DNA of 64,000 nucleotides from Rickettsia bellii RML369-C (GTDB taxonomy: Bacteria > Pseudomonadota > Alphaproteobacteria > Rickettsiales > Rickettsiaceae), in contig NC_007940.1 in assembly GCF_000012385.1 (NCBI RefSeq), positions 1,054,001 through 1,118,000 of the forward strand, read 5' to 3'. Below are positions 1 through 64,000 of this stretch, in pieces. Position 1 is the stretch's first letter. Each line of letters begins with the position of its first letter. Made by a program: the position numbers and the translations under genes. The notes beneath the pieces are model-generated. The model made no database searches. It worked only from the letters and a program-made list of their open reading frames with translations, and was not told the DNA's origin.

Positions 1-710
1 CTAATATGAAAACTACCTATATTTACGTGTCCTGTATATATCAATTTACCGGCAAAGAAAATACCAAAAGAAGTGGTTTTATCACCTATATCTATAATCA
101 ATGAACCGAGGTTTTTTTCATCATTTGTAAGGCAGCTAATCGCAGAAGCATAAATGGCTAGAGTAATATTTGTAACTTCAATATGGCATTTAGCAAAACA
201 CTGCACAATATTTGATAGCATATTTGACTCAGCTGCAATAATATGTAATTCACAGCCAAGCTCTCTTCCGTACATACCTATAGGGTTTTCAACCCTATTA
301 TTATCAAGAATAAACTCAAGAGGAAAGTAATGAATAATTTCTTGATTCTTAAATTTAAACTCCTGTAATGCTTTTTGTAAAAGCTTTTTTATATCTTGCT
401 TGGTTATAGTTGCTGTACTAATTTTAATAGTATAATTTATATAATAAGATTTAGTAGCAGCTCCTGATAGCGATAATATAACTTTTTTGATATTTTTATT
501 ACAATCTTTTTCTAACGCATAAATTGCTGAAACAATACTACTTTCAGCATTCTTTAAATCTGTTATAACCCCTGATTTTATGCCTTTAGAGTGATGTAAA
601 TTTTGACTTGCTACCTTGATCTCACCTTTTTTACTAATATAGGCAGCAATCGCAGCAATTTTACTACTGCCAAAATCAAGTGCTACAAAATTCGATATTT
701 TCTCTTTCAT
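1..710 (-). CDS. ftsA: Cell division protein FtsA (partial, N-terminal ~236 residues)
   Basis: Actin-like ATPase that anchors FtsZ to the membrane and recruits late divisome proteins. The frame opens with ATG at 708-710 and runs without a stop to the left window edge, so the C-terminal ~40% is missing. The start (MKEKISNFVALDFGSSKIAA) carries the phosphate-1 loop of the actin/Hsp70 fold (LDFGSSK), and a second phosphate motif, LIIDIGDKTTSF, lies near residue 205. The family usually has about 410 residues. It follows ddl and ftsQ on the same strand, the normal division-cluster order, but an IS110 element and repeats now separate it from ftsQ, so it probably needs its own or a read-through promoter. 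Identification is firm from context and motifs. Confidence 0.9.
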   Translation of the reverse strand, partial: MKEKISNFVALDFGSSKIAAIAAYISKKGEIKVASQNLHHSKGIKSGVITDLKNAESSIVSAIYALEKDCNKNIKKVILSLSGAATKSYYINYTIKISTATITKQDIKKLLQKALQEFKFKNQEIIHYFPLEFILDNNRVENPIGMYGRELGCELHIIAAESNMLSNIVQCFAKCHIEVTNITLAIYASAISCLTNDEKNLGSLIIDIGDKTTSFGIFFAGKLIYTGHVNIGSFHI

Positions 711-737
711 TTTTTATGTTTGTTGTAATTCCAAAAA

Positions 738-945
738 CGTCATTGCGAGAAGCATAGCGACGAAGCAATCTAGTTAAATGTCCTGAGCTTGCTTTCGCCC
801 TCTGCTATGCATCTCCTCGCAAGGCATTGCCTGCGTGGATCATTCTCTCCCCTGTCATCCCGTGATTTATGAACTAGAGCCAGTTAAAAATACTAATAAA
901 ATTAGTATTTTTTATTATTTTCTGGATCTAGTTCCCAAGCCACGG
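738..945. repeat. Nested palindromic elements, left half, interrupted by IS110
   Basis: An outer palindromic element opens with CGTCATTGCGAG at 738 and closes with CTCGCAATGACG at 2203. A second element of another class opens inside it at 853 (TGTCATCCCGTG) and reaches its far arm at 941-945 (CACGG), where the IS110 element is inserted. The rest of that arm (GATGACA) lies at 2150-2156. This is a three-layer nest of repeat in repeat with an IS inside. No gene is seen in the gap between ftsA and the IS. Confidence 0.75.
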
Positions 946-2149
946 TATTGTAAGAAAAGAAAGTGATATAATATAAGTTATAAATGTAATATAAACATTT
1001 ATAAGAGAGTGTTAATACCCTATATAATGATATAGGGTATTAAGCGGGCATAAGCGACCGTCACGGCATAGGTTTTATACGACCGGAGTCATCAAGGTAC
1101 TATAGCCCGACTCTCGAGAAGTTTGAATAGTTGGAAGGGATGCGATAAGCACGCCCGATTACAATCCTAAACAATATAAAATCTCGAGGTACATATGATA
1201 AAATATCACAAACATATAGGAATTGATATAGGAAAATATAATTTTGTAGTAGGAATAGAGGGCATAAAAGATACAAAAGAATATGAGAATACAAGTTCCG
1301 GTATATTTGAATTTATTAATGATAATAAGGATATTTTAGCAAACTCTCTAACTGTAGTTGAAACAACAGGCGGATATGAACTAGAGTTATTGTATAGCTT
1401 ATGTGAAAGAGGTTATGTAGTACATAGAGCAGATGCAAGAAAGGTAAAGAATTTTATCAGATCATATGGTAATAGTGCAAAAACAGATAAGTTAGATGCT
1501 AAAGCATTAGGATTATATGGTAAGGAGCGAGCAGATAAGCTTGAAGTATTTAAGCCTGAATCAAAACAAAATATACAATTATTTCGGTTAGTACAAAGAC
1601 GGAATGATTTAAAGCAAATGTTAGTTGCCGAAAAGAATAGATTACAACAAGCAAATACAGATAAGTTTGTTAAAAATAGCTGTATAAATATGATAGATGT
1701 TTTAAGTAATCAAATTACAGAGATTACTAATCAGGTAGAAGTGATTATATCATCAGATCAGCTGTTAAAAGCAAAGCATGAGATATTGAAAGAGATAAAT
1801 GGCATTGGTAATATAGTTGCTTTTGAGTTATTAATATTATTACCGGAGTTAGGGAAGTTAACAAGACGGCAGATTGCTTCTCTTGCAGGGCTTGCTCCAA
1901 AAGCTAATGATAGTGGTAAATATCAAGGATATAGAAAGGTAGGACATGGTAGAGCAGGAGTCAAGCCTATACTATTCCTTGCTGCTATGTCAGCCCGTAA
2001 TAGCAAGACTTCTGGTTTAAGACTCTTTTATGAGCGACTCATTAACAATGGTAAAAAAAAAATGGTCGCTCTTACCGCTTTAATGCGTAAAATTATTGTC
2101 ATCGCTAATGCTAAATTAAAATCTCTTCTTTTTAATTTAAAACATAGTT
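946..2149 (+). mobile_element. IS110-family insertion sequence, copy 1 (intact, 1204 bp)
   Basis: Boundaries come from comparison with the second copy (53283-54488, opposite strand) and with empty copies of the target repeat. The left end begins TATTGTAAG and the right end finishes ACATAGTT. Rejoining the flanks gives CACGG|GATGACA, the exact arm of the palindromic repeats seen elsewhere in the window, so no target duplication is visible. There are no terminal inverted repeats, as is usual for IS110. About 249 bp of non-coding DNA precede the transposase and none follows it, which is the IS110-group (not IS1111-group) layout. The element lies between ftsQ and ftsA and points against them. Confidence 0.85.
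1014..1188 (+). ncRNA. Putative bridge RNA of IS110 copy 1
   Basis: IS110-group elements encode a bridge RNA in the left non-coding end. Here a perfect 12-bp hairpin lies at 1014-1025/1030-1041. Next, a loop closed by CGGGC (1045-1049) and GCCCG (1105-1109) holds CACGG (1062-1066) and GTCATC (1088-1093), equal to the left target half and complementary to the right half (GATGAC). A second loop, closed by CTCGAGA (1113-1119) and TCTCGAG (1182-1188), holds ATAGTT (1127-1132), equal to the right end of the IS, and TTACAAT (1159-1165), complementary to the left end (947-953). A TATAAT hexamer lies upstream at 967-972. The pairings are seen directly. Expression and exact RNA ends are inference. Confidence 0.7.
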
Positions 2150-2151
2150 GA
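1195..2151 (+). CDS. IS110-family transposase (DEDD recombinase)
   Basis: 318-residue recombinase of the bridge-RNA-guided IS110 family. The N-terminal RuvC-like DEDD domain shows D11 (GIDIGKYNF), E56 (VVETTGGYE), D98 and D101 (KTDKLDAKAL). A coiled-coil-like middle (about 120-190) follows. The C-terminal Transposase_20 domain runs from about 196 (EINGIGNIVAFELL) to the end and holds the likely catalytic serine S240 in the segment APKANDSGKYQGYRKVGHG. The length is normal for the family. The stop codon TGA is completed by the target DNA: T at 2149 is the last IS base and GA at 2150-2151 belongs to the repeat arm. The ATG start at 1195 gives the full DEDD domain and is shared with copy 2. It appears intact and probably active. 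Confidence 0.93.
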   Translation: MIKYHKHIGIDIGKYNFVVGIEGIKDTKEYENTSSGIFEFINDNKDILANSLTVVETTGGYELELLYSLCERGYVVHRADARKVKNFIRSYGNSAKTDKLDAKALGLYGKERADKLEVFKPESKQNIQLFRLVQRRNDLKQMLVAEKNRLQQANTDKFVKNSCINMIDVLSNQITEITNQVEVIISSDQLLKAKHEILKEINGIGNIVAFELLILLPELGKLTRRQIASLAGLAPKANDSGKYQGYRKVGHGRAGVKPILFLAAMSARNSKTSGLRLFYERLINNGKKKMVALTALMRKIIVIANAKLKSLLFNLKHS

Positions 2152-2203
2152 TGACACCGAGGGCGTTTTTTGATCTACGCAACAACGCCTCCTCGCAATG
2201 ACG
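2150..2203. repeat. Right half of the palindromic elements split by IS110
   Basis: GATGACA at 2150-2156 completes the arm broken at 945, and CTCGCAATGACG closes the outer element at 2203, a few bases before the ftsQ stop. The segment is non-coding. Confidence 0.7.
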
Positions 2204-2210
2204 AGTCTAA

Positions 2211-3014
2211 TTAATACTTCTCAATATAGTACTTATTCTTGTCTCTCAAATCTAACTGTTTGTAGTTTTGATTAAATAGTTTATTTGCTTTATTGAGTGC
2301 GTCTATATATTTTAAGGCTTCTTCAAAATTCTTTGCCGGTAATTTAATATTTATTCCACCCTTAAGATTTAAATCCCATCTTCTATCCCCACATCTAATA
2401 GCAGATGAGGTTTTATTTATTAATGCCGGATATTTTTGTAGTTCATTTACTAGCTTGCTAGCATATATATTTGCCCCCTCCCCTACAACATGTAATAAAT
2501 GAGGAAATGGCTCTATGTTCTTACTGATTTCATAACCCTCTTCATCAATTAAGAAGAGTTGGTTATTGATCTGCCAAATAGCAATAGGTTCTCTTTCAAA
2601 CAGTTTTATATATATCGTACTTGGTAATCTTCTTGAAACATATACTTCCTTAATCCATCTATTATTCTTTAAATTATTCCTAATTTCATCTAAATTAAGA
2701 GCAAAAATAGAACTACCTTTTTTAGCATTTAAAACTTTTAATATTGTAGGTTCATCAACATTTTGTTGCCCCTCAATTATTACATTCTCAAGTTTAAAGC
2801 CAAGTTCTGTAGTTGTTTGATATATATTTGTTTTTAAATAGCTTTTTAACGAAGCAAAATATTTTGTGAAAGCAAACAAACATATAAAGATAATTAAAAC
2901 GATTTTAAGTATTAATATTGTTTTCTTATAGATTAGCCCTAACTTTCGATGCAATGAAATGTTATTGTTTTTTTTAGCTGTATTTTTTTTATTTGAGCTT
3001 GTTTTTTTTCTCAT
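2211..3014 (-). CDS. ftsQ: Cell division protein FtsQ
   Basis: Bitopic inner-membrane divisome protein linking early and late division proteins (FtsQLB complex). The 267 residues start with a basic, Lys/Asn-rich cytoplasmic tail (1-28), then one hydrophobic membrane segment at about 30-50. A POTRA domain begins near residue 74 ([13 protein letters not shown]) and is followed by the FtsQ beta domain ([20 protein letters not shown]). The length is normal. Its ATG overlaps the last codon of ddl by four bases (3011-3014), so the two are translationally coupled. It ends just before repeat sequence and the IS110 element that now separates it from ftsA. Confidence 0.9.
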
Positions 3015-3976
3015 GATTCAAAGCTTGCCGTCTTTAAAATTTCTTCAATTAAATTAACAAAATCTATACCATGATAAGCAGCTATTTCAGGAACTATAGA
3101 TAAAGGAGTCATACCAGGATGCGTATTTATTTCTAAAGCGTATAATTTATTTGTGCCGTCTTCTAAAATAAATTCAACTCTAGCCGCCCCCTTACAATTC
3201 ATTGTGTTATAAATCTTTTCCGACTCTTTAAGCAATTTATCATATATATCGGTAGGCAAAGGAGCAGGACATAAATGCTCGGCAAATCCTTCAGTATATT
3301 TAGTTTCATAATCATAGAAACGGTTTTTTAATAGCTTAATTTCTAAAGCTCCCAAGGCTTTGCCGTTTAATATTGCTACTTGTAATTCACGCCCTTTTAT
3401 ATATTTCTCTATTATTACCTCATCACCATAAGGAAAATCATAATTAGCAAAGTTAAAATCATCTTCCTCAAATATTACCTCAACACCAATACTTGATCCT
3501 TGCGTAAACGGCTTAATTACGTAAGGGCGTTTTATAGGATCAGTTTTAATATTATCACCTTTACTTATGACAATACTTTCTGCCATATTAATATTGTTAG
3601 TCAAAAACCAGCTTCTAGAATGTACTTTATCAAAAGCAAGGCTTGAGGCTAAAACCCCGCTATGAGTATAAGGAATTCGCATAATATTAAGAAGTCCAGG
3701 CAGGCAACCATCTTCACCATATGTGCCATGCAGACAATTAAAAACAATATCAGGCTTTATTTCATGCAGCTTAACAGTGATATCAGCTCCCATATCTATA
3801 AAAGTAACTTTATATCCTGCTTCTATTAAAGCTTTGCCTACTCCCTCTGCTGATATCAGCGATACTTCACGTTCAGCAGACATACCACCCGCTACTAATG
3901 CTATATGTTTCTTGCCTTTATCACTTAATATTTTAATTTCTGAGCTTTCAACCCAATGTGTTTGATATTTATGCAT
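3011..3976 (-). CDS. ddl: D-alanine--D-alanine ligase
   Basis: ATP-grasp ligase that makes the D-Ala-D-Ala dipeptide for peptidoglycan precursors in the cytosol. 321 residues. The N-terminal domain carries [16 protein letters not shown] (about 30-45), with the Glu and Ser that bind the first D-Ala, then [14 protein letters not shown] near 84. The ATP-grasp core shows [12 protein letters not shown] (about 150-161), and the C-terminal metal and phosphate-binding stretch reads [14 protein letters not shown] near 284-297. The last 20 or so residues are normal for the family. It lies between murB and ftsQ, overlaps ftsQ by four bases, and sits downstream of a 55-bp gap holding a palindrome. Function is clear. 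Confidence 0.95.
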
Positions 3977-4030
3977 ATTTTATTTTTTTTAATAACGCCT
4001 TACAATAATGCGTGTATACATTCCACTTCT

Positions 4031-4059
4031 GTCATCCCGTGGTCAAGCCACGGGATGAC
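4031..4059. repeat. Short palindromic element absorbed into the end of murB
   Basis: GTCATCCCGTGG at 4031-4042 and CCACGGGATGAC at 4048-4059 are exact inverted arms around a 5-base loop. The murB reading frame runs through it and stops at its far edge, so the element encodes the MurB tail. The hairpin could also act as a terminator-like structure between murB and ddl, but there is no U-tract to support that. Confidence 0.8.
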
Positions 4060-4940
4060 ACTTTCCCAATTCGCTTTATTTCCCAATTCAATTTAATCCC
4101 ACTATCTTCGAATACTTTCTGTTGGACGAAGTTACCTAGATCCTCTAATTCTTTAGCAGTAGCATTTCCATTGTTTATCATAAAGTTACAATGAAGTTCT
4201 GAGATAGAAGCGTCGCCTATTCTATAGCCTCTAAGTCCTGCTTTGTCAATAAGTTGCCACGATTTAAATCCTTCCGGATTTGCAAAAGTACTGCCGCCAG
4301 TACGCTCCTTAATAGGCTGAGTAGATGATCTTGCAGCATTTATTTCATTCATCCGTGCTAATATATCTTCACTATTACCTTTATTAACTTTAAAAACGGC
4401 TTTAAGAATAATTAAATCCTTTGGCAAATTATTACCACGATACTTAAAGCCTATTTCTTCATTTGTAAATGTTCGAAAATTTCCTGCAAAGTCGATTGCT
4501 TCAATCCTAACTAAAATATCTTTAAACTCACAGCCATAAGCTCCAGCATTCATCGCAACACCGCCGCCAATAGTGCCAGGGATGCCGACTAAAAATTCAA
4601 AGCCGCTAATAGCATTTACCTGACAAAATTTAGCTAAACTAAAATTAAGGCAACTACTACCGACTATTAAATGACCATCATCCGTAAAATCGATATTGCT
4701 AAAATTTTGACCAAGCTTTATGGTGACACCCTCTATACCTCCGTCTCGTATGATAATATTCGAGCCTGCACCAAAGGTAGTTATGGGTAATTTTTGTTTA
4801 TTTTGCACTAAGAAGCTTGCTAAATCTTCGCTATCTACAGGCTTAAAAAATATTTCAGCATTACCACCTACTTTAAACCATGTTAAATGTTTTAAGTTAT
4901 AGTCTTTCCTATACTCACCTTTTACTATAGGGAGGTTCAT
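4032..4940 (-). CDS. murB: UDP-N-acetylenolpyruvoylglucosamine reductase
   Basis: FAD- and NADPH-dependent enzyme that reduces UDP-GlcNAc-enolpyruvate to UDP-MurNAc, the second committed step of peptidoglycan synthesis. 302 residues. The FAD-binding part shows [10 protein letters not shown] near 20, [15 protein letters not shown] near 55 and [18 protein letters not shown] near 120-136. The C-terminal domain has [10 protein letters not shown] with the catalytic serine near 222 and a conserved glutamate near the end ([10 protein letters not shown]). The natural family end appears to be at WEIKRIG, and the last dozen residues (VSSRGLTTG and the preceding few) come from a palindromic element. It overlaps murC by four bases (4937-4940), so the two are coupled. 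Confidence 0.95.
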
Positions 4941-6373
4941 GACAAATTACCAAATTTTTGCGGTAATTCATTAGCAAAGTTTGAAATATTACCTGCTCCC
5001 ATCATAATGATCATATCACCAGGAGACGCTTTATTCATTATAACTTCTAAGCTATCATCTAATTTTGCTAAGAAATTTGCTTGATTATGATATTTGAGCT
5101 TAATAATGTTATCAATTAAACTTTGCCCGCTAATACCCTCTATAGGGCTTTCACCTGCCGCATATACATCTGTAATATAAAGTAAATCCGCATCATCAAA
5201 GCAACGCATAAAATCATCAAATAAATGCTGCATTCTTGAATATCTATGCGGCTGGAAAATAGCAATAACCTTACCATGTTGCTTATTGGCTATGTTTTTA
5301 GCAGTAGATAATGTTGCCTTAATTTCTTCAGGGTGATGGGCATAATCATCAATAACCGAAGCTTGATTATATTCAGCTACTTTAGTAAATCTTCTTTTTA
5401 CTCCTTTAAAGCTATTAAAGCCGTTTTTAATAGCCTTAATACCGAAATCTAACTCCACCCCTACGCTAATTGCTGCTAAACTATTTAGAATATTATGCCT
5501 TCCTGGAGTAGGAATAGTAATTTTTTCTATAATTGTAACACCACTTACATTTGGCAAACTAATTTTTACATCAAAGGTAGATGAAGTAATATCTGTACTA
5601 ATATTAAATGCGGTAATATGAGCATCATCGGAATCAATACCATAAGTGATAACTTTCCGCTCGGTAATATTATTTACTAACTCACGTACTATTTTATGGT
5701 CAATACAGCAAACGGCAAAACCATAAAAAGGTAAATTTGTAATGAAACTCCTAAAGGCATTAATTAATGTATCAAAATCTTTGTAATAATCTAAATGTTC
5801 CGGATCAATATTGGTTATTATTGCAATAGTCGACGGAATACTGATAAAAGTTGCATCTGACTCATCTGCTTCAGCAATTAAATAATTACTTGAACCAAGA
5901 TAAGCATTTGTTGACCTATTATTAATAATACCACCATTAATGACTGTAGGATGTAAACCAGCTGCCTCAAATAAGCAAGCAACTAAAGAAGTGGTAGTAG
6001 TCTTACCATGCGAACCAGATACCGCTACCGAGCATTTTAACCTCATAAGTTCAGCAAGCATTTCTGCCCGTCTGATGATTGGGATTTTACGCTCCAAAGC
6101 TTCTTTTACTTCCGGATTATTTCGATTAATTGCCGAAGAAACAACAACATATGAGACATTTGTAATATTTTGTGGTGTATGACCAACAAATATTTTAATG
6201 CCATATGCTTCCAAACGTTTGGTATTATAATTTTCTGATAAATCAGAACCTTGCACCTTATAACCAAGATTATGTAATATCTCAGCAATGCCGCTCATTC
6301 CAACGCCGCCAATGCCAATAAAATGTATAGTTTCTAAAGTTTGATTAGTTTTTTTTAATTCAAGTAACAGCAT
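4937..6373 (-). CDS. murC: UDP-N-acetylmuramate--L-alanine ligase
   Basis: ATP-dependent Mur ligase that adds L-Ala to UDP-MurNAc in the cytosol. 478 residues, the usual length. The N-terminal UDP-binding domain opens with [22 protein letters not shown] (about 17-38, glycine-rich loop). The ATP P-loop GSHGKTTTT is at 120-128. The central domain has EADESDATF and [10 protein letters not shown], and the C-terminal domain has [10 protein letters not shown] with the Asp and His expected in MurC, followed by FQPHRYSR. It is the first gene of the murC-murB-ddl-ftsQ string in this window. Upstream is a large palindromic element instead of murG or ftsW, so the promoter should lie between about 6374 and 6440. 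Confidence 0.96.
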
Positions 6374-6441
6374 TTAAGTTAATTTTTAAAATTGAGTTGT
6401 GCATATATGGTTTTAGGGATTTTGTCAAGTACTATACTTTT

Positions 6442-6562
6442 TATGTCATTCCCGCAAAAGCGGGAATCCAGCATAAAGCGAGAGAAATCGAGCTTTTAAT
6501 TTTAAAAACTTGCTGCTTTTATGTTTATTTTCCTGGATTCCCGCTTTTGCGGGAATGACATA
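6442..6562. repeat. Palindromic element, GTCATTCCCGC class
   Basis: About 120 bp bounded by TATGTCATTCCCGC and its exact reverse complement GCGGGAATGACATA. Near-identical elements lie at 8416, 10540, 22754, 28433, 32791 and 54528. It sits between the convergent-looking end of the EAL gene and the start of murC, and could form a very long hairpin in RNA. It is non-coding here. Confidence 0.85.
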
Positions 6563-6577
6563 CAAGACGGCTCTACC

Positions 6578-7786
6578 CTACTCCGCCCTATCAAATTTTG
6601 ATTCGGAGTAGTAATTGCCTTGCAAGCCGCCTACTTTTAGATCTATTAAAAACTTAGCTATTTCGCCATTTTCGACAAATTCAGCTACTGTTTCAATATT
6701 TAAATCTTCTGAGATTTTTATCAGCCTTTCAACAAAATATCTACTTTGTACATCGCTTGTAATACTACGGACATATTTGCCATCAATTTTTATAATATCA
6801 ATAGGCAAGCTTTGAAGTTGTTTAAAGGAAGTAAAGCCTGAGCCGAAATCGTCTAAAGCAAATTTACAACCAAACTTACGTAACTTATTGATAAATACAT
6901 TTATTTTATCATAATTTTCGTTAAAAGAAGTTTCAGTAATTTCGACAATTAAACGATCTCGAACATCATAAGTTTTTAATAAACTTTCTGCTATCTCCCA
7001 TAAAGCTTCATCAGTCGTACCAATATTTGAAATATTAACAGATAGCATTAAATTAGGGTTGTTTACAAGCTCATGAATACTCATCTCTAAAACAATCTGA
7101 TCAATTACAAAAATTAATCCTTTATTTTCAGCAATAGGAATTATAGGACCGACCGAAATATAAGCACCATTCTCATCCGGTATTCGAAGCAGACATTCAT
7201 AATAATGTACTTTCAAAGTCTTGCGATCAATTATAGGCTGATAAGCAAATCGCATAGTTTTTTTAGCTAAAGCTTGTCTAAGCAAATTGAGTTGTAAATT
7301 AGACTTTTTTATATTCTCTAAATCATGATCATCAGAGTTATATTCACGATAATAATAATTATTATTCTGTGAAAGTAACATATTTAGTATTTTCTCAATC
7401 TCTTCTGCATTAGCACTTACTTTTGGGAACTCACTACTCGCAATACAACAATTTATATAGATTTCCGGTCGCTCATCATTTATATATAGCTGGGAAGATA
7501 AATATAACTTTCTGGCAAAACTTTTAATTAGATCAGAATCGGTAATATCTAATATAAATAATATGACATCTTTTTTTGTTTTTCTAAATTTTAGAGGAAT
7601 ATCAAGCTCTTTGCTTACATTTTCAATAATTTTTTCTAAATCCTGAATTATGAAATTCTTATTTGGTTCGATGAATACGATTTCATCATAATTCAATAAT
7701 TTACAGGCAAAACATACTCCCCTCCCTACTTCATCCATTTCAGCTTGTAAAACTTTATATTCTGCGATTAATTCTGACATTGCCAT
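6578..7786 (-). CDS. EAL-domain protein, likely c-di-GMP phosphodiesterase
   Basis: 402 residues. The first ~150 resemble a degenerate GGDEF or other regulatory domain with no catalytic motif. The EAL domain covers about 176-400. The classic EALLR reads YECLLR with E197 kept, N251 is in SVNISN, E282/E285 in VEITET, DDFGSG is at 312-317, K333 in KIDGKYV and E369 in VAEFVE. The metal and base residues for phosphodiesterase activity thus seem present, though the signature is diverged and the final QGYxxxxP reads LQGNYYSES. It would degrade c-di-GMP made by the PleD-like cyclase at 13451-14824. It is monocistronic and diverges from bolA. The start may be M1 or M3. Confidence 0.85.
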   Translation of the reverse strand: MAMSELIAEYKVLQAEMDEVGRGVCFACKLLNYDEIVFIEPNKNFIIQDLEKIIENVSKELDIPLKFRKTKKDVILFILDITDSDLIKSFARKLYLSSQLYINDERPEIYINCCIASSEFPKVSANAEEIEKILNMLLSQNNNYYYREYNSDDHDLENIKKSNLQLNLLRQALAKKTMRFAYQPIIDRKTLKVHYYECLLRIPDENGAYISVGPIIPIAENKGLIFVIDQIVLEMSIHELVNNPNLMLSVNISNIGTTDEALWEIAESLLKTYDVRDRLIVEITETSFNENYDKINVFINKLRKFGCKFALDDFGSGFTSFKQLQSLPIDIIKIDGKYVRSITSDVQSRYFVERLIKISEDLNIETVAEFVENGEIAKFLIDLKVGGLQGNYYSESKFDRAE

Positions 7787-7851
7787 TTTGATAATAAAAT
7801 TATATATTCTAACAAATACTAAGATATTTTTTCTATAAATAAAATAAAAAT

Positions 7852-8094
7852 ATGAGCAGAATAGACAGGATAACTAAAAGCTTAAGTGTCTTAAAACCAC
7901 ATTTTTGCGAAATAATAGACGAAAGTCATAAACATGCTAGTCATTATGACGGAATTCACAGCCATATTAAAATAAAAATCTCTGCAAAAATTTTACAAGG
8001 CAAAAGCCTAATTGCCAATCATCGTACCATTAATAACCTACTTGCCGATGAATTTCAAAATGGCTTGCATGCTCTATCGATAGAGGTATTATAA
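7852..8094 (+). CDS. bolA: BolA family protein
   Basis: 80-residue class II KH-fold protein of the BolA/IbaG type. These proteins partner with monothiol glutaredoxins in iron-sulfur cluster or iron handling. The signature includes a conserved His in the H-S-H-I-K-I strand (SHIKIKISAKILQGKSLIANHRTI) and the helix NNLLADEFQNGLHALSIEVL. The full domain is present at normal length. It is followed two bases later by the ubiK-like gene, so the two form a small operon, transcribed away from the EAL gene. Which BolA subtype it is cannot be told by eye. Confidence 0.85.
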   Translation: MSRIDRITKSLSVLKPHFCEIIDESHKHASHYDGIHSHIKIKISAKILQGKSLIANHRTINNLLADEFQNGLHALSIEVL

Positions 8095-8096
8095 TT

Positions 8097-8297
8097 ATGA
8101 AAACAAATGATATTTTAAAAGTAGCAACAGGTGCTAGCAGCGTCTTCCATAAAGCGGTAAATAATATAAAAGATAAAAGCTGCGACGTGATTGAGGATAA
8201 AATACTTAAAGGTAATTATGTTACTAGGGAAGAATTTGAAAAATTACAAACCCTAGTAATGAAATTAAAGAAAGAAATAGCGGAGATGAAAAGATAA
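8097..8297 (+). CDS. UbiK/BMFP-family accessory factor
   Basis: 66-residue small protein with an amphipathic N-terminal helix (NDILKVATGASSVFHKAVNN) and a C-terminal coiled coil (TREEFEKLQTLVMKLKKEI). This is the arrangement of the BMFP (YqiC/UbiK) family, trimeric membrane-associated proteins that assist ubiquinone biosynthesis. Length and pattern match. It starts three bases after the bolA stop and is surely co-transcribed with it. The ubiquinone role is known for the E. coli homologue and is inferred here. Confidence 0.75.
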   Translation: MKTNDILKVATGASSVFHKAVNNIKDKSCDVIEDKILKGNYVTREEFEKLQTLVMKLKKEIAEMKR

Positions 8298-8324
8298 TTA
8301 TACTCCTAATAAATGAAAAGTTGG

Positions 8325-8667
8325 GTAGACGAAGTTTTATTTGAAAAAGAACATGGAGTCTGTAAGCCGAAGAGCGGAGCGTATACTTAATGATAGTACC
8401 GGAAAGTTTTTGTTATATGTCATTCCTGCGGAAGCGGGAATCCAGCATAAAGCAAGATACCTAAGCTTTCAATTTTAAAAACTTGCTGCTTTTATATTTA
8501 TTTTTCTGGATTCCCGCCGTTGCTAAGAATGACATATAAGGTCACCTATACCTGAATAAAATATAACATTTTTTTAAAACTATCAGGTACTATTATACTT
8601 AATACATGGCTATCTGCGTACTTAATAGAACTACATAACTAATTTTTGAAGTTCATCGAGTAGACAG
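8325..8667. repeat. Palindromic element of the GTAGACGAAGTT class with a second element nested inside
   Basis: The outer arms are GTAGACGAAGTTTTATTTGA at 8325 and the inverted TTTTTGAAGTTCATCGAGTAGAC ending about 8667. Between them, at 8416-8536, sits a complete GTCATTCC-class element. The right outer arm runs into the emrA reading frame and supplies its last codons. This explains the whole 355-bp gap after ubiK, and no gene is seen in it. Confidence 0.7.
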
Positions 8668-9714
8668 CTTCTGGTCAGTTCTAATAGATACGATTACTGA
8701 CATACCTGGGATGAGATTAGCAACAGGTGCATCAAAATCAATTAAAACAGGTACACGCTGCACTATTTTAGTAAAATTACCGGTGGCATTATCGGGTGGG
8801 ATTAAGGTAAATTTAGAACCGGTGGCAGGGGAAATATTACGGATTTTTCCATAAAATGTTTTCTTAGGAATAGCATCAAATTGGATTTCTACTTTCATAC
8901 CCGGTTGAAATTTCTTAATTTGAGTTTCCTTAAAATTAGCCTGAATATACATTGAATTATCTTGTACTATAGAGAATAAAGCTCTACCGGGCGTTATATA
9001 ATTTCCTACTTCTAAACTACTATTACCAAATACACCAGATACCGCAGCAATAAGCTTAGTGTTCTGCAAGCTCCGTAAGATAATTTTTTTATTTGCTTCT
9101 AACTCTTTTAGCTTTTCTTGTTCTGCTGCTTTTTCAAGCCCAAGTAGCTGTAAGTTTTGCTTAGAGATATCTATATCTAGCTGTGCTTGTTTGTAATCGG
9201 TTTTTGCTTTTTGATAAGCATTTTTAGAATCGTCCAATGCTTTAATACTGGCAAATTTCGCTTTATTTAACTCTTGTACTCTAGTAAAATCAGTTGAAAC
9301 AATATTAAAACTTGTTGCAGCAAGTTTTAGTTTTTCGCCTGACTGTTCTAATTGATTCTGCCCTATTGATATTTTTTGATCAATAATCTCTATATTTTTT
9401 TCTGAAGCTCCGATAGATGCCTCAAGTGCTGCAAGCTTGGCTTTATAGTCCCTATCATCGATTTCACCAATTAGATCGCCTTTATTAACTTTTGTGTTAT
9501 TAGTCACTAATAGATTAGTTAAAACCCCATTAATTTCAGCACTAACATCCGAAATATCAGCATCAATATAAGCATTATCTGTTGATTCTGTATTTACCCA
9601 AACATAAATTTTATAACCCGAGTAAATTATTACTATAAATGCTACAATGAGTATATATTTAGCAAATGGGTGATTTCTATATTTTTGAATATTTTGTTTT
9701 AATACATCAAGCAT
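8653..9714 (-). CDS. HlyD/EmrA-family membrane fusion protein
   Basis: Periplasmic adaptor subunit of a drug or secretion efflux pump, anchored in the inner membrane. 353 residues with one N-terminal membrane segment (about 20-40, ILIVAFIVIIYSGYKIYVWV) and the family start STDNAYIDADISDVSAEINGVL with the split lipoyl half-motif (TNNTKVNKGDLIGEIDDRDY). A long alpha-helical hairpin follows (about 80-215), then the second lipoyl half and the beta-barrel (VGNYITPGRALFSIVQ). The last residues (LSTR) come from a palindromic element. No partner transporter is adjacent. It starts two bases after pssA and is probably co-transcribed with psd-pssA by position, not by function. Confidence 0.88.
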   Translation of the reverse strand: MLDVLKQNIQKYRNHPFAKYILIVAFIVIIYSGYKIYVWVNTESTDNAYIDADISDVSAEINGVLTNLLVTNNTKVNKGDLIGEIDDRDYKAKLAALEASIGASEKNIEIIDQKISIGQNQLEQSGEKLKLAATSFNIVSTDFTRVQELNKAKFASIKALDDSKNAYQKAKTDYKQAQLDIDISKQNLQLLGLEKAAEQEKLKELEANKKIILRSLQNTKLIAAVSGVFGNSSLEVGNYITPGRALFSIVQDNSMYIQANFKETQIKKFQPGMKVEIQFDAIPKKTFYGKIRNISPATGSKFTLIPPDNATGNFTKIVQRVPVLIDFDAPVANLIPGMSVIVSIRTDQKLSTR

Positions 9715-9716
9715 AA

Positions 9717-10487
9717 TTAATTGTTATTAAATTTATGTTTCAAGAAATAACAAAACGGGATAGAAAGAATATATATAACTGCAATAAATGGCAGTGCATA
9801 CCATGGATATATTATAAGATTTATAATAACAACAGCAAATAAAATCATTGCAAGCGATAAATATTCAGGCTTGATACTTAGATTTTTTGTTGAAATTGTA
9901 GGAAGTCTGCTAGCAAGCAGAAAAGCTATTATAGCTAAATATATATTAATTGTTATAGTATGAATACGAACATTTATATTCAATAATGTACCGATTTCAA
10001 AATCTATCATCACAGGAACTAAAGCAAGTAAAGCACCGCAAGGAGCAGGTACACCTGTAAAGAAATGCTCCGGTTTTTTATCTTGTTTTGGCTGATAAAT
10101 GCCAACATTAAACCTAGCAAGACGCAAAGCCATACATACTATAAATAGTAACATCACTGCTGAAGAAAATACTTTATACTCATATTGCTGGAAAGACCAT
10201 AAATATATTAAATAAGCAGGTGCTATACCAAAATTAGCAAAATCACATAAAGAATCAAGTTCTGCACCAAATGGGCTAGTAGCATTTAGCATCCTTGCAA
10301 TTCTTCCATCAATGCCATCAATAATTGCTGCTACTATAATGCAATATACAGCAATTTCCCATTTACTATCTAATGCAAATTTTACTGAACTCATACCAGT
10401 TACTAAGCCAAGCAGAGTTACAAAGTTTGGTATTAATTTTATTATAGGTACAGGCTTAGATATTATAGTTTTACGAATTTTTAACAA
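9717..10487 (-). CDS. pssA: CDP-diacylglycerol--serine O-phosphatidyltransferase
   Basis: Membrane enzyme that forms phosphatidylserine from CDP-diacylglycerol and serine, the first step to phosphatidylethanolamine. 256 residues with several hydrophobic helices. The CDP-alcohol phosphotransferase signature DG-x2-AR-x8-G-x3-D-x3-D is read at about 58-81 (DGIDGRIARMLNATSPFG, then AELDSLCDF), with the catalytic final Asp present. The substrate decarboxylase psd lies just upstream on the same strand, separated by a palindromic element of about 120 bp, so the two form one functional unit. The length is normal. Confidence 0.94.
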   Translation of the reverse strand: MLKIRKTIISKPVPIIKLIPNFVTLLGLVTGMSSVKFALDSKWEIAVYCIIVAAIIDGIDGRIARMLNATSPFGAELDSLCDFANFGIAPAYLIYLWSFQQYEYKVFSSAVMLLFIVCMALRLARFNVGIYQPKQDKKPEHFFTGVPAPCGALLALVPVMIDFEIGTLLNINVRIHTITINIYLAIIAFLLASRLPTISTKNLSIKPEYLSLAMILFAVVIINLIIYPWYALPFIAVIYILSIPFCYFLKHKFNNN

Positions 10488-10539
10488 TGCGGGTACTCAA
10501 GAAAATAAGGTTTATGATATTATAATGTGCATGCCCACC

Positions 10540-10660
10540 ATGTCATTCCTAGCTAAAAGCAGGAATCTAGTAAAAAAGTATAAATACAATAAACTTTTAA
10601 AATTAAAAGCTCGATTTATCTCGCTTTAGCCTAGATTCCCGCCTATGCGGGAATGACATA
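10540..10660. repeat. Palindromic element, GTCATTCC class, between psd and pssA
   Basis: Inverted arms TGTCATTCCTAGC at 10540 and GCGGGAATGACATA at 10660 enclose the shared core containing AAAGCTCGATTTATCTCGCT. It splits the psd-pssA transcription unit without touching either frame. Confidence 0.8.
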
Positions 10661-10676
10661 TAAATGACGGCTGCTT

Positions 10677-11372
10677 CTACTTTCTCTCAAATTGTAATTC
10701 AGCTGTCTTTTTGCGTCCAAAATCTGCAATAATAGTTTCACCACCAATAGCAGTTTGTCCTTTACTTACTAATAAAGCAGTTTTTAGTGGTAGATATACA
10801 TCAACTCTACTACCGAAACGAATTATACCATATCGCTCGCCTGCTTTAACTTCATTACTTTCTTCTAGATCACAAACTATACGTCTTGCTATTAATCCTG
10901 CAATTTGAACAAAAGCAATTTTTTGCCCCTGCTCTGTTTCCATTAATACAGATTGACGTTCGTTATAAACACTTGCTTTATCAAGAGAAGCATTAAAGAA
11001 CTTTCCAGGATTATAATGCAATGCTAAAATTTTACCATTTGCCGGAATTCTATTCACATGCACGTTAAAGATATTTAGGAAAATACTAACTCTAATCATT
11101 TCAACATCACCAAGTCCTAGCTCTGCTGGTGGTAAGGCTTCTTTGATTTCTTGAATTACCCCGTCCGCAGGACTTATTACCAAATCATTACCTATCGGTA
11201 CGAAACGATCGGGATTACGGAAAAAATAAATACACCAAGCAGTAGCAATAAATCCCATACAACCGAGCTTCTCGTTAAAAGAAGCAAGTAAGAAGCTTAC
11301 TAATGCAAAACTAGCAATAAATATGTAACCTTCACGGTGAATAATTTTAAATAAGTCGTTATATTGTTTCAT
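10677..11372 (-). CDS. psd: Phosphatidylserine decarboxylase (archaetidylserine-type short form)
   Basis: Pyruvoyl-dependent enzyme that converts phosphatidylserine to phosphatidylethanolamine. 231 residues, the short family common in alphaproteobacteria. The N-terminal hydrophobic segments (about 15-50) anchor it to the membrane, and [10 protein letters not shown] (about 67-76) starts the catalytic domain. The self-cleavage site is the Gly-Ser pair in [13 protein letters not shown] near 183-195, the serine becoming the pyruvoyl group. [11 protein letters not shown] near 104 is also conserved. It stands immediately upstream of pssA on the same strand. Assignment is firm. Confidence 0.93.
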
Positions 11373-11402
11373 TTTAATCTCTATAGTTATTATTTTTTCT
11401 GA

Positions 11403-11490
11403 ATTGCCACGCTGATTTCATTTGCGTAGCTCAGATGACTTGGTATCCACGCAAGCAATGCTGCCACAGGATGACACCGAGTATCCACAA
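11403..11490. repeat. Degenerate palindromic repeat remnants
   Basis: Contains broken pieces of the repeat families: TTGCCACGCTGATTTCATT at the left and CACAGGATGACACCGAG at the right, in the gap between psd and the DUF2610 gene. The two opposite 77-residue open frames here are repeat-derived, so no gene is called. Confidence 0.5.
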
Positions 11491-11499
11491 GCTGATAAT

Positions 11500-11823
11500 T
11501 TATGCTTGTTCTGCTTTATTATCTTCATCATCATTATCCTCTCTTTCTGTCTCATCTTCATCGTTACTTGTGGTTTGAGCTTCTTGAGCAGTACCAAGAG
11601 CATAAACACACAAATCTTCAAACGATACATTATTTTTTTTCGAAAGATCATATAGCTGTTTTACTGCATCCATAACAGCATCAGGAATAGTACCGCATCT
11701 CTCATCTGATAACCATTTTGATTGGAACTGCAATGGGTGATGTCCATCTTGCGGTGTACCTATATAAATGGTAAATTTAGACTTTTGTCCTCCAAAATCA
11801 CAATCAATGTCAAACTTTTTCAT
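11500..11823 (-). CDS. DUF2610-type conserved rickettsial protein
   Basis: 107 residues. The first ~75 form a compact conserved block ([19 protein letters not shown], then [26 protein letters not shown]) that I recognise as a small Rickettsiales family of unknown function (DUF2610). The rest is a very acidic tail ([21 protein letters not shown]) likely disordered. There is no signal peptide or membrane segment, so it is cytosolic. It is monocistronic and flanked by repeat DNA downstream. No function can be given. Confidence 0.75.
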
Positions 11824-11902
11824 AATACACTTACAGATACAATTAACATGCTTAATTATTATATCTTAATGCTAAAAATGCAAATTTAAAATAATGTTTT
11901 GC

Positions 11903-12643
11903 TTAAGATTTTTTTAATTCTCTAGTAATGTAATGATTTGAATATATAAATTTATCACTAGAATCTACGACTATACCACCTGCTTCTTTAATAAAAAGAT
12001 CAAAAGAATAATATAACGTAAAATTTAATAATGGTAAATATATTAAGTCAGCCTTACCTGATGCTAAAAGCATCGCTGCATAACACGAAGAACCAAAAGT
12101 TCTACTGTTATTAACCTCTTGAAAGTTACTGTTTTTTAAATCTTCAATAATTGTTAGACAATTTTCCAAATTAGCATTATCAGAAACCCTTAACCTTAGA
12201 CCTTTATGATTAGAACCTAAATCATTTTTTTCTACCCAAGCCCCTCTACCCTTTTCAGCGTAATATACCTCATTAAGAACCGGAAAATATATAACAGTAG
12301 AAACAGGTGTTAGACCATCTTGATTTTGCTTCAGACAAGTTATTGATACAGCAAAAAAAGGAAGACTTCTAGCAAAATTATTTGGACTATCTATAGGATT
12401 TACTAAAAAAACAGTTTCATAATTATTGTTGGGATCAAATGGATCTTCAGGAAAAAATAAATATTTCGTATGTTTTTGTAATTCTTCACATAACAAAGTT
12501 TTTAGTCTTAAATAAGATCGCTTACAAAACTCTTCATTTCTAATAGGATTTTTTTGAAGCATTTCAAGCTCTAAAAAATCTCTATGCACAAACTTAACTG
12601 CTTTACGCAGTGAATTGATTAATAAATTAGTTATAGGTTGCAT
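11903..12643 (-). CDS. Inositol monophosphatase-like protein with altered metal motif
   Basis: 246 residues of the IMPase/FIG fold (SuhB/CysQ relatives), which dephosphorylate inositol phosphates or PAP using Mg2+. The family motif DPIDGTxNF reads NPIDSPNNF (about 82-90): the first metal-binding Asp is Asn, the second is kept, and Gly-Thr is Ser-Pro. The upstream Glu pair reads FFPEDPFD, and the C-terminal WDxAAG reads YSFDLFIKEAGGIVVDS with Asp retained. The fold is clear, but these changes make normal catalysis doubtful. It stands alone upstream of DUF2610. It may be a regulatory or non-catalytic homologue. Confidence 0.75.
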   Translation of the reverse strand: MQPITNLLINSLRKAVKFVHRDFLELEMLQKNPIRNEEFCKRSYLRLKTLLCEELQKHTKYLFFPEDPFDPNNNYETVFLVNPIDSPNNFARSLPFFAVSITCLKQNQDGLTPVSTVIYFPVLNEVYYAEKGRGAWVEKNDLGSNHKGLRLRVSDNANLENCLTIIEDLKNSNFQEVNNSRTFGSSCYAAMLLASGKADLIYLPLLNFTLYYSFDLFIKEAGGIVVDSSDKFIYSNHYITRELKKS

Positions 12644-12675
12644 TTAATTTTAATAATTAACAAATAAATAAGAAC

Positions 12676-12808
12676 AGTATACGAAGATCAACTTCAAAAA
12701 GAGCAAGGCGTCCACAAGACGAGGAGCGGCAGCAGTTACTTAATACGTGAGCACCACAGTACTTGTAGGATGACGTAACCAATTTTTGAAGTTCTATCTT
12801 AGTAGACT
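12676..12808. repeat. Palindromic element, GTAGACGAAGTT class
   Basis: Arms AGTATACGAAGATCAACTTC at 12676 and the inverted GAAGTTCTATCTTAGTAGACT at about 12788-12808 enclose GAGCAAGGCGTCC, also seen in the elements at 8325 and 38501. It fills the gap between efp and the IMPase gene and abuts the efp stop codon. Confidence 0.65.
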
Positions 12809-13373
12809 ACTTAGACCTTTCAACATAGGTTAGATCCTCAGTCTTAACAACAATTTTTTCGCCTATCTCTAAATATTGAGGTACTTTTACCTTAACCCCG
12901 TTTGCAAGAGTTGCTGGCTTGTATGAAGCGGTTGCGGTTGCTCCTTTTATTACTGGATCAGTTTCAATAATTTCTAATATAACTGTTGCAGGGAGTTCAA
13001 TACTTAGAGGCTTTTCATTATAAAATTCGACTTTAACAATCATATTTTCAGTTAAAAAAGGTAATTTTTCATCTAAAATTTCTTTGTTTACACTTATTTG
13101 CTCAAAAGTCTGATTATCCATCAACACTATATTATTATCTTCAAAATATAAAAATTGATAATCTTTTTGTTCAAGTTCAGCTTTTTCTAAATGATCTGAA
13201 GAACTAAATCTCTCGTTACGTTTTGTGCCAGTCTTTAAATTTTTCATCTCAACTTGCACATAAGCACCGCCTTTTCCAGGCTGAGTATGCTCAGGTTGTT
13301 TGCTTACCACCCATAAATCGTTATTATAAACTAATATATTGCCTGTTCTAATTGAATTCGCTGAAATTTTCAT
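12807..13373 (-). CDS. efp: Translation elongation factor P
   Basis: Ribosome-binding factor that relieves stalling at polyproline. 188 residues in the usual three domains: KOW-like N-terminus (1-65), OB domain (66-130) and a C-terminal OB domain ending [18 protein letters not shown]. The modified lysine is K34 in the loop [12 protein letters not shown], the type modified by EpmA/EpmB in other bacteria. Length and sequence are normal. It is transcribed divergently from pleD with a 77-bp gap, so the promoters of both lie in 13374-13450. Confidence 0.97.
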
Positions 13374-13450
13374 ATATTATTACACTTAAACTTACTTTAA
13401 AAAAATATAAATATACAAATTATTTCCTTTAAAAACAAGAATTTAATCTT

Positions 13451-14824
13451 ATGAGTGCAAACATATTAATAGTAGACGATATAGAAACGAATATTAAATT
13501 ACTAGAAGCAAAGCTTTTAAATGAGTATTATACTGTTTTTAAAGCAAGCAGCGGCAAAGAAGCATTAAACATTTTAAAAAAAGAAAAAGTAGATATAGTA
13601 CTACTTGATGTTATGATGCCTGAGATGGATGGATTTGAAGTATGCAAAAAAATTAAATCTGATCCTGAAACTACCCATATTCCGGTAGTAATGGTAACTG
13701 CTCTTTCTGATGTTGATGATCGTGTTAAAGGGTTAGAGGCTGGTGCAGATGAGTTTTTGACAAAACCAATTAATGATAATGCTCTTTTTATAAGAATTAA
13801 ATCATTATCAAGAATGAAGAGCTTAATTGATGAGTTAAAAATTCGTAATAGTACTAATGCATTACTTGGTGGTATTAATGTTGAAATACATGATAATTTT
13901 GCAGATAAAAAAATATTGCTAATTAACGATGATGTAGTACAAGCTAAGAACATAAAACAAATGTTGCTTAAAATTACATCTAACGTAAAAGTAATAAGTA
14001 ATTCTGAAGAGACAGATACTATAAATGAATATAAACCTGATCTTATAGTGATTAGTAGTACTCTTGAAAATGAAGATCCTTTAAGAGTAGGAGCTATTTT
14101 AAGAGGCAAACCGGAAATAAGTGGAGTAATATTAATTTTACAAATTTATGAAGATGAAAACGGAAACGAAAATCAAATGCAATTAGTTATGAAAGGATTT
14201 GAGCTTGGCATTAATGATTATTTTGTTTATCCTATTGATGAAAGTGAGCTAGCTGCAAGAATTAAAACACAATTAAGACGTAAGCAATATCAAGATAATT
14301 TACGTAACGATTTAGAACAAAGCGTAAATTTAGCAGCTAAAGACGGATTAACAGGTTTATTTAATCGCCGTTATTTTGATGTACACATTAAGCAAATAGT
14401 CGAAAAGGCTAATAAAGAAGGCATGAAATTATATTTGCTTATGTGTGATATCGATAATTTTAAGCATGTAAATGATACTTATGGGCATCAAGCAGGAGAT
14501 AAAGTTTTAATAACCACTTCTCGTATTTTAAAAAATACCTTTAGAGTAACTGATTTAATAGCAAGATTTGGTGGCGAAGAATTTACTATACTTTTAAATG
14601 ATATAAATATTGACCAAGCAATATATACAGCAGAGCGAGTTAGAGTTAAAATAGAAAGTATGAACTTCCAAATAGATGAACAAGAAAAACCTTTAAAAAA
14701 GACTGTATCTATAGGAGTTACAGAGTATAAAAAATGTGAGTCAATTGAAGAATTTATTGAACGCTCGGACAAAGCTATGTATGAAGCTAAAACAACTGGT
14801 AAAAATAAAGTTGTAAAACTATAA
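13451..14824 (+). CDS. pleD: PleD-type response regulator diguanylate cyclase
   Basis: Makes c-di-GMP from two GTP under phosphorylation control. 457 residues in PleD order: REC1 (1-120) with D9-D10, phospho-acceptor D53 in [12 protein letters not shown] and K105 in LTKPIN; a second, degenerate REC (about 153-275) without the phosphorylation Asp; then GGDEF (about 293-455) with D333 in CDIDNFK and the active-site GGEEF at 374-378. The inhibitory site RxxD is present at 365-368, five residues before GGEEF, so product inhibition is expected. It overlaps nothing and is followed by rppH two bases later. The likely counter-enzyme is the EAL protein at 6578-7786. No cognate kinase is nearby. Confidence 0.95.
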
Positions 14825-14826
14825 TT

Positions 14827-15312
14827 ATGAATAAAACTTCTAAAAAACATCTAGCACTACCTTATAGACCAGGCGTTGGTATGATGATATTAAACGCCGA
14901 TAATAAAATATTTGTTGGTAAGCGAATAGATACTAAAATCTCTGCATGGCAAATGCCGCAAGGTGGAATAGTACCTGGCGAAACCCCAAGTATTGCAGCT
15001 ATGCGTGAAATGTTAGAAGAAATAGGAAGCAGCAAAGGATATATAATTGCCGAAAGTAAATGCTGGTATAGTTACGATGTACCAAGTTTTTTAATTCCTA
15101 AATTATGGGACGGTAATTTTCGCGGACAGAAACAACGCTGGTTTTTAATTAGATTCACTGGCACTAACGAAGATATTAATATAAACACTCTTAATCCAGA
15201 ATTTGACGAATGGCGTTGGGCATCACTTGATGAATTACTATCAATTATTATTCCATTCAAACGTAAGCTCTATCAAGCAGTAGTTAAAGAATTTGAATCA
15301 TTAATACAATAG
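14827..15312 (+). CDS. rppH: RNA pyrophosphohydrolase (Nudix)
   Basis: Removes pyrophosphate from 5'-triphosphate mRNA to start decay. The family, called InvA or NudH in rickettsiae, also cleaves dinucleoside oligophosphates. 161 residues. The Nudix box G-x5-E-x7-REUxEExGU is read at 47-69 ([20 protein letters not shown]), with all Glu ligands present. The start [11 protein letters not shown] and the [10 protein letters not shown] block are typical of RppH. The ATG lies two bases after the pleD stop, so the two are co-transcribed. Downstream is 385 bp of repeat DNA. Confidence 0.93.
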
Positions 15313-15349
15313 ACATTGCAAACAATTAAAAGCGTTGTTGCACAGCACG

Positions 15350-15655
15350 ATTTTCCTCCCATCATCCCGTGGTTTATACGACATTGTTACGTGGATACCA
15401 AATCGTCATTGCGAGCGAATGAAATGAGCGTGGCAATCCAGAAAAAATAATAAAAAATACTAAATAATATTAGTATTTTTTAACTGGATTGCTTCGTCAA
15501 TTACTTCGTAATTTCCTTAGCTCAGACGGAAAAATTGCTCCACACAACAACGCTTACCGTGGCTTGGGAACTAGATTCAGAAGTTTGACTTTTAATACTA
15601 ATAATTTTAGCATTTTAACTTGGATTCCGCAATCGAGTCGCAGGGTGACAATGGG
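15350..15655. repeat. Cluster of fused palindromic elements
   Basis: Pieces of at least two families are joined: ATCATCCCGTGG at 15361, CGTCATTGCGAGCG at 15403, the AATACTAAATAATATTAGTATT core near 15457-15478 and a right end TCGAGTCGCAGGGTGACA near 15650. The open frame across the right half is repeat-derived. This accounts for most of the gap between rppH and the BRO gene. Confidence 0.6.
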
Positions 15656-15697
15656 AAAACCAAGCCATGCAACAATGTCGATCAAGCCATATAAAAT

Positions 15698-16543
15698 TCA
15701 TGATTCAGGTAAACTTTTAACTTTCTTGCGTTCAGGTAATAAATAATTTTCTGTTGAAATTACTCTCTTACCGGTTTTATTTTCTAAAGAAATTCTGGCA
15801 TTTTTAGCTATACCCCCTCCTATTTTACCTGCAACCTTATTTTCTTCCATACCTATTGCATTATTAGTTTCTGCTACTTGACGAGTAGATAACTCAGCAA
15901 GAGCAGTAAAAATTAATTCCGCTTCATTCATGTGATCACGTAAATTTTGATTTTTTAAACCTTTTATATTTTTATGCTCTCTGACGCTTATGTCTGCCCA
16001 TTCTTGATGAATAACATTAGTTAGTATTGCAAATTCATTCTCTTTGGTTACTTCATGATTCTTCCAGTAATCAGTTAACTTATTCCGAGTTTCCTGTCCC
16101 ATCATACGTTGTTGAATCCACTTATCACTGCGACCATGTCGTTTCCAATTTTCCCTTGCTCTATCAACAGATTTTTCAGGATCAGAGATTTCCTGAATCC
16201 TTTCATAACCTACTTTAGCAAGCCATTTTTTAAACGGTTCTGCTTTTGGTGAAGGAATAGATTGTATAATACGCAGCAATGATTCAGTATTTGCACAGTC
16301 TGTTAACCTCATTTTACCGTCGGGTGCTTTCAGTTTCAACTCGTGACAAAATGTCACGACTTCACTTTTTTCTTCACTTAATCTTTGTTTAAGTTTACGC
16401 CAATAAGCACCAGAATCAACACTATCGGTTAATGCACCTACTACATCAATTACAGAAAACCACCACTCGTTATTATACAAAATTCTTCTGATATTTTTAT
16501 CCTTAAAAGCTACTAATTTATTAATTTCATCGTTATTATTCAT
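15698..16543 (-). CDS. BRO-N domain phage antirepressor-like protein
   Basis: 281 residues. The N-terminal BRO-N domain (about 10-110) shows ILYNNEWWFSVIDVVGALT and LLRIIQSIPSPKAEPFKKWL with the family's AKVGYERIQE following. The C-terminal half (about 140-270) carries the region conserved in bacterial antirepressor-like BRO proteins (ENEFAILTNVIHQEW, KGLKNQNLRDHM, ELIFTALAE, KTGKRVISTENYLLP). The family binds DNA and in phages controls lysogeny. No other phage gene is near, so it is an orphan or a captured regulator. Length and sequence look intact. It lies just downstream of the pilus genes on the same strand but 195 bp away. Confidence 0.85.
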   Translation of the reverse strand: MNNNDEINKLVAFKDKNIRRILYNNEWWFSVIDVVGALTDSVDSGAYWRKLKQRLSEEKSEVVTFCHELKLKAPDGKMRLTDCANTESLLRIIQSIPSPKAEPFKKWLAKVGYERIQEISDPEKSVDRARENWKRHGRSDKWIQQRMMGQETRNKLTDYWKNHEVTKENEFAILTNVIHQEWADISVREHKNIKGLKNQNLRDHMNEAELIFTALAELSTRQVAETNNAIGMEENKVAGKIGGGIAKNARISLENKTGKRVISTENYLLPERKKVKSLPES

Positions 16544-16738
16544 TGTATTTCATATTAATTTTTATGAATTATAGAGGCTCTAAATAAATATTACAACTAA
16601 TATTAGAAATAAAAATAGTAATAGTAAGAAGTAATTAATAATTGCAAAACTAGTATGTGAGTACGAAATATTATAAAAATATTGTTACCAATTTTTAAAA
16701 TTATACCTATAGTTTTTCCTTACAATGACCTTTCGAAA

Positions 16739-17200
16739 TTATGGCTGGGTTAAAGTTACAGTAATAGTATCTTGATAATTACCAACATTAGCAAGAGGTT
16801 GAGCAGGCAGACTTGCATATATAGTATAATTTCTAGTAACTGGTCCAAGAGCAAGCAAATAGCTATCTTGAATTGTTACTGTACTGCTTGTTCCATTACC
16901 AAGTATTTGACTATGAGCAGCATCTTTATATAAATTGTAGGTTAGCTTATTACTGCCGTTAAGCATATTTCTCGGGTTATAAATGTTTGCTGAACCGGTA
17001 CTAAATTTTAAGGTATAGCTCACAATTAATGAAATTAAAGCACTACAAGTGACTGAAGCCGTAACTGAAGTAGTTTTGCTAGACGACGTACTAACATTAC
17101 CAAATCCCACAGTTGGTACAGATACGCTACACGTTGCCATGGTTTGACCTGATAAAGCTAAACTAATTAAAAACACTGCAACCAAATATCTTATTCGCAT
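16739..17200 (-). CDS. SCPU-domain pilus subunit, archaic chaperone-usher type (tip-like)
   Basis: 153 residues with a clear signal peptide (1-22, cleaved after TMA) and one spore-coat-U (SCPU) domain: CSVSVPTVGFGNVSTSSSK, a second Cys near residue 52, and the end GNYQDTITVTLTQP, which looks like a donor or C-terminal strand. SCPU proteins are secreted subunits of Csu-type pili. It is the last gene of the cluster and overlaps the usher end by ten bases, matching the place of a tip or minor subunit. It appears intact. Confidence 0.82.
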   Translation of the reverse strand: MRIRYLVAVFLISLALSGQTMATCSVSVPTVGFGNVSTSSSKTTSVTASVTCSALISLIVSYTLKFSTGSANIYNPRNMLNGSNKLTYNLYKDAAHSQILGNGTSSTVTIQDSYLLALGPVTRNYTIYASLPAQPLANVGNYQDTITVTLTQP

Positions 17201-19563
17201 ACTATCTCACCTAAATCAATTATCGGATCATTTAAATCTTTATTAACGGGTATACTAAAATGGCAACATTTACTATTTTCTACATTTTCATTACAGACAG
17301 AACCATTTAATACTTCAAGATTTTTTATATCATTTATATAAACTTTTCCATTGTAACCAACAAATAACTCTTCATCTATTCCCTCAATAGTAACGGTGCT
17401 ATCAAGAGGCATGAAATGTTTATTGCTATCAAATATTGTCATTTCCACACTTCTAACAATTTTAATACCAAAGTCTAATTTTACTGCCGATTTCGTTTTT
17501 GGTGCAATATTTAATGCAATATCGGAAAACTCTGCATTAAGAGGTAGTTTTTCATCATCTAATCTTATTTCAGATGGAATATAAGGGGTTACGTTTGGAA
17601 TAAGTATTTTACCTTTATCATCTGTATAACCAACTAGTTGATTATTATTGTACACTCCAACATCTTTCATATCGCTTACCTTAACTAAGGCAATACCTCC
17701 GGTAATTGGTCTTGTCATATAATAATTCTTATCAATAGAGACCACGCTACCTTGAATATTGAACTGTTTAGTTGTTGATGCATCATTTTTATACAAATAG
17801 AGTCCCATATCATTATGTTCACCATTACGATTAACTTGTACATTATAATTTGTAGATTTAGCTTTAATTAAGTTAGCACTATACCCCCAACCCATATTTG
17901 AGCTAATCGGTGATGAAAAGCCAAGCTGTTTGATATGGTAATTATTTTGATATGAATCGATAAGTGAAACACTTCTATTATTATCTAGATTTAAATTAAA
18001 GGAAAGATAAGCAAAATTACCTGTATGCCTATTCTTTAAATCTGTACCTATAGTAAAGTTTAAGACGCCTCTTTTGGTAATATTTTTTTGGTAAGTTACT
18101 GATATAATATTTGATCTTTTATTTTTGAGTGTACCTTTTATAGCATAAGTTAAAAAATTTACGCTTATATTACCAATATCGCCATTACCATAACTTGCTG
18201 AAATTTGATATCTTAAATTTGAATAAGTTTTATTAGGATAGTTATACACGTCTCTATAATTTTTATTATTCCAATCTAAATTACTATTAAAATCAAAATA
18301 TTCTGATTCATAAGTATATCCGCAATTAACTCTTTGAGAATGTCCAAAGTTTTTGATATTACTTGCTAATGAAATTCCAGCCACTCCATAATTACCAATT
18401 TTAAAATTACTAGTTGTGCCAACAGTTCCATTATTTTTCAAAAACTCAAAATGTCCCCCACTTGTTAAATAATCATTTATACCAAGCATATAATCAGTAT
18501 TAAGAATTAAATATTTATAATCATTACTCTTAATAGTAAAATTTTGTCTTTGAAAACCTGTTTCATACGAAAAATCAGAAAGTCCAGGACGTAGTAAGCT
18601 CGGTGCTGCATAATAAGGAATGGTAATTGTTTTGATTTTACCAGTTATATCCTGCGTTTTAACTATTAAATCCCCCCTACCCGTAATAACCGGAATGTTG
18701 CTTATATCAAAATCGCCCATTCTAGCTTTTGCATTATATATAGGAATATTATTAGAAAATAATTCAACGCTACTAGGAAGCTCTGATTTTCCCCTGAAAT
18801 CAAGTAAAGGATAAGTGATTAAATTTGGTCGCACAGAAAAATTAGTAGCATATTGAATTCCAGCAAATCTAGTTGAATTAGACCAAATAGCCGGTTTTGT
18901 AAAACTATCACCCACTCGCCAATTGGTCATTTTATTTTCATTTTCATATGTCCAATTAGTTTCTAAACGAGTGAATTTATTATAATTTTTTTGAGCACTC
19001 CTTACTTTGGAAAAATTTGAATTAACGGCTTTGCTTTGAAATAAAAAGCTATAACTATATACGCCGTTTTCAGTTGCATAATCCAATTCCTCTACCCCCG
19101 CTAGATAATTACTATTATCATCTTGAGTAAGGGTAAGGTTATAATTGAAATATGCTCCATTAATTAGCTTATTGTCAACTTCCTTAATAGGCATCTCAGT
19201 AGCATTAAATGATTGACCTTGCATTTTTTCGGTAGGAAAAATAATATCTAAATCTAAATTTTCATGATTTAAACTATATTTAGTGCCTGTTAATAAATCT
19301 AAATTAACATATTGTATATCATGATAAGTCACTAAGCCTTGTTTTAGATATTCTTCCTGCACGTTAAAATGCTCAATATCTTCAAGGGGGATTAGATAAT
19401 TCCCTTGTTTATTTTGCATAATTGTCGGGAATATATCCGTCTCTACATAATTTACTTTTAATGAAACAATTAATTCACTATCATCTGTAATTTCTGCATA
19501 GCTCAATGAATTAAATAAAATAATACCTATAAATAATGATATTATTTTATATAAAAAGCACAT
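17191..19563 (-). CDS. Outer-membrane usher, archaic (Csu-like) chaperone-usher pathway
   Basis: 790-residue outer-membrane pore that assembles pilus subunits delivered by a periplasmic chaperone. A signal peptide covers about 1-23 (LFIGIILFNSLSYA). The N-terminal domain has YLIPLEDIEHFNV, then a long beta-barrel with a plug region (PVITGRGDLIVKTQDITGKI near 285-305). The C-terminal domains hold GYTDDKGKILIPNVTPYIP and an end Cys pair (NVENSKCCHFSIP). Length and order fit FimD/CsuD ushers (about 800). It starts 29 bases after the broken chaperone frame. The frame is intact, but without a working chaperone the pilus may not be made. Confidence 0.88.
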   Translation of the reverse strand: MCFLYKIISLFIGIILFNSLSYAEITDDSELIVSLKVNYVETDIFPTIMQNKQGNYLIPLEDIEHFNVQEEYLKQGLVTYHDIQYVNLDLLTGTKYSLNHENLDLDIIFPTEKMQGQSFNATEMPIKEVDNKLINGAYFNYNLTLTQDDNSNYLAGVEELDYATENGVYSYSFLFQSKAVNSNFSKVRSAQKNYNKFTRLETNWTYENENKMTNWRVGDSFTKPAIWSNSTRFAGIQYATNFSVRPNLITYPLLDFRGKSELPSSVELFSNNIPIYNAKARMGDFDISNIPVITGRGDLIVKTQDITGKIKTITIPYYAAPSLLRPGLSDFSYETGFQRQNFTIKSNDYKYLILNTDYMLGINDYLTSGGHFEFLKNNGTVGTTSNFKIGNYGVAGISLASNIKNFGHSQRVNCGYTYESEYFDFNSNLDWNNKNYRDVYNYPNKTYSNLRYQISASYGNGDIGNISVNFLTYAIKGTLKNKRSNIISVTYQKNITKRGVLNFTIGTDLKNRHTGNFAYLSFNLNLDNNRSVSLIDSYQNNYHIKQLGFSSPISSNMGWGYSANLIKAKSTNYNVQVNRNGEHNDMGLYLYKNDASTTKQFNIQGSVVSIDKNYYMTRPITGGIALVKVSDMKDVGVYNNNQLVGYTDDKGKILIPNVTPYIPSEIRLDDEKLPLNAEFSDIALNIAPKTKSAVKLDFGIKIVRSVEMTIFDSNKHFMPLDSTVTIEGIDEELFVGYNGKVYINDIKNLEVLNGSVCNENVENSKCCHFSIPVNKDLNDPIIDLGEIVCE

Positions 19564-19592
19564 GGCTTTGATTTATTTAAATTAAAAAATTT

Positions 19593-20032
19593 TTAGCTGG
19601 AAATTGTTATGGGTACGTTAAATTCGACAATAAAATCTACTGTTGAAGTGATAGTATTATCTATTTTTATTTTATGTGCTAATTCTTTTACAGAAATTCT
19701 ATAAGCATTTTCTGCTGTGGAAACATTTTTTTATCCTTTACAGCAATCCTGATTATCTGGATTTTACCACCCTGTACAGGGAACATTAAAGGTGTTGCTA
19801 TCAAATCTTTTGTTTCTTTATATTCTTCTTTGCCGTTTTCATATTCTCTTTTTAATACTGTTAACTGAAAACTTCTTTCCATTAGATCATTATTTTGTAA
19901 TTTTATGGTTGCTATTTTATCATTTTTATTAATATTTATTTTTACCGGCATAATAGTAAAATTAGCAGCAGAGGATAGATTTGAAAATAATACCAGTGAA
20001 AATATCACTAAATTAAAATATTTTTTTAACAT
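19593..20032 (-). pseudogene. Periplasmic pilus chaperone, frameshifted and truncated
   Basis: The open frame gives 114 residues: signal peptide (1-22), then the first chaperone domain (FTIMPVKININKNDKIATIK; QGGKIQIIRIAVKDKK). A run of seven T on the plus strand (19726-19732) shifts the frame. Adding one base restores NVSTAENAYRISVKEL and continues to FNVPITISS, with a stop at 19593-19595. Even so the product is only about 146 residues against about 230-250 for the family, and the second Ig-like domain is missing. It lies between the major pilin gene and the usher, the usual chaperone position. It is judged non-functional unless slippage at the homopolymer is used. Confidence 0.8.
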
Positions 20033-20061
20033 ATGACCTTATAATTATTAAGTTTAGATAT

Positions 20062-20565
20062 TTATGGGATTGTTATGCTTACTGCAATTTGATCGCTATA
20101 ATTATCTACCGGTACAGTAGTTTGACCTGATGGTATACGACCATAAACAGTATAGGTTTGAGCAAGACCAGTACCTGCTCCTGGTGGTGAATCACTATTA
20201 TTTGCGTTATTTCCCCAAATAACAGTTCTAGCAGAATCAGAATAGAGAAAATACTGAAGTAAATTACTAGCACTTGCAGCACCTTTCATCTTACGAGTAC
20301 TAGTAGAGCTACTGTTTTGACCTGAATCTAATTTTACATGATAACCTGTGCCAGCAGTACAAGTTACAGTAACAACCGATGTTTTATCGCTATTATTTTG
20401 AGAAGTATAGGGATCAAAACCTAAATTAGTTGCTGAAATTGAGCAATAAGGCTGAACTGTTGCAGTAACTGAAAAATTTACAGAAGTAGCAAAAATTTTA
20501 TTGCTGTTTAATATTAAAATACTAACAACAATAATATTACGTAGGACCTTAAGGTTATTCTTCAT
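20062..20565 (-). CDS. SCPU-domain major pilin-like protein
   Basis: 167 residues with signal peptide (about 1-26, IIVVSILILNSNKIFA) and an SCPU domain. The first strand reads VNFSVTATVQPYCSISATNL with the conserved Cys, a second Cys is in VTVTCTAGTG, and the end reads DNYSDQIAVSITIP. The hydrophobic alternating start is the expected donor strand of a Csu-type major subunit (CsuA/B). It is the first gene of the four-gene pilus cluster, followed after 29 bases by the broken chaperone. The promoter should lie in the AT-rich 20566-20870 gap. Cys and Tyr patterns are intact. Confidence 0.85.
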   Translation of the reverse strand: MKNNLKVLRNIIVVSILILNSNKIFATSVNFSVTATVQPYCSISATNLGFDPYTSQNNSDKTSVVTVTCTAGTGYHVKLDSGQNSSSTSTRKMKGAASASNLLQYFLYSDSARTVIWGNNANNSDSPPGAGTGLAQTYTVYGRIPSGQTTVPVDNYSDQIAVSITIP

Positions 20566-20870
20566 AAATATCCTGTATTAAATTAAAAATAATTAATTTC
20601 TATTATTAATCTTTTACAAATCTTAACGATTTTACAAGGATAGTTTAAAAAACAATTATATTTTAAATGATTTTTATGATATTTTTCTCACAGAGTTTTT
20701 AAAATCATAAATTTGTTTTATTTTATATCTATTCTATTATTAATTAAGAAAATAATATTATTGTTGTACTGTTAGTAGAAAATGTATATAGTGCGTTTAT
20801 AGTGAATTAATATTAAACGATTATAAGTGTCTACATATAAGAAAAAAATTGAAAAGCCAAAGTGATATAA
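20566..20870. other. AT-rich intergenic region between divergent pilus and VapBC genes
   Basis: About 300 bp of very AT-rich DNA with no open frame and no RPE-type palindrome, which is unusual in this window. It should hold the promoter for the minus-strand pilus cluster. I cannot assign a single -35/-10 pair with confidence. Confidence 0.5.
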
Positions 20871-20925
20871 TTGGTTATGACCAAATCAAAATATAATTGA
20901 CTATTACATTTGACCATTATAATAT
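20871..20925 (+). promoter_or_regulatory. Promoter with operator-like palindrome for the VapBC pair
   Basis: An exact inverted repeat TTGGT-TATG-ACCAA lies at 20871-20884. It is followed by a -35 TTGACT (20897-20902), a 17-bp spacer and a -10 TAATAT (20920-20925). Transcription would begin near 20932, upstream of the ATG at 20957. The palindrome is a good candidate site for autoregulation by the antitoxin. The spacing is seen; the regulatory role is inferred. Confidence 0.5.
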
Positions 20926-20956
20926 AAAAATAATTTTACTTTTTGTGCGATATAAA

Positions 20957-21190
20957 ATGTCTACTAAAATAGCAATCAGTTACTTTAAATCTCATTGTCT
21001 TGAAATAATAGATAAATTACAAACAGATAAAGAATCTATTATAATTACTAAAAGAGATAAAGCTGTAGCTCAAATATTGCCTATGGATACTAAAAAAATT
21101 TCATTATTCGGTATGCTAAAAGATAAAGCTGAGATAAAAGGTAATATATTAGAACCAATAGAAGAAAAATGGAACGTAGAGCATGAATAA
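20957..21190 (+). CDS. Phd/YefM-type antitoxin
   Basis: 77-residue antitoxin of a type II pair. The N-terminal Phd domain reads MSTKIAISYFKSHCLEIIDKL, then ESIIITKRDKAVAQILPM, the dimer and DNA-binding fold. The C-terminal tail (ILEPIEEKWNVEHE) would wrap the toxin. The ATG at 20957 was chosen over an in-frame start at 20897 because that earlier codon lies inside the -35 region and the promoter -10 follows it. The end overlaps the toxin start by eight bases, typical of toxin-antitoxin operons. It probably represses its own promoter. Confidence 0.85.
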   Translation: MSTKIAISYFKSHCLEIIDKLQTDKESIIITKRDKAVAQILPMDTKKISLFGMLKDKAEIKGNILEPIEEKWNVEHE

Positions 21191-21599
21191 CCCTTTAGTA
21201 TTAGATACTCATGTTCTACTATGGTCATTATTACAACCTAAAGAATTATCAGAAGAGATAAAACATAAAATTAATCTGGCACAAGAAAATTCACAATTAT
21301 TTTTAAGCTCTATTTCCTTATGGGAAATAGCTATGCTTAGTTTTAAAAAGCGTATTTGTATTTATGAACCTATAAAAGATTTTCTGAATTCTATAACAGA
21401 TATTAATGGATTAGCCATTAAAGATATTTCTTCAGAAATTGCAGCTGAAAGCATTTCTCTTATGGATGATTTTCATGGCGATCCAGCCGATAGAATTATT
21501 GTAGCAACAGCAAAATGTCTTGGAGCTACATTACTTACTAGAGATCAAAAAATTCTTACTTGGGCTAAGTTAGGGCATATTAAATCAATATCTATTTAA
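21183..21599 (+). CDS. vapC: PIN-domain ribonuclease toxin (VapC type)
   Basis: 138-residue PIN nuclease. The acidic metal-binding residues are present: D8 (LDTHVLLW), E48 (SLWEIAML), D103 in HGDPADRIIVATA (D100 also acidic) and D121 in LLTRDQKILTW. The HGDPADR stretch is typical of VapC proteins paired with Phd-type antitoxins. VapC toxins cut tRNA or rRNA when free of antitoxin. It overlaps the antitoxin gene by eight bases and stands alone afterwards. All catalytic positions are intact, so it should be active. The RNA target cannot be told. Confidence 0.9.
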   Translation: MNNPLVLDTHVLLWSLLQPKELSEEIKHKINLAQENSQLFLSSISLWEIAMLSFKKRICIYEPIKDFLNSITDINGLAIKDISSEIAAESISLMDDFHGDPADRIIVATAKCLGATLLTRDQKILTWAKLGHIKSISI

Positions 21600-21675
21600 A
21601 CATTATAATTAATAATAATTGATTATTTCGCCAATATTCAATAAAATCCTGTTTTAAAATCAAATATAAAAAATA

Positions 21676-22674
21676 ATGCATAATACTGATGTTTTAATAA
21701 TAGGGGCAGGTCCTGTTGGATTATTTGCTATTTTTCAAGCAGGAATGTTAGGAATGAAGTGCCATGTAATAGATGCACAAGAGGTTATAGGCGGTCAGTG
21801 TATTACTCTATATCCTGAAAAGCCTATTTACGATATACCAGCCTACCCTAAAATTGCCGCAGCAGATCTAATAAAACAATTAGAATTGCAAGCAGCTACG
21901 TTTAATCCGGTTTATCACTTAAACCAACAAGCGGTAGAATTAAAAAAAGAAGGTGAATTTTTTGAAGTAAAAACCTCAAAAGATATTGTTATTAAAAGTA
22001 AAGTAATTGTTATTGCAGCTGGAGCTGGCTCATTTGGTCCTAATAAGCCTCCTCTTGCAAATATTGAAGAATTTGAGAATGAATCAGTTTTTTACTTTAT
22101 TAATAACCGCAGTAAGTTTACAGGTAAAAATATAGTTATAGCAGGTGGCGGTGATTCTGCTGTTGATTGGGCTATTTCTCTTTCTGAAATTGCTAATAAA
22201 ATATATCTAGTTCACAGACGTGATAAATTTAGAGCAGCAAATGAGAGTTTAAGACAATTAAAAGATATAGCAGAAAGTGGAAAAATTGAGTTAGTTACCG
22301 GCTATCAACTAGATTCATTAGAGGGAAATAATAGCGAACTTCAATCAGTTATAGTTAGAGACTTACAAAATAATACACGGAAGCTAAATGCTAATATATT
22401 ATTACCGTTTTTTGGTTTAAAGCAGGAGTTAGGTAATTTAGTAAATTGGGACCTTGATATAAAACTTCATCATATTGAAGTTGATCCTGTATATTACCAA
22501 ACTAATATTTCAGGTATATATGCTATTGGTGACGTTGCTCATTATAGCGGTAAGCTTAAACTAATTCTTACCGGTTTTGCCGAAGCAGCAAGCAGCCTTC
22601 ATCACGCTTATGGTAAAGTATTTGATGGCAATGCTCTACATTTTGAATATTCTACTACTAAGTATACTCAATAA
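21676..22674 (+). CDS. Ferredoxin--NADP reductase, thioredoxin-reductase-like
   Basis: 332-residue FAD and NAD(P)H enzyme of the TrxR-like ferredoxin-NADP reductase type. The FAD loop reads [19 protein letters not shown] (about 7-25), the NADP loop [12 protein letters not shown] (about 156-167), and the C-terminal FAD motif [14 protein letters not shown] near 285. There is no CxxC redox motif between the domains, which separates it from true thioredoxin reductase. It would supply reduced ferredoxin, for example to iron-sulfur assembly. It stands alone, with a palindromic element downstream. Exact electron partner is not shown by sequence. Confidence 0.9.
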
Positions 22675-22753
22675 TAAATATAGAAAACATTCTAAATATC
22701 ACTCTAGTGTTATGTAGCGTTATGTTTGCTTGCATGGAACGAAAAGCATCTTA

Positions 22754-22872
22754 TATGTCATTCCTGCGAAAGCAGGAATCCAGAAAAAAGTACAAATATA
22801 GCAAGTTTCTAAAATTAAAAGCTCGATTTATCTCGCTTTATACTGGATTCCTGCTTTCGCAGGAATGACATA
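22754..22872. repeat. Palindromic element, GTCATTCCTGC class
   Basis: Exact arms TATGTCATTCCTGCGAAAGC at 22754 and the inverse ending AGGAATGACATA at 22872 enclose the shared AAAGCTCGATTTATCTCGCT core. It fills most of the gap before folD. Confidence 0.85.
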
Positions 22873-22920
22873 TAACCCATATAACAACACTATAAATAAG
22901 TTTCAGAGAGAAAAACAAAA

Positions 22921-23772
22921 GTGAATAACGTAATTGACGGCAAAGCTTTAGCAAATGAAATATTGAGTGAATTAAAGCATGAAGTTCAAAGGCTTAAGGA
23001 TAAAACAGGAGAATCACCAAAACTAGCAATAGTCTTAGTTGGTGACAATCCTGCAAGTATTATTTATGTCAAAAATAAAATAAAACATGCTAATAAAATA
23101 GGTATTGATACGCTGTTATTAAATCTTCCTATTACTATAAAAACAGAAGATTTAATAGCAAAAATCAGTGAATTAAATCTTGATCAAAATGTTTCAGGAA
23201 TCATAGTTCAGCTTCCTTTACCAAACTCTATAGATAAAAATAAAATCTTATCTGCTATCTCGCCTTCTAAAGATGTTGATGGTTTTCATCCTTTAAATGT
23301 TGGTTATTTACATAGCGGGATTGATAACGGATTTGTACCCTGCACTGCTCTTGGCTGCCTTGAAGTAATTAAGAAACATGAACCAAATTTAAGCGGTAAA
23401 AATGCCATAATTGTTGGACGCTCAAATATCGTTGGCAAACCTTTGAGTGCATTACTCTTAAAAGAAAATTGTAGCGTAACTATTTGTCACTCTAAATCAC
23501 AGAATTTAAGTTCTATTACCTCCAAAGCCGATATTGTTGTTGCGGCTATCGGCTCACCTTTAAAACTAACTTCTGGATATTTTAAACCAGATGCGATAGT
23601 AATTGACGTAGGAATTAATAGAATCGGCGGCAATAAAATCGTTGGTGACGTTGATTTTGAAAATGTTAAATCTAAAGTTAAATATATTACCCCCGTCCCT
23701 GGTGGCATCGGACCTATGACTATTGCTTTTTTGCTCAAAAACACAGTACAGGCATTTAAGATATATAGCTAA
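22921..23772 (+). CDS. folD: Bifunctional methylenetetrahydrofolate dehydrogenase/cyclohydrolase
   Basis: NADP-dependent enzyme that interconverts 5,10-methylene-THF and 10-formyl-THF, supplying one-carbon units. 283 residues, normal length. Motifs: the cyclohydrolase lysine in [11 protein letters not shown] (about 44-54), [12 protein letters not shown] (about 93-104), [15 protein letters not shown] (about 117-131), the dinucleotide loop [16 protein letters not shown] (about 162-177) and the end [14 protein letters not shown]. The start is GTG, chosen because it is the first in-frame start giving the full N-terminus, with an AGAGAG ribosome site about 8 bases upstream. No neighbour is co-directional close by. 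Confidence 0.96.
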
Positions 23773-23839
23773 GTGCATTTTTTATTCTATGTCATTCCCA
23801 CATAAGGCTTGCCCCACATGGATCGAAAAACGCTCTCGG

Positions 23840-23917
23840 TGTCATCTAGTTGCTTGACCACAGCATCCAGAAAATAGTATTTTTTAGCTGGCTCTAGTTC
23901 ATAAATCACGGGATGAC
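23840..23917. repeat. Palindromic element, GTCATC...CACGGGATGAC class
   Basis: Left arm TGTCATCTAGTTGC at 23840 and right arm CACGGGATGACA ending 23917. It includes an exact copy of the IS110 target sequence. It is non-coding, between folD and an ankyrin gene. Confidence 0.7.
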
Positions 23918-23969
23918 AGGGGAAAATGATCCACGCAGCAATACCTCAAAGCAGAAATATACTTTAATA

Positions 23970-25133
23970 TTAAACTCCCCTAGAATTACTGAACTCTACA
24001 GATACATCGCCTAATGCTTCAAGACTAATTTGTTGCTCGGTATTTATAGTTTGAGCATCAATTATTTGATTAAGATGTTTTTCTAAAGCCAATAGTTTTG
24101 CTTTTGTATTTTTATTATGATTTATAATATCTTGTATATTTGTATATATTTCTGATAAATCATTCGCATTTTTCTCTAGCTTTTCTATTTTTGCAGAAAT
24201 ACTAAATTCTATTATATTTTTATTATTATAAGCACCATCTTTCAACTCATTTAATAATTTATTAATATCCTCTGAAATTATTTTTTTTGGTTGAGATTCC
24301 TCACATTTTTTTTCATTTTCTTTTTGCTTTTGTTCTTTATATTCCTCATGACTCTTTTGTAATAATTCACATATATCTTCAAAGCCTTTTTGTTTTTCAG
24401 CTAAGCTCAGTGCAGACTCACCTTTAAGTTCACCTTTACTAATAACATGGTTAATAATATCTAAGGAATTATCTTCAATCATTCTAGAAATCAGCATCTT
24501 ACAAACTACTTTCATACCTTTTTGTGCAGCTAAAATTAAAAGCGTTCTATCACTAACATCAATATAGTTAATATTTTCTTTAGATGTTACTGGAATAAGC
24601 ATTTGACAAACCACATCTAAATCATTCCATATAGCTTTCCTTAATGCAGAATCCTTATGTCTATTTTCAGTGACATTAATAACTTCATCGAACATTATAG
24701 GAATAAGTTTTATACAAACTTGAGGCAAATTTTTATCAGCTGCTAAAGTTAAAGCTGTGTGTTTTCTTGCATTTATAACATTAATTGCTTCATTAGACAT
24801 TCTTGGAGCAAGATTTTCACAAACTCCTTTAAAACCTTTAATGGCAGCTAAAGTAAAATATGTTTCTCTATGTTCTACATATGTTTCAATAATACTAATA
24901 TCTTTATCAGACATTCTTGAAACAAGTACTTCGCAAACTGCTTCTAATTTTTTATTGAGAGCTAAAGATAAAGGTGTATTACCATAAATATTAGGTTTAG
25001 CTAATTCCTCATTTTTCATTTTTGGAATTAATGCTAGAACTTCTAAAGAGTTTCTTGATTTTATTGCTTCAATTAATTTATTGTATAGTGTTCCATCTGG
25101 CTCATTAGATGAACTTCTAAAAAAAGCAAACAT
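23970..25133 (-). CDS. Ankyrin-repeat protein with coiled-coil C-terminus (ANK-A)
   Basis: 387 residues. Six or so ankyrin repeats cover about 18-265 (for example GNTPLSLALNKKLEAVCEVL, then HTALTLAADKNLPQVCIKLI), but with a variant repeat end in which RMS-type turns replace the usual GADVN. A charged linker (about 265-290) is followed by a helical coiled coil (about 300-370). There is no signal peptide or membrane segment. It is a possible type IV effector of the rvh system, which is inference from the domain type. It is a paralogue of the next gene, 429 bp upstream on the same strand, sharing ALSLAE-x-K and similar coiled-coil ends. Confidence 0.8.
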   Translation of the reverse strand: MFAFFRSSSNEPDGTLYNKLIEAIKSRNSLEVLALIPKMKNEELAKPNIYGNTPLSLALNKKLEAVCEVLVSRMSDKDISIIETYVEHRETYFTLAAIKGFKGVCENLAPRMSNEAINVINARKHTALTLAADKNLPQVCIKLIPIMFDEVINVTENRHKDSALRKAIWNDLDVVCQMLIPVTSKENINYIDVSDRTLLILAAQKGMKVVCKMLISRMIEDNSLDIINHVISKGELKGESALSLAEKQKGFEDICELLQKSHEEYKEQKQKENEKKCEESQPKKIISEDINKLLNELKDGAYNNKNIIEFSISAKIEKLEKNANDLSEIYTNIQDIINHNKNTKAKLLALEKHLNQIIDAQTINTEQQISLEALGDVSVEFSNSRGV

Positions 25134-25184
25134 AATTTATCCTTATTAAATTTTATCACCTTATTAACTTAAGGTTAATTTAAA

Positions 25185-25235
25185 GTTGTAAAAATAAGTT
25201 TGAAAATGCAACAGAAGTTTAATTAATGATTTACA
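25185..25235. repeat. Conserved ~50-bp block upstream of ANK-A
   Basis: The block with AAAATAAGTTTGAAAATGCA and ATTAATGATTTACAT recurs almost unchanged at 26605-26656, at the same distance upstream of the second ankyrin gene. It is either a shared promoter region or the scar of a tandem duplication. Confidence 0.7.
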
Positions 25236-25446
25236 TATAACGACTTAAAAATAATCTAGGTAAGTGTTTATCAATATGGAATAAAAGGAAATAGTATAAA
25301 GTTTAATAAGTAGCAATAATTACTACCTATAATTTTACAAAATATAATAAATATCTTAAGAGGTTTATATTATAAAAAACTTGTTTCATCTTGCTTTATG
25401 TTGGATTTAGTTAGCAAGTCGGTATTGTTGCGTGGATCGGTTTTTT

Positions 25447-25544
25447 CGTCATTGCGAGAAGAAACTTTAAGTTTCGGTGAAGCAATATCAGGGGGCTTAA
25501 CGAGATTGTCTCCGCCCCCTTCTACGAATCCCCTCGTAATGACG
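25447..25544. repeat. Palindromic element, CGTCATTGCGAG class
   Basis: Arms CGTCATTGCGAG at 25447 and CTCGTAATGACG ending 25544. It occupies the downstream end of ANK-B. The rest of the 429-bp gap (25134-25446) holds only the conserved 50-bp block and AT-rich DNA. Confidence 0.75.
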
Positions 25545-25562
25545 ACTAAGCTTTATCTCACT

Positions 25563-26570
25563 CTAATATCCCTCAATGGTAGCACCTAAAACTTTTGAAT
25601 CATTATCTATCTTAAAATGTTCTATTTCTTTTAGAAATGTTTCTTCCAAGGTTGCAATATTATATTTGGTAATTTCGTTAGCTGGAAGAAATTTTAAATA
25701 TTTATTTACTGTTTCTATAACTTTAGTTATTTCATTTATATCTTTTACAAGAGCTTGCAGGTTATTATTTGCATTTCTTGCATCATCAGTTATTTCCTCC
25801 GTATTGGCTGTTTTTTTAGTAACAATATTATTTAGCTTATCAATTTTAGCCGATATACCCTCTAACATTGTTTTTATTGAAGAGCTATCCTTATTACTTA
25901 TTTCACAATTTAGCTTATTTATTAATTCTTCAAATGTTGCAATCTTTGCTGATAATACTTGTTTACCAATAACCTCTTGTGCTTTTAATTGCTCTTTTAA
26001 TTTATTATGTTCTATCTTCTGCTGCTCAATTACTCTTTTAACTTTTATCTCCACACCAAAAATAGCTTTTTTTGTAAAATTATTTAAGAGTGGTTTTACA
26101 AGATTTTCTATTTCTCTTTTATCTTCGCTGCAATTAATAGAATTAGCAGCGTCCCATATATTATCCGCAGCTTGTTTTATTTGCTCCTGATCTATAGTTA
26201 TTGTCTTAATTTTATTATTTAATTTATCTTTGAGTTTTTGAAAATTTATTTCACATAATAAATTACATATATCTTTAAATTTTTTATTTTCAGCTAAACT
26301 TAATGCCGTATCACCCCTATTATTAACCTGATTGATAGCTTCATATGGCATTTTAGAAGCAAGCCTTTCACAAACTGTATATAACCCCTTATTAGCAACC
26401 GACATTAAAATTGTGTAGCCATTATCATTAGCTTTGCTAAATTCTTTGGGGTCTATTTCGTTAATATATCTAAGTGCTTTTTCTTCGTTTTGTTCTTTTA
26501 TTGTGTTTATAAAATTTTCATATGGTCCGTACCATAATTCTATCATTGTTTGAACAAGTGTTTTAACCAT
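25563..26570 (-). CDS. Ankyrin-repeat protein with coiled-coil C-terminus (ANK-B)
   Basis: 335 residues. Two or three ankyrin repeats near the N-terminus (about 34-118: NGYTILMSVANKGLYTVCER, then RGDTALSLAENKKFKDICNL) and a long helical, coiled-coil remainder (about 120-330) with many Lys/Glu heptads and KITQ/NIV stretches. There is no signal peptide. It is a paralogue of ANK-A, downstream on the same strand: both have the variant repeat end with RM/KM and the same upstream block. It is likely cytosolic or secreted by type IV secretion, by family analogy only. Confidence 0.78.
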   Translation of the reverse strand: MVKTLVQTMIELWYGPYENFINTIKEQNEEKALRYINEIDPKEFSKANDNGYTILMSVANKGLYTVCERLASKMPYEAINQVNNRGDTALSLAENKKFKDICNLLCEINFQKLKDKLNNKIKTITIDQEQIKQAADNIWDAANSINCSEDKREIENLVKPLLNNFTKKAIFGVEIKVKRVIEQQKIEHNKLKEQLKAQEVIGKQVLSAKIATFEELINKLNCEISNKDSSSIKTMLEGISAKIDKLNNIVTKKTANTEEITDDARNANNNLQALVKDINEITKVIETVNKYLKFLPANEITKYNIATLEETFLKEIEHFKIDNDSKVLGATIEGY

Positions 26571-26604
26571 AACTATTTCTTTATTAAAAATTGGTAATAA
26601 TTAA

Positions 26605-26656
26605 GGTTATAAAAATAAGTTTGAAAATGCAACAGAAATTTAATTAATGATTTACA
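26605..26656. repeat. Conserved ~50-bp block upstream of ANK-B
   Basis: Second copy of the block at 25185-25235, lying just upstream of the ANK-B start. The rest of the 26571-26892 gap is AT-rich and shows no gene or RPE-type palindrome. Confidence 0.7.
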
Positions 26657-26892
26657 TTAATTACTTAAGAAAGCAGTTTTATATATTGTTTTCATGGCTT
26701 TAATAATTAAACTTTAGATTGGCGGTACTACAATTTGTTTTATTTTATTAGTATAACCTTTTTATACTTTATTTGCAATAATATTAATATAAGATTTTCT
26801 ACTTATGATTTACTAATAAAGAAAGTATTAAAAATTTATAGATTTTTTTATGAAATTTGTTATAAGGATTTAAAACAAACTAGCTTATACAT

Positions 26893-27408
26893 ATGCTAAG
26901 GATAGAAAAAGCTGAAGATGCATGGTTATTTAAAGGAGCAATTGTAGCATTTAAACCTAAAAGCTTTTATTATGGCAAAAACAGAGACAATATATTTAAT
27001 AACGAATTTGTATTTGGACTATTGGGTGATAGGTTTTTTCCTCATATAATGGGTGGCAAATATCTATGTTTATACTTATTTCAAATAGGCAAAACTACAA
27101 ATGAAAATATTTATTTAAATTCAGATAAGCTAGAATTAAATGAAGCAGGTTACCTAGATATGAGATTTGCTAATTTAAAAGAAATAAAAACCTTGAGGCA
27201 TTTAGTAGATTTTAATTATATAATATTAAATAGCTTTAATAAAACTTATACTATTTACATGTTAAATAACATTTTAACCTATGACCCTGATATTAACTTA
27301 TTAGATATAAACTATAATAAAGATACTCTCGCTATAACCTTAGACTGGCATAATTATAAAGAAAAAGAAAATACTAAAATATTAGGTTTTGTGGACATTT
27401 CTAATTGA
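26893..27408 (+). CDS. Hypothetical protein, 171 residues
   Basis: I do not recognise this protein. It has no signal peptide, membrane segment or low-complexity tail. It looks like a soluble mixed alpha/beta protein with several aromatic-rich strands (FVFGLLGDRFFPHIMGGKYL, then NKTYTIYMLNNILTYDPD). It stands alone after an AT-rich gap that follows the divergently transcribed ANK-B, and precedes a second unknown small gene by 76 bp on the same strand. The ATG start is the first in the frame. It may be an accessory or lineage-specific gene. No partner or pathway can be inferred. Confidence 0.55.
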   Translation: MLRIEKAEDAWLFKGAIVAFKPKSFYYGKNRDNIFNNEFVFGLLGDRFFPHIMGGKYLCLYLFQIGKTTNENIYLNSDKLELNEAGYLDMRFANLKEIKTLRHLVDFNYIILNSFNKTYTIYMLNNILTYDPDINLLDINYNKDTLAITLDWHNYKEKENTKILGFVDISN

Positions 27409-27484
27409 TTCTCATTGCAACTATAAATTAACTTCTATATTATTCCATAATATATTGATTGTTTTAAGCTCTTAAATTATTTAT

Positions 27485-27790
27485 ATGCAAATTAATTATT
27501 TGATAAGACTATTAGCTATGTATAAACAAATTTTAAAAAACATCGAAAATAAGATAGAAAGTAATAATATGACTCTTAAAACTTTAGAAGGGTTAAAAAT
27601 ATTTGGATTTGAAAACGCTAAGCGTGAGGGACTTAGCAACGTTCTCTTAGAGCTTTATAGTATTCACACAGGATTATTACATAAAGCTAATAATAAGTAT
27701 GAACAAGATTCAGAAGCCCAACTAAAATTATCTGTTGTAGACACTTTGATAGGGGATATTAATAATTTCCTTGACAACCACCCTGAATAA
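27485..27790 (+). CDS. Hypothetical small helical protein, 101 residues
   Basis: I do not recognise this protein. It is predicted by eye to be all-helical, with charged segments (YKQILKNIENKIESNNM, then KLSVVDTLIGDINNFLDN) and no signal peptide. The first twelve residues are hydrophobic, so translation may instead start at the in-frame ATG at 27521 (MYKQILKN). It follows the 171-residue gene by 76 bp and may share its transcript. The gap after it to the tRNA genes has no gene, only AT-rich DNA. Confidence 0.5.
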   Translation: MQINYLIRLLAMYKQILKNIENKIESNNMTLKTLEGLKIFGFENAKREGLSNVLLELYSIHTGLLHKANNKYEQDSEAQLKLSVVDTLIGDINNFLDNHPE

Positions 27791-28060
27791 TAAACTGTTA
27801 CAATGTTTTAAGTACTTAGGTTCTCCTATATCTTTAAAGTGCGATAGGATGGAAATTATAAAGTTATATTAGGAGTATAACGCTTAAATATCAGATTTAT
27901 CTGGAATACATTCATGATTTTTAAAGTAGTTCGAAAATTGCAAAAAAAAGGAATTTAGTAAACCTAGTATTCTCTAACCTTTCTTTAAATACCAAAAAAC
28001 TTGATTTTAAGCTATGTTTGACGTTTGATGTGTTATAAAAAAATACCAAGAACTGGAGAA

Positions 28061-28137
28061 TGGTGGGTTTGAGAAGACTTGAACTTCCGACCTCACGCTT
28101 ATCAGGCGTGTGCTCTAACCAGCTGAGCTACAAACCC
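28061..28137 (-). tRNA. tRNA-Ile (GAT)
   Basis: Complete cloverleaf on the minus strand: acceptor GGGTTTG/CAAACCC, D arm AGCTCAGCTGGTTAGAGC, anticodon loop CTGATAA with anticodon GAT, T arm with GTTCAAG, and encoded CCA (28061-28063). 77 nt. It reads isoleucine AUC/AUU codons. It stands alone, outside an rRNA operon, as expected for the split rRNA genes of Rickettsia. Confidence 0.95.
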
Positions 28138-28294
28138 ATAGTTAATTAATATTTTTAGTGTTTTGCTGTTTATCTTTTTACCTATTACTTATTAGGTTTT
28201 TCTCACACTTGTCACCAAATAGGGCTGAATTAACTATAGAATGCGAAGTTAGGATAAGAAATTATTTTAACTTCGGTAAAACGGTTAAATAATA

Positions 28295-28370
28295 TGGTGA
28301 GCTCGCCGGGATTCGAACCCGGGACCCTTTGATTAAAAGTCAAATGCTCTACCAACTGAGCTACGAGCTC
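28295..28370 (-). tRNA. tRNA-Lys (TTT)
   Basis: Complete 76-nt cloverleaf on the minus strand: acceptor GAGCTCG/CGAGCTC, D arm AGCTCAGTTGGTAGAGC, anticodon loop CTTTTAA with anticodon TTT, T arm GTTCGAA, encoded CCA at 28295-28297. It lies 157 bp upstream of tRNA-Ile in the same direction, possibly one transcript. Confidence 0.95.
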
Positions 28371-28432
28371 TTAAATATATATTTATACTAGGTGTCATCC
28401 CACGACTTGTCCAGCGTTGTTGTATGATTCAT

Positions 28433-28552
28433 AATGTCATTCTCAGCAACGGCGGGAATCCAGAAAAAAGCATAAATACAATAAGCTCTTAGAAATAAAA
28501 GCTCGATTTATCTCGCTTTATACTGGATTCCTGCTTTCGCAGGAATGACATA
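28433..28552. repeat. Palindromic element, GTCATT class
   Basis: Arms AATGTCATTCTC at 28433 and AGGAATGACATA ending 28552, with the shared AAAGCTCGATTTATCTCGCT core. The 319-bp gap between tRNA-Lys and kdsB holds this element and, near 28392, a broken piece of another (GTCATCCCACGACTTG). Confidence 0.8.
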
Positions 28553-28689
28553 ACAATTAGACCACCGTAGCCAATTTTTGAAATAAATCAAATATTGGTA
28601 TATATTTAAAAATTATGTTTTACTTTATCGCTGAAAAAGGCTAATCTGTCAACAATTATTTTCGGATTTAATTTAAATAAGGTAAATTC

Positions 28690-29424
28690 ATGAAGCATCA
28701 AGACGTTGCTATAATTATCCCTTCCCGTCTTAGCTCAACTAGACTTACACGTAAACCTCTACAGCTAATCGGCTCATCTACTTTAATCGAACGTGTATTT
28801 AAACAAGTAAATCAAACTAATCTTGAACATATTTATGTTGCGACTGATTCACAGGAAATAGCAAGCGTAATTGAAAAGCTCGGCGGAAAAGTTATATTTA
28901 CCGATAGTAATATTCCAACCGGTACTGATCGTACTTATGAAGCTTTTAAGTTAATTCCAAATAATCAAAATATTAATTATATAGTTAATGTGCAAGGTGA
29001 TATGCCTTTCATTGAACCGGAATCAATTTTAAAAGTAATAGAAGATTTAAAAAATAGCAAATATGATATTGTAACTCCTGTAGTAAAAGTAGAGAAAGAT
29101 TCAGTAGAAGCTGCAAGTAATGTTACTGTAGCTATTGACTCTAAAGGAAAAGCCATATATTTTTCACGTAGTCTTATTCCAAATGGTGCGGAAGAATTTT
29201 TATATCACGTGGGGATGTACGGATTTCGTAAAAGTGCTTTAGAAAGATTCGTTGCTCTTGAACCGACATTTTTAGAGAAAACAGAACGCTTAGAGCAATT
29301 ACGACTTCTTGAAAATGGCATGACAATCGGCACATGCTTAGTTAATAACGTCCCCATTTCGGTAGATACACCTGAAGATTTAAGCAAAGCAGTAAAATTT
29401 TATGAAAAGAGTAAATTAGTTTAA
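28690..29424 (+). CDS. kdsB: 3-deoxy-manno-octulosonate cytidylyltransferase
   Basis: Activates KDO as CMP-KDO for lipopolysaccharide core synthesis, in the cytosol. 244 residues, usual length. The N-terminal nucleotide-binding motif reads [16 protein letters not shown] (about 9-24), the middle has [13 protein letters not shown] (about 97-109) with the metal-binding Asp, and the C-terminus has ISVDTPEDL (about 225-233) with the second acidic site. It is followed three bases later by pyrG, so CMP-KDO synthesis and its CTP supply are co-transcribed, a sensible pairing. Confidence 0.96.
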
Positions 29425-29427
29425 AGA

Positions 29428-31050
29428 ATGGTGCGTTTTATCTTTATTACAGGCGGAGTAGTTTCATCTTTAGGTAAAGGTCTAACTGCCGCTTCTCTTG
29501 CAATGCTTTTGCAAGCAAAAGGTTTTAAAGTTTGTTTACGGAAACTAGACCCTTATTTAAATGTTGACCCTGGAACAATGAACCCTCATCAACATGGCGA
29601 AGTATATGTTACCGATGACGGGGCTGAAACCGATCTTGACCTCGGGCATTATGAGCGTTTTACAGGGGTGCCTGCTTGTAAGTTTGATAATATCACAACA
29701 GGTGCTGTATATTCGAAACTACTTAAGGAAGAAAGATTAGGAAATTATACCGGTCTTACTGTACAGGTTATTCCGCATGTTACAAATATAATAAAAGATT
29801 TTATACTTTCCAACACTAAAGGTTTTGATTTTGTACTTTGCGAAATAGGCGGTACAGTAGGCGATATTGAAGGGTTACCTTTTTTTGAAGCCATAAGACA
29901 AATCGGAAATGAATTAAAAAGCAAACAATGTTTATTTATTCATCTAACTTTATTACCATATGTTAAAACTGCTCGTGAGCTAAAAACTAAACCTACTCAA
30001 CATTCTGTAAAAGAACTCCGCACTATCGGTATTTCGCCGAATATTTTAGTGTGCCGAGCAGAACGCAAAATTGCTAAAAGCGAAATAGAAAAAATAGCTC
30101 TATTTTGTAATATAGACCCTGAATATGTTATTCCGGCAATAGATCAGAAAAATATATATTTAGTACCTCTTGCTTACCATGATTATGGACTTGACAATAA
30201 AGTGTTAAAATTTTTTAATCTTACTATTGCACCTTCTAAATTAAATAGATGGCATGATATAATTGAAAGATTAAAAGAATCTCATTCAAAGGTACGAATC
30301 GCTATTATAGCTAAATATCATAAATTAAAAGATGCTTATAAGTCGGTAATCGAAGCTCTTGACCATGCTGGTATATATCATAAATATAAAGTTGATTTAG
30401 TATGGATAAATGCAGAAAATGTAACCAATGAAAATATTTCTAAAAAATTATTAGGTGTTGACGGAATATTAGTGCCAGGTGGATTTGGTGAGCGAGCAAC
30501 AGAAGGAAAGATCTTAGCAGTAAATTATGCTCGAACTAATAATATACCTTTTTTTGGTATATGTCTTGGGATGCAGCTTGCTGCTATTGAAATAGCTCGT
30601 AATTTAGTAGGTCTTAAAGATGCTGTAACGGAAGAGTTTAAAACAGCTGGTACAAAAATTATTGAAAGAATAAGCAAACATGATGAGGATTTTAATCCAT
30701 CAGATATCACAATAGAAAATATAAAAAAGACCATGCGTCTTGGTTCTTATACATGTAATTTAGTATCGGATAGTATTACTGCTAATGCATATGGAGAACT
30801 TAAAATAAGTGAACGACATCGTCATAGATACAAATTCAACAATGATTTTCAAGATATTTTTGAAAAAAATGGCGTAAAGTTTAGCGGATTTTCAGAAGAT
30901 AAAAAGATTGTGGAAGCAATTGAATTACCAAAACTATTATGGTTTGTGGGGGTACAATTTCATCCGGAGTTTAAATCAAAACCTTTTGAAGCCCATCCTC
31001 TATTTATTAGATTTGTTGAAGCTGCGATTAAATATAATAAAAATAATTAA
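29428..31050 (+). CDS. pyrG: CTP synthase
   Basis: Glutamine-dependent amination of UTP to CTP. 540 residues in two domains: the N-terminal synthase (1-265) with [20 protein letters not shown] (P-loop) and [20 protein letters not shown], and the C-terminal class I glutamine amidotransferase (about 290-540) with [11 protein letters not shown], the nucleophile in [11 protein letters not shown] (Cys near 378) and the His/Glu pair in [10 protein letters not shown]. The length is normal. It lies three bases after kdsB and 105 bp before tlc. Rickettsia can import nucleotides from the host, so its presence shows CTP is still made. Confidence 0.97.
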
Positions 31051-31078
31051 CAATATATTATGATTTTATTTAAAAATC

Positions 31079-31107
31079 TTGACATAACTTTTAATATAGT
31101 CTAGGTT
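31079..31107 (+). promoter_or_regulatory. Candidate promoter for tlc
   Basis: A good -35 TTGACA (31079-31084), a 17-bp spacer and a weak -10 TAGGTT (31102-31107) stand 49 bp upstream of the translocase start. Another TATAGT inside the spacer could serve with a different -35. Moderate evidence only. Confidence 0.35.
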
Positions 31108-31134
31108 GCATTGGAGTTCTTTAACACTCTATAA

Positions 31135-32679
<1,545 letters not shown>

Positions 32680-32790
32680 AATCATTTTCATTCTGTCGCA
32701 GCTCTGCCTGCATGGATCATTCTCCTGCTGTCATCTCGTGATTTATGAACTAGATGACTACCTTAGGGCGTTTTTCGATCCACACGGGCA

Positions 32791-32910
32791 ATGCCTTCCC
32801 GCAGAAGCGGAAATCCAAGAAAAAAAGTCTAAATACAGCAATTTTTTAGAATATAAAAGCTCGATTTATCTCGCTTTATGCTAGATTCCTGCCTCTGCGG
32901 GAATGACATA
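32791..32910. repeat. Palindromic element, GTCATTCCCGC class
   Basis: Left arm ATGCCTTCCCGCAGAAGCGG at 32791 and right arm TGCGGGAATGACATA ending 32910, with the AAAGCTCGATTTATCTCGCT core. It lies between tlc and the DUF2945 gene. Adjacent DNA (32693-32790) contains fragments of the other classes. Confidence 0.75.
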
Positions 32911-32975
32911 GAATAAAAACTGTCCGGTACTATAGTATAATACATACATACAAAAAACATATTATAAATAATACG

Positions 32976-33194
32976 ATGTCAAATTTTCATAAAGAAGGTT
33001 CTACAGTTTTTTGGAAATGGTACGGAAAAAAGCTCAAGGGTACAGTTCAAAAAGTTTATTATGATCCTATAATTAAAAAGATTAAAGATAAAGAAATTAA
33101 ACGTAACGCTAGTGAGCAAAATCCAGCTTATTATATTAAAGGAGATAATGACAAACACGTCTTAAAATTACATTCTGAACTAATTAATATATAA
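32976..33194 (+). CDS. DUF2945/HVA1-type small protein
   Basis: 72 residues matching the small Tudor-like DUF2945 (hypervirulence-associated HVA1) family by the run FHKEGSTVFWKWYGKKLKGT near the start, the Lys-rich middle KKIKDKEIKRNASEQNPAYY and the end HVLKLHSELINI. It is soluble, with no signal peptide. The function in bacteria is unknown. It stands alone. A ribosome site is not obvious (the upstream DNA is AT-rich). Family assignment is fairly confident, function none. Confidence 0.75.
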   Translation: MSNFHKEGSTVFWKWYGKKLKGTVQKVYYDPIIKKIKDKEIKRNASEQNPAYYIKGDNDKHVLKLHSELINI

Positions 33195-33355
33195 ATTTCA
33201 TAATTATGAACAAAAAATATCAAATCTTAATATGATTGATAATAAATAAATTAAAAATCATCGTAAACTGCCTAAACTTGCTTTAGCTGTCATTCTTAGC
33301 TTTTATTCATGCTATTATTAAACTTAATTCTTATTGACCTATATTATGGATGTTG

Positions 33356-33485
33356 GTACAGCATGTTTCAAAAAGGTCTAGACAAGATGAATTTAAAGGT
33401 GAGTCTGCACAGCGTAGATAACTACGTGAACACAGGCAAATCCTACAAAATTCGCTTGTATCTACCTTTATGGAATGTGCTGTAC
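33356..33485. repeat. Possible palindromic element downstream of acpS
   Basis: GTACAGCA at 33356-33363 is repeated inverted as TGCTGTAC at 33478-33485, right at the acpS stop. The ~110 bp between are not AT-rich like the rest of the gap and do not match the other repeat classes here. It could be a further palindromic family. The 33195-33355 part of the gap shows nothing. Confidence 0.4.
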
Positions 33486-33869
33486 TTATAAAATAATTTT
33501 CTCAACAACTACAAAAGCTACACAAATGGGGTAATCATCAGAAAGGGAAAGATGGATATTAAAAGGAGGAAGTTTTTGAGTATAGAGTGAATCTATCTTT
33601 ACTATTGGCTTGCCTAACTCATCATTAAGCAGCGTGATATCTTTAAAATTAATACCACGCCCTATACCAACGCCAAAAGCTTTACTAATTGCTTCTTTAG
33701 CAGCAAAACGCTTTGCCAAAAAAGTAACATGACTTTCTTTCTTTAGCAAAGCAAATTTTTTTAATTCTTCGGTATTTAAAATTCTTTTAGGAAAAATTTC
33801 TGGATATAACTTTATTATCTTTTCAATTCTAGGAATCTGTACTATATCCGTACCAACACCTATAATCAT
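33486..33869 (-). CDS. acpS: Holo-[acyl-carrier-protein] synthase
   Basis: Transfers 4'-phosphopantetheine from CoA to acyl carrier protein, needed for fatty acid synthesis. 127 residues. The N-terminal Mg-binding block reads [18 protein letters not shown] (Asp8), and the second signature [20 protein letters not shown] (about 57-76) carries the Glu ligand and Lys. The length is normal. The ATG directly follows the rpoZ stop (33870), so the two are in one transcript and probably coupled. Assignment is firm. Confidence 0.95.
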
Positions 33870-34250
33870 TTATTTATCTTCAAAGTCTTCACCGGTTTCT
33901 TCAGTAAAAATTTGATCATCTAAATCAGAATAATCTTCTCCGATATAAACTTCTGGTAAATATTCAAATTTTTCTTCTAAATCTTCTGACTCATCTTGTT
34001 CAACAATAGGCTCTATTCTACTTCTTGTACGTAGGCTATTAATAAAATCTTGTTCCAACTGAGCTACTGATACTTTTCCGGAAGCAATTCTGCGTAATGC
34101 AATAACCGGAGGTTTATCACGCTTTTCTTTCTTGCTTTGATTAGTTTCTACTTTATAGTTTAATAACTTAGCATATCTAGTTGCATAAATAACTAGCTGA
34201 AACCTATCAGGTATAACTTTACTACAATCTTCTGTTGTAATTCTTGCCAT
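33870..34250 (-). CDS. rpoZ: DNA-directed RNA polymerase omega subunit
   Basis: Small subunit that helps assemble RNA polymerase. 126 residues, somewhat longer than the E. coli protein (91). The start [20 protein letters not shown] and the helix [20 protein letters not shown] (here [10 protein letters not shown]) are diagnostic. The extra length is an acidic C-terminal tail (about 88-126, [14 protein letters not shown] and similar), as in other rickettsiae. It sits directly before acpS on the same strand. Confidence 0.95.
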
Positions 34251-34395
34251 TATTCTCTCCGTTAAAATAATAAATTTTTTATGTTATTAAGTTCTTGTGT
34301 CATCTAGTTGCTTGCTATGTGTTATTGCATGACTCATATATTATTTCCGCCTACGCAGTGCGGCATTGCCTGCGTGGATCGAATAACGTGATCGG

Positions 34396-34497
34396 TGTCA
34401 TCTAGTTGCTCGACCACGGTATCCAGAAAATAATAAAAAATACTAATTTTATTAGTATTTTTAACTGGATCCCGTGAATAAATCACGGGGGATGACA
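34396..34497. repeat. Palindromic element, GTCATC class with an ATTAGTATT core
   Basis: Left arm TGTCATCTAGTTGC at 34396, a hairpin core AATACTAATTTTATTAGTATT near 34438-34458, and a right arm ending GATGACA at 34497. The 34251-34621 gap also holds fragments of other repeats (GTCATCTAGTTGC at 34299; GCATTGCCTGCGTGGATC at 34363). No gene is seen in it. Confidence 0.7.
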
Positions 34498-34621
34498 GGG
34501 GTAAATGATCCACGCAAGCCAGCCTTAAGCAGGAATGACATACAAGGCATTTTTCGAGCCATGCAACAACCTAGGTACAAATCACGGCATGACATTAACC
34601 TATAACAATAAATAATTTGTA

Positions 34622-35881
34622 TTATACTCTTTTTATATCCGCACCGCAATTATTTAATTTCTTCTCTAAATTCTGAAAACCACGATCTAAATGATATATT
34701 CGGTGCAATACTGTTTCACTATCAGTACTTAGACCTGCTAATATCAACGATACCGAAGCTCTAAGGTCACTTGCCATAACTTCCGCACCTTTTAAGCCTT
34801 TAACACCTTGTACTATTGCTTGATTACCTCGCACTGTTATATCTGCACCCATTCTACATAATTCAGGCACGTGCATAAAACGATTCTCAAAAATATTTTC
34901 GGTAATTATTGAAGAACCTTGGCTAATAGTCATAAGACTCATGAATTGTGCTTGTAAATCGGTAGCAAAGCCTGGATATGGATTAGTTTCTAAATTTACA
35001 GCATTTAACTTATCTGCATAAGTTACCTGCACTCCATTATCTATAGGCATAACTTTTATACCTGTTTCAATCAGTTTTAAAGCGATATTTTCTATGATAT
35101 GATAATCAATGCCGTAAAGTTTTAAATCACCTTTAGTAATAGCTGCGGCAAACATATAAGTCCCTGCCTCTATACGATCAGGTAGAACCCTGTAACTTGC
35201 TTCACTTAAAGAATCTTTGCCGTTTATTCTTATTTCGCTTGTACCAATTCCGGAAATATCTGCACCCATCTTATTAAGACAGTTACATAAATCCACTATT
35301 TCAGGCTCTCTAGCACAGTTAAATAGCAATGTTTCACCATCTGCTAGAACGGCTGCAAGTACGGCATTGATAGTAGCTCCAACCGAAATTTTATCAAAAA
35401 TGAAATGAGTACCTTTTAAACGCCCTGCCGTTGAAGCATTAATATAACCATCTTCAATTGTAATTTCAGCTCCCATAGCCTTTAAAACTGCAATATGCAG
35501 ATCTACTTGTCTTGCTCCAATAGCACAACCACCAGGTAGAGATACTTTTGCTTTACCATAACGGCTAAGCAGAGGACCAAGCACCCAAATAGATGCTCTC
35601 ATCTTACGAACTATCTCATAATCTGCTGTTAAGTTATTGATATTTGCAGCATTAATTACTAATTCGAACTCATTTTCATGTTCTATTATTTCAATGCCTG
35701 CTCCATGACTTTTTAGCAATTCTTTCATAGTACTAACATCCGTTAATTTTGGAACATTAGTAATATGTAGTTTATCGGTCAGTATAGAAGCTGCCATAAT
35801 AGGAAGCACGGCGTTTTTAGCACCGCTAATATTGATAATACCTTTAAGAGGTTTACCGCCGTGAATAATTAATTTTTGCAT
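34622..35881 (-). CDS. murA: UDP-N-acetylglucosamine 1-carboxyvinyltransferase
   Basis: First committed step of peptidoglycan synthesis: adds enolpyruvate from PEP to UDP-GlcNAc. 419 residues, normal length. The start [20 protein letters not shown], with [13 protein letters not shown] following, holds the catalytic Lys. The nucleophile Cys is in [15 protein letters not shown] (near 117), so fosfomycin sensitivity is predicted. [12 protein letters not shown] and the C-terminal RRA-type segment [13 protein letters not shown] are also conserved. The ATG at 35881 was chosen because the in-frame upstream extension to 35941 is made of repeat sequence ([12 protein letters not shown]). It is monocistronic, with repeat DNA on both sides. 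Confidence 0.95.
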
Positions 35882-35935
35882 AAATATTTTGTGATGAATT
35901 TTAACGTCATTGCGTGGCTTGGACCTAGCGTTTGA

Positions 35936-36043
35936 TGTCATCCCGTGGCTTGACCACGGGATTCAGCATAAAGCGAGAAACCTGAGCTTTTTATATTTGT
36001 ATTTTTTATTTACTGGATCCCGTGGACAAGCCACGGGATGACA
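35936..36043. repeat. Palindromic element, GTCATCCCGTGG...CCACGGGATGAC class
   Basis: Exact arms TGTCATCCCGTGGCTTG at 35936 and CCACGGGATGACA ending 36043. It lies between murA and gyrB, and both arms contain the IS110 target motif. Confidence 0.85.
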
Positions 36044-36046
36044 ATG

Positions 36047-38479
<2,433 letters not shown>

Positions 38480-38500
38480 TTATTAAGATAAATAAAAAGC

Positions 38501-38628
38501 TAGTAGACGAAGTTTTATTTGGAAAAGAGCAAGGCGTCCCCCAGCTGATAACCGGAGCGTACATATAGTATAGTAGCGGATTATCAGCAAAAGACAACGT
38601 AGCCAATTTTTCAAATAAAACGAGTATA
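38501..38628. repeat. Palindromic element, GTAGACGAAGTT class
   Basis: Left arm TAGTAGACGAAGTTTTATTT at 38501 and inverted right arm AAATAAAACGAGTATA ending 38628, with GAGCAAGGCGTCC next to the left arm. It fills the gap between gyrB and the HAD gene. Confidence 0.75.
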
Positions 38629-38710
38629 CTTTGTATTTGTTGCTAGAGACAATAAAAATAACTATAACGGAACTTATCAGATTAGTAAATGTAAATATGA
38701 TAAGATAACA

Positions 38711-39571
38711 ATGGATAAATTAAAGCTAAAAAATATTTTTGATGTGATGGATGATTATGACGTATTTTTGTTTGATCTTTGGGGTGTAGTAGTTGAAGGC
38801 GGGCATACCTACCCTAATGTTGTGCAGAATATTAATAAAATTATTGAACAAAAAAAAGTATATTTTGTTACTAATGCTCCGAGAAATATTTTTTCTCTGC
38901 ATCAGACACTCAAATCTTGGGGATTAAACGCTAAACCAGAAATGATTATTAACTCTGGTGAAGTAGCTGTGCAGATGATTTTAGAAAGTAAAGAGCGTTT
39001 TGGTATTGAAAAGCCGATAATATATCATTTAGGTCATCTAGAAAATGATATCATAAACGGCATACAGTGCCCTATCACTGATGATATTCAAAAAGCTAAT
39101 ATTCTCCTAATGACAATTTATAGAGATGAAAGTAAAAATTTAGATTTAAACGAATTTGATGAGCTATTTAAAATTGTCGTAGAACGCAAGATAGTCAATA
39201 TTTGTGCTAATCCTGACCTTGGGATAAATCAACACGGAATTTATAGATATTGTAGCGGTTATTATGCTCAGAAAATAATACAGCTAGGCGGTAAAGTAAT
39301 CTATAGCGGTAAACCTTACGAGGAGATATATAGCAAAGTTTTACAAGAATGTCCTAATATACCTAAGAATCGTATGTTAATGATAGGCGATACTTTTTAT
39401 ACTGACATACTTGCAGCTAATTGGCTTGGCATAGATTCAGGTTTAGTTTTAACAGGTAATTCTAGGGATTATCACCTCGAGTTTGGTAATATTGACGATA
39501 AGCTATCTAATTTAAGAAAAGCAGCCGAAAAACAATCGGTTATGCCGAGTTTTGTAGTAAGTTTGTCTTGA
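38711..39571 (+). CDS. HAD-superfamily class IIA hydrolase
   Basis: 286 residues of the class IIA HAD phosphatase family (NagD-like; the TIGR01459 group of alphaproteobacteria). Motif I reads FLFDLWGVVVEGGHTYP (about 19-35), in which the nucleophile Asp and the second acid position (D-L-W) are changed from the usual DxD. Motif II is YFVTNAPRN (about 56-64). Motif III/IV is SGKPYEEIYSK followed by MLMIGDTFYTDILAANWLG (about 220-240) with the Mg-binding GDxxxxD. The substrate is unknown. It is monocistronic on the plus strand. Confidence 0.85.
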   Translation: MDKLKLKNIFDVMDDYDVFLFDLWGVVVEGGHTYPNVVQNINKIIEQKKVYFVTNAPRNIFSLHQTLKSWGLNAKPEMIINSGEVAVQMILESKERFGIEKPIIYHLGHLENDIINGIQCPITDDIQKANILLMTIYRDESKNLDLNEFDELFKIVVERKIVNICANPDLGINQHGIYRYCSGYYAQKIIQLGGKVIYSGKPYEEIYSKVLQECPNIPKNRMLMIGDTFYTDILAANWLGIDSGLVLTGNSRDYHLEFGNIDDKLSNLRKAAEKQSVMPSFVVSLS

Positions 39572-39595
39572 TGACGTCATTGCGAGCGAGCAATA

Positions 39596-39755
39596 TATGT
39601 CATTCCCGCAAAAGCGGGAATCCAGTCAATTATATTGTCATCCCGTGATTTATTCACGGGATCTTGTGCCATAGAATGTGTCCTAAGATACTGCGATCAA
39701 GCGAGCTAGTATGACAGACTTTTTTCTGGATTCTCGCTTTTAGCTCGGAATGACA
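39596..39755. repeat. Nested palindromic elements (GTCATTCCCGC element split by a GTCATCCCGTG element)
   Basis: Outer arms TATGTCATTCCCGC (39596) and CTCGGAATGACA (to 39755) surround an inner element that starts GTCATCCCGTG at 39637 and ends TATGAC near 39715. The outer element's own arms continue on each side of it. It lies between the HAD gene and tRNA-Leu. Confidence 0.65.
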
Positions 39756-39808
39756 AAAAAGAACTCTATTGATGTTATACTAATAATCTGCTATACAAGA
39801 AGCCTTAA

Positions 39809-39895
39809 GCGGTCGTGGCGAAATTGGTAGACGCGCAGCATTGAGGGTGCTGTTCTGTAAAAAGATTGGAAGTTCAAGTCTTCTCGACCGCACCA
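39809..39895 (+). tRNA. tRNA-Leu (GAG)
   Basis: Complete 87-nt class II tRNA with acceptor GCGGTCG/CGACCGC, D arm GTGGCGAAATTGGTAGACGC, anticodon stem CAGCA/TGCTG with loop TTGAGGG giving GAG, a variable arm, T arm GTTCAAG and encoded CCA at 39893-39895. It reads leucine CUU/CUC codons. It stands alone. Confidence 0.94.
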
Positions 39896-39902
39896 ACTTC
39901 AA

Positions 39903-41747
39903 TTAAATACCTCTCTGATTATTCTGCTGCTCTTTTCGGTTTAAAACCATTTCTGTAAAACTTTTTTTCACCGGTACTTTAAATTTTATATCTGCTCCTA
40001 GACTTTTCTTATTCATAAATGTTTCTGCTGACTGTACAAATGATGCAAAAATTTTTTTATCACGTATTATCTCTGCATTTGAGTATGTAGTTTTTGACAT
40101 TTCAGGATGAAATTGAAAAGTACGAATTGGTGCACCAAATTGTGATTCTGTTGCTTCAATTTCTCTATGTTCGTTTGTTGCGGTTACTTTTAACAAATCT
40201 TTATTATCTATTAATCTATTTTTTCCACCTATTTCTTGTACTTTATCATTATGCATACCCCAAAATTCTTGATTTAAAATATCTTTTGTAGGAGAATTTC
40301 TTTTTATTATTGATGCTAATTCTGAATCAGGCTCAATAATTATTGAATCATGTTTATGTTTTGATACTTCGTCTATTTTTCCCTTAAGATAGGCATTAAT
40401 AATTTGATGTCCTCCACAAATCCCCATTATCGGCATACCTTTTTCTATAGCAACTTCTAGCATAGCCATTTCAGCAAGAGAGCGGGCAAAATCAAATTTA
40501 TTTTTTTCTAGGTTTACCTGTCCTCCAAAATGCTCAGCTATTTTAGGATCAACTGAGGAATTATTACCAGGGATCACTAAAGCATCTTTATCAGCTAAAA
40601 ACTCTTTTGCTTTTCTTTTCGCTTCGTTTACTATTTCTTCATTGATTTTTTTCTCTGCATTAGCCGATTCTGGTACTATTTTTCTGTAATCGATATCTTC
40701 GACATTACAATACTGATATTTTAATTTATTACGTGTTGCTTCTGAAGTTTCCCCTCTAACTTTAGAATTATAGCTTACTGCAATTTTAGGTATTGATGGT
40801 AGATTTTCAAAAAATTTTGTTCTCGTAACTTTTGTATATACCGTTTCCTTTAATTCTTCTGCACGTTCAATTAGCTTATTAGAAATTTCTGTATGACCTA
40901 ATAATTTACTCCAATATAAAGGAGTATATCCGGCTTTATCAGTAATATTGACTGTAGGGTAATAATCTAAATATTTATCAAATATTTTACTATTTCCTTG
41001 CTGGGCTGCTAAATGTAAAAAAGTTTCACCGTTATTATTTTTTAAATTAAAGATTTTTTCTTTATCTTGGCTATTTTCTATTAATAGTGAAATTATATTT
41101 ACATTTCCTCTGCGTTCTAATAAAACATTTAAAACAGTATTGCCGTCTTTATTTTTAGCTTCAACATTTGCACCCATCTTTATTAGAGCATCAATTATAT
41201 CTAAATTTTTAGTATTTATAGCTGTAAATAAAAGCGGGCTTCCATCTTTATCAACTAAATTAGGATTAGCTCCTTTTTCTAATAAAGCATTAATTATCTC
41301 TAAATTTTCGCTTTTTATAGCTTTTAAAAAAATAGGATATCCGCTTATATCTAATGCATTCAAATTAGCTCCTTTATTTAAGAAAGCATTTACTATATCT
41401 AAATTATTACTTTGGATAGCTTTTAATAAAATCGTGTTCTTTCTAGGAGGTTGTAAGTTAGGATCAGCTCTATTTTCTAATAAGATATTAATAATATCTA
41501 ATCGTTTTGTACGAATAGCAGCTGAAATTATAGGTTCTCCATCAGCGTCAACTGCATTAGGATTAGCTCCATTTTCCAATAAAACACTAACAATATCTAA
41601 ATTTTTATTCCGTATGGCAGATAAAATACAAGGTTTATCGTCTTCATCTAATATGTTAGGATCAACACCTTCTTGTAATAATTTTTGAACTTCTTTTAAG
41701 TCATCATTTTCAATTGCCTCAATTAATAATTCTTCATCCTTATTCAT
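39903..41747 (-). CDS. Ankyrin-repeat / class I glutamine amidotransferase fusion protein
   Basis: 614 residues. The N-terminal part (about 5-300) is ankyrin repeats of the standard kind (LLQEGVDPNILDEDDKPCIL, then IVSVLLENGANPNAVDADGE). The C-terminal part (about 312-590) is a class I glutamine amidotransferase-like domain of the PuuD/gamma-glutamyl hydrolase (C26) type: ALVIPGNNSSVDP, MGICGGHQIINAYLKG with Cys444, and QFHPEMSK with His547 and Glu549. The Cys-His-Glu triad is thus intact, so hydrolase activity on a gamma-glutamyl bond is plausible. There is no signal peptide. Fusion of a host-interaction repeat domain to this enzyme is unusual and suggests a secreted effector, which is inference. 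It follows tRNA-Leu, convergent. Confidence 0.85.
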   Translation of the reverse strand: MNKDEELLIEAIENDDLKEVQKLLQEGVDPNILDEDDKPCILSAIRNKNLDIVSVLLENGANPNAVDADGEPIISAAIRTKRLDIINILLENRADPNLQPPRKNTILLKAIQSNNLDIVNAFLNKGANLNALDISGYPIFLKAIKSENLEIINALLEKGANPNLVDKDGSPLLFTAINTKNLDIIDALIKMGANVEAKNKDGNTVLNVLLERRGNVNIISLLIENSQDKEKIFNLKNNNGETFLHLAAQQGNSKIFDKYLDYYPTVNITDKAGYTPLYWSKLLGHTEISNKLIERAEELKETVYTKVTRTKFFENLPSIPKIAVSYNSKVRGETSEATRNKLKYQYCNVEDIDYRKIVPESANAEKKINEEIVNEAKRKAKEFLADKDALVIPGNNSSVDPKIAEHFGGQVNLEKNKFDFARSLAEMAMLEVAIEKGMPIMGICGGHQIINAYLKGKIDEVSKHKHDSIIIEPDSELASIIKRNSPTKDILNQEFWGMHNDKVQEIGGKNRLIDNKDLLKVTATNEHREIEATESQFGAPIRTFQFHPEMSKTTYSNAEIIRDKKIFASFVQSAETFMNKKSLGADIKFKVPVKKSFTEMVLNRKEQQNNQRGI

Positions 41748-41926
41748 AAATTTCTTTCTAATATCTTAATAAAAATTATTAATTTAAGTATGCATTTAAT
41801 ACGTTAGTTTTGTCAATATTATTTAGCTTTGAGAAATATTAAATAATGAAAATTATGTATTATGATTAGTTATTTAGTACTATTTAATCTATTATGTTAA
41901 ACCTCTTATAATTTTTTATATTATTG

Positions 41927-42109
41927 TTATTTTAGTTTTTCGATTTCTTTCTTAGTTAAACCTGTAAAGTCTATTATTTGATCTAAAGGCTTATTTTTTA
42001 CTAACATCTTTTTAGCTAAAATAATTTTTTCTTTTTTAATTCTAGCTCTTTCTTTTTCGATACCTTGTTGCTCCCAATGATGTGCTAAATTTCCATAATA
42101 TTTGCTATA
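41927..42109 (-). pseudogene. Duplicated C-terminal fragment of an Rpn-type nuclease
   Basis: A second copy of the tail of the neighbouring Rpn gene. The frame NLAHHWEQQGIEKERARIKK, then EKIILAKKMLV and KEIEKLK with a stop at 41927-41929, repeats the tail encoded at 42110-42300. It has no start or catalytic part. It is either a tandem duplication of the 3' end or what is left of a second gene. The rest of the 41748-41926 gap is AT-rich. Confidence 0.65.
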
Positions 42110-43005
42110 TTATTTTAACTTCTCAATCTCTTCTTTTTTTAACTTAGTATATTTTATAATTTTTTCTAGCGGCTCTTTGTTAGCCATCATTTCTTTAGCT
42201 ATAGTAATTTTTTCTTTTTAAATCTTTATTCTACTTCTAGCTCTTTCTTTTTCAATACCTTGTTGCTCCCAATGATGTGCTAAATTTCCCATAATATTTG
42301 CTCCTAATTCAGGATTTAAATGTGATTTAAGTATTTTTTCTAATTCTATTTTATCATTTTCTTTTATTCTAGTTGTACATAATCAACTCCACTATTAGAG
42401 TCAGCAAACTCTGGTAAAGTATTGGCTAGTTGTTTCCATCTTGGTAATAAATCATGCTCATTTATATATTTCATTAGAATTTGTAAAGGAGCAAGCCAAG
42501 GTCTTTCTTTTAATTGTTCATCAGGAATATCAAACAAGTTGATTAGTTGATAATCGTTGCTCCAAGTTTCTTTTGCCAGCTCGCTATTTTCAAATAAATC
42601 CCACAAGTTTAAAGGAGCAGTATATTTTTTATGATCATTTGAATATACTAACGGATATATAAAAGGAAACTTTTTAGAATCGGGATGCGAATTTAAGTGT
42701 CTTTCAGCAATATTTAACATATATTTAAACAGGCGAAAAGCCATAAGAGGGTCAGAACTACTTTGATGTTCACACAAAATATATATATAACCATCTCTAT
42801 TATTAATTTTAGCAGAATATAAAACATCTGTAATAGTTTCTTTTAAGCTTGGCTCTATAAAACTATCATTTTCCAATTTCAAAGTAGAGGGCAAGAATAA
42901 AACTTTTATTTCAGTTGGTAAATATTCCTCAAAGAATTCTTTAGCTATTAATGGATTTGCTAAAGCTTGCTGAAAAAACTTATCATGCTCTTTTCTATCT
43001 GACAT
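42110..43005 (-). pseudogene. Rpn-family recombination-promoting nuclease/putative transposase, frameshifted
   Basis: The open part (42364-43005, 213 residues) starts MSDRKEHDKFFQQALANPLI and runs through the PD-(D/E)XK-like core: ETITDVLYSAKINN, then YIYILCEHQSSSDPLMAFRL (Glu and Gln in the E-x-Q position) and YPLVYSNDHKKYTAPLNLWD. It stops at 42364. One base out of phase, the frame goes on as ENDKIELEKILKSHLNPEL, then GNLAHHWEQQGIEKERAR, with a further in-frame stop before the end. So the C-terminal quarter is cut off. The protein family (about 290-300 residues) promotes RecA-independent recombination. Probably inactive, though the catalytic domain could still be made. Confidence 0.75.
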
Positions 43006-43239
43006 AATTTTATTATTGTAACTAATAAGAGAGTATTATACAAGCTTTTCTATTATAAGTATACATTTAATAAATTTAAAGAGTAGATAAACGAGACTCT
43101 ATTATTGAGTATAGTTAAAAAACTATTGCTTATTTTTGTTCTGTAATTTATATTGATTAACAAATCGTACACCATTCTACGTTAAACCTAGCTAACCAGC
43201 AAATAATTATAATTAAATAGGTCTGCAAGCCAGACTATT

Positions 43240-43342
43240 ATAGTCAATTCAGTTGAATTTTGTGACAGGCGTGAGGGTAGAGCTTATAATAATAGGCAAG
43301 ACGATGAACAACCTGCTACATGCGTTCAAATCAATTGACTAT
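43240..43342. repeat. Inverted-repeat element upstream of mgtE
   Basis: ATAGTCAATT at 43240-43249 recurs inverted as AATTGACTAT at 43333-43342, with further partial matches inside (CAGTTGAATTTTG near 43250 with CGTTCAAATC near 43323). This ~100-bp palindrome differs from the other repeat classes and ends 12 bp before the mgtE start, so it may shape the 5' leader. The remainder of the 43006-43239 gap is AT-rich. Confidence 0.5.
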
Positions 43343-43354
43343 AGGTAAGGGATT

Positions 43355-44725
43355 ATGCCTAATTTCAGTATGTTCAAAAGCATATTACCTGATCATCATG
43401 ATCAATTTGCTGAAATTTTTGATCAAATTAATGATTTATTAGAAGATCATAATTATAATGCTGCGGCTAGCAGGCTTGCAGAACTTCATTATGCTGATTT
43501 AGCTGATTTCTTAGATAATTTAAGTCCTAAAATCTATAAAATAATCATTCCCCTACTACAAGACAAAATCAAACCTGAAACCTTGGTTTCATTAAATGCT
43601 TACAGCAAACCTTTAATAATAGAAACGCTTGGTATTAAAAAATCAGCAGAATTAATTGATAAGCTAGATATAGAAGATGCTATTGAAGTTGTAATTGACT
43701 TAGATGATGATATTAAAGATTTAATTTTAAATAATCTTTCTAAGGAAAAAAAACATCAAATTACTATTGGGTGTACATATCCAGAAAATACAGTAGGAAG
43801 AGTAATTGAGCGAGATTTTGTTAATCTTCAAGAAAATTGGACTGTTAAAGAGTCGTTAAATTTTATAAAAACTGTCAAAAATGACTTCCACGCTGCTATT
43901 GTTACAGACAATAAACTACGTCCTATCGGTATCATCTCTCTTAGTACTTTAATTAAGCATGAAAAAAATGAATTGGTGAAAAATTTAATGAGTAAAGATT
44001 TTAAACTGGCTGATAGTTTCACCGATTTAAATGAACTTAGTTTCATTTTTAAACAATATGCTTTAACTATAGTACCAGTGGTCAATAAAAATGGTAAATT
44101 AATTGGTAGCGTATCTATTGACAATATAATCTATATTATTGAAGAACAAGCCGAAAAGGATATATTATCGCTAAGCGGTGTGCATACACAAGATACCTTT
44201 TTTAATTTCTTTTATACTGTAAAGCATCGATTTCCTTGGTTATTTGTTAATCTGATTACCGCTTGCATGACTTCGCTTATTATTAATCATTTTAATGATA
44301 CTATTGCAAAGCTTGTAACACTTGCAGCTACTATGCCTATTGTAGCCTCTATGGGCGGCAATGCAGGTACGCAAGTTATGACAGTAACAGTTAGAGCACT
44401 TGCCAATAAAGATATTCATTATAGTAACGTAAGTAAAATAATCTTAAAAGAAATAGCCGTATCGGGTTTTAACGGCTTTGTGCTAGCAATTATCGGTGCA
44501 GGACTTAGCTTTGTGATGCTGATGGACCTTAATCTTAGCGTAATTTTTGCTATTGCTGTAATCTTAAACTTTCTGGTAGCAGGGTTATTTGGCTCTGCTA
44601 TTCCTATATTACTGCACTATTTCGATATTGACCCAGCTGCTGGCTCTGGTGTCTTCCTAACTACCCTAACCGATGCTTTAGGCTTCCTCACCTTTTTAAG
44701 TCTTGCTCACGTCTTTTTGGTATAG
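43355..44725 (+). CDS. mgtE: MgtE-type magnesium transporter
   Basis: Inner-membrane Mg2+ channel gated by cytosolic Mg2+. 456 residues. The N-terminal MgtE_N superhelix (about 15-130), a CBS pair (about 135-265, with VGRVIERDFVNLQENWTVKE and TIVPVVNKNGKLIGSVSIDN), a plug helix, then five membrane helices (about 285-456). The pore segment reads PIVASMGGNAGTQVMTVTVRAL (about 327-348), and the end has the ion-binding DPAAGSGVFLTTLTDALGF with the conserved Asp. The length is normal. It stands alone, following a palindromic leader. Confidence 0.94.
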   Translation: MPNFSMFKSILPDHHDQFAEIFDQINDLLEDHNYNAAASRLAELHYADLADFLDNLSPKIYKIIIPLLQDKIKPETLVSLNAYSKPLIIETLGIKKSAELIDKLDIEDAIEVVIDLDDDIKDLILNNLSKEKKHQITIGCTYPENTVGRVIERDFVNLQENWTVKESLNFIKTVKNDFHAAIVTDNKLRPIGIISLSTLIKHEKNELVKNLMSKDFKLADSFTDLNELSFIFKQYALTIVPVVNKNGKLIGSVSIDNIIYIIEEQAEKDILSLSGVHTQDTFFNFFYTVKHRFPWLFVNLITACMTSLIINHFNDTIAKLVTLAATMPIVASMGGNAGTQVMTVTVRALANKDIHYSNVSKIILKEIAVSGFNGFVLAIIGAGLSFVMLMDLNLSVIFAIAVILNFLVAGLFGSAIPILLHYFDIDPAAGSGVFLTTLTDALGFLTFLSLAHVFLV

Positions 44726-44740
44726 CATAAATTAAAAGCT

Positions 44741-45961
44741 CTAGATTTTAGGCAGGGGAGGATTTGCTTTTGTTTTAGATTTAGTTTGTTTAATTTTCGA
44801 CGGCAATACTGGATTTTTTAATTTCTTCAATTCTTTAAAATTTTCCTTTAATTCCTCTAGGTTTTTCTGCTTATCTTTATCAACTGAAGATATTATTGCA
44901 CCTGATTTATGTAGCTCTTTTGAAAGCTGTTCTAACTGCTTTCTTACTTCCGGTTTCATAGTAAAGTAACAAATTTTACTACCTATTACTTCTTTTATAT
45001 TTTTAAGATTTTCTTTTGAAATTTTGTAATATTTTATACCACAATAATTAGCTATTTTTGACCATATAGATCGTTTTTGATAAAGCTCTTGATGAATTAT
45101 ATCTATTAACTTTTTTTTGTTAGAAGTTAGTGCTTCAATTGAAAATTCCTCTAAAAATCTAGATATACGTCTCTTAATTTTTTCTCGTTGTTGACCTTCA
45201 ATAGCTATTTTTTTATTTTGCTCTAACTTTCCTATTGATGTTTCAATTATTGAAGATATTTCGGCTTCTTTTTCCTCATTTTTTTTATTCTCATATTTTT
45301 CTTGAGTATTAGCATGCTTTTCTATATATGCTGCTAATTTTTTCTCTACCAAATTTTGAACATATTTGCCGTTAGGGTTTCGTATGTCACTTTCTGCGAT
45401 CAGTTTATCCATATCAGATAACTTCTCATATTCTTTTATTTCTCGAAAAAGAGGAGCATATAGCAGAAAATTAATACTTTGAGCAATCCTACTATCTATT
45501 GAGTCTTTGGAATCCCTTTGGGGATAAAATTTTTGTTTGAGAACGAAATAATGGTTTAATATTTCTTGAGGTATATTTTTGATATTAAGAGGCTGTAATT
45601 CTGACTTGGAGTTAAGTTCGGCTTTCATACCATGACGTTTTGCCTCTAATAATAATAATTCTCCCCAAATTTTATTATCAGTAGTACGACAAACAAAATT
45701 CGGGTCATTAGCCGGCATTAGCTCGCTTGCACGTTCCATTACTGCCCTATTTAATTTATGTAACTGATTATTTTTAAGATTTGTATTTATAATAGATATA
45801 AAAGCTTCTCTCTGCTTTTGCTTACTTGCAGTACTAAAGGCTTGCTGTATTTTTTCTAAAACTTTTAAATCAAAATTCTCATTTTCTAATTCTTCAATAA
45901 CTAAATCTGCTAAATTTTTATTTGTAATAGAATTTTGATTCTTCTTTGATTCTTTTAACAT
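44741..45961 (-). CDS. Hypothetical protein, paralogue of next gene upstream (406 residues)
   Basis: I do not recognise this protein. It is charged, helical and Lys/Glu-rich, with no signal peptide or clear membrane segment. Residues about 20-150 align with the next gene (46068-46910): LHKLNRAVMERASELM here, LHGLNEKIMEHAINLS there, followed by a LEAKRHGMKAELN / LEAIRNNFTAEFN match. The rest (about 190-400) is coiled coil with a Pro- and Lys-rich end. The two form a local paralogue pair, on the same strand 106 bp apart. A rickettsial effector-like role is possible but unsupported. Confidence 0.6.
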   Translation of the reverse strand: MLKESKKNQNSITNKNLADLVIEELENENFDLKVLEKIQQAFSTASKQKQREAFISIINTNLKNNQLHKLNRAVMERASELMPANDPNFVCRTTDNKIWGELLLLEAKRHGMKAELNSKSELQPLNIKNIPQEILNHYFVLKQKFYPQRDSKDSIDSRIAQSINFLLYAPLFREIKEYEKLSDMDKLIAESDIRNPNGKYVQNLVEKKLAAYIEKHANTQEKYENKKNEEKEAEISSIIETSIGKLEQNKKIAIEGQQREKIKRRISRFLEEFSIEALTSNKKKLIDIIHQELYQKRSIWSKIANYCGIKYYKISKENLKNIKEVIGSKICYFTMKPEVRKQLEQLSKELHKSGAIISSVDKDKQKNLEELKENFKELKKLKNPVLPSKIKQTKSKTKANPPLPKI

Positions 45962-46067
45962 ATATGGTAATAACTTAATGACACAATTATATTAAATATG
46001 TAATAAACTAATTACTATGAAATTTTACTGACTATATCACTAAAATTTTAGGATAGTAGCTCGTAGG

Positions 46068-46910
46068 TCATAATTCTGTTTCAATAGTTCCTAAAACTTT
46101 TACTGTAATTATTTCATCATCTAATTTACTATACATTACTGATTCTAAAATATCTGAAGATGCTAAATTACTAATATAAATACCATCTATATCATTTAAT
46201 ACTTTATTAACTACTATTACTCTAGTATCTTTATTGTCTGGATATCCTAATTCTAATGAATTATCTAATTTGCGTTTAAATATAGGCAACTTAACTACTT
46301 TATTTAGATCATGCTCATTAATATATTTACTTATAAATAAACACATTGTACTTTCTGCTAAGCTCTGTTTAACATAATGATTTTCTAACTCATCTTTACT
46401 TTCATCTTTTAAATTTTTTTGATGTAAATTATATATTTTTTTCTGAGTTTCATCATCTTTAAACTTTTTCAAATAAAAATTATTAACTAATAGTTTATAA
46501 AGCTGCAATATTGAATTAGGAAAATTAATTGTTAGATCTCCTTCTTCATTAAATTCAGCGGTAAAATTATTTCTTATTGCCTCTAAATAAAGTAAGTTAC
46601 GTAATATAGAATCATCTGATTTGCGTAGAAAAAAACTTAGATCTTCAGAAACAGATAAATTTATAGCATGCTCCATTATTTTTTCGTTAAGACCATGTAA
46701 CCCTTCATCAGATATTTTACTTTCTAAATTCAATAGAAATAATTGTTTTATATGTTTCGGTAAATTTGATAGTTTTTGTAGTTCTTGTAAATCTTCTAAC
46801 GTAATTTTCTTGCTTTTAATATTATAAATTATATGTTCTGCAATATAATTTATCTCATACTCATTATCATCACTTTTAACTGTTATACAAAAAAATTTAG
46901 TAAATTTCAT
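46068..46910 (-). CDS. Hypothetical protein, paralogue of the 406-residue gene (280 residues)
   Basis: I do not recognise this protein. It is soluble by appearance, with no signal peptide. It shares the central region of the following gene: helix LHGLNEKIMEHAINLS, then LRNLLYLEAIRNNFTAEFN and SILQLYKLLVNNFYLKKFK. Unlike that gene it lacks the long Lys/Glu coiled coil and ends with a different C-terminal part (DGIYISNLASSDILESVMYS). It is the upstream partner of the pair. The pair probably arose by duplication followed by change of the C-terminal half. Confidence 0.6.
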   Translation of the reverse strand: MKFTKFFCITVKSDDNEYEINYIAEHIIYNIKSKKITLEDLQELQKLSNLPKHIKQLFLLNLESKISDEGLHGLNEKIMEHAINLSVSEDLSFFLRKSDDSILRNLLYLEAIRNNFTAEFNEEGDLTINFPNSILQLYKLLVNNFYLKKFKDDETQKKIYNLHQKNLKDESKDELENHYVKQSLAESTMCLFISKYINEHDLNKVVKLPIFKRKLDNSLELGYPDNKDTRVIVVNKVLNDIDGIYISNLASSDILESVMYSKLDDEIITVKVLGTIETEL

Positions 46911-46993
46911 TTATCCTCCTTAAATATCAAAAAGGCATATTATGCATAGTTAATAAATATTAGCAAGAATTTTATACAATAGTTAAAATATTT

Positions 46994-47911
46994 TTAATTT
47001 TTACTGAGGGGATGATGTAGTAACGCTTTTTTAAGATGGTTAGTTTGAAGATGAGTGTAAATTTGAGTAGTAGAGATATCAGCATGACCTAATAGCTCTT
47101 GAATAACACGTAAATCCGCTCCGCCCTCAAGCAAATGGCTTGCAAAGCTATGACGCAATACGTGCGGGGAAATATGCTCAGGATTAAGGCCAGCGTAAAG
47201 AGCAGCCGATTTTAAGAGAATAGCAAAATTTTGCCTAGTCATATAACCGGCAGCAGCTGAAGAGGGGAATAAGTAAATAAGATTTTTTGGTTTTGTTTTA
47301 TTTACAAAGTTATCTCTAACTACTAAATATTTAACAAGACTATTAATAGCCGGCTCATTTATTACTATAATTCTTTCTTTATTACCTTTACCAAGCACGG
47401 AAAATATTTTTTTTACCTCTCTTGACACTTTATTACTTAAAATATCGCTGAGTTTAAGGCTAACAAGCTCTGAGACTCTAAGACCGCTAGCATACAGCAA
47501 ATGAATCATTGCATTAAGCCTAGCACCTTCAGGTGAAATATCTTGCGAGCAATATTCAAGCAATGATTTAATATCATCTATAGATAATATTTCAGGAAGT
47601 TTATTTTGATATTTTGGTAAATCTATATTTAGTAAAGGATTTAAGTTAGTATGGTTTTCACTAATTAAAAATTCATAATAACTTTTTATAGTTGATATTT
47701 TTCGGTTAATAGAACGAGCTTGCAAACTATTTTCTGCTAGATACTCAACCCAATTTCTAATATTGTCAGTAGTAATATTTAATTCTGATAATTTTTGCTT
47801 GGCAAGATAATTATGAAAATCTAATAAATCACGCTTATAACTAAGTATGGAATTTTTTGATAATGCTCGCTCAGCGAGTAACATTTCTAGGAATTGTGAA
47901 ATAAATTCCAT
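46994..47911 (-). CDS. xerD: Tyrosine recombinase XerD-type
   Basis: Site-specific recombinase that resolves chromosome dimers at dif together with its partner XerC. 305 residues. The N-terminal SAM-like domain (1-100) has [20 protein letters not shown]. The catalytic domain shows the Arg in [13 protein letters not shown] (about 148-160), a Lys near 178, [15 protein letters not shown] with His-x-x-Arg (about 240-254), the second His in [10 protein letters not shown] and the nucleophile Tyr in [12 protein letters not shown]. The length fits. XerC versus XerD is a judgement from the N-terminal sequence. It is on the minus strand, with tRNA-Cys just upstream in the same direction. Confidence 0.88.
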
Positions 47912-47929
47912 AAAATTTTTAATTTTAGA

Positions 47930-48004
47930 TGGAGGCTAGGGTCGGAATCGAACCGACGAATAGAGGATTTGCAGTCCACGGCATTACCACTTTGCTACCC
48001 AGCC
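47930..48004 (-). tRNA. tRNA-Cys (GCA)
   Basis: Complete 75-nt cloverleaf on the minus strand: acceptor GGCTGGG/CCTAGCC (one G-U pair), D arm TAGCAAAGTGGTAATGC, anticodon loop ACTGCAAAT with anticodon GCA, T arm GTTCGAT, encoded CCA at 47930-47932. It stands between recG and xerD, both on the same strand. Confidence 0.95.
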
Positions 48005-48015
48005 AGTATTATTAA

Positions 48016-48046
48016 TGTCATCCCGTGGCTTGTCCACGGGATGACA
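48016..48046. repeat. Short exact palindromic element
   Basis: TGTCATCCCGTGG and CCACGGGATGACA face each other with a 5-base loop. It lies between tRNA-Cys and recG and contains the IS110 target in both arms. Confidence 0.85.
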
Positions 48047-48103
48047 GGATTAAATAACAAACCGCATATTACCAACAATAAAGAAAAAAAGCAAATAATA
48101 TAT

Positions 48104-50326
48104 TTATACAAACTCACTAATCTGTGATTTTGCAAATAGTTTAATTTGGAAATCAATAAACTCTGCATTACCATTTGCACCTATTTCAGCAAACTTATTA
48201 GCTTTAAGTAACAGGTCATAATCTCTTGCTAAATCAGCAAAGAAAAAATCCATCTCACCGCTTTGCTTTACACCTAGAATCTCACCACTACCCCTTAGTT
48301 TTAAGTCCTGCTCAGCAATATAAAATCCATCATTAGTTTGCTTCATTATCTCAAATCTACCACGCCCAACTTTACCAAGTCTTTTAGGGTTATATAGCAA
48401 TATACAATATGATTGTAAACTACCACGCCCTACTCTGCCTCTCAGCTGATGGAGCTGAGCAAGCCCGAAACGCTCGGCATTTTCGATAATAATTAATGTT
48501 GCTTCAGGCACGTCTATCCCGACCTCGATAACAGTTGTTGCAACTAATATCTTAATTTCGCCATCCTTAAACTGTTTCATTACAGCATCTTTTTGCTCAT
48601 TTTTCATCTTACCATGGATAATACCAGTACACCCCTTATAGATATTCTCAACCGAATTAAAACGATTCATTACATCCATTAATAGGCTGTCCGCTTCTAT
48701 TGTCATCCCGTGACCCCGCCACGGGATCCAGTCAAAATTATTGGCATTATTAGCTGTTTTTTGGATACCGCAGTCGAGCCGCAGTATGACATCGGAGATT
48801 TTCGCTTGCTCTATCAATGGACATATCCAATATATTCGCTCGCCTGCAACAAGCTTCTTATTTATCGCTTCTAAAATATGTTCGATTTTATTGATAGACA
48901 TAGTGTTTGTAGCAATAGGCAGACGATTTTTGGGCTTTCCTTGAAGCTTAGATATAGTCATATCCCCAAACATAGTAAGAGCAAGACTTCTTGGAATTGG
49001 TGTTGCAGTCATAACTAAAACATCGGGGTTTATACCTTTATTTATTAGATCAAGTCTTTGCTGCACTCCAAATCTATGCTGCTCATCTATCACTATATAA
49101 CCAAGCTTCTTAAAATTTACTTTTTCTTGAAATAAAGCATGAGTGCCAATTAATATATCAATTTCACCATTTTCAAGCTGCATCATAATATTTTTTCTAG
49201 CTGAGCCGAGTATTTTACCGGTAAGTAATCCAATTTTTATATCGGTATTTTTCAAAGCTCTAACAAAAAACTCATAATGCTGATTGGCAAGTAAGTCAGT
49301 CGGTGCCATTAATGTTGCCTGAAATCCTACGGCTGCTACATTCGTCATGGTAAGCAGGGCTACTAAAGTTTTACCTGATCCAACATCACCTTGTAGTAAT
49401 CTCATCATCTCAATGCCGCTAGCCTGATCTTTTTCTATCTCTTCTATTACTTGCTGCTGATAAGAAGTTAACTCAAACCCAAGACTATTTAGTATATTAG
49501 TTTGAACTTGCTTTGCTTTAGGATAAATATTACCATGCTTTCCTACTATTTGCGTACGTGCCTTAAAAAGAGATATCTGATTAGCGATGAGTTCTTTAGT
49601 GGCTAAGGATTTTTTATGTACATCGTCATTGCGAAGCCCCTTTAGGGGCTGTGGCAATCCAGAAATTAATGATTTTACATCACTAGATTGCCGCATCGGC
49701 ATAAATGCCTCCTCGCAATGACGAAGAGCATGCACCCCTTTCAAACTTTCTAACACTTCATCCAAATATTCCTTTACCTCTTTATCCTGCACATTCTTAC
49801 ATTTCTCTTCAAACATATCTATTGCTTTTATGATATATGAATATAACTGTTTGTTACTAATTAAATATGTCAAAGAATAAATAGGCTCTAGTTCCTTTGT
49901 AAGCTTGGGATTAACGATAAATTCAGGATGAGAAATTTGTAAGTGATGATCAAAAAACTGTACTTTACCGCTGATAGTATGCTTACTTCCAACTTTCAGC
50001 TTATTAAAAATAAATGGAGGCGGTTTATGAAAAAATACTAATAGCAATGAACCTGTATCATTACTTGCTGTAATTCTTAGCGGCTGATGGCTTTTATTGG
50101 GTAGATTAACGCTTTCAATTATTACTTCTACTTGAATTAAATCCCCCTCTCTAACCTCTGTTAGATTAGGTGATAATGTTTTTGTTTGATAAGAAACAGG
50201 GGAATAAAATAGCAAATCACGAATATTACTAATACCAAGCCTTTTAAGGGCAGCTATAGTATCTTCACGAATATTAATAAAAGCTTTGATGGGGGAAAAT
50301 AAACATTTCTCTAAAATAGTTAGCAT
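48104..50326 (-). CDS. recG: ATP-dependent DNA helicase RecG, with two repeat-encoded insertions
   Basis: Branched-DNA helicase that remodels stalled forks and recombination intermediates. 740 residues, about 45 longer than E. coli RecG. The N-terminal wedge domain with OB fold (about 55-150), Walker A GDVGSGKTLVALL and DEQH box VIDEQHRFGVQQR, helicase motifs NRLPIATNT, VATTVIEVGIDVPEATLIII and QLRGRVGRG, and end LRGSGEILGVKQSG are all present. The extra length is two in-frame insertions made of palindromic repeat, at about residues 200-238 and 510-544. Neither hits a helicase motif. The second lies between motif-bearing segments of the C-terminal helicase lobe, so effects on activity are possible. 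Start fits the family. Confidence 0.94.
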   Translation of the reverse strand: MLTILEKCLFSPIKAFINIREDTIAALKRLGISNIRDLLFYSPVSYQTKTLSPNLTEVREGDLIQVEVIIESVNLPNKSHQPLRITASNDTGSLLLVFFHKPPPFIFNKLKVGSKHTISGKVQFFDHHLQISHPEFIVNPKLTKELEPIYSLTYLISNKQLYSYIIKAIDMFEEKCKNVQDKEVKEYLDEVLESLKGVHALRHCEEAFMPMRQSSDVKSLISGLPQPLKGLRNDDVHKKSLATKELIANQISLFKARTQIVGKHGNIYPKAKQVQTNILNSLGFELTSYQQQVIEEIEKDQASGIEMMRLLQGDVGSGKTLVALLTMTNVAAVGFQATLMAPTDLLANQHYEFFVRALKNTDIKIGLLTGKILGSARKNIMMQLENGEIDILIGTHALFQEKVNFKKLGYIVIDEQHRFGVQQRLDLINKGINPDVLVMTATPIPRSLALTMFGDMTISKLQGKPKNRLPIATNTMSINKIEHILEAINKKLVAGERIYWICPLIEQAKISDVILRLDCGIQKTANNANNFDWIPWRGHGMTIEADSLLMDVMNRFNSVENIYKGCTGIIHGKMKNEQKDAVMKQFKDGEIKILVATTVIEVGIDVPEATLIIIENAERFGLAQLHQLRGRVGRGSLQSYCILLYNPKRLGKVGRGRFEIMKQTNDGFYIAEQDLKLRGSGEILGVKQSGEMDFFFADLARDYDLLLKANKFAEIGANGNAEFIDFQIKLFAKSQISEFV
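48694..48797. repeat. Palindromic element inside recG (C-terminal helicase lobe)
   Basis: GTCATCCCGTGACCCCGCCA at about 48702 and a right end AGTATGACATCGGAG near 48797 make a repeat that adds about 35 residues (including GIQKTANNANNFDWIP) to RecG without breaking the frame. Confidence 0.75.
49622..49727. repeat. Palindromic element inside recG (N-terminal region)
   Basis: Left arm TCGTCATTGCGAAGCCCC at 49623 and right arm CCTCGCAATGACGA ending 49726. It adds about 36 residues (including RHCEEAFMPMRQSSD) to RecG in frame. The CGTCATTGCGAG class is clearly recognisable. Confidence 0.8.
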
Positions 50327-50401
50327 ATATAATCATAATTACCTTACATATGAATATATACTTTATAATAAAAATTAAAATATAATTTTAAAAAGCATCG
50401 T

Positions 50402-50502
50402 ATGTCATTGCGAGCGAATGAAATGAGCGTGGCAATCTCATGAAACAATGCGATACTCCTGAGATTGCTTCGTTAATTACTTCGTAATTTCCTCGCAATG
50501 AC
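50402..50502. repeat. Palindromic element, GTCATTGCGAG class
   Basis: Arms ATGTCATTGCGAGCG at 50402 and CTCGCAATGAC ending 50502, with internal GCAATCTCATG and CTGAGATTGC also pairing. It lies between the outer-membrane-like gene and recG. Confidence 0.85.
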
Positions 50503-50524
50503 TAATTTTTAGCAATAAAAAGAC

Positions 50525-51484
50525 TTATAAATCCAGTTTTAGACCTGCTCTAACTATAGCTGAAGATTTTAAAGGCATACCCTCTATAAATCCTGCTGTT
50601 TTATAACCACCTGAACCAACTATTTTAAATGTATCATTTAAGCTAAGTTCAAAATTAACAGCTCCAAAGCCACCTTTTTTACATTTTTCCTTTAAAGGAG
50701 TAGCAGTTAGCATTTTAGGCTGGTTCCAATAAGCAGCTTCTAAACCTAAAGAAATAAAATCAAATTTTGCTAAGTTATTTGCCTTAATTCCAACACCATA
50801 AGACTTAAATTTTTGATTTTTTCCGTAGTTAATATTAAGTTGTATATATTTATCATCAATAACAAAATGATTAACTAAACCACGCTCTAAACCGTATGGA
50901 GCAAGTATAGCTCTGGTAGCCGGTAAATATTTTACTCTTCCTAAATTAATCATTGGAATATTGTCAAGATTAGTATTCATTACAAATGAATAAGCAGAAT
51001 AGAATAAAAATGGATCAATTAAATCTAAATAAGCATAAGAACGCATTTTGCTTTTCGTAATATAATTATCACCATATATGCTATTCATCAGTTTTGTATA
51101 AGCATTAATATTATTGCCCTTTTTATCAGTTTCATTAAAATTAGTGTCAAAAATATAAGTTGCTTGATCTAATCTTGCTATAAAATAACCTATACCATAA
51201 GTAGGGTTAATTTTATTACTGCTCATATATCTATCTTTAATATTTTCAGATAATAGATAACTTGCTTGCATTCCTCCAACATCTATAGCTGCTTTTTTAT
51301 GAACCTGTAAAGAATCAAAATCTTTTGCCTTATATTGAGTGAATCCATCGAAAGGATTAACTTTATACTTTGTTACTTTTAAGTCAAACTCTCTCATTCT
51401 AGCACCATGCCCACCTATTTCATGATTAGCAACCATAACCCATGAAGCAGCAGTAAATCTTGTGACATAGCTTAAAATATTCAT
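50525..51484 (-). CDS. Outer-membrane-like protein with HEIGGH motif (main part of a split gene)
   Basis: 319 residues with no signal peptide of its own. The start ASWVMVANHEIGGHGARM holds HEIGGHG, an HExxH zinc-protease-like motif. The remainder is rich in aromatic and glycine residues, with alternating strands and an end (SSAIVRAGLKLDL) that resembles a beta-barrel closing strand with a C-terminal hydrophobic residue. It overlaps a 74-residue frame with a signal peptide by four bases. The likely original was a single secreted protein of about 390 residues, now split by a frameshift. I do not recognise a named family. The zinc motif without a clear third ligand is only suggestive. Confidence 0.6.
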   Translation of the reverse strand: MNILSYVTRFTAASWVMVANHEIGGHGARMREFDLKVTKYKVNPFDGFTQYKAKDFDSLQVHKKAAIDVGGMQASYLLSENIKDRYMSSNKINPTYGIGYFIARLDQATYIFDTNFNETDKKGNNINAYTKLMNSIYGDNYITKSKMRSYAYLDLIDPFLFYSAYSFVMNTNLDNIPMINLGRVKYLPATRAILAPYGLERGLVNHFVIDDKYIQLNINYGKNQKFKSYGVGIKANNLAKFDFISLGLEAAYWNQPKMLTATPLKEKCKKGGFGAVNFELSLNDTFKIVGSGGYKTAGFIEGMPLKSSAIVRAGLKLDL

Positions 51485-51705
51485 AGCATATTATCAGAAT
51501 TAGAAAATATAGCATCGTCTAACGCACGATATCCTTCGAGCAATGACATAGCGGCATTACTACTTGATATAGAAGACATATCTTTATCATAAGTTAATAC
51601 ATAACTATATCCTTTCTTGGATGAGGTATTATCTATGCTTGATGCATTTGCTGCTACTGACAAAATACATGTAGCAAAGGCTAAACTTAATTTACTTATT
51701 TTCAT
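51481..51705 (-). CDS. Signal-peptide-bearing N-terminal piece of the split HEIGGH protein
   Basis: 74 residues: MKISKLSLAFATCILSVAAN is a standard signal peptide with a cleavage site after ANA or nearby, followed by a short periplasmic stretch (about 24-74, YSYVLTYDKDMSSISSSNAA). It ends with TGA overlapping the ATG of the downstream 319-residue frame. As a stand-alone secreted peptide this is odd, whereas joining the frames gives one signal-bearing outer-membrane-like protein. It could be a true two-gene unit with translational coupling, so I keep both as reading frames. Confidence 0.55.
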   Translation of the reverse strand: MKISKLSLAFATCILSVAANASSIDNTSSKKGYSYVLTYDKDMSSISSSNAAMSLLEGYRALDDAIFSNSDNML

Positions 51706-51818
51706 AATTATTAATATTTGTTAATTTATCAGAAAGGCATTATATATAATATTTCTAATATATAATATTTCTAAAATTAACAAGTAAATTTTTTAATAAG
51801 TTAAAGTTGTTAATATTC

Positions 51819-51847
51819 TTGACTTATTATGAAAATCCCCATAATTT
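51819..51847 (+). promoter_or_regulatory. Candidate promoter for scoA/scoB
   Basis: -35 TTGACT (51819-51824), exact 17-bp spacer and -10 TAATTT (51842-51847), 32 bp before the scoA start. One of the better sigma-70-like pairs in the window. Confidence 0.45.
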
Positions 51848-51879
51848 CTTAATAGTAAGTATTAAATAATAAAAAATTT

Positions 51880-52581
51880 ATGAATAAAATCTATCCTTCA
51901 GCTGAAGCAGCCCTTGAAGGATTACTTTATGACGGCATGACCATCATGTCGGGCGGATTTGGTCTATGCGGTATCCCTGAAAATCTAATCAATGCCCTAC
52001 TTAAGAGCAACGTCCAGAATCTTACGATTATTAGCAATAATTGCGGTGTTGATAATTTCGGTCTTGGTTTACTTCTTCAAACTAAACAAATCAAAAAAAT
52101 GATCTCTTCTTATGTAGGGGAAAATAAAATTTTTGAACAACAATATTTAGATACAAGTATTAGAGCTTGAATTAAACCCACAAGGAACTCTTGCCGAGCG
52201 AATTAGAGCTGCTTGTGCTGGGATTCCCGCTTTCTATACTAAAACCGGTATAGGTACAATCGTAGAAGAGAATAAAGAAACTAAAGAATTTAACGGCGAA
52301 AAATATATAATGGAGACAGCACTTCAAGCTGATCTTGCTATTATTAAAGGCTATAAAGCTGATAAAAGCGGGAATGTTATTTATATAATAAAACCGCTAG
52401 AAATTTCAACGCTGTAATGGCAGGTGCGGCAAAAGTCACTGTTTGTGAAGTAGAAGAAATAGTTGAAGTTGGTGAACTCAATCCTGATGATATTCACACT
52501 CCTAATATTTTTGTGCAGAGGCTAATAGTCGGTGAAAAATACGAAAAACGCATTGAGCAACTAACAACAAGAGCAAAATAA
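51880..52581 (+). pseudogene. scoA: Succinyl-CoA:3-ketoacid CoA-transferase subunit A, two frameshifts
   Basis: The frame opens [20 protein letters not shown] and goes on with [14 protein letters not shown], the CoA-transferase I start. It breaks near 52141-52166 (YLDTSIRA then stop), but the next frame carries on [20 protein letters not shown] and [11 protein letters not shown] up to about 52380. There a further shift (an extra two bases, around 52381-52390) breaks [19 protein letters not shown]. The final frame ends with a stop at 52579-52581. Joined, it would have about 230 residues, the family length. The intact partner scoB follows one base later. The enzyme heterotetramer cannot be made without A unless there is another copy. 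Confidence 0.88.
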
Positions 52582-53220
52582 ATGGCTTGGAGTAAAGAAC
52601 AAATTTATCAAATAACAGCAGAGCTTGAACTTACGGACGGCTTATATGTTAATCTTGGTATAGGTATGCCAACTAACGTGGCAAACTATATCCCTAAAGG
52701 CGTAACTATAACGCTTCATAGTGAAAATGGTATGCTTGGGATGGGCCCTTTTCCTTATGTAGGTGATGAGGAACCTGACTTAATTAATGCCGGTAAGCAG
52801 ACTATAACGGCTTTGCCAGAAAGTAGTTATTTTGACAGTAGCTTTTCTTTCGGGATGATTAGAGGTGGGCATATTGATTTGACTATTTTAGGAGCTATGC
52901 AAGTTTCAGAAAAAGGCGACCTTGCTAACTGGACTATCCCGGGTAAAATGGTTAAAGGTATGGGCGGGGCTATGGATTTGGTCGCCAACACCAAACGAGT
53001 AGTTGTTATAATGGAACATAATGCCAAAGATGGCGGTGTTAAATTATTAAAAGAATGTAACTTTCCTTTAACAGGTGCTAAAGTAGTTAATAGAGTAATT
53101 ACCGACCTTGGAATTTTTGATATTGATAAAGATAAGATGATACTCTCTAAAAAAGCCGAAGACGTTACTGTTGAAGAAATAAAATCCAAAACAGAAGCTG
53201 AATTTGTAGTGAATTTATAG
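52582..53220 (+). CDS. scoB: Succinyl-CoA:3-ketoacid CoA-transferase subunit B
   Basis: Beta subunit of the CoA-transferase that swaps CoA between succinate and acetoacetate. 212 residues, normal length. The active-site Glu is in TLHSENGMLGMGPFP (about 45-60), and the start YVNLGIGMPTNVANYI is typical. GGAMDLVANTKRVVVIMEH is also conserved. It begins immediately after the scoA stop and must be transcribed from the promoter upstream of scoA. It is intact, but its partner is broken, so it may be on its way to loss. An IS110 copy begins 63 bp downstream. Confidence 0.92.
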   Translation: MAWSKEQIYQITAELELTDGLYVNLGIGMPTNVANYIPKGVTITLHSENGMLGMGPFPYVGDEEPDLINAGKQTITALPESSYFDSSFSFGMIRGGHIDLTILGAMQVSEKGDLANWTIPGKMVKGMGGAMDLVANTKRVVVIMEHNAKDGGVKLLKECNFPLTGAKVVNRVITDLGIFDIDKDKMILSKKAEDVTVEEIKSKTEAEFVVNL

Positions 53221-53280
53221 AAAATTCCCGTTATTGCGAGGAGGCATTGTTGCGTGGATCGAAAAGCACTTTCAATGTCA

Positions 53281-54236
53281 TCAACTATGTTTTAAATTAA
53301 AAAGAAGAGATTTTAATTTAGCATTAGCGATGACAATAATTTTACGCATTAAAGCGGTAAGAGCGACCATTTTCTTTTTACCATTGTTAATGAGTCGCTC
53401 ATAAAAGAGTCTTAAACCAGAAGTCTTGCTATTACGGGCTGACATAGCAGCAAGGAATAGTATAGCTTGACTCCTGCTCTACCATGTCCTACCTTTCTAT
53501 ATCCTTGATATTTACCACTATCATTAGCTTTTGGAGCAAGCCCTGCAAGAGAAGCAATCTGCCGTCTTGTTAACTTCCCTAACTCCGGTAATAATATTAA
53601 TAACTCAAAAGCAACTATATTACCAATGCCATTTATCTCTTTCAATATCTCATGCTTTGCTTTTAACAGCTGATCTGATGATATAATCACTTCTACCTGA
53701 TTAGTAATCTCTGTAATTTGATTACTTAAAACATCTATCATATTTATACAGCTATTTTTAACAAACTTATCTGTATTTGCTTGTTGTAATCTATTCTTTT
53801 CGGCAACTAACATTTGCTTTAAATCATTCCGTCTTTGTACTAACCGAAATAATTGTATATTTTGTTTTGATTCAGGCTTAAATACTTCAAGCTTATCTGC
53901 TCGCTCCTTACCATATAATCCTAATGCTTTAGCATCTAACTTATCTGTTTTTGCACTATTACCATATGATCTGATAAAATTCTTTACCTTTCTTGCATCT
54001 GCTCTATGTACTACATAACCTCTTTCACATAAGCTATACAATAACTCTAGTTCATATCCGCCTGTTGTTTCAACTACAGTTAGAGAGTTTGCTAAAATAT
54101 CCTTATTATCATTAATAAATTCAAATATACCGAAACTTGTATTCTCATATTCTTTTGTATCTTTTATGCCCTCTATTCCTACTACAAAATTATATTTTCC
54201 TATATCAATTCCTATATGTTTGTGATATTTTATCAT
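53281..54236 (-). pseudogene. IS110-family transposase, frameshifted (copy 2)
   Basis: Nearly identical to the intact transposase at 1195-2151. Differences include Ser34 to Phe (NTSFGIF) and a missing C in the run GTCAAGCCTATAC (copy 2 has AAGCTATAC), which shifts the frame at about residue 254 and ends it 274 residues in, with an unrelated tail (LYYSLLLCQPVIARLLV). The DEDD residues and S240 are before the break, but the last ~60 residues are lost. The element would need the other copy's protein to move. The true end would again be the TGA shared with the target DNA (53281-53283). Confidence 0.92.
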
Positions 54237-54488
54237 ATGTACCTCGAGATTTTATATTGTTTAGGATTGTAATCGGGCGTGCTTATCGCATCCCTTCCAA
54301 CTATTCAAACTTCTCGAGAGTCGGGCTATAGTACCTTGATGACTCCGGTCGTATAAAACCTACTATACCGTGACGGTCGCTTATGCCCGCTTAATACCCT
54401 ATATCATTATATAGGGTATTAACACTCTCTTATAAATGTTTATATTACATTTATAACTTATATTATATCACTTTCTTTTCTTACAATA
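53283..54488 (-). mobile_element. IS110-family insertion sequence, copy 2 (1206 bp, defective)
   Basis: Same ends as copy 1 on the opposite strand (right end AACTATG at 53283, left end CTTACAATA up to 54488). The flanks rejoin to TACGG|GATGACA, the same target arm as copy 1 but with one outer base changed. Compared with copy 1 it has one base missing in the transposase and three extra in the RNA region, giving the two-base length difference. It lies in repeat DNA between scoB and mnhD, interrupting no gene. Confidence 0.85.
54243..54420 (-). ncRNA. Putative bridge RNA of IS110 copy 2
   Basis: Same plan as the RNA at 1014-1188. The 12-bp hairpin and the guides CACGG (as CCGTG, 54368-54372), GTCATC (as GATGAC, 54338-54343), ATAGTT and TTACAAT are all kept, while the loop between the target guides has three extra bases and one substitution beside the left guide (CACGGT for CACGGC). 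If the transposase frame of this copy is dead, this RNA could still be used by the other copy's protein. Confidence 0.65.
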
Positions 54489-54527
54489 CCGTAGCGGCAT
54501 TGCCTGCGTGGATCGAAAAATGCCCTA

Positions 54528-54646
54528 TATGTCATTCCGTTGATCGCAGGAATCCAGTATAAAGCGAGATAAATCGAGCTTTTAATTTTAAAAATTTGCT
54601 GTATTTATGCTTTTTTTCTTGGATTCCTGCGATCAACGGAATGACA
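54528..54646. repeat. Palindromic element, GTCATTCCG class
   Basis: Exact arms TATGTCATTCCGTTGATCGC at 54528 and GCGATCAACGGAATGACA ending 54646, with the shared GCGAGATAAATCGAGCTTTT core (opposite orientation to others). It is just outside IS110 copy 2. Confidence 0.85.
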
Positions 54647-54735
54647 TCGGAATCACGCAGGCAATGCCTCAACGGGATGACACCGAAGATACTCTCGGCT
54701 TATACAAGTAATAACATTAAAAGCTTTTTCTTTTC

Positions 54736-56034
54736 TTAAGTTGATTCTTGCTTTTGCAAAAATAAAAGTTTCACCATTTTATAGTGATAGAATAATGATC
54801 CTACCGAGCTTAGTAAAATTATTATAAAATCTAATAATAGATTTTGCTTTAAAAATAATTCTAGAATACTTACCTTAACAAAAAATAACGGACTAATTGG
54901 CAAGCCGCTGCTACAAATTACAGCTATTATTACTAAAACTTGGTTCGGTTTTTTCTGATATGCTTCTTTATAAGCAGCAATTAGAAAAAGAGCTATTTTA
55001 TTTACACTATCTATAATCAATAAACATGGTAAAATTTTCATACCGCTATTGGTAACATATAATAAAAATACATAGCCTATTTGAGTAATACACGAATATA
55101 CTATAATTTTCTTAAAATTCTCAGCTTTATAAGCAAAATAAGGAGCTATGATAAGCGTCAATAAAGCAATAGGTCTTATAAAATTGTTAATTGCTAGTTT
55201 AATCGTTTCATAATTTATAATGAGATAGGTAAATTTATATATTATATATACACCTATTATGGTCGAAATTCCTGCCAAATATACTAAAATCACGGAGGCA
55301 GTGGTGCTATAAGCTCTCATCATCCAAAAATGCATAGGGAAAAAAGCAGTTTTTAAAATACCCCCTATTAAGAAAAATCCTATAGATAAAGTTACAATAC
55401 GTGAATTAGAATATTTTTGTAAAAATCCAGCTACATCTAGCATATTTAAACTACCGGTAATACTTAGCAGAAAGCCTATAGCTATAAGAATCAAGGTTGC
55501 ACCGATACTACCCATTATTAAATAATCAAGAGCACCAATTAAAGATTTAGGGTTACCACCACTAGCTATCAAAACATAGCTACTAAGTGCTGAAATCTCT
55601 ATAAACACGTATAAATTAAAGAAATCATTAGTACTAACCATCCCTAAATAACCCATATGAGCAAACAACAATATAGCGAAAAATAAAGCTCTTCTATTGT
55701 GGTTAATATATTTTAGGATAGTTTGGTTAGTGATGTTATAGCAAAAAATTAGAAAGAATAATAAAACCGAATTAAGGTAAACAATAATAGCTTGATTCAA
55801 AGAGGTTAAATAATACTCAATTCCGATAGACGAAGCCCACCCTCCCATCACATAAGAAATCTCAGTATTTTTTACAATAGAATATCCATAAATACTAACT
55901 ATGAAGCTTGTTAAAATAGAGCAGATAGTAATGATTCGAGTTAATAAAATAAAACGAAAAAATATTGTCGCAAGTAATGCACCTGCAAATGGGAATAAAA
56001 TCTGTAAGATAGGAAAATGCTTAGCTAAGATCAT
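54736..56034 (-). CDS. mnhD: Na+/H+ antiporter subunit D-type membrane protein
   Basis: 432-residue polytopic protein of the NuoN/MrpD antiporter-like family (Proton_antipo_M). About 12-13 hydrophobic segments. Motifs: FFNLYVFIEISALSSYVLIA with the family's Glu (about 133-152), PMHFWMMRAYSTTASVILVYLAG (about 217-240) with the conserved Trp/His region, and KKIIVYSCITQIGYVFLLY (about 301-320). It is shorter than usual MrpD (about 490), with the C-terminal helices reduced. It follows mnhC on the same strand, about 150 bp of repeat away. Together they are part of a Mrp/Mnh-type cation/proton antiporter. The rest of the set is not in this window. It may work with another set, or alone. Confidence 0.82.
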   Translation of the reverse strand: MILAKHFPILQILFPFAGALLATIFFRFILLTRIITICSILTSFIVSIYGYSIVKNTEISYVMGGWASSIGIEYYLTSLNQAIIVYLNSVLLFFLIFCYNITNQTILKYINHNRRALFFAILLFAHMGYLGMVSTNDFFNLYVFIEISALSSYVLIASGGNPKSLIGALDYLIMGSIGATLILIAIGFLLSITGSLNMLDVAGFLQKYSNSRIVTLSIGFFLIGGILKTAFFPMHFWMMRAYSTTASVILVYLAGISTIIGVYIIYKFTYLIINYETIKLAINNFIRPIALLTLIIAPYFAYKAENFKKIIVYSCITQIGYVFLLYVTNSGMKILPCLLIIDSVNKIALFLIAAYKEAYQKKPNQVLVIIAVICSSGLPISPLFFVKVSILELFLKQNLLLDFIIILLSSVGSLFYHYKMVKLLFLQKQEST

Positions 56035-56053
56035 GGGTTTTTATTCAAATCGG

Positions 56054-56153
56054 TGTCATCCCGTGGCTTGGGAACTAGATCCAGAAAATAATAAAAAATA
56101 CTAATTTTATTAGTATTTTTAACTGGATCCCGTGAATAAATCACGGGATGACA
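56054..56153. repeat. Palindromic element between mnhD and mnhC
   Basis: Arms TGTCATCCCGTGGCTTGG at 56054 and CACGGGATGACA ending 56153, with core AATACTAATTTTATTAGTATT. An empty-site example of the class into which IS110 copy 1 inserted. Confidence 0.85.
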
Positions 56154-56181
56154 ATACATAAATAACATACTAGAAATATAT

Positions 56182-56517
56182 CTATTTATCAAAACTAATT
56201 TCGTTTTCTGATATTGTACCAAAGTGTTTATAAATTTGATATATGAGACTTAGAGCTACGCTAAGTGTTGCAAAGCCCACTACTATAGCTGTTAGCATCA
56301 ATACGTGAGGCAATGGGCTGGTGTAGGTAGTGACGCCTTCTTGCATAATAGGTACAATACCTGTTTTAACTTTACCTAAAGCTAAATAAAAAACTAATAC
56401 TGAACTTTGAAAAACCCCAAGTCCAATAACCTTATGAATATAATTATGGCTTGTAAGCATTATAAACAAACCCGAAGTAAGTAATATTAAAGCAAAAAAA
56501 TATATTAAGTGGGACAT
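56182..56517 (-). CDS. mnhC: Na+/H+ antiporter subunit C-type membrane protein (NuoK-like)
   Basis: 111 residues with three membrane helices, starting MSHLIYFFALILLTSGLFIM and including HKVIGLGVFQSSVLVFYLAL and HVLMLTAIVVGFATLSVALS. Family MrpC/NuoK, with the conserved Gly and Leu pattern and an intermembrane LTAIVVG helix. The ATG at 56517 was chosen over one nine codons upstream because those codons (MDKPRDDNF) come from a palindromic element. It is upstream of mnhD on the same strand. Normal MrpC length (about 110-115). Confidence 0.85.
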   Translation of the reverse strand: MSHLIYFFALILLTSGLFIMLTSHNYIHKVIGLGVFQSSVLVFYLALGKVKTGIVPIMQEGVTTYTSPLPHVLMLTAIVVGFATLSVALSLIYQIYKHFGTISENEISFDK

Positions 56518-56522
56518 AAAAT

Positions 56523-56604
56523 TGTCATCCCGTGGCTTGTCCACGGGATCCAGAAAAAATTTTGATTAAAAGACTGGATCCCGTGGTCAAGCCACGGGAT
56601 GACA
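56523..56604. repeat. Palindromic element between mnhC and virB9
   Basis: TGTCATCCCGTGGCTTG at 56523 and GCCACGGGATGACA ending 56604 surround two shorter inverted GGATCC-containing parts. It ends five bases before the virB9 stop codon and could act as a transcription barrier between the mnh and rvh clusters. Confidence 0.8.
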
Positions 56605-56608
56605 GAAC

Positions 56609-57361
56609 TCAGTATGCTCTAAAAGATTCATTGAATATACAAGTAATCTTTTTACCTTTACGTACGGCAAGTTTTGGGAATACTTGTTCAAGAATAACTA
56701 AATTAGGGTTATCTGGAGCGAGGCGATAATTTACTAAAGACTCACGCAGTGAATCATCTACAGCAAAAATCCCAGGAATTTCAGAATTTTTATCTCTAAA
56801 TTGTAGATAGGTGAATTCGCCATCGTCAAAAATTTTAATAGGAGCTATTTCTTCACTACCGCTAATATAATAGTTGAAGTTATATTTTTCTGGATGATTA
56901 AGATCAGGGGTTGCTGAAGAGGCAATATAAGTTTGCATGTGACCACCAGCATTATCATTTTCATCATCAGGATAGAGGAACTTGACGTTAAAAACCATTT
57001 CTGGATCACGCATATCAAGAGTCTCAGCAGCGTATAGTTCAAAGAAATATGTTCGTTTATTAGTAATTAAGGTCATATTAGTGGTAGCGTCCTGCTCCAT
57101 AGGTTTAATAAAAATCCTATGACCTGCAGGTACTATTTGCCATGAGGTAGTATCACCCATAGAGATACTCACTATTTCTTCATCTCTTGCAAGTTCTATA
57201 CTTGCTTGATAGCCGTAATATCCTGTAAATTTAAAAACATCATCAGGGTTATAAACCATAACTCTTAAACGAGAATCTTGCCCCAAAGGTCTTGACTCTC
57301 TAATAGCAAATATATTTAATGTAAAAAATATTATTGTAAAAAATATTATTAATTGCTTCAT
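56609..57361 (-). CDS. virB9: Type IV secretion outer-membrane core protein VirB9 (full-length copy)
   Basis: 250 residues. Signal peptide 1-19 (IIFFTIIFFTLNIFA). VirB9/CagX domain with the N-terminal part (SRLRVMVYNPDDVFKFTGYYG, QASIELARDEEIVSISMGD) and the C-terminal part (YYISGSEEIAPIKIFDDGE, TYLQF, then VNYRLAPDNPNLVILEQVF) that docks VirB7. It is the complete copy of two VirB9 genes here, called rvhB9 in the rickettsial system. It works in the outer-membrane ring with VirB7 and VirB10. It follows virB8 by one base on the same strand, so they are co-transcribed. Normal length. Confidence 0.93.
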   Translation of the reverse strand: MKQLIIFFTIIFFTLNIFAIRESRPLGQDSRLRVMVYNPDDVFKFTGYYGYQASIELARDEEIVSISMGDTTSWQIVPAGHRIFIKPMEQDATTNMTLITNKRTYFFELYAAETLDMRDPEMVFNVKFLYPDDENDNAGGHMQTYIASSATPDLNHPEKYNFNYYISGSEEIAPIKIFDDGEFTYLQFRDKNSEIPGIFAVDDSLRESLVNYRLAPDNPNLVILEQVFPKLAVRKGKKITCIFNESFRAY

Positions 57362-57362
57362 A

Positions 57363-58067
57363 TTATTTCTGGTTTTTATCTTTTAATAATTTTAGCTTAT
57401 AACTGGTAACAGTAAAGTTAAATGAAGCATTAGGCGGAAGATTTGCACTGATAGAATCCATTATATAACCTATTTTTGCTTCCCATAACATATTTTCTAA
57501 AACTTCCCCTGCACTATTTTTAGCTAATGACTCAAAAGTAACAACTACTTCATTATTATTTATATTCTGAATTGATGTTATACTAATTGAACGCCTATAT
57601 AATTTTTGATATCGCATAACCGGTGATAGTGGGTTATCAATATTCATAAAATTAGCAAATTGCATATAAACAATACTTGTAGAACTATTTTTAATAAAGA
57701 CAAATTGTTGTTTTAATAAATCATAATTATATTCTTCTCGCTGTAGCACATAATTTTTGAGCATAATATTAGCAACAGAACCATAAGGATCACGCAATGT
57801 AGATTCTTTAGTATTAGTAATAGTAATAGTAGCTTGTTTTTCGGTACTACATTTTATCAAGTAGCTTATTTTTTCGTTTATAGGTAATAATACATCAATA
57901 TTTATACAAATTATAGCAAGTAATAATGTAAATGTTGCACATGCTAAAAGTAAAAGAGACCTACTACTTAACGGCACTACATATTTAAAGCTGTACCATT
58001 TTCTTGCATCACTAAAATATTCGCCGGATTTAACATATTCTTGTACGGCACTAAGTACTGGATCCAT
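57363..58067 (-). CDS. virB8: Type IV secretion protein VirB8 (minus-strand copy)
   Basis: 234 residues. Bitopic inner-membrane protein with a short cytosolic tail, a membrane segment about 36-54 (LLLLACATFTLLLAIICINI) and a periplasmic NTF2-like domain (about 80-225) ending ASFNFTVTSYKLKLLKD. It provides the scaffold under the secretion channel. The rickettsial system carries two VirB8 copies, and this one is paired with the full-length VirB9. It diverges from the virB7 set across a 361-bp gap. Sequence is divergent from the second copy but with the same plan. Confidence 0.88.
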   Translation of the reverse strand: MDPVLSAVQEYVKSGEYFSDARKWYSFKYVVPLSSRSLLLLACATFTLLLAIICINIDVLLPINEKISYLIKCSTEKQATITITNTKESTLRDPYGSVANIMLKNYVLQREEYNYDLLKQQFVFIKNSSTSIVYMQFANFMNIDNPLSPVMRYQKLYRRSISITSIQNINNNEVVVTFESLAKNSAGEVLENMLWEAKIGYIMDSISANLPPNASFNFTVTSYKLKLLKDKNQK

Positions 58068-58361
58068 AATTATTTAGTAATTGATGTGTATTTTTATTCC
58101 CATAACCTTAGCATAATTATTTTAATATAATTATCATTTGTTAATTTAAGATTATTTAAGTTATAAAATAACTTTATATTGTTGCTACAATACCAAAATA
58201 CTACTTAAATTTTAAAGTTAAAATAAATAATTTATAAGTTTAAATTATACAATAATAATTATTGATGGTAATAATATTGTATCAATATTATTGTTATATA
58301 ACACTGTTTACAATCTTTTTAATATTTTTTTATACTTAAAATAAATTTTTGTAAAAAATGC

Positions 58362-58390
58362 TTGTGAACAATTATATACTAAGCTAATTT
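58362..58390 (+). promoter_or_regulatory. Candidate promoter for the virB7-virD4 set
   Basis: -35 TTGTGA (58362-58367), 17-bp spacer, -10 TAATTT (58385-58390), 38 bp before the virB7 start. It lies in the AT-rich 58068-58428 gap between the divergent T4SS gene sets, which shows no gene and no RPE-type palindrome. The promoter for the minus-strand set should be in the same gap. Weak evidence. Confidence 0.3.
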
Positions 58391-58428
58391 AAACAAGTAA
58401 TAAAATAAACCACTATTATATATTTAAG

Positions 58429-58611
58429 ATGTTAAAATTATTCAAGTTTGGGGTATTATTAATTATGCTTTCACAATTATTATCATGTACACCCTCAGCA
58501 CCTTACGAAATTAAAAGCCCGTGTGTTGCAGCTGAAATTAATGATGAAGCAGAGTTAAATATGAATCCTTGTGTAAGAAGACCGGTTAATTCTATAATAG
58601 ATATAGCATAA
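58429..58611 (+). CDS. virB7: VirB7-like lipoprotein
   Basis: 60 residues. A lipoprotein signal with lipobox LLSC (about 17-20, after LLIMLSQ), cleaved before Cys20 for lipid attachment, followed by a short periplasmic stretch with two more cysteines (SPCVAAEINDE, MNPCVRRP), one of which may pair with VirB9. This size, position before virB8 and lipobox match VirB7 of the rickettsial rvh system. It would anchor VirB9 in the outer membrane. Start chosen as the first ATG giving the full signal. Fairly sure by context. Confidence 0.8.
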   Translation: MLKLFKFGVLLIMLSQLLSCTPSAPYEIKSPCVAAEINDEAELNMNPCVRRPVNSIIDIA

Positions 58612-58664
58612 ATATATCAATGACACTTATTTCGCTAGTAACCGTTTAATATAACAATAGAAGT

Positions 58665-59384
58665 ATGTTAGATAATATATTCGGCTTCTTTAAATCAAGT
58701 GATAAAGCACAAAATGATGCAAAGAGCGAGCAAAACCAAGCAAATCCGCTAAAGATAACTCAAAATTGGTATGAAGAACGTGCTGATAAGCTGATTGTTC
58801 AACGTAACTTATTAATAATATTACTGATAATATTATTAATTTTTATGATAATATCTACTTTAGTAATAGCTTTTGTGGTAAAATCTAAACAATTTGATCC
58901 TTTTGTCATTCAACTTGATGACACTACCGGTCGTGCATCAGTAGTAGAGCCTATTTCATCACCAGTGCTTACTGCAGATGAGTCTCTTACAAGATATTTT
59001 ATAAAAAAATATATAAATGCAAGAGAAACATATAATTTTGTTGATTTCACTACCTTGGCACGCACTACTATAAGATTACTTTCAACAAGTAATCTTTTTT
59101 ATGGTTATCTTGGGTATATAAGAGATAAAAACAACGATCCAAGTTTAAAGTATCAGGAAAATAATACGACTTATTTAGTAGTAAAGTCATGGTCAAAAAT
59201 TGCCTCAGACAAATATATAGTTAGATTTTCCGTAAATGAAGCAACAGGAAATCAAACAGTTTATAATAAAATAGCAGTAGTAAGTTATGCTTACGTACCA
59301 ATGCAATTAACAGATTCAGAACTTGATATAAATCCTGTAGGATTTCAAGTTAACGGATATAGGGTAGACGATGATAATAGTTAG
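58665..59384 (+). CDS. virB8: Type IV secretion protein VirB8 (plus-strand copy)
   Basis: 239 residues. Cytosolic N-terminus (about 1-42, Lys/Gln rich), a membrane helix at about 44-69 (NLLIILLIILLIFMIISTLV) and the periplasmic VirB8 domain (about 90-235) with ARTTIRLLSTSNLFYGYLGY and the strand-rich end PVGFQVNGYRV. It is the better match to canonical VirB8 of the two copies here. It starts 53 bases after virB7 and overlaps the short virB9 by 14 bases. It is part of the plus-strand operon that continues to virD4. Confidence 0.92.
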   Translation: MLDNIFGFFKSSDKAQNDAKSEQNQANPLKITQNWYEERADKLIVQRNLLIILLIILLIFMIISTLVIAFVVKSKQFDPFVIQLDDTTGRASVVEPISSPVLTADESLTRYFIKKYINARETYNFVDFTTLARTTIRLLSTSNLFYGYLGYIRDKNNDPSLKYQENNTTYLVVKSWSKIASDKYIVRFSVNEATGNQTVYNKIAVVSYAYVPMQLTDSELDINPVGFQVNGYRVDDDNS

Positions 59385-59856
59385 ATTTTGTTTTTTAATT
59401 TTTATATACTTAAGTGGCTTAATAGCTAATGCTGACTGTCCACTTTTAGAAAATGATCCATGTAGTAATATCAGTAATAATTATTTGGATGATTTATCTA
59501 TAACTAGAGATAATAGGATACAAACATATATATATAATCCTAATGAAGTTTATTTATTAACATTGCATTTCGGCTTTCAAGCACATATAGAATTTGCTAA
59601 AAATGAAGAAGTTCAAAATATCATCCTTGGAGACGCCTATGCATGGAAACTAACTCCTATTGGTAATCGTTTATTTATAAAACCTCTTGAAAAATATATT
59701 CGTACTAACATGACTATCATAACTAACAAAAGAACATATGAATTTGATATTTCTTCTGTTGAGTTGATGGAAGGGCATGAGAAAGAGTTAGTATATGTAA
59801 TTAAATTTGACTATTCTAAGAATAGAACAAGCAATAATTACATGGCAAGGTACTAG
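59371..59856 (+). CDS. virB9: Short VirB9 copy lacking the C-terminal domain
   Basis: 161 residues with a signal peptide (1-21, FCFLIFIYLSGLIANA). The VirB9 N-terminal domain is intact (IQTYIYNPNEVYLLTLHFGF; IEFAKNEEVQNIILGDAYAW; KRTYEFDISSVEL), but the protein ends after about residue 150 where the full copy at 56609-57361 goes on for another 90. The C-terminal VirB7/VirB10-interacting domain is therefore absent. It overlaps the plus-strand virB8 by 14 bases. The shortened VirB9 is known in rickettsial rvh systems and seems stable there. A role in altering ring composition is inference. A palindromic element follows the stop. Confidence 0.9.
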   Translation: MIIVRFCFLIFIYLSGLIANADCPLLENDPCSNISNNYLDDLSITRDNRIQTYIYNPNEVYLLTLHFGFQAHIEFAKNEEVQNIILGDAYAWKLTPIGNRLFIKPLEKYIRTNMTIITNKRTYEFDISSVELMEGHEKELVYVIKFDYSKNRTSNNYMARY

Positions 59857-59936
59857 TGTCATCCCGTGGCTTGACCACGGGATCTCAGGAACATAGCTTG
59901 TGACAAAAGATCCCGCAATCAAGTCGCAGGATGACA
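59857..59936. repeat. Palindromic element between short virB9 and virB10
   Basis: Left arm TGTCATCCCGTGGCTTG at 59857 and right end TCGCAGGATGACA at 59936. It breaks the T4SS operon between two genes, but both frames are untouched. Confidence 0.8.
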
Positions 59937-59962
59937 ATAAATAACTATAATATAATTTAAAT

Positions 59963-61396
59963 ATGGCCGAAGAGCAAAACAATAACAGTTCTTTATCAGG
60001 AGCAGATACACCTGAAGTTCAAAAAGAATTATCAAAAGTTTCAGTGAGTTTTAATAAAAGTATCGCTATCGTAGTTGTAATTTGCGGTATTCTTATATAT
60101 ATTTTTTATTCTCTTTTCTTTGCTCCTAAAAAGGAAGAAATTCAAAATACTAATATACCTAGCAATATTGTTAAACCTGTTGAAGATAATTCAGATAACG
60201 TACCTGAAATACCTAAATTACCGGATCCACCAAAACTTGAGACACCGACAGCTCCACCTCCTCCACCTACAGTGGAAGTACCACCAGTTTTACCTCCAAC
60301 TACCCCAGTAGAAACGGATAAGTCAAAAACACTTCCAGCTCCACCTATTTTGTTACCTTCAACAAACGAACCTTTAGTTGAAAGTGACGAAGAAAAGAAG
60401 CGTAAACAAGCAAAAAGAACATCATCTATTGTGCTAGTTAGCGGCGTAGAACCTAAGAAGACAGCTGAACAAGTTGCTGCGGATGCAGTATTTAAAGATC
60501 GTGGTGACATGTCTTTAATCTTAGGGCGTGGTAAATTAATTGAGGCAGTACTTGAAACAGCCATAAATAGCGATCTTGGTGGCGAAATAAGAGCTATTAT
60601 TAGTAGAGATGTATATTCTGAGAAAGATAAGATAATATTAATACCAAAAGGATCGAAAGTATTTGGTAAATATGCAACTTCAACTTCAGCAGATAGCTAT
60701 GGCAGAGTTTCTGTAATATGGGATAGAATAGACTTAACTAATGGCTATACTATAGCATTTGATTCACCTGCAGTTGATAATTTAGGAAGACCAGGGGTAC
60801 AAGGAAGAGTAGATAATAAATATAAGGAACAGTTTGCTAATTCAGTATTACAATCTGCTTTCAATATAGGAATTGCTAAAGTTCTTGATAAATTAGTACC
60901 TCCGCCTATAAACTCACAAGCTGCTGCTACTAATAGTGCTATTGCTACTCAGTTATTAAATACTGCTCAAACAATTTCCCAAAATACTAGTTTGGATCCA
61001 AATACAAGAATAGTTACAATTTGTACAAATGTTTTAGCTGCTATTACTGATAAAACATCTACTGCCTATACTACAATGACACAAGCCTGTACAACTGCCC
61101 AAGATGCTTCTTCGGCAAATACACCTGAACAGAGACTAGCTACATTAGTACAAGCGGTTAATACAGCTGCTTCAAGCTTGCTTACTAGTACTTCTATAGC
61201 ATCGAATCCAACTCAGGCACAGCAAGCTTCTACGCAAGCTTTTACAGATATTACTAATACTGTACAAAATATGATAACTCAGCAGCAATTTAAACCTACT
61301 ACAACGATTAATCAAGGTACTCCGATTAAGATATACGTTAATAAGGATTATAAATTCCCTGCTACCGTATTAACAAAATCAAAGGTAGTAAAATGA
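59963..61396 (+). CDS. virB10: Type IV secretion protein VirB10
   Basis: 477 residues spanning inner and outer membranes and transducing energy across the channel. Cytosolic N-terminus (1-30), one membrane helix (about 34-52, IAIVVVICGILIYIFYSLFF), a proline-rich periplasmic stretch (about 72-125 with PPPPPTVEVPPVLPP) and the TrbI/VirB10 C-terminal domain (about 170-477) with GRGKLIEAVLETAINSDLGG, IPKGSKVFGKYA and YTIAFDSPAVDNLGRPGVQG, plus the antenna region (about 280-380). Length is somewhat longer than usual, owing to an Ala/Thr-rich insertion (about 315-435) in the C-terminal domain. It overlaps virB11 by four bases. Confidence 0.95.
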   Translation: MAEEQNNNSSLSGADTPEVQKELSKVSVSFNKSIAIVVVICGILIYIFYSLFFAPKKEEIQNTNIPSNIVKPVEDNSDNVPEIPKLPDPPKLETPTAPPPPPTVEVPPVLPPTTPVETDKSKTLPAPPILLPSTNEPLVESDEEKKRKQAKRTSSIVLVSGVEPKKTAEQVAADAVFKDRGDMSLILGRGKLIEAVLETAINSDLGGEIRAIISRDVYSEKDKIILIPKGSKVFGKYATSTSADSYGRVSVIWDRIDLTNGYTIAFDSPAVDNLGRPGVQGRVDNKYKEQFANSVLQSAFNIGIAKVLDKLVPPPINSQAAATNSAIATQLLNTAQTISQNTSLDPNTRIVTICTNVLAAITDKTSTAYTTMTQACTTAQDASSANTPEQRLATLVQAVNTAASSLLTSTSIASNPTQAQQASTQAFTDITNTVQNMITQQQFKPTTTINQGTPIKIYVNKDYKFPATVLTKSKVVK

Positions 61397-62397
61397 GTGA
61401 TGCATTTGCTGCCTTAGAGACCTTTTTATTACCGTTTAAAGAATTATTTGCTGAAGATGGTATTAACGAGATTATGGTTAATAAACCTGGAGAGGCATGG
61501 GTTGAGAAAAAAGGTGATATATATTCTAAACAATTACCAGAGCTTGACGCAGAACATTTACTTTCGCTTGGACGTTTAGTTGCTCAATCTACTGAACAAA
61601 TGATTTCAGAAGAAAAGCCTTTACTTTCAGCCACCCTTCCAAATGGTTATCGTATTCAAATAGTATTTCCACCTGCTTGTGAAATAGGACAAATCATTTA
61701 TTCTATAAGAAAGCCGAGCGGTATGAATCTAACTCTAGATGAATATGCTAAAATGGGAGCTTTTGATGAAACTGCAACAGAAAGTTTAGTAGATCAAGAT
61801 GAAATAATTCTAAACGGATATTTAGCTGAAAAGAAGATAAAAGAATTCATCAAACATGCAGTTATTTCAAAGAAAAATATTATAATTAGCGGCGGTACTT
61901 CAACAGGTAAAACTACTTTCACTAATGCAGCACTTACTGAAATACCTCAATTGGAAAGATTAATTACAGTAGAAGATGCTCGTGAGGTTGTATTATCTAG
62001 TCACCCTAATAGAGTTCATTTGCTTGCTTCTAAAGGCGGGCAAGGACGAGCAAACATTACTACTCAAGATCTAATAGAAGCGTGTTTGCGTTTAAGACCT
62101 GATAGAATTATAGTTGGTGAGCTTCGAGGTAAAGAAGCTTTTAGTTTCTTGCGAGCTATTAATACTGGTCACCCAGGTTCTATATCTACACTCCACGCTG
62201 ATAGTCCTGCTATGGCAATTGAACAACTAAAATTGATGGTTATGCAAGCTGATCTTGGTATGCCACCTGAAGAAGTAAAAAAATATATTTTAACAGTTGT
62301 AGATATTGTAGTACAATTAAAACGTGGCAGTGGCGGTAAAAGATATGTATCGGAAGTATATTATAAAAAGAATAAAAACGCCGAAGGAATGGTGTAG
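61393..62397 (+). CDS. virB11: Type IV secretion ATPase VirB11
   Basis: Hexameric cytosolic ATPase that powers secretion. 334 residues. N-terminal domain (about 1-130), then Walker A in ISGGTSTGKTTF (about 165-176, Lys near 174), the Asp box ITVEDAREVVL, the Walker B-like RPDRIIVGELRGKEAFSFL (about 234-252) and the His box INTGHPGSISTLHADSP. All are intact, at normal length. It overlaps virB10 by four bases (ATGA, 61393-61396). A palindromic element separates it from virD4. Confidence 0.97.
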   Translation: MSDAFAALETFLLPFKELFAEDGINEIMVNKPGEAWVEKKGDIYSKQLPELDAEHLLSLGRLVAQSTEQMISEEKPLLSATLPNGYRIQIVFPPACEIGQIIYSIRKPSGMNLTLDEYAKMGAFDETATESLVDQDEIILNGYLAEKKIKEFIKHAVISKKNIIISGGTSTGKTTFTNAALTEIPQLERLITVEDAREVVLSSHPNRVHLLASKGGQGRANITTQDLIEACLRLRPDRIIVGELRGKEAFSFLRAINTGHPGSISTLHADSPAMAIEQLKLMVMQADLGMPPEEVKKYILTVVDIVVQLKRGSGGKRYVSEVYYKKNKNAEGMV

Positions 62398-62403
62398 TGA
62401 GAG

Positions 62404-62503
62404 CGTCATTGCGAGGATATGCATAGCAGAGGCGGAGGCAATCTCATAAAACAGTACAATACTCCTGAGATTGCCACGCTCCTTTTAGTCGCTCGCAATG
62501 ACA
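62404..62503. repeat. Palindromic element between virB11 and virD4
   Basis: CGTCATTGCGAGG at 62404 and CTCGCAATGACA ending 62503, with internal GGCAATCTCAT and TGAGATTGCC also pairing. Frames on both sides are intact. Confidence 0.85.
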
Positions 62504-62529
62504 TAAAAAATAAAATCAAGGATTACTAA

Positions 62530-64000
62530 ATGGAATGGCATAACATACTCAAAGTCACTAGAAATATATTCGGTCATGCTATAATTCATCCGGTTGTTAT
62601 TTTTAGTACCTTATGGATAAGTGGTGCATTTGTTGCAATCTTTACCAATGAAATTGGGACTCTTGGAGTAGATGTAACTGCTATAAATATTGCTTACAAA
62701 TGGTCTTATTGGCTTGTTAGCGTTTGGGGACAATTAAAAATCTCTGATTATAACTATTTAAAATTAAAGCTACTTGCTTCACTTCTTGGTCCTGCTCTTG
62801 TCGTTATAATATTTTACATTAAAAACTTTGAGAGAATCAAATCGCTACAATTTTTTGAGCAACCTGAAAAAGTCTATGGTGATGCTAGGTGGGCAAGTCC
62901 TGCAGATGTTGAATCGGCTGGTCTTAGAGCTAAAAAAGGTATGCTAATCGGGGTTGATAGTGGTGGTTATTTTGTTGCTGATGGATTCCAGCACGCCTTA
63001 TTATTTGCTCCTACCGGTTCTGGTAAAGGTGTGGGTTTTGTTATACCTAACCTATTATTTTGGTCTGATTCCGTAGTCGTTCATGATATAAAACTTGAAA
63101 ACCATGGCTTAACGAGCGGTTGGCGTGAAAAACAAGGTCAGAAAGTCTTTGTATGGGAGCCATCTAACCCAGATGGTATTACTCACTGCTATAATCCGAT
63201 TGACTGGGTTAGTACTAAGCCTGGGCAAATGGTTGATGACGTACAAAAAATTTCAAACCTTATCATGCCTGAAAAGGATTTCTGGAATAACGAAGCACGA
63301 AGCTTATTCTTGGGCGTAACTTTATATTTAATAGCTGATCCTGTTAAAACCAAATCCTTTGGTGAAGTGGTGCGTACCATGAGAAGTGACGATGTAGTAT
63401 ATAATCTGGCGGTCGTGCTTGATACTTTAGGCGGAATAATCCACCCTGTTGCATATATGAATATTGCAGCTTTCCTACAAAAAGCCGATAAAGAGCGTTC
63501 AGGTGTTATATCAACCATGAACTCATCACTTGAGTTATGGGCAAACCCATTAATTGACTCTGCTACTGCTTCTTCCGATTTTAATGTACAAGAATTCAAG
63601 AAAATAAAAACAACTGTATATGTAGGTCTTACTCCTGATAATATACAACGTTTGCAGAAATTAATGCAGGTATTTTATCAGCAAGCTACAGAGTTTTTAA
63701 GCCGAAAAATGCCTGATTTAAAAGAAGAACCTTACGGCGTGATGTTCTTACTTGATGAGTTCCCAACACTTGGTAAGATGGATACGTTCAAAGCAGGTAT
63801 TGCTTATTTCAGGGGGTATAGAGTTCGTTTATTCTTAATTATTCAAGATACCCAGCAGCTAAAAGGAACATATGAAGATGCGGGTATGAACTCTTTCTTA
63901 TCTAACTCAACATATCGTATTACCTTTGCTGCTAATAACTATGAAACTGCAAATTTAATATCACAATTAGTCGGTAATAAAACTGTAGAACAAAGATCAT
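62530..64000 (+). CDS. virD4: Type IV secretion coupling protein VirD4 (partial, N-terminal 490 residues)
   Basis: Inner-membrane coupling ATPase that selects substrates for the type IV channel. The frame opens with ATG at 62530 and stays open to the right window edge, so the C-terminus (roughly 100 residues) is missing. Two N-terminal membrane segments (about 17-37 and 83-98), then Walker A in APTGSGKGVGFV with Lys166, the DNA or substrate-binding region, and Walker B in VMFLLDEFPTLG (about 402-413). The region AAFLQKADKERSGVISTM is conserved. It is the last gene of the plus-strand rvh set (virB7-virB8-virB9-virB10-virB11-virD4). Confidence 0.95.
   Translation, partial: MEWHNILKVTRNIFGHAIIHPVVIFSTLWISGAFVAIFTNEIGTLGVDVTAINIAYKWSYWLVSVWGQLKISDYNYLKLKLLASLLGPALVVIIFYIKNFERIKSLQFFEQPEKVYGDARWASPADVESAGLRAKKGMLIGVDSGGYFVADGFQHALLFAPTGSGKGVGFVIPNLLFWSDSVVVHDIKLENHGLTSGWREKQGQKVFVWEPSNPDGITHCYNPIDWVSTKPGQMVDDVQKISNLIMPEKDFWNNEARSLFLGVTLYLIADPVKTKSFGEVVRTMRSDDVVYNLAVVLDTLGGIIHPVAYMNIAAFLQKADKERSGVISTMNSSLELWANPLIDSATASSDFNVQEFKKIKTTVYVGLTPDNIQRLQKLMQVFYQQATEFLSRKMPDLKEEPYGVMFLLDEFPTLGKMDTFKAGIAYFRGYRVRLFLIIQDTQQLKGTYEDAGMNSFLSNSTYRITFAANNYETANLISQLVGNKTVEQRS

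Follow-up and report, generated by a model that had tools for sequence, protein, structure and literature searches.

An IS110-family insertion sequence of Rickettsia bellii and a putative bridge RNA that matches its target in a palindromic repeat arm

Does an insertion sequence of Rickettsia bellii carry, in its own noncoding RNA region, the address of the genomic repeat into which it inserts? The question is raised by a locus near the start of a 64,000-nucleotide stretch of DNA (“the window”), which lies at positions 1,054,001–1,118,000 in one contig with a length of 1,522,076 bases. A first-pass annotation of the window had described an IS110 element whose left end encodes two loops, one of them spelling out an abundant palindromic repeat. 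Here, we describe the element, the sites that it occupies, and the relatives with which it can be compared. We are confident that it belongs to the IS621-type members of the IS110 family, with a predicted bridge RNA region located 5′ of the recombinase gene. Its architecture, the number of its copies, their preference among sites, the conserved fold, and the joint change of target guides and flanks can all be read from sequence, and they place the target in a different version of the repeat arm than the one first proposed.

The element, its copies, and its gene

The unit listed for copy 1 in Table 1 is common to 25 near-full-length copies, which are 99–100% identical, and outside it the flanks diverge. 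The boundaries first drawn, 946–2149, take in a base of host flank; this base, 946, directly precedes the core, and the 25 scorable copies have either T (17) or C (8) there. Scoring of 40 of the 88 first-look candidates gave 27 copies in the genome, of which 25 are approximately full length and 2 are truncated; 12 of the 27 contain an uninterrupted 318-residue match. A search with the donor-guide motif, which is independent of the copy search, found 26 places in the genome, equal to the number of left ends. Two copies lie in the window. Direct reading gives ATAGTTG (2144–2150) as the right end of the element and (AT)TGTAAG, from 947 or 949, as its left end.

Copy 1 lies within a cell-division cluster, between an FtsA-like gene (1–710, minus strand) that is cut by the start of the window and an FtsQ-like gene (2211–3014, minus strand), after which comes a D-Ala-D-Ala ligase gene (3011–3976, minus strand). 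Elsewhere in the window, 41927–42289 contains two direct repeats, each in two copies: the copies of the first are 114 nt long and 71% alike, and those of the second are 61 nt long and 95% alike.

Assignment to the IS110 family, as first annotated, is borne out by several lines of evidence. The recombinase matches DEDD_Tnp_IS110 (E 1.4e-18) and Transposase_20 (E 1.2e-12), both exceeding the cut-off, and scores 158.4 against the NCBIfam model NF033542, “IS110 family RNA-guided transposase,” for which the cut-off is 140. A profile built from 7 relatives matches the solved transposases of ISCro4 (E 1.3e-39) and IS621 (E 5e-39). Residues D11, E56, D98, D101, and S240 are invariant among 7 recombinase sequences, and the same residues are aligned in the ISCro4 chain. 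For the members of this IS110 D/E/D/D-plus-serine set other than the counterparts of IS621 D102 and S241, we take the roles to be catalytic. The roles of D102 and S241 in IS621 are described in PMC11208158. The stop codon of the gene, TGA (2149–2151), is completed by the A of the core, such that the gene ends at the recombination point.

Table 1. Features of the element and its target, in positions of the window
Feature	Position	Strand	Basis or remark
Left target half (LT) CCACGGT, host flank	940..946	+	Junction survey, direct reading
Core dinucleotide AT, left copy	947..948	+	AT at both junctions and within the 31 empty CACGGYATGAC sites
IS110-family element, copy 1, with right core copy	949..2152	+	Alternative count 947–2150
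TATAAT, −10 box	967..972	+	TTG (2148–2150), AT, and T949 would give TTGATT-17-TATAAT only in the circular form
A+T-rich inverted repeat, between −10 box and 5′ stem-loop	978..1005	+	z −4.5 for 976–1006
5′ stem-loop of putative bridge RNA	1012..1043	+	Folding, z −4.9 for 1010–1043
Target-binding loop and closing stem	1044..1110	+	Covariation, 25 RNA regions (2 from this genome, 23 from relatives)
Left target guide UCACGGCAU	1061..1069	+	UCACGGUAU in 18 of 26 copies, with a loop 3 nt longer
Right target guide GUCAU, complementary to AT plus GAC	1088..1092	+	Junctions, guide–flank comparison, direct reading
Putative handshake guide CA, complementary to donor TG before the core	1093..1094	+	IS621 rule (PMC11208158)
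Donor-binding loop and closing stem	1112..1189	+	Folding, covariation
Left donor guide AUAGUUG, equal to the element right end 2144–2150	1127..1133	+	Unchanged in 25/25 RNA regions
Right donor guide UUACAAU, complementary to left-end ATTGTAA	1159..1165	+	Unchanged in 23/25; L153 and L189 differ by one base
Recombinase ORF, 318 aa, DEDD and Tnp domains	1195..2151	+	Domain search, direct reading
Core dinucleotide AT, right copy	2151..2152	+	Direct reading
Right target half GAC, host flank	2153..2155	+	25/26 right junctions ATGAC
Sole empty true-type site in the window, CACGGCATGAC	34583..34593	+	Site scan
Copy 2 in the window (L019)	53280..54485	−	Flanks CTACGGT-AT and AT-GAC

Occupied sites in the repeat arm

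Junctions were read for all 27 copies, i.e., 26 left and 26 right ends, with 25 left ends being scorable (L020 lacks 2 nt). All 25 scorable left junctions read C[C/T]ACGG[T/C]AT followed by TGTAAG, 24 with CCACGG and one (L019) with CTACGG. On the right, ATAGTTG/AT/GAC is found at 25 of 26 junctions; L025 has ATTAA after ATAGTTG. The reading that fits the left and right junctions together is one with a core AT at both ends; the target, as read from the sequence, is CCACGG[Y]-AT-GAC. Rejoining the flanks with the AT core gives CCACGGTATGAC, not CACGGGATGAC.

The programmed target had first been taken to be the common palindrome, CACGG/GATGAC. That version draws on two matches: the right guide together with C1093 is complementary to GATGAC, and the flanks joined without 946–948 give CACGGGATGAC. 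Omission of 946–948 is how the proposed target arose, and the core AT was missed. Moreover, CACGGGATGAC, with its G before the AT, holds none of the 25 scorable copies, even though the genome offers 230 such uninterrupted sites. The dinucleotide CA follows the right target guide in 22 of 25 aligned RNA regions, whatever the target, and matches the donor TG. Since this CA fits the donor end, the GTCATC–GATGAC match would describe the product junction rather than the target, and C1093 would belong with the donor end rather than with the target guide. We find it hardly credible that the common palindrome is the programmed target.

The division between used and unused arms can be counted. CACGGNATGAC occurs uninterrupted 272 times in the genome, 31 times with Y (C or T) and 241 times with a purine (230 G, 11 A). 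Y sites comprise 25 occupied and 31 empty ones, whereas 0 of the 241 purine sites is used (Fisher p 3.7e-21, in a test on sites whose copies are not necessarily independent events). As every one of the 25 scorable insertions falls in a Y site, the common palindrome CACGGGATGAC is unused. It is as abundant as the first-pass annotation had stated: more than ten occurrences were claimed for the window, and 15 exact ones were found, or 20 with up to one mismatch versus 0.12 expected. The true target type, CACGGYATGAC, is empty at 31 places in the genome and one in the window. That the target lies inside a Rickettsia repeat arm is supported; that the element aims at the abundant palindrome is not, the arms that are used being the rarer CACGGYATGAC version, mostly with a broken partner. 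The genome's other copies lie at guide-matching sites, so that the case named as refuting in the first-pass annotation, copies at sites unrelated to the guides, was not found.

The host repeat, as seen in a repeat scan of the window, is palindromic and multicopy, with an arm that ends in ATGAC; PMC3767692 presents ATGAC as characteristic of RPE-4, -6, and -7. The surroundings of occupied sites differ from those of other sites in two respects. An upstream repeat arm, CTAGTT, is present at 21 of 26 occupied sites, versus 3 of 31 empty Y sites and 17 of 63 sampled G sites. An intact palindromic partner arm within the upstream 26 bases is present at 1 of 26 occupied sites (L020 being scored with its lost bases filled in), versus 18 of 31 empty Y sites (p 1.1e-5); it is also present at 35 of 63 sampled G sites. 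The 63 sampled G sites are those of the 230 in the genome whose contexts lie near element copies and Y sites. Five occupied sites are without the CTAGTT arm: L002, which has an intact palindrome, and L017, L019, L022, and L026, which lie in another context and share little with the other sites besides the guide-matching stretch. Either intact hairpins resist insertion, or one subfamily of the repeat has been hit. There may be a second layer in the Rickettsia genome, in which intact palindromes escape insertion.

The putative bridge RNA and its guides across relatives

Direct reading and folding agree with the outline first given for the noncoding left end, i.e., a hairpin, a loop with CACGG (1062–1066) and GTCATC (1088–1093), and a second loop with ATAGTT(G) and TTACAAT that specifies the ends of the element. 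The 185-nt RNA region has a fold that beats 200/200 dinucleotide shuffles (z −3.98). Separate target and donor loops had been proposed, with covariation as a check; in an alignment of 25 regions, 97.6% of cells are paired at 30 named pairs, and 11 of the 30 show compensatory change. When pair partners are slid along the alignment, 30–46% are paired, with 1–5 pairs showing two-sided change. In the fold test, four of five measures lie above 500/500 shuffles and the number of pair types does not (177/500 are as high); the structure, being derived from the same alignment (with 4 donor-guide pairs removed), is somewhat favored by this test. Rfam returned no match in 900–2300 up to E 1.

The best −35/−10 spacing is 17 in 25/25 left ends (2 from this genome, 23 from relatives), judged by consensus match only. 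In the integrated element, the −35 hexamer is poor (0–2 of 6), versus 4 of 6 when the ends join; the joined −35 assumes TTG plus A at the right end, which is not seen for L158, L159, L189, L213, and L218. The −10 boxes of four rows score ≤4 of 6. A promoter scan of 900–1250 returned no plus-strand site and four minus-strand sites. The empty plus-strand result fits a promoter at the circle junction but is not proof of one.

We refer to the guides of the first loop as “target guides” and to those of the second as “donor guides.” The donor guides match the element's own ends in full (ATAGTTG, 7/7 bases; TTACAAT, 7/7 bases). The target guides match the insertion site, core included, with exceptions. 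Target position 1 is C facing a guide U, a wobble pair. At base 7, copies with guide C have 2 C and 6 T sites and copies with guide U have 6 C and 11 T sites, such that the idea that the guide version (C/U) follows the target base was rejected (Fisher p 1); six of eight version-A copies have a C:A mismatch at this base. The donor-loop handshake CC (1166–1167) would suit G at position 7, a base that is never used. The right target guide reads GUCAC in L014 and L015, and one base directly after it is missing in L005 and L010; these four copies may be worn or retargeted.

Relatives of the element provide guides that differ from one another. They come from genomes of the same order, many of them multicopy (40 copies fetched), and from 9 of 58 loci in named records, which include Legionella, Rickettsiales and other alphaproteobacterial MAGs, and a Coxiella endosymbiont; another 3 of the 58 loci were inspected for donor ends, the rest being truncated or more distant. 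The recombinases compared are 45–62% identical. Multicopy elements of ~30–38% identity (such as G005, G084, G088, and G223) were kept apart from the comparison. The test covered 79 of 82 copies (L020, L027, and L140 were dropped) with 27 guide types, in a fixed register and with core positions excluded; the R. bellii copies were merged under their commonest guide, and L218, L227, L228, L230, L248, L014, L017, L111, L158, and L189 are in the sample. On the left, guide and flank agree at 4.82 of 7 positions over 27 types versus 2.08 when permuted; on the right, they agree at 3.57 of 5 over 22 types versus 1.53. Neither value was reached in any of 100,000 permutations (0/100,000 on each side), related guide types being not fully independent in this test. 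On the left, the own guide is best or tied for 21 of the 27 types; on the right, it is so for 16 of the 22. Left fit to the own guide is poor for L111 and L230 (1/7), L189 (3/7), and the UAAGACGGU type (mean 3.57/7), and is 4/7 for L152, L155, L163, and L228; right fit is poor for L228 (0/5) and the AAAACCAAU type (1.5/5).

The first-pass annotation had expected guides and ends to change together among related elements. This holds for the target guides, which follow the flanks; the donor guides and the ends show little variation within the clade and so offer little to compare. Indeed, target guides evolve far faster than the nearly constant donor guides, although the constancy is partly by construction, with the ends of relatives located via TTGT[A/G]A and CATAGTTG. 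The second loop of three more distant relatives repeats a 7- or 8-nt stretch from around the right-end core, with a different sequence; chance matches of equal length occur in two of the three, making this a weak recurrence. No Rickettsia plasmid relative was among the matches listed (40 of 2156 records).

Several observations were made beside this comparison. Two genomes of the same genus, G005 (3 copies) and G006 (2 copies), hold remoter IS110 relatives with 35–38% identity and in-frame stops. In L218 (1260–2981 in G020, same genus), a left end and RNA region with guide UGUGAGCGU and flank AGTGAGCGT are followed, soon after its start codon, by a reverse transcriptase ORF (PF00078), which looks like a group II intron within the element. 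By eye, the left flanks of L163 and L164 lie at the ends of G+C-rich palindromes; palindromic repeats may, on the strength of these two flanks, recur as targets in the clade.

Within some genomes, sibling elements carry different target guides. In G065, the sites in use differ between elements whose loops differ, and, of five copies with guide ACCAACUGU, three sit at sites that match a sibling guide (AAAAAAAGU/UUUCCAU, read after a shift by one base) better on the left and right alike. Of the 15 copies with guide UAAGACGGU in G087, 7 have a left flank that favors the sibling guide AAAGGAAAU and 5 one that favors their own, with 3 ties; on the right, four of those 7 also point to the sibling, one points to its own guide, and two point to neither. 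The sibling itself, L228, fits its own site poorly. G092 has five rows with a left score, in which the own guide is better in 3 and tied in 1, while L230 scores 2 for another guide versus 1 for its own, the latter shifted by one base. In G093, one guide is found in all 11 places. The clade shares one donor address and differs in target guides, so siblings could form a common pool, in which the bridge RNA of one element sends the circle of another to its own targets; we hold this reading tentatively, as possible but somewhat short of probable. A serious alternative for the pattern in G065 and G087 is that the entire element body was replaced by gene conversion. In G087, the body departs from the sibling's at the tenth base of the left end and beyond (row L241 reads a neighboring element in this comparison), so gene conversion would need to reach within 9 nt of that end.

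Could the occupied sites be explained without an RNA that reads them? The element might have spread by homologous recombination between repeats, or repeat and element might have been copied together, in which case the flank would simply be inherited. The shared CTAGTT arm of most occupied sites, described above, is what such spread would leave behind, as is the left flank common to L017 and L026. By contrast, the right flanks are widely different, the four sites in another upstream context have little in common with the rest beyond the stretch matched by the guides, L002 retains an intact palindrome, and the position of the junction is identical, to the base, in 25 of 26 left ends and in all 26 right ends. 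We consider spread of this kind quite improbable. Alternatively, the recombinase protein itself might read the repeat arm, with the likeness between loop and flank being a coincidence or a relic of capture. The copies in this genome, given their near-identity at the DNA level, cannot alone separate protein from RNA as the reader, and to that extent they are compatible with a reading protein. Three lines of evidence count against it: flanks change with the loop among the relatives compared, different loops go with different sites within the single genome G065, and the solved IS621 complexes reported in PMC11208158 have RNA as the reader. Reading by the protein is, in our judgment, very improbable, and guidance by the RNA is the explanation that we carry forward.

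Proposed mechanism and relation to known systems

The steps that we infer, i.e., expression of the RNA, formation of a circle, pairing, and catalysis, would run as follows. A noncoding RNA of ~180 nt, encoded ahead of the recombinase gene, would act as a bridge RNA. It would probably be expressed mainly from the TTGATT-17-TATAAT promoter that is made when the circle ends join. Its first loop would pair with CCACGG[Y]-AT-GAC, the left guide UCACGG(C/U)AU with the bottom strand and the right guide GUCAU with the top strand, and its second loop would pair with ATAGTTG-AT-TGTAA, the sequence created where the ends of the excised circle meet. The recombinase would then join donor and target DNAs at their common AT. 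The target would be the end of an arm of a Rickettsia palindromic repeat, in the CACGGYATGAC version only.

If this mechanism holds, the element is a natural, multicopy case of RNA-specified insertion at the nucleotide level in an obligate intracellular genus, in which one base of an 11-base site divides used from unused repeat arms. The comparison places putative bridge-RNA elements in the order Rickettsiales and in other bacteria, with many target guides and nearly one donor address; the near constancy of that address makes trans-guidance between siblings directly testable. The element also adds an example with an AT core and a 5-nt right guide to IS621.

Novelty had been claimed for a bridge-RNA system of this kind in Rickettsia. 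Among the open-licence papers listed for Rickettsia, Wolbachia, or Rickettsiales that concern IS110 together with bridge RNA or palindromes, we found no report of the element; IS110 elements that target repeats, on the other hand, are known (PMC1525189). A relation to ISRpe1 had also been put forward for testing, and it is not supported. ISRpe1, an insertion sequence of Rickettsia peacockii, shares the genus and is likewise multicopy (PMC2791219), but it is named as a member of the IS481 family in PMC13400510 and is set apart from the present IS110 element by family assignment.

The closest comparison is with IS621 of E. coli. In both, the 5′ RNA region comprises a stem-loop, a target loop, and a donor loop, the guides overlap the dinucleotide core, and the handshake has the same position, as described for IS621 in PMC11208160 and PMC11208158. 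IS621 has its promoter at the circle junction, a position that is a prediction for the present element, and both elements insert naturally into palindromic repeats (PMC11208160, PMC11208158, PMC1525189). They differ in the core (AT here, CT in IS621), in the length of the right target guide (5 nt here, 4 nt in IS621), in the right donor guide, which here makes a contiguous match, unlike that of IS621, and in the target, which here is a Rickettsia repeat arm; the likeness between the recombinases is a profile match.

IS1111-type elements with seekRNAs, such as ISEc11 and ISPa11, share with this element a DEDD recombinase and RNA-guided target choice (PMC11187229). Their noncoding region is described in that paper as lying downstream of the gene. 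Here, the recombinase stop codon overlaps the right core, and hence there is no downstream noncoding region; membership of the IS1111 group, as judged by a long region of this kind, was rejected.

Lastly, ISPa11, ISPpu9, ISPpu10, and ISRm19 are, like this element, multicopy IS110 elements at palindromic repeats, and the survey that describes them found no IS elements in Rickettsia conorii (PMC1525189). Compared with such REP-targeting elements, the present one differs in its host and its repeat, and 25 of the 26 arms that it occupies are without an intact partner. It appears to take a mechanism already known from bacteria into a host and a target that are new for it, rather than to represent a new kind of system.
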